Shown here piece by piece: positions 1 to 13,421 of a stretch of 13,421 nucleotides of DNA. Both the position numbers and the translations under genes were made by a program. This DNA comes from Prevotellaceae bacterium (lineage in GTDB: Bacteria > Bacteroidota > Bacteroidia > Bacteroidales > Bacteroidaceae). The notes beneath the pieces were generated by a model. That model saw only the letters and a list, made by a program, of their open reading frames with translations, did no database searches and had not been told where the DNA came from. Where the stretch lies: NCBI GenBank assembly GCA_003150315.1, contig QAML01000080.1, forward strand, positions 1 to 13,421, read 5' to 3'. Each line of letters starts with the position of its first letter. Position 1 is the stretch's first letter.

Positions 1-50
1 CGATCCAAATCAGAAACGGTTAATCCAACGTGATAAATTCTTCCAACCAT
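1..50 (-). CDS. VOC/glyoxalase-family protein, N-terminal fragment
   Basis: Only the first 16 codons lie in the window; the rest runs off the left edge. The translation starts MVGRIYHVGLTVSDLD, which has the His-(V/I)-G-(L/I)-x-V-x-D-L-(D/E) opening typical of vicinal oxygen chelate proteins (glyoxalase I, bleomycin or fosfomycin resistance, dioxygenases), where the early His is usually a metal ligand. The ATG at 48-50 has a good ribosome binding site, GGAGAGGG, about five bases upstream. It follows the alpha/beta hydrolase gene on the same strand with a 58-nt gap, so the two may be co-transcribed. The substrate cannot be told from this fragment, and the family call rests on a short match only. 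Confidence 0.6.
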   Translation of the reverse strand, partial: MVGRIYHVGLTVSDLD

Positions 51-108
51 ATTTTCCCTCTCCAATAATTTCTTTATTTCATCAAACTGGAATTTGAATT
101 TTCTAATT

Positions 109-870
109 CTAAGCATCTATTATAACTTCCAAACGCCTGACCATTTTTTGAGGATAAAGACTTGCCATACTACCATGTCCCATATTTTCAAAATTGATAA
201 ACCTTGTATCAGGAAAATGATTTTTAATATATTTAATATCCCATGCTCGGTCTTTTGCTTCCCTATCTCCATACCAATATTGCAGACACCCTTCATATTT
301 AGGTATGTTCTTTGGCATAACATAATTATTGCATGAATCAAAAGTTCGCCATATTGTTTTATAACTTATAAAATGAAGAACCTTGACAATATACTTTAAA
401 TCTTCCTTACTATACTCATCAGTAGAAAAGGCTTTTTCAAGAAGCCCTAACCCTCCGATTTTCCCCATAGAAATCATCAGGAAATCTTTGACAGCTATAA
501 ACCTTGTGATGAGCCACGGAAGCTGATAAGGTGTAATTCCACCATCGCAAACCGCATTTTTTATAATAATTTTCTGTTCGGCAATCATTTTCAGCACAAT
601 AGCTCCCCCCATAGAACAACCATAAAGAGTATCTATTGTTCTGATTTTATGTTCTATTAGCCATTTTGCTAAATTATCGGCAATTTCCTCTACACTGGTA
701 AAATCTTCATTTGGATTTTCTTCATCATATCCGGGCAGCGCAGGAATAATTAGGTGATACTTGTCCTTAAGTAATGGTATGACATTTTCAAAATAGTCCC
801 ACATAACTACAGAAGGATGTATCAGTACGATTACTTTTTCTCTATCTGCTCCGTATTCGTGAATTGTCAT
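109..870 (-). CDS. alpha/beta hydrolase
   Basis: A 253-residue protein with the layout of the alpha/beta hydrolase fold, a cytoplasmic serine hydrolase (esterase, lipase or related) of unknown substrate. The front shows strand beta3 and the oxyanion loop (VIVLIHPSVV, about residues 13-22), then a conserved ALPGYD segment near 44-49. The nucleophile elbow GCSMGG puts the catalytic Ser at 86. The likely acid is Asp202 in YGDREAK and the likely His is 232 in NMGHGS. There is no signal peptide or membrane segment. The ATG at 870 is chosen because GGAGGTGATATA sits directly upstream; the frame stays open to 1029, but that stretch has no ribosome binding site and the usual family start falls near 870. 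It lies downstream of a scarred region, apparently separate from the restriction operon, with a VOC-family gene after it. Confidence 0.85.
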   Translation of the reverse strand: MTIHEYGADREKVIVLIHPSVVMWDYFENVIPLLKDKYHLIIPALPGYDEENPNEDFTSVEEIADNLAKWLIEHKIRTIDTLYGCSMGGAIVLKMIAEQKIIIKNAVCDGGITPYQLPWLITRFIAVKDFLMISMGKIGGLGLLEKAFSTDEYSKEDLKYIVKVLHFISYKTIWRTFDSCNNYVMPKNIPKYEGCLQYWYGDREAKDRAWDIKYIKNHFPDTRFINFENMGHGSMASLYPQKMVRRLEVIIDA

Positions 871-1075
871 TATATCACCTCCACAACTTCCGATTTGCCG
901 AATTTTTCCCTCACATCCATTCCACTGCCTGCAACCACCCAAAATGGTCGAGTTGCCCGATTGGTTGTCACCCTTTTTCGTTTTCCAAAAATCATCCCAA
1001 AATGCCTGACATTTAATCCACTGTCTCAAATCGCGACATCTAATCCGAGGTTACAACCTAACACACATTTTGCCG

Positions 1076-1301
<226 letters not shown>

Positions 1302-1486
1302 TGGCATAATCTGCCCTTATCCAATCCGCTAACTAAGTCCTTATCGTTAGTGGAAATATATCCAGTTTTCCTTGTTGCTACTATATATAGCAGCGCAGGG
1401 AGGACTATCATCTCCACCTCTGATGGGCCATTTCGGGAATTGGTCATAGTAGAACTGTTTCCGCTTTAATTGCCATTGTCTCGACC
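1302..1486. other. Non-coding stretch between GIY-YIG gene and rlmD scar
   Basis: No gene with a start, ribosome binding site and family resemblance is visible here on either strand, and I see no clear terminator after the GIY-YIG gene. A 10-codon minus-strand peptide starting at the ATG at 1473-1475 ends in AETVLL plus a stop. It vaguely echoes the HVETVVLM of the downstream rlmD scar and may be a decayed second copy of the same site, but the resemblance is too short to claim. Readthrough from the operon into the scar is likely until the hairpin at 1141-1168. Confidence 0.4.
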
Positions 1487-2347
1487 TTAATTTGTCTGGC
1501 TATTTTCTATTTCTTTAAGCGTGCGTCCATCTTTAGTTTTCCATGTTTGAGGACCGCTAACACTATAACCAAGCACAAAATCTGCTGCAGCTGATGAGCT
1601 TGAAAAAAGAATATCCTCAGTCGTGGTAAATTCTTTAACCTTTCCAGATTCAAATATCTTCTGACGAAGTTTCTGCATCCCAGCACTTAATGACTTAGTT
1701 GAAGTTTTCTCGTTAACTGAAGCACCTTCAAAAACTACAAATCCTTCTGTTGTCACTTTTCCTGATGCGCTTGCAGAACCTGTTGATAAAAACAGTACTT
1801 CATCATCAGCATTTGCCGAAGGAGATTCTGCCTGAGCAAAAGGTTCCAGAACTTTATACCCTAGAGCATTTATAAGAACTTTAACGTTATCTACGAATTC
1901 CTCCATGACCGCAATCTGAGATTCTTTCATAACTGTATTGCGATATGTATTCTTTGTTAATACTAAATATCTCTTACTGCTTCTGGCAATTTCTACGAAG
2001 CGATTTTCAAGATATCTAATTAGAGCTTTATTCAAGTCTCTTCCTACAAAGATAACCGCTGTACTCCAATAATACTTTTCTTTTTCTGACTGGTAGTCGC
2101 GTAAATGCTGCACCAGTCTTTCTTTAACATTTTCAGCTTCACCAATATAAACAGAGTCGGCGCCATCGTCTTCCTTGCAAAACAAGAAATATACTCCGGC
2201 CTGTGTTATATCATCACGATTACAAGAGGCAACCTCTATACGAGGAATTTTTATTGCCTTTCCATTCCAGTTTGATAATTCAGCTGTGATGAGGCTATCT
2301 GCTGTTCCATTTACTAAGAATAATTCTATAGATTTTCCGTATGCCAT
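1487..2347 (-). CDS. GIY-YIG nuclease with C-terminal DUF4357 domain
   Basis: A 286-residue protein and the last gene of the operon. Residues about 47-125 form a GIY-YIG nuclease domain: GVY at 51-53, VYIGE at 66-70, the usual catalytic Arg in VKERL at Arg77, and the metal-binding Glu in RYLENRF at Glu114. All key positions are present, so it is probably an active endonuclease or nickase. The middle (about 165-240) is rich in Ser, Ala and Thr and looks like a flexible linker. The end, with SSSSAAADFVLGYSVSG followed by W-x6-GRTLKE, matches DUF4357, a domain often found on GIY-YIG proteins and restriction-linked genes. The ATG has AGGAGG five bases upstream, 20 nt after the Res stop. Its placement suggests an accessory nuclease of the restriction system. 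It has no membrane segment. The role is inferred. Confidence 0.85.
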   Translation of the reverse strand: MAYGKSIELFLVNGTADSLITAELSNWNGKAIKIPRIEVASCNRDDITQAGVYFLFCKEDDGADSVYIGEAENVKERLVQHLRDYQSEKEKYYWSTAVIFVGRDLNKALIRYLENRFVEIARSSKRYLVLTKNTYRNTVMKESQIAVMEEFVDNVKVLINALGYKVLEPFAQAESPSANADDEVLFLSTGSASASGKVTTEGFVVFEGASVNEKTSTKSLSAGMQKLRQKIFESGKVKEFTTTEDILFSSSSAAADFVLGYSVSGPQTWKTKDGRTLKEIENSQTN

Positions 2348-2367
2348 AGTTGCCTCCTGCGTAGTTC

Positions 2368-5300
2368 TTATTTAGTCACCATATCAAGAAGTGTCTTATA
2401 GCTGTCAACAACATCGTAAACTACGCTACCATTGCTGATGGCTTTAAAGTGTTCTCTTGCACAGTGAATCTTTGATTCTTCGATTAACCGAAGCTGCATT
2501 GAATTCATTGAACCTTTTGTTTCTGCAACAAAGTAAATATGCTTAACGGTTCCTTCATAGAATGCGATTGCCCAGTCTGGATTATAGTGTCCAACCGGAG
2601 TTGAAATATAGAATCCATCTGGTAACTTAACGTATACTGCTACGTTTGTATTTGTATCCAGTTCAGTTGCAAATGCCTGCTCATTAGATGAATCATAAAC
2701 GATATGGTCATACAGATGCTTCTTAGCCTTCATCGCATTTACACCTAAGCGACCTTTAATTGTCGGGGCAGTAAATACATCCGTACCATACTTTTCATCC
2801 ATAACATCGTAAGTGATGTGCTCGATGATGGCAGTTGCTTTTTCATCATTGATAAGGGCTGCTGCCTTGATGATGAATTCTTCTGGATTGTTCTTAAACT
2901 GATTGAATGTTGCTGGCTGGATTCCCTGAAGAATCTGAATAACCGCTTTTCTTGTAATCCCAGTTTCATCAACAAGCTTTCCAATCAAATCATATTTAAC
3001 ATTAGAACTTGCAGCAACTACATTACCGTAGCTTGCAGATTCTTCCTTAACAAAAGATGCTCCACTTACAAGTTCTTCTTTAGATTTAATCTGTTCCATA
3101 GCTCCGGTTTCAACCTTGAAGTAAATCTTGGAAACACGAAGCTTTCTATCCAACGAGTCGATAGATTTTCTTACCAACTCATCAGTATCAAAATCTACGA
3201 CATATACAGACTTAGAATTAATCTTTGCCCATAAAGCCTTGAACTCAGGCATAGCAAGTTTGCTTTCATCAACCTCAAGTTCAACATTGTTACTACGAGC
3301 GTTTTCAGGCTGCATAGCTCTGCTATCATAAATGGAATCGATAATTTCAATTACTGATGAAGCAGAATCTGCTACTTCTTCAGCAACCTTTAATTCACCA
3401 TTTGCCTTATCTTCATAGTATTTATCAGTAAGAACGCCCTTCTTATCAATATAACCATTAACAATAAGGTCAAAGTGGATTGCTCTACCTGTATCTCCAT
3501 CAATAACCTGCTCATTGCCTTTATCGTCTTTGATGACTTTACCAATAAACAATTCTGCAGTAACTGCCTTTGGTCTGTCAGCAACCGCTTCTGCGATTTC
3601 ATTCTGGAGACCTTTAGCAAAACTATCATAGCTTTCGCTGGCGATTACAGTAAGCACATTTACGTTATGAACATCATTACCAAGTACATTTGTATCCATA
3701 CGCTCACCGTCCTGATTTACACAAAGACGGAGACCACGTCCTACTTCCTGACGCTTACGAACATCACTGCTACTCTGCTTCAAAGTACAAATCTGGAAGA
3801 CGTTAGGGTTATCCCATCCTTCACGAAGTGCAGAGTGTGAGAAGATAAATCGTACAGGTGACTTCTTCGGATTTCTATCAAGAAGAAGCTCTTTATTTTT
3901 CATAATAAGGTCGTATGCATCAACGTCATCCGTCGTTGTTTCTTTACGAGCAACCTTACTATCAATCATTTTTCCTTTTTTATCGATAGAGAAATATCCT
4001 GCATGTGTCTTATCCGCAGAAATTGCAGAAAGGTACTTCATGTAGTCATCTTCGCCCATACCAATCTGAAGGTTGCTGATAACATCCTTATATTCTTCTT
4101 CGAACATATCAGCATAACTTCCGTTCATCGGCTGACCAGCTGCATCGTACTGTTTGTATTTAGCAACCTCATCAATGAAGAATAACGAAAGAACTTTGAT
4201 GCCCTTATAGAACAATTCTCGTTCTCTCTGAATATGAGAAAGGATTGTTTCTCTAATCTGAATGCGGCGAAGTTGGTCTTCTGATACCTTACCAATTACA
4301 TCACCTGCATAAAGCTTAATGCCGTTGATAAATTCAACAGAGTCGTCACGTCCATCAATTCTGGAAACAACAAATCCCTGCTTGTACTCTTCCATCTGGC
4401 CCGAATTATCATAAAGGTTATAGCCTTCAGAAACAGTACGAGTAATCTTCCTGATGCCGGTTGCACCTTTCATATCAAACTGAATGGTTGCTGTAGGTGC
4501 AGCCTTCGAAAGATTGATGTTTTCCAAGTAGATATAGCTTTCAGTCGCAGTACTACCTGATTCTGTGATACCTTTAACTGCAATCTTCTTAACAAGACGC
4601 TTATTGTAGGCTTCCATAGCATCCAAGCGGTAAATCATATTGTATATACTATCTGACTTGTGAGTTGCTGAATAACGAAGAGTCATCAAAGGATTAAACT
4701 GCTTTAAGTTTTCCTTAGTCTGTTTACCTTCTACAGACTGTGGCTCATCGATAATCATGATAGGATTTGTTTTTGCAATAATATCAATTGGACGACGAGA
4801 ACGGAATTCATCCAACTTCATATAAATACGTCTTGCATCTTTTCCTCTAGCATTGAACGCCTGAGAATTGATAATCATAACGTTAATGGAATTATCAGAT
4901 GCGAAGCGGTCAATTTCAGTAAGTTGCGTTGAGTTGTAGATAAAGAAACGAATCTTCTTTCCATACTCTTCAGCGAAATGCTCCTGTGTTACCTGAAATG
5001 ACTTATATACACCCTCACGGATTGCGATACTTGGTACAACAACGATGAACTTACTCCATCCATAAGCACGGTTAAGCTCATACATTGTTTTAATGTATGT
5101 ATATGTCTTACCAACACCGGTTTCCATTTCGATAGTCAGATTAAATCTGCCTTCAAGACTATTTGAAGGCTTAATCTGATTCGCTCTCTGTATTGTATTG
5201 ATATGTTCCAGAATCAATCTATCATTTAATTCCGGAACAATCTTCTGGTTACTCCAACCTGTAAAATCATCATCTTCTGTTAATGTTTGTTGATAATTTC

Positions 5301-5415
5301 CTGAACCTCTATCCATCATATAAGAAGGAGTCAAATAAGGCTGACCAGCAAATACATCAACTACAGCTTTGGCAGCATCTGCTTGGAATTTCTGATGCTT
5401 AAATTGTAGCTTCAT
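2368..5415 (-). CDS. Type III-like restriction endonuclease subunit (Res)
   Basis: A 1015-residue ATP-dependent restriction subunit. The N-terminal half is an SF2 translocase: Walker A METGVGKT at 97-104, motif II DEPQ at 223-226, motif III YSAT at 248-251, motif V REGWDNPN at 531-538 and motif VI QEVGRGLRL at 556-564. The C-terminus carries a PD-(D/E)xK nuclease: NPDWAIAF with Asp947, then FVAETKG with Glu965 and Lys967. All motifs are intact and the length is normal for type III Res proteins (about 900-1050). In classical systems Res acts only in complex with Mod, translocating or sliding from unmodified sites and cutting nearby DNA. The ATG at 5413-5415 has GGAGG six bases upstream, in the 11-nt gap after the Mod stop. 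It is cytoplasmic and DNA-bound. I see no frameshift. Confidence 0.93.
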   Translation of the reverse strand: MKLQFKHQKFQADAAKAVVDVFAGQPYLTPSYMMDRGSGNYQQTLTEDDDFTGWSNQKIVPELNDRLILEHINTIQRANQIKPSNSLEGRFNLTIEMETGVGKTYTYIKTMYELNRAYGWSKFIVVVPSIAIREGVYKSFQVTQEHFAEEYGKKIRFFIYNSTQLTEIDRFASDNSINVMIINSQAFNARGKDARRIYMKLDEFRSRRPIDIIAKTNPIMIIDEPQSVEGKQTKENLKQFNPLMTLRYSATHKSDSIYNMIYRLDAMEAYNKRLVKKIAVKGITESGSTATESYIYLENINLSKAAPTATIQFDMKGATGIRKITRTVSEGYNLYDNSGQMEEYKQGFVVSRIDGRDDSVEFINGIKLYAGDVIGKVSEDQLRRIQIRETILSHIQRERELFYKGIKVLSLFFIDEVAKYKQYDAAGQPMNGSYADMFEEEYKDVISNLQIGMGEDDYMKYLSAISADKTHAGYFSIDKKGKMIDSKVARKETTTDDVDAYDLIMKNKELLLDRNPKKSPVRFIFSHSALREGWDNPNVFQICTLKQSSSDVRKRQEVGRGLRLCVNQDGERMDTNVLGNDVHNVNVLTVIASESYDSFAKGLQNEIAEAVADRPKAVTAELFIGKVIKDDKGNEQVIDGDTGRAIHFDLIVNGYIDKKGVLTDKYYEDKANGELKVAEEVADSASSVIEIIDSIYDSRAMQPENARSNNVELEVDESKLAMPEFKALWAKINSKSVYVVDFDTDELVRKSIDSLDRKLRVSKIYFKVETGAMEQIKSKEELVSGASFVKEESASYGNVVAASSNVKYDLIGKLVDETGITRKAVIQILQGIQPATFNQFKNNPEEFIIKAAALINDEKATAIIEHITYDVMDEKYGTDVFTAPTIKGRLGVNAMKAKKHLYDHIVYDSSNEQAFATELDTNTNVAVYVKLPDGFYISTPVGHYNPDWAIAFYEGTVKHIYFVAETKGSMNSMQLRLIEESKIHCAREHFKAISNGSVVYDVVDSYKTLLDMVTK

Positions 5416-5426
5416 AGCGGACCTCC

Positions 5427-7454
5427 TTAAATAACCTTTACTCTTGTGTCAGGCGCCATCAATTTGAAGATTTCTCCAACATTAATCTTTGAAGGACTGT
5501 TAGCAAAACTACTATCACGGAATACCGCACGTAATGGTTGTTTCTTTGCAATTTCCTTAATAACACTATCTGGTACATTCTCATCAAAACATGCTATTAA
5601 ATCACCATCGTTGTAATTGTGAACAGTACATCCTTCAATATTTTCTGATGAATATGGAAGTGATAAAGGAAGTCCCCATTCAAGTAGGCAACCAAATAAT
5701 AAGTCTAAATCATTACGATCTGATTTAACATTTGATTCAAGCATTGAAAGCATGCCTTGAGAATAATCATTAGGATTATAGTAAACATCGTTCATATTGC
5801 TGTCATCCAATTTGAGGACTCTGAAACCATCATCAAACTTTGCCGTTGGATTATCTTCATGCACCTTCTTTGCAGCGCGTCGTATACGCTCTTTCCCAAT
5901 TTCGCAAATGTTATGCGGAGCATGAAGTCCATCCAAAAGAGCAACAGCTTTTTCTGCAACCTTTCTTGAAGCTCCTGCAGATGCATTCTCCGGCACTATT
6001 TCTTCAGGCAACTGCACTAGAATAAATTTACGATTTTTATTCTGAATCACATTTGCCAAGAAAAGTGCATGAGCAGTCGTGGCAGATCCGGAGAAAAAGT
6101 CCATTACAATATCCCCGTCGTCCGTTCCGCAGAACTCAATAAGACGTTGAATTATTTCTTCATCCTTCGGGTTCTCAAATACTTTGTCTCCCATAAGAGT
6201 AGCGAGACGTTTAGAAGATGCTCTTCCGTCTTTATAAAAAACGCTATATGGCACCCCATACTCATGCTCAGAAAGATATGATTTAATTGTTGGCACAGCA
6301 GTTTCATCGTCTCCAAAGTTTACTTTTCCAGATTCAACCCAAGAAAGCATAGTTTCTCTATTGGTAATCCATCCTCTGGAAGGAATCTTCACCGGCTTAT
6401 TGGTGATGGGATGGAGAATGTCATACTTCGGACCACCTCCACCCGGCCAAGAAATATCAGATGCAAAAAATACACCTCTATCATCTACCTTGTTATAGTG
6501 AGAATGATCCTTGGCAGGATGACCGTCGGGCAGACCTTTGTACCACGCCTTAAGTTCCTTTTCCATAGCTTTATAGTCATCGCCATATTCTCTTTTCAGA
6601 GCTTCGTATTTAGCGTAGATATCTTCCAGTCCTTGTTTTTTCTCACGCCATACGATCTTATTGTCACGAATAAACTGTGCATCTCTAAAATAAGCAAGAA
6701 TGTATTCATGAGATACCGATATGTATTTTGAGTCGTTTTTCCGGCCAGCCGACCAGATCAGCTCCGCTATAAAATTGCTGGCTCCGAAAACCTCATCACA
6801 GATGGACTTTAAAGTGTTTACCTCGTTTTCATCAATACTGATAAAAATCACACCGTCTTCTGTGAGGAAGCTTCTGGCAACAATAAGCCGTGAATAAATC
6901 ATCGAGCACCAATCAGAATGGAAACGTCCGTTAGTGTCAGTGTTCTTAAAAAGTCTGTTGCATTCTTCATCGACCAATCCGCTTTCCTCCATATATTCAG
7001 ACGAACTTCGTGCAAAATCGTCTCTGTATATAAAATCGTTTCCAGTATTGTAAGGCGGATCGATATATATCATCTTACCTTTGCCAAGATAACTTTCCTG
7101 CAACAGCTTAAGAACTTCCAGATTATCACCCTCAATATACAGGTTTTCAGTTTCATTCCAATTCTCACTTTCTTTAGGGCAAGGACGTAAAGTTTTGCGA
7201 ATTGGTTTATTGGCTTCTACAATCGCGGCTTTCTTACCAACCCATGTAAATTCATAAGCTTCATCACCTTCAAGAACATCTCCACTAAGCATCTGCTTCA
7301 AAAGTTCAAAGTTGATTGCTTTTTTGTAAACTTTCTTTTCGGAGGTACTCTTTTCCTCATCTACTGTTTCTGTAATACAATTAGGAAAGAGGGCTCCTAT
7401 TTTTTCAATATTTTGAGCAGTCATGTCGACTGATTCCATTCTCATCTTGTCCAT
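5427..7454 (-). CDS. Type III-like adenine DNA methyltransferase (Mod)
   Basis: A 675-residue site-specific DNA methyltransferase that transfers a methyl group from S-adenosylmethionine, most likely to the N6 of adenine. The catalytic motif IV is DPPYNTG at 132-138, inside MIYIDPPYNTGNDFIYRDDF, and the SAM-binding motif I comes later as DFFSGSATTAHA at 452-463. That order marks the beta class, to which type III Mod subunits belong. Another conserved segment, GVIFISIDENE, is at 201-211. Residues about 235-430 between the motifs probably hold the target recognition domain. In type III systems Mod also supplies sequence recognition to Res, which is the next gene. The ATG directly abuts the DUF4391 stop (TAAATG), and its GGAGG lies inside the end of that gene, pointing to translational coupling. 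The recognition sequence cannot be read from the protein. Confidence 0.93.
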   Translation of the reverse strand: MDKMRMESVDMTAQNIEKIGALFPNCITETVDEEKSTSEKKVYKKAINFELLKQMLSGDVLEGDEAYEFTWVGKKAAIVEANKPIRKTLRPCPKESENWNETENLYIEGDNLEVLKLLQESYLGKGKMIYIDPPYNTGNDFIYRDDFARSSSEYMEESGLVDEECNRLFKNTDTNGRFHSDWCSMIYSRLIVARSFLTEDGVIFISIDENEVNTLKSICDEVFGASNFIAELIWSAGRKNDSKYISVSHEYILAYFRDAQFIRDNKIVWREKKQGLEDIYAKYEALKREYGDDYKAMEKELKAWYKGLPDGHPAKDHSHYNKVDDRGVFFASDISWPGGGGPKYDILHPITNKPVKIPSRGWITNRETMLSWVESGKVNFGDDETAVPTIKSYLSEHEYGVPYSVFYKDGRASSKRLATLMGDKVFENPKDEEIIQRLIEFCGTDDGDIVMDFFSGSATTAHALFLANVIQNKNRKFILVQLPEEIVPENASAGASRKVAEKAVALLDGLHAPHNICEIGKERIRRAAKKVHEDNPTAKFDDGFRVLKLDDSNMNDVYYNPNDYSQGMLSMLESNVKSDRNDLDLLFGCLLEWGLPLSLPYSSENIEGCTVHNYNDGDLIACFDENVPDSVIKEIAKKQPLRAVFRDSSFANSPSKINVGEIFKLMAPDTRVKVI

Positions 7455-8108
7455 TTATAGAACCTCCAGTTCTTTTTTTAGCTTCTTCAGCTCATTGTTC
7501 ATTTGCATCTGTTTATTAAGCTGCTTTTCTTTACGAATTTTCGCTTGCAATGTTGCTATCTGCTTTTGCAATGCCTGCTTCTGTTCGTCACGTGCAACAG
7601 ACTCTTTTAGGCTTTCACCGGAAGTTTCAGTCTTTAACTTGTCTCCGGCTATCTGACGCACAAAGTTTTCATACACGGCATCTACACTCAAGCCTTCCAG
7701 CTTCAATGGCAACTCGTCTTCAGTCAACCATTCTGTATGATAATATCCGTTTACTTTGAAAGCGTTATTACCAGATGCTGCAGCTTCTTTATACCCAATC
7801 CACGCTTGATATTTTCCTTGGTATTCCAGCAAGAACAGAATGTGATATGGGATTTCCTTATCAATCTGCCTAAGCAAGCTATCATCCAGTACCGGACTAT
7901 TCAATCGAACCTCAAATACCTCCAGCTCGGTTACATCGTTTCCGGCAGCAAGGTTCGTTGTAGATGCTGCAATTTTATTTTTCCAATAGATAATTCTGAC
8001 CTGCTCTACAAACACTTTTTTTAATGCAGGTGAAATATCCATGTTTTCATAGAATTTCTGTTTAGGAATTCTTTTATTGAATTCCGTTGTTTTTGGCAAT
8101 CCTATCAT
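7455..8108 (-). CDS. DUF4391 domain protein with coiled-coil tail
   Basis: A 217-residue protein of unknown function. The N-terminal part (IGLPKTTEFNKRIPKQKFYE, then a block with WKNKIAASTTNLA) has the look of DUF4391, a family seen next to type III methyltransferases and large helicases in bacterial defence loci. Residues about 167-217 are charged and heptad-like (Gln, Lys, Glu, Leu rich) and probably form a coiled coil for partner binding. No nuclease, ATPase or DNA-binding motif is visible. I chose the ATG at 8106-8108 rather than the adjacent TTG at 8109-8111; GGGTGA lies about four bases upstream. It begins 15 nt after the helicase stop and ends directly at the Mod start, so it is firmly inside the operon. 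A bridge between helicase and Mod/Res is a reasonable but untested inference. Confidence 0.8.
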   Translation of the reverse strand: MIGLPKTTEFNKRIPKQKFYENMDISPALKKVFVEQVRIIYWKNKIAASTTNLAAGNDVTELEVFEVRLNSPVLDDSLLRQIDKEIPYHILFLLEYQGKYQAWIGYKEAAASGNNAFKVNGYYHTEWLTEDELPLKLEGLSVDAVYENFVRQIAGDKLKTETSGESLKESVARDEQKQALQKQIATLQAKIRKEKQLNKQMQMNNELKKLKKELEVL

Positions 8109-8123
8109 CAAATCACCCGACCT

Positions 8124-11100
8124 TTACTTAACAACCAAGAAACAGATAAGTTCAAAGTCATCTAATCCTGATACAGCAGACATCAATGCAGATGTTCCAC
8201 CTGCAGAGAATAAGCTGTCAATATCACTTTCTTCTTTACAATCAATAATAGAGTTGATTGCTTCACTAAGAAGTTCTGACATTTCGCTCATATCTCTTCC
8301 ATCATCTGTTTCTTCATTGAATCGCTGGCATAATTCCTTAATTGGTTCTTTCTTGCCACGACAAAGAAGTCTGATGTCATCCAGCATTTTCTTTGGATTT
8401 AAATAGTCACAAATGACTTCTCCGTCTGTTCCAATATAAACCATGTAGAACGGATGGATTCTGTTCTGATTATCAATATTTACACTGTTATTTATATTTT
8501 TCAGAATGAATACAACGCCTTCCGGCAACTCGTCAGTTGCAGGAACAACTGCGTGCATTCCTTTTGGCTTCTTATCCAAATCACCATGATTTTTTACATA
8601 CTCAAGAAGATCTAGTCTGAATTCATTCAAGCCTAAATCCATGATGGAAATACCACTGGACATATCTTCGATATCAACTACTTCTTCCTGAAGACGTTTA
8701 AGCTGCTGTTTACGATATTCAAGGTCTCCCTTTTCCTCTGGATTGATAAGGTCATCATCACCAGTAGAAGTCATAACAGAAATCTTCATTCTTGTTTCTA
8801 CTCGACCCTTAAGATTGATATATTCATCCAAATCCATATCAGGCCAGAAGTTTACAAGCTGAATCTGTGAGTTTCTACTGCCGATACGGTCTACTCGACC
8901 AAATCGCTGAATAATACGTACAGGGTTCCAGTGAATATCATAATTCACAAGATAGTCACAGTCCTGAAGGTTCTGACCTTCGGAAATACAGTCTGTAGCA
9001 ATAAGAACATCAATCTCAGTTTTGCTTCCCGGCATTAATACATCTCTGCCTTTTGAAATTGGAGAGAAGCAAGTAAGCACATTATTAAGTGTAGCTCTGA
9101 ATCCCTTGATAGTTGTCTTTCCGTCAATAGAACCTGTGATAACTGCTGTATCCAAGCCATACTTCTTTTTGATATATGTACTAACGTTGTCGTAAAGGTA
9201 CTCTGCAGTATCCGAGAAAGCTGAGAAAATTAATACTTTCTTGTTACCCGGATTGATTGGATTCTCGATTTTTTCAGATACCAATTTCAGTAATTCCTGA
9301 AGCTTACTATCATGTTCCGGAGTAATGTCCGCAACCATCAAAGTCAGCAATTCAAGAACATCTGCATCTGCTTTTAATTCTGTGCGCCATGACTTATAAT
9401 CCATATCCGCCAGCTCGATTTTAACTTTCTTACCGACTGTAAAGTATTCTGTATTACCATCGTCCATGTCAAATTCTGAATCAGATGCTTCATACATATC
9501 AATGTCAGCTGCACCGTACTTTTCAAAATCATCAATAGCCTTGATGGTACTTTCAATCAATGCCTTAATTCTCTTAAGTGTAAGCTGGAATGAGTTAACT
9601 GAACTTTCCAGACGCTTTAAGAGGTTGATGCTCATCAATCTTCTGATACCTTCTTCACGACCAGTCTGTGTAAGGTTGTCTCCCTTATTATGAGTAAAGT
9701 CGATATACTTCTGCACCTTGCTAGGGAAGATGTAGTTGGAAGGTGTATAGATGCACAGTGTTAAAAGCATTAACTGCTCATATATTTCATTGTAATTGAT
9801 AGCTGAATTCAGGTCTGTTAGCTGAGGTCGACGCGAAATAGGCTTCTTTCTCTCAGGGAACTTTCCAATTTCAGCTGTATCATAATATTTCTCGATATGC
9901 TTTCTTGAACGAGCAATCGTAACACTATCGAGCAATTCAAAGAAATCAAAATCAAGTGTTCTAAGCAATGCATCAGTCGTTCTTGCTTCCGGTTCCAACT
10001 TACTCCATGTATTGAAAGCACGCTGAGCCTGCTTGAAGATTTCTTCAATTGTCTTTGTAGTATTCAGCTGCTTATTCATATTTTCAGAATCACCTTCATA
10101 GGCGATAGCAAGCTGATTCTTTAAGTCAACAAATCTATTATTTACCGGAGTTGCAGACAGCATTAAAACTTTTGTTTTTACACCGGCTCTGATGATTTTA
10201 TCCATTAACTTTACATATCGGTTCTCATGAGTATTTGCATGAGTACCTGCACCGTTACGGAAGTTATGAGATTCATCGATTACAACTAGGTCATAATTAC
10301 CCCAGTTTAATCTATCCAAATCAAGGCCATTAGAGAAACCGTGTGCCCTTGATAAATCTGTGTGGAATAAGACATCATAATTAAGTCTATCCGCTGCAAT
10401 CGGATTATTTACATAGTTATCTTTATAAGTATTCCAGTTTTCTGCCAACTTCTTAGGGCAGAGAACAAGAACGCTTTTATTTCTGTTTTCGTAGTATTTC
10501 ACTACTGCAAGTGCAGTGAACGTTTTACCAAGACCTACGCTATCCGCAAGAATGCAACCGTTATAGCGTTCCAGCTTATTTATGATGGCTAATACAGCAT
10601 CTTTCTGGAAGTCATATAAAAGACTCCAAATCTTACTCTGCTTAAATCCTGTAGCTTCATTAGGCAGTTCATCTTCAGAAATATCATCAAGGAATTCACT
10701 GAACACATGATACAAAGTCATGAAATAAATAAACTCGGGTGAATTCTCATTATAGGCAGTTGTAATATTTTCAATTACAACATTTGTAACATCCTGAAGC
10801 TTCTCATGGTCATTCCACAAGGTTTCAAACAACTGCATATAAGAAGCAGAAAAAGGTGCTTCAAAACGATTGACCATGTTGTAGCTGTTATTACCACGCT
10901 CACATCCAATATCAACTGTAGTAAAACCATTCATAGGCATATAAGCTACTTGCTGCTGTTTGTTAGCAACCGTAACAAATCCTCCCATGTTCTCACCGGT
11001 TGTATTAGATTTGAATGTTGCTTTGCGCTTAATCCAGTCAGCACACTCTTTAGCGATTGCCTTCTGGGTCATTTCATTTCTAAGCTTCAATTCAAATTCA

Positions 11101-11360
11101 GTACCATAAAGACTGCTCTCACGATTTAATCTTGGTATATAAAATTCTCTTTTTTGCTTTTCTGCTTTTTCTGTTACGAAGGTTGGAGAAGTGAAAATGA
11201 AGCGACACTCATCCACTGACTCCAGTTGCTTTTTTAATTCTTTGTAGGCATACATGGAAAAGCAAGCTGCAGCAATAGATACCTTGCTGCCCTTACTGAT
11301 AGTAGATGCCATATCGTCACGGACAATTTCCGTAACGTTATCAAATACTTTCACTTCCAT
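8124..11360 (-). CDS. Large SF2 helicase, RapA/SNF2-like, with PLD-like N-terminal region
   Basis: A 1078-residue protein and the first gene of the operon. The motor is SF2 of the SNF2/RapA type: Walker A ADSVGLGKT at 272-280, DESH at 362-365, SATPVNN at 402-408, motif V ATDCISEGQNLQD at 788-800 and motif VI QRFGRVDRIGS at 818-828. The segment of about 410-700 between the two RecA lobes is long. Residues 1-230 resemble the phospholipase D-like domain often fused in front of such helicases (SKGSKVSIAAACFSMYAYKEL, then CRFIFTSPTF), but I find no proper HxKxxxxD motif, so it is probably not catalytic. The C-terminal 200 residues are unassigned. The start is supported by AAGGAG about eight bases upstream of the ATG. 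Likely role: ATP-driven remodelling or translocation on DNA in defence. SNF2-type enzymes also occur in DISARM, but the other DISARM genes are absent here. Confidence 0.88.
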   Translation of the reverse strand: MEVKVFDNVTEIVRDDMASTISKGSKVSIAAACFSMYAYKELKKQLESVDECRFIFTSPTFVTEKAEKQKREFYIPRLNRESSLYGTEFELKLRNEMTQKAIAKECADWIKRKATFKSNTTGENMGGFVTVANKQQQVAYMPMNGFTTVDIGCERGNNSYNMVNRFEAPFSASYMQLFETLWNDHEKLQDVTNVVIENITTAYNENSPEFIYFMTLYHVFSEFLDDISEDELPNEATGFKQSKIWSLLYDFQKDAVLAIINKLERYNGCILADSVGLGKTFTALAVVKYYENRNKSVLVLCPKKLAENWNTYKDNYVNNPIAADRLNYDVLFHTDLSRAHGFSNGLDLDRLNWGNYDLVVIDESHNFRNGAGTHANTHENRYVKLMDKIIRAGVKTKVLMLSATPVNNRFVDLKNQLAIAYEGDSENMNKQLNTTKTIEEIFKQAQRAFNTWSKLEPEARTTDALLRTLDFDFFELLDSVTIARSRKHIEKYYDTAEIGKFPERKKPISRRPQLTDLNSAINYNEIYEQLMLLTLCIYTPSNYIFPSKVQKYIDFTHNKGDNLTQTGREEGIRRLMSINLLKRLESSVNSFQLTLKRIKALIESTIKAIDDFEKYGAADIDMYEASDSEFDMDDGNTEYFTVGKKVKIELADMDYKSWRTELKADADVLELLTLMVADITPEHDSKLQELLKLVSEKIENPINPGNKKVLIFSAFSDTAEYLYDNVSTYIKKKYGLDTAVITGSIDGKTTIKGFRATLNNVLTCFSPISKGRDVLMPGSKTEIDVLIATDCISEGQNLQDCDYLVNYDIHWNPVRIIQRFGRVDRIGSRNSQIQLVNFWPDMDLDEYINLKGRVETRMKISVMTSTGDDDLINPEEKGDLEYRKQQLKRLQEEVVDIEDMSSGISIMDLGLNEFRLDLLEYVKNHGDLDKKPKGMHAVVPATDELPEGVVFILKNINNSVNIDNQNRIHPFYMVYIGTDGEVICDYLNPKKMLDDIRLLCRGKKEPIKELCQRFNEETDDGRDMSEMSELLSEAINSIIDCKEESDIDSLFSAGGTSALMSAVSGLDDFELICFLVVK

Positions 11361-11381
11361 TTTTTACATCTCCTTGACTCG

Positions 11382-11397
11382 GTGTAATCACTTACAC
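11382..11397. promoter_or_regulatory. Inverted repeat, possible operator 1 (leader)
   Basis: GTGTAA and TTACAC form perfect 6-bp arms around a 4-base spacer. The site lies in the 5' leader of the operon, between the predicted promoter and the ribosome binding site, and is centred 30 bp from a second repeat with the same 6-4-6 geometry. It may be a repressor site or a small mRNA hairpin. The arm sequences of the two repeats differ, so one regulator binding both is not implied. Confidence 0.4.
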
Positions 11398-11411
11398 ACA
11401 TTGACATTCTC

Positions 11412-11427
11412 GACTGTCTATACAGTC
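11412..11427. promoter_or_regulatory. Inverted repeat, possible operator 2 at the start of transcription
   Basis: GACTGT and ACAGTC form perfect 6-bp arms around a 4-base spacer. Its upstream edge is only five bases past the predicted -10 box, so it would cover the transcription start, a classic place for repressor binding. No regulator gene is present in the window. Confidence 0.45.
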
Positions 11428-11432
11428 ATCCC

Positions 11433-11460
11433 ATTCTATTCTAATAATTCTAGTGTCCAA
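11433..11460 (-). promoter_or_regulatory. Predicted sigma-A promoter of the restriction operon
   Basis: Read on the minus strand, TTGGAC (11455-11460) serves as the -35 and TAGAAT (11433-11438) as the -10, with a 16-bp spacer. Each differs from consensus by one or two bases. Transcription would start near 11426 and give a leader of about 65 nt before the helicase ATG. This is the best promoter match in the region between the IS element and the operon, so the operon seems to have its own promoter and need not depend on the IS. It lies just after the stop codon of the truncated gene at 11464-11583. Confidence 0.5.
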
Positions 11461-11463
11461 TAA

Positions 11464-11583
11464 TCAGGACTCTGTAATCGTCTTATCTTTAATATGATAA
11501 TCTATTCCTCGTTCCTCGCAGATTTTAATCACATCTGCTGCACACTCGTTATAAAACTTCTTGTGCGTTTTGTATTGCACTAG
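11464..11583 (-). pseudogene. 3' tail of an unidentified gene, front missing beside the IS
   Basis: A 39-codon stretch with convincing coding character (ordinary codon use, amphipathic pattern) ends in a TGA at 11464-11466. It contains HKKFYNECAADVIKICEERG and then IDYHIKDKTITES. In this frame a stop (TGA, 11584-11586) lies just upstream, a few bases from the IS end at 11595, and I see no ribosome binding site, so it is most likely the C-terminus of a gene whose front was removed with or before the IS insertion. The sequence upstream of the IS does not obviously continue it. I do not recognise the family. Because it directly precedes the operon promoter, it may have been the next gene upstream of the defence locus. 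Confidence 0.45.
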
Positions 11584-11594
11584 TCAACATATTT

Positions 11595-11601
11595 TGGACA
11601 C
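11595..11601. repeat. IS3 left terminal inverted repeat (core)
   Basis: TGGACAC, followed by a poorly matching stretch. It pairs with the right end at 12946-12952. Only the outer seven bases match perfectly, so the exact tip is uncertain by one to three bases. Confidence 0.5.
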
Positions 11602-11637
11602 ATACTGTCAAAAAATTATACTTTCAAATTGTATTTT

Positions 11638-12483
11638 TCAGACCTGACTATACTGTTCTCTGAACTGCTTAGGCGTTAAGTAGTTCAGAGAATATGCAGG
11701 CCGTTCTTCATTAAAGAACTTTATGTATTGGGATATTTCATCTTGGATATGTTCATTATCTGTAATATGAAAATCAGTAAATATCTCAGCTTTTATCCAT
11801 CCATTAATGGCTTCCATAGCTGCATTATCTGTTGGCGTACCTGCTCTGGACATCGACCTAATAATATTGTAGGCAGGAAGCAGTTCATTAAATGTTTTTG
11901 ATGCATATACTGATCCTTGATCAGAATGCAGCACTGTTTTGAATTCCGGATGCTGCTTCTTTAACTCAATTACATCGTTTAATCCGCTGATGTATGTCAT
12001 TCTGTCACCACGCTTAGAAGACAATGAATGACTGAGAAGTTCATTATTCCACAAATCCATATAGAGAGTAAGTTCGTAGTAAATCCCCTTCACATAAAAA
12101 GATGTCATGTCGCTGGCAATACACTGCATAGGTCCCGTAATATTCAATTCAGATAAAAGAAGATTGGGATAGACCTTAAATGGAGGCCCCGGCCTTTTGT
12201 ATTTGTAGTGCTTGGATTTACTCTTAATCCCTGCTATTTTGCAACATTTATGTGCATATACATCTGAGACAGTTACTCCCGTATCTAAGCGGATTTTAGC
12301 ATTCAGCCAGCGATACCCATGCGACGGATATCTTTCGTGATATTCCTTAAAAAGTAATATATTATCAATCAAAGCCTTGGTTCTGCCTGCTGGATGGCTA
12401 AGACGTTTTTTCCAATAGTAGAAGCTGCTTCTGCTGATTTCCATACATGCGCATAAGTCCTTTACTGTGAATTCCCCTGACAA
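11638..12483 (-). CDS. IS3-family transposase OrfB (DDE integrase domain)
   Basis: A 281-residue catalytic part of an IS3-family transposase, which cuts and joins DNA ends through a DDE active site in an RNase H-like fold. The first Asp is in ASDMTSFYVKG, the second in VLHSDQGSVYAS, and the Glu in GTPTDNAAMEAINGW. The N-terminus (VKDLCACMEISRSSFYYWKK) is the usual HTH_21-type region before the rve core, and the C-terminus shows the typical RPAYSLNYLTPKQFRE ending. The listed start is a TTG at 12481-12483 with no ribosome binding site; the frame is open up to 12564, so OrfB is probably made as an OrfA-OrfB fusion by ribosomal frameshifting or from a start further up. Catalytic motifs are intact. 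Confidence 0.85.
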   Translation of the reverse strand: MSGEFTVKDLCACMEISRSSFYYWKKRLSHPAGRTKALIDNILLFKEYHERYPSHGYRWLNAKIRLDTGVTVSDVYAHKCCKIAGIKSKSKHYKYKRPGPPFKVYPNLLLSELNITGPMQCIASDMTSFYVKGIYYELTLYMDLWNNELLSHSLSSKRGDRMTYISGLNDVIELKKQHPEFKTVLHSDQGSVYASKTFNELLPAYNIIRSMSRAGTPTDNAAMEAINGWIKAEIFTDFHITDNEHIQDEISQYIKFFNEERPAYSLNYLTPKQFREQYSQV

Positions 12484-12547
12484 TTCGAGGATTATTTGAT
12501 ATTCTTGCTGTCGAGGAGAATATACTCCTTGTCCGCACCAACTCCTT

Positions 12548-12868
12548 TCACCAGATATCCTTTTTTAACCGAGCCTCTCTAATCTTAGACTTCATTAATT
12601 CTTCGATAAGTTCTTCTTTAGACATTGAAGAATAGTCCTCAGAGCTACTCAAAGGTTCTCCGGGTGTTATTGGCGACACAGTAATCTTTTCTTCTTTACG
12701 CCCATAGCTTGAAGTATGTTCTATACCTTGCCATTGCTCATAAAGAATTCTATAACGTCTAGCACTTTCTTCGCTAAGGGCAAAGAGTTTTCCCGCCTTC
12801 AGGTTGGATAAGCCGGATTCGTGTATTTTACGGCCAAGCTCTATGCGTTCTTCTTTACTGTACTTCAT
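12548..12868 (-). CDS. IS3-family OrfA, helix-turn-helix protein, probably shortened
   Basis: A 106-residue protein with an N-terminal helix-turn-helix (KYSKEERIELGRKIHESGLS, then LFALSEESARRYR) that binds the IS ends, and a C-terminal Glu/Lys-rich helix (EELIEELMKSKIREARLKK) for multimerisation. The ATG has GGAGG seven bases upstream. The end is odd: after RLKK, at a run of six A and GG (12559-12566), the frame gives DIW and a stop. In the -1 frame it would read GYLVKGVGADKEY and go on about 22 codons, a tail common in relatives of this IS. This copy may therefore have lost one A, or the A6G run may be a programmed -1 slippage site. OrfB lies in the third frame, which is -1 relative to the extended version. 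Confidence 0.75.
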   Translation of the reverse strand: MKYSKEERIELGRKIHESGLSNLKAGKLFALSEESARRYRILYEQWQGIEHTSSYGRKEEKITVSPITPGEPLSSSEDYSSMSKEELIEELMKSKIREARLKKDIW

Positions 12869-12945
12869 TGGTAACCTCCGTGCACAAATTTGTTGTATGA
12901 TGTGTACAAATTATCTATCTTAAGTGTACAACACCCCACATTTTC

Positions 12946-12952
12946 GTGTCCA
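12946..12952. repeat. IS3 right terminal inverted repeat (core)
   Basis: GTGTCCA on the plus strand, the complement of the left-end TGGACAC. It lies about 78 bases upstream of the orfA start, with room for a promoter, although I find no strong -35/-10 pair. Confidence 0.5.
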
Positions 12953-13421
12953 GTTTTAGTTTACCACTGCAGATTTTTGTAGCCCACCAAGCCAGCCCAC
13001 CATCTCGAGAACGGTTCCCACCAACTTGTGCAAATACCCTCAAAAACGCAGGTTTTTTGGCGTATTTTCAAGGTTTTTAACAATTGATATGCAACGAATT
13101 TTTGTTTAGTTGTACCTATAATCGGAAGTTAACACTTCTGTATAATCGACCCAATCTCAATGTTCCTGTCTATCCGACCATAAAATTTTCTAGATTTTTA
13201 AAGGCTTTTAGGACATTTTTGCGGTATTATTTCCAGTAACCAAAACTATCGAAATACCCTTATTTCAAGCCTTTTTCGCACTTTTAATTGTGTACTCTAG
13301 TCAACAATACTACGCTCTCAATGTGCGTACCAAATCAAAACATACCCACACAAAATTACGGAAATATGAGCAATATTTATACAGTACTAATACTGCTCGT
13401 GCATCCCTTTTCCCACAAAAT
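12953..13421. other. Non-coding flank upstream of the IS
   Basis: No coding region with start, ribosome binding site or family resemblance is visible on either strand, and there is no tRNA or rRNA. What it does hold: three copies of CCCACCA in a G+C-richer patch (12983-12989, 12996-13002, 13017-13023); an imperfect hairpin, AAAACGC against GCGTATTTT with one bulge (13042-13068), which could act as a weak terminator in either direction; and TATAATCG twice (13117-13124, 13141-13148) around a small inverted repeat, GAAGT-TAAC-ACTTC (13125-13138). The G+C-richer patch could belong to an attachment site or to a decayed element end; nothing here proves it. Confidence 0.5.
12983..13023. repeat. Three CCCACCA direct repeats
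   Basis: CCCACCA occurs at 12983-12989, 12996-13002 and 13017-13023, with start-to-start spacings of 13 and 21 bases. Two copies are preceded by AG. The patch stands out from the A+T-rich surroundings. Short, irregularly spaced direct repeats of this size are typical of recombinase arm sites, but also of chance. Confidence 0.35.

Follow-up and report, generated by a model that had tools for sequence, protein, structure and literature searches.

Five genes packed onto one strand may form one defence machine, two neighbouring systems, or a core with an attached extra, and this is the question raised by the window, i.e. the whole stretch of 13,421 nucleotides from a Prevotellaceae bacterium that was analysed here. 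The window carries five minus-strand ORFs (1487-11360), encoding from first to last a helicase, a DUF4391 protein, the methyltransferase Mod, the restriction subunit Res and a GIY-YIG/DUF4357 nuclease. The genes, their order and the gaps of 15, 0, 11 and 20 nt from helicase to GIY-YIG are real, as stated in a preliminary description, if the DUF4391 ORF is counted from its ATG. This ORF spans 7455-8111 if a TTG is taken as its start; the ATG that follows gives 7455-8108 and 217 aa, just as long as P0001, an identical protein in the database. Promoter-like sites were no commoner than chance (27 found, 31.6 expected). Judging from gene content and order, the five genes are read as a four-gene core and a passenger: what the locus encodes is probably a type III-like restriction-modification system of four genes, to which a fifth can be added; helicase and DUF4391 protein would constitute a second motor in it, and the GIY-YIG nuclease would be exchangeable.

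The last two genes of the core are those of a type III system. In such systems Mod carries the target recognition region and marks a short asymmetric site by adenine methylation of one strand (hemimethylation), and Res, complexed with Mod as in EcoP15I, translocates at the expense of ATP and cuts unmodified DNA about 25-27 nt away with its PD-ExK nuclease. The window Mod (third core gene, 5427..7454, minus strand, 675 aa) is a DNA adenine-type methyltransferase (PF01555; PADLOC MTase_III, 703 bits) with the beta-class-type motifs of type III Mod proteins; its catalytic DPPY (residues 132-135, 7050..7061) precedes the SAM motif and is found in 152/152 aligned relatives. Res (fourth core gene, 2368..5415, minus strand, 1015 aa; PF04851, PF19778; REase_III, 955 bits) combines the SF2 motor, including a GKT box, with the PD-(D/E)xK nuclease of type III Res, whose residues D947...E965-x-K967 (2515..2577) are seen as PDW...ExK in 138/138 aligned relatives, the sequences of both alignments having been selected by length and score. 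EcoP15I Mod and Res match the window proteins with E values of 1e-75 and 2.5e-62, respectively. While families and catalytic motifs are thus those of the classical EcoP1I and EcoP15I, the window type adds two conserved upstream genes, both of which are missing in 6/6 assessable loci with an EcoP1I-like Res, and in the trees the window Res belongs to a clade separate from EcoP1I-like Res. Phage P1 is missing from the 11 phage records matching the helicase; its mod-res record ends too soon for the upstream side to be visible, and P1 Res was tagged "no helicase" in the trees by hand.

The first core gene (8124..11360, minus strand) encodes a SNF2-family helicase/translocase of 1078 aa, with GKT and DESH motifs whose columns are both at least 97% conserved in an alignment of 187 relatives. 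It had been called SF2/RapA-like; the SNF2-rel_dom and Helicase_C domains are confirmed, but RapA is a weak match (NCBIfam, 48.6 bits against a cut-off of 576). The best profile is PADLOC C3a139 "HKD+Snf2" (405 bits, residues 177-1077), yet most of the N-terminal region (residues 1-204, 10749..11360), which has a phospholipase-D (PLD) fold in the predicted model, lies outside this match. The HxK catalytic motif of PLD (HKD) nucleases is absent from the window helicase, and the name "HKD" does not suit its branch: among 181 helicases accompanied by a DUF4391 gene the HxKxY string occurs in four, and a matching GSSN in one of these (L269). A PLD-fold domain is shared with SauUSI and the NgoAVII-type ATP-dependent enzymes, and in the window it is joined to an SF2 motor; unlike in those enzymes, the PLD motif is missing and a nuclease is on Res. 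In five distant hosts conservation is 54-57% for the helicase, and lower for Mod (36-49%) and Res (46-50%).

The second core gene (7455..8108, minus strand) encodes the DUF4391 protein, which matches PF14335 well above cut-off (201 bits against 29.9, E 2.5e-59). Pfam and motif searches confirm this family, as they do the DPPY methyltransferase, the PD-ExK Res and the GIY-YIG/DUF4357 protein of the preliminary description. The predicted fold of the DUF4391 protein (AlphaFold, pLDDT 96) is an alpha/beta domain with a C-terminal helical hairpin, and gave no match to any other fold. No PADLOC model matches the protein; the lack of an existing model for all five genes had been named as support for a larger machine. 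In the accessible parts of the open-licence literature DUF4391 has a single entry, with no function given, in a table on gene enrichment in TM7x hosts, and the main text of PMC12839542 has no occurrence of it. DUF4391 matches are present in 23/249 Bacillota, 19/299 Pseudomonadota and 10/198 Bacteroidota of the sampled species genomes; each phylum sample holds one centre genome picked for its DUF4391 gene, and among the ten Bacteroidota matches one is a fused copy and another a fragment. At 46 of 59 DUF4391 places a Res match is found on the same contig within about 9 kb (rows compared by hand), and the remaining 13 are on contigs without Res among the matches listed.

The order helicase - DUF4391 - Mod - Res was found in 147 loci, a number which takes in the window itself, duplicates obtained in two ways (e.g. 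L015, L254) and broken loci (L004, L152), and which falls to 125 if helicases with 95% identity are merged and to 81 if the threshold is 80%. Only eight other helicase loci with at least 6 kb downstream are without the full set. The four-gene system is spread over many bacterial groups and one archaeal plasmid; complete cassettes are carried, for example, by the Leuconostoc kimchii plasmid LkipL4701 (L005) and by MEALZ_p of Methylotuvimicrobium alcaliphilum (L002). The same genes in the same order in unrelated genomes, as proposed before, are found for four genes, but seldom with the GIY-YIG gene as fifth. Joint mobility could be another source of this conserved linkage.

With Res as anchor, 84 stretches (L205, L240-L305, L310-L326) were collected, mainly with full-length or near full-length Res and some with fragments. 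The tally took the 81 stretches with a Res ORF above 750 aa, leaving outside L205 (a 3.3-kb contig), L305 (Res fragments only) and L311 (chosen for its DUF4391 match), and contigs that were too short counted as unknown (eight in the window's clade, four and one partial in the sister clade, three in the rest). In the window's Res clade, helicase and DUF4391 are kept in 22 of 27 assessable loci, two have remnants and three have neither; in the sister clade neither is present in 17/32. In these 17 and three loci Mod-Res pairs of this kind manage without either gene. Mod and Res occurring regularly alone in close relatives had been named as evidence against a larger machine, and this is the situation of the sister clade but seldom that of the window's own.

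The sister clade fits a different explanation, in which one operon houses two systems, a type III Mod-Res of the ordinary sort and a SNF2/DUF4391 pair with a defence function of its own, which have mobility rather than mechanism in common. The same can be said of L310, one contig where helicase-DUF4391 stands downstream of Res, and of five loci in which the helicase family occurs without Mod-Res (L139, L142, L147, L154 and L311). In those five, however, the helicase is not alone and precedes another modification enzyme with a DUF4391-like region; moreover the pair is seldom missing in the window's Res clade, and helicases that occur with Res lack a nuclease motif of their own, L269 being the single exception. 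We consider two independent systems unlikely.

The partners in the five loci are one-chain Eco57I-type enzymes, and the distant helicases beside them keep the PLD motif. The DUF4391-like region is present in 5/5 of these enzymes and in 0/4 Eco57I controls, drawn from the best 25 of 166 plasmid records. The Pfam matches of this region, with E values between 2e-6 and 0.03, stay below the family cut-off without exception, and hhalign aligns it to DUF4391 with E 3e-5 over 67 columns (probability 72%). The PLD motif was found in 9/9 Eco57I-coupled helicases inspected, versus 1/181 of those with a DUF4391 gene. A second scan for the Eco57I form gave no new independent case. Tentatively, and with less assurance than the four-gene reading itself, these data suggest that SNF2 helicase and DUF4391 are a portable motor/adaptor module in a helicase-assisted superfamily running across restriction types. 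The partner would be either the two-subunit type III Mod-Res or a one-chain Eco57I-type enzyme with DUF4391 fused to it. The nuclease may have been exchanged: the Eco57I form would have it on the helicase, as a PLD site, and in the type III form the helicase has a motif-less PLD domain and Res carries PD-ExK. Variable back-up effectors, the GIY-YIG nuclease included, would also nest in the operon. Such an exchange between helicase and Res could be tested as a way in which new defence systems arise by recombination of helicases with restriction enzymes.

Several known systems share components with the window. Hma is composed of the SNF2-type helicase HmaA, the methylase HmaB and the ATPase HmaC, and has SNF2-type helicase and methyltransferase in common with the window. 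The possible match to it raised in the preliminary description is not borne out: HmaA covers part of the helicase with 86 bits (best 25 of 44 families), against 405 for C3a139, and neither HmaB nor HmaC is listed as a match of any of the five window proteins (for Mod, the best 25 of 26 families). DISARM class 1 is made up of DrmD, DrmMI, DrmA, DrmB and DrmC, and DrmB, DrmC and DrmMI are not among the PADLOC matches listed for the five proteins. BREX-related "Type-2 BR" systems join an HKD + Swi2/Snf2 helicase with an N6 methyltransferase, and their core loci embed effectors; unlike in the window, no Res subunit is described in the accessible part of that paper (PMC12839542). The accessible parts of the open-licence literature, including PMC12707154, PMC3702460, PMC12458937, PMC10853773, PMC6459918 and PMC12839542, hold no description of the four-gene set.

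SNF2-type motors accompanied by a methyltransferase recur among BREX-related systems and DISARM, as far as the accessible text goes (PMC12839542, PMC12458937). This is compatible with a non-cleaving or replication-blocking defence whose effector would be the SNF2 motor, with Res in an auxiliary role, and a DrmD-like helicase is present in 6/17 of the sister-clade loci without helicase and DUF4391. Against this stand the PD-ExK retained by every aligned Res and the weak, helicase-wide scores to which the BREX and DISARM matches listed for the five window proteins are confined (DrmD 129 bits, or 154 in NCBIfam against a cut-off of 610; BrxHI 86; DrmA 81, on the helicase), and we regard this explanation as quite improbable.

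In the favoured four-gene system, going by what is known of the families, Mod would mark a short site by adenine methylation and Res with Mod would cut unmodified DNA, Res supplying the nuclease of this type III form. The SNF2 helicase with DUF4391 may act as a second ATP-driven motor on double-stranded DNA, which has kept the PLD fold and not its catalytic motif. DUF4391 is a candidate adaptor tethering this motor to Mod, a role suggested by the weak matches in the five Eco57I-type enzymes. The motor would probably strip proteins or drive long-range movement, and as a result Mod-Res might engage or cleave protected, roadblocked or replicating phage DNA. Type III systems are pictured as having two genes, which leaves no room for the extra motor and DUF4391; a common system outside this picture may be misread in annotation, which could explain inactive or partial clones.

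The GIY-YIG + DUF4357 nuclease (1487..2347, minus strand, 286 aa; PF01541, PF14267) is placed behind the four-gene core and matches the PADLOC candidate PDC-S14 (327 bits, E 1.7e-98). A single five-component machine including it would agree with its position directly behind Res in several lineages, with a 4-nt overlap in three cases (L075, L104, L107), and with 2/16 DUF4357 genes above cut-off in 249 Bacillota genomes lying within about 5 kb of a cassette. We judge this very unlikely, because its type is found in 9/214 loci scanned (the profile has few sequences behind it and may miss distant members) and represents 6/59 same-strand genes adjoining Res downstream, other genes filling the same slot. 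Relatives also occur in 42 plasmid records; of three inspected, two are flanked by hsdS and hsdR in type I systems, the third having another methyltransferase/helicase set next to it. The larger machine of the preliminary description accordingly keeps helicase and DUF4391 with Mod-Res and loses the GIY-YIG nuclease, which by its distribution looks like an interchangeable accessory, one of many swappable effectors, which might act as a reserve if the core is inhibited. Many other effectors sit in slots within the operon or behind it, and of 168 inserted ORFs, among them some transposases and some possibly spurious ones, 12 are copies or pieces of the core families (eight Mod, three helicase, one Res).

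The ORF check of the window bore out the five minus-strand genes of the preliminary description, and its gaps of 15, 0, 11 and 20 nt are reproduced when DUF4391 starts at the ATG with first base 8108, the best choice of start; profile searches and alignments agreed with the families and catalytic residues assigned to the proteins. The operon is flanked by an alpha/beta hydrolase (109-1029) and an IS3-type transposase (11638-12483), whose ORF ends 277 nt upstream of the helicase and is preceded by an ORF without Pfam match (12548-12868). In four plasmids (L002, L006, L335, L336) the helicase is directly preceded by a small gene for a helix-turn-helix protein of about 61-66 aa; no such gene was seen before the helicase of the window. 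Proteins with 96% identity to the window DUF4391 (7455-8108) are named in Faecalitalea, Fusobacterium necrophorum and Firmicutes M10-2, an identity across hosts which suggests recent inter-phylum transfer.

The cassette core is composed of four genes, in the order SNF2-family helicase, DUF4391, Mod and Res. The helicase-anchored scan covered the best 80 of at least 565 relatives in genomes and the best 80 of 81 in viral contigs. With profiles built for this analysis, all four genes were found in order on one strand in 147 of 195 helicase-bearing loci, a sample biased by the use of the helicase as anchor in most cases; only 8 of the remaining 48 have at least 6 kb left downstream. Merging the complete loci at 95% helicase identity leaves 125, at 80% 81. 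Hosts in the genome scan, as named in the record titles, include Bacillota, Pseudomonadota, Bacteroidota, Actinomycetota, Synergistaceae, Spirochaetaceae, Fibrobacter and others. Seven plasmid records, drawn from 75 with a DUF4391 match or from the helicase matches, were inspected for order. Plasmids of Citrobacter, Methylotuvimicrobium, Acinetobacter, Leuconostoc and Mycolicibacterium carry helicase, DUF4391, methyltransferase and DEAD/DEAH (Res) in this order, which is kept with one inserted gene in the archaeal plasmid of Methanomethylovorans hollandica; the Sphingobium copy is interrupted by IS elements. Plasmids of Acetobacter (L334) and Desulforapulum (L335) have helicase, DUF4391 and Mod, with no Res gene annotated behind Mod; IS elements lie near these genes in Acetobacter. 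In locus L310 (G872:C110) helicase and DUF4391 follow Res on the same strand; either the order is permuted there or contig ends have truncated two tandem cassettes. Five operons (L007, L012, L019, L104, L156) have two Mod genes, and the arrangement in L019, where a 100-aa Res start separates the two Mod genes and Res comes last, looks as if duplication and specificity exchange had occurred.

To avoid the bias of the helicase anchor, linkage was also followed from Res, in 249 Bacillota, 299 Pseudomonadota, 198 Actinomycetota and 198 Bacteroidota genomes (phylum names being those of the centre genomes), of which 38, 37, 8 and 37 respectively had Res matches. A Res tree was rooted with the phage P1 protein; among Res-anchored loci, the clade of the window's Res (support 0.94) has 22 with helicase and DUF4391, two with decayed copies (L243, L250), three with neither (L264, L293, L294) and eight unknown. 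The Res of L293 and L294 is only about 790-808 aa and Mod is present, possibly a loss form. The sister group (support 0.46 in the tally tree, 0.97 in the de-duplicated tree) has 14 loci with both genes, two partial, 17 with none and four unknown, and EcoP1I-like Res 0, with six none and three unknown. Starting from DUF4391 and comparing by hand, a Res match was found within about 9 kb on the same contig for 23 of 25 places in Bacillota (a gene broken into two pieces being taken as a single place), 15 of 21 rows in Pseudomonadota and 8 of 13 in Bacteroidota; the other 13 places are on contigs without any listed Res match. The DUF4391 search was positive in 0 of 14 control genomes.

The sequences establish the composition and gene order of the cassette, its motifs and its linkage, while the folds are predictions. 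Mod of type III systems methylates adenine at a short site, and the Mod-Res complex translocates and cleaves DNA; the SNF2 helicase and DUF4391 would add a helper motor and an adaptor. None of the PADLOC 2.0.0 models matches DUF4391 at E 0.001. In the open literature searched no description of the four-gene set was found, and the one open paper that mentions DUF4391 has it as a row of an enrichment table. On this comparison, with PADLOC and open papers, the cassette is best placed as a candidate variant form of type III restriction-modification.

The GIY-YIG/DUF4357 nuclease (1487-2347, minus strand), previously proposed as part of one five-gene machine, looks like a passenger of the cassette: its type occurs in 9 of 214 loci scanned, window included, and one further match (L312, 22 bits) is on the opposite strand. 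In 59 of 114 loci with helicase, DUF4391, Res and 1.5 kb past Res, a gene of at least 90 aa lies within 150 nt of Res on its strand; six of these genes are window-type GIY-YIG. A 4-nt overlap between the GIY-YIG gene and the Res stop, present in L075, L104 and L107, is an argument for co-translation with Res at those three loci. DUF4357 was above cut-off in 15 of 249 Bacillota genomes, with 2 of 16 matches near the cassette. Relatives are present in 42 plasmid records; of three inspected, two are located between hsdS and hsdR of type I systems (L338, 8001-8948; L339, 5968-6891) and the third neighbours a different methyltransferase/helicase set encoded on the opposite strand.

ORFs of at least 70 aa lie between core genes in 81 of the 147 loci. 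Of these 168 ORFs, 147 are on the operon strand; the Mod-Res slot takes up 77, the slot between DUF4391 and Mod 73 and that between helicase and DUF4391 18. Copies or pieces of core families account for 12, and eight Mod-like ORFs lie in the Mod-Res slot. Same-strand non-core inserts of at least 90 aa occur in 74 loci. The matches listed for 87 representatives include GmrSD, Fic, AAA_21/SMC-like, Schlafen AlbA_2, AAA_13, Abi_C, RhuM, YhcG, GajA/GajB and transposases. Such effectors may act as back-up. The idea of embedded effectors is already known, since PMC12839542 describes them for BREX; in the present case the operon that holds them is type III-like.

A second form is found with helicase relatives of 38-42% identity (L139, L142, L147, L154 and, in a Bacteroidota genome, L311), where the next gene encodes an Eco57I-type methyltransferase/restriction enzyme of 1200-1560 aa, followed in three of the five loci by an SMC-like ATPase. 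Each of the five enzymes has a DUF4391 match lying within residues 101-228, with Pfam E values of 2.2e-6, 8.6e-5, 9.7e-5, 0.001 and 0.028, all below the family cut-off; four Eco57I-type controls beside more distant SNF2 helicases had no Pfam DUF4391 match at E 1. Our own DUF4391 profile gave 8.6 to 20 bits in the five versus at most 0.6 in the controls, and hhalign aligned DUF4391 to the region over 67 columns (E 3e-5, probability 72%). HxKxY and GSSN are present in the five coupled helicases, in that of L143 and in the four control helicases. As the main evidence for both readings, this form is suggestive, not proof, that DUF4391 may link the motor to the modification enzyme as an adaptor and that the helicase may have abandoned its PLD nuclease where Res does the cutting. 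A second scan for this form gave no further independent case. The L142 enzyme (3336-8018) also has a C-terminal DUF3800 domain.

A third partner replaces the window-type helicase in 6 of the 17 sister-group loci without helicase and DUF4391. This DrmD-like SNF2 helicase reaches about 700 bits to PADLOC DrmD in four loci (L284, L299, L319, L320), where it precedes Mod-Res and DUF4391 is absent; in L274 (split) and L303 (weaker) it was recognised by our own profile alone, and in the other eleven it was not seen. SNF2 motors therefore seem to have joined this Res branch more than once.
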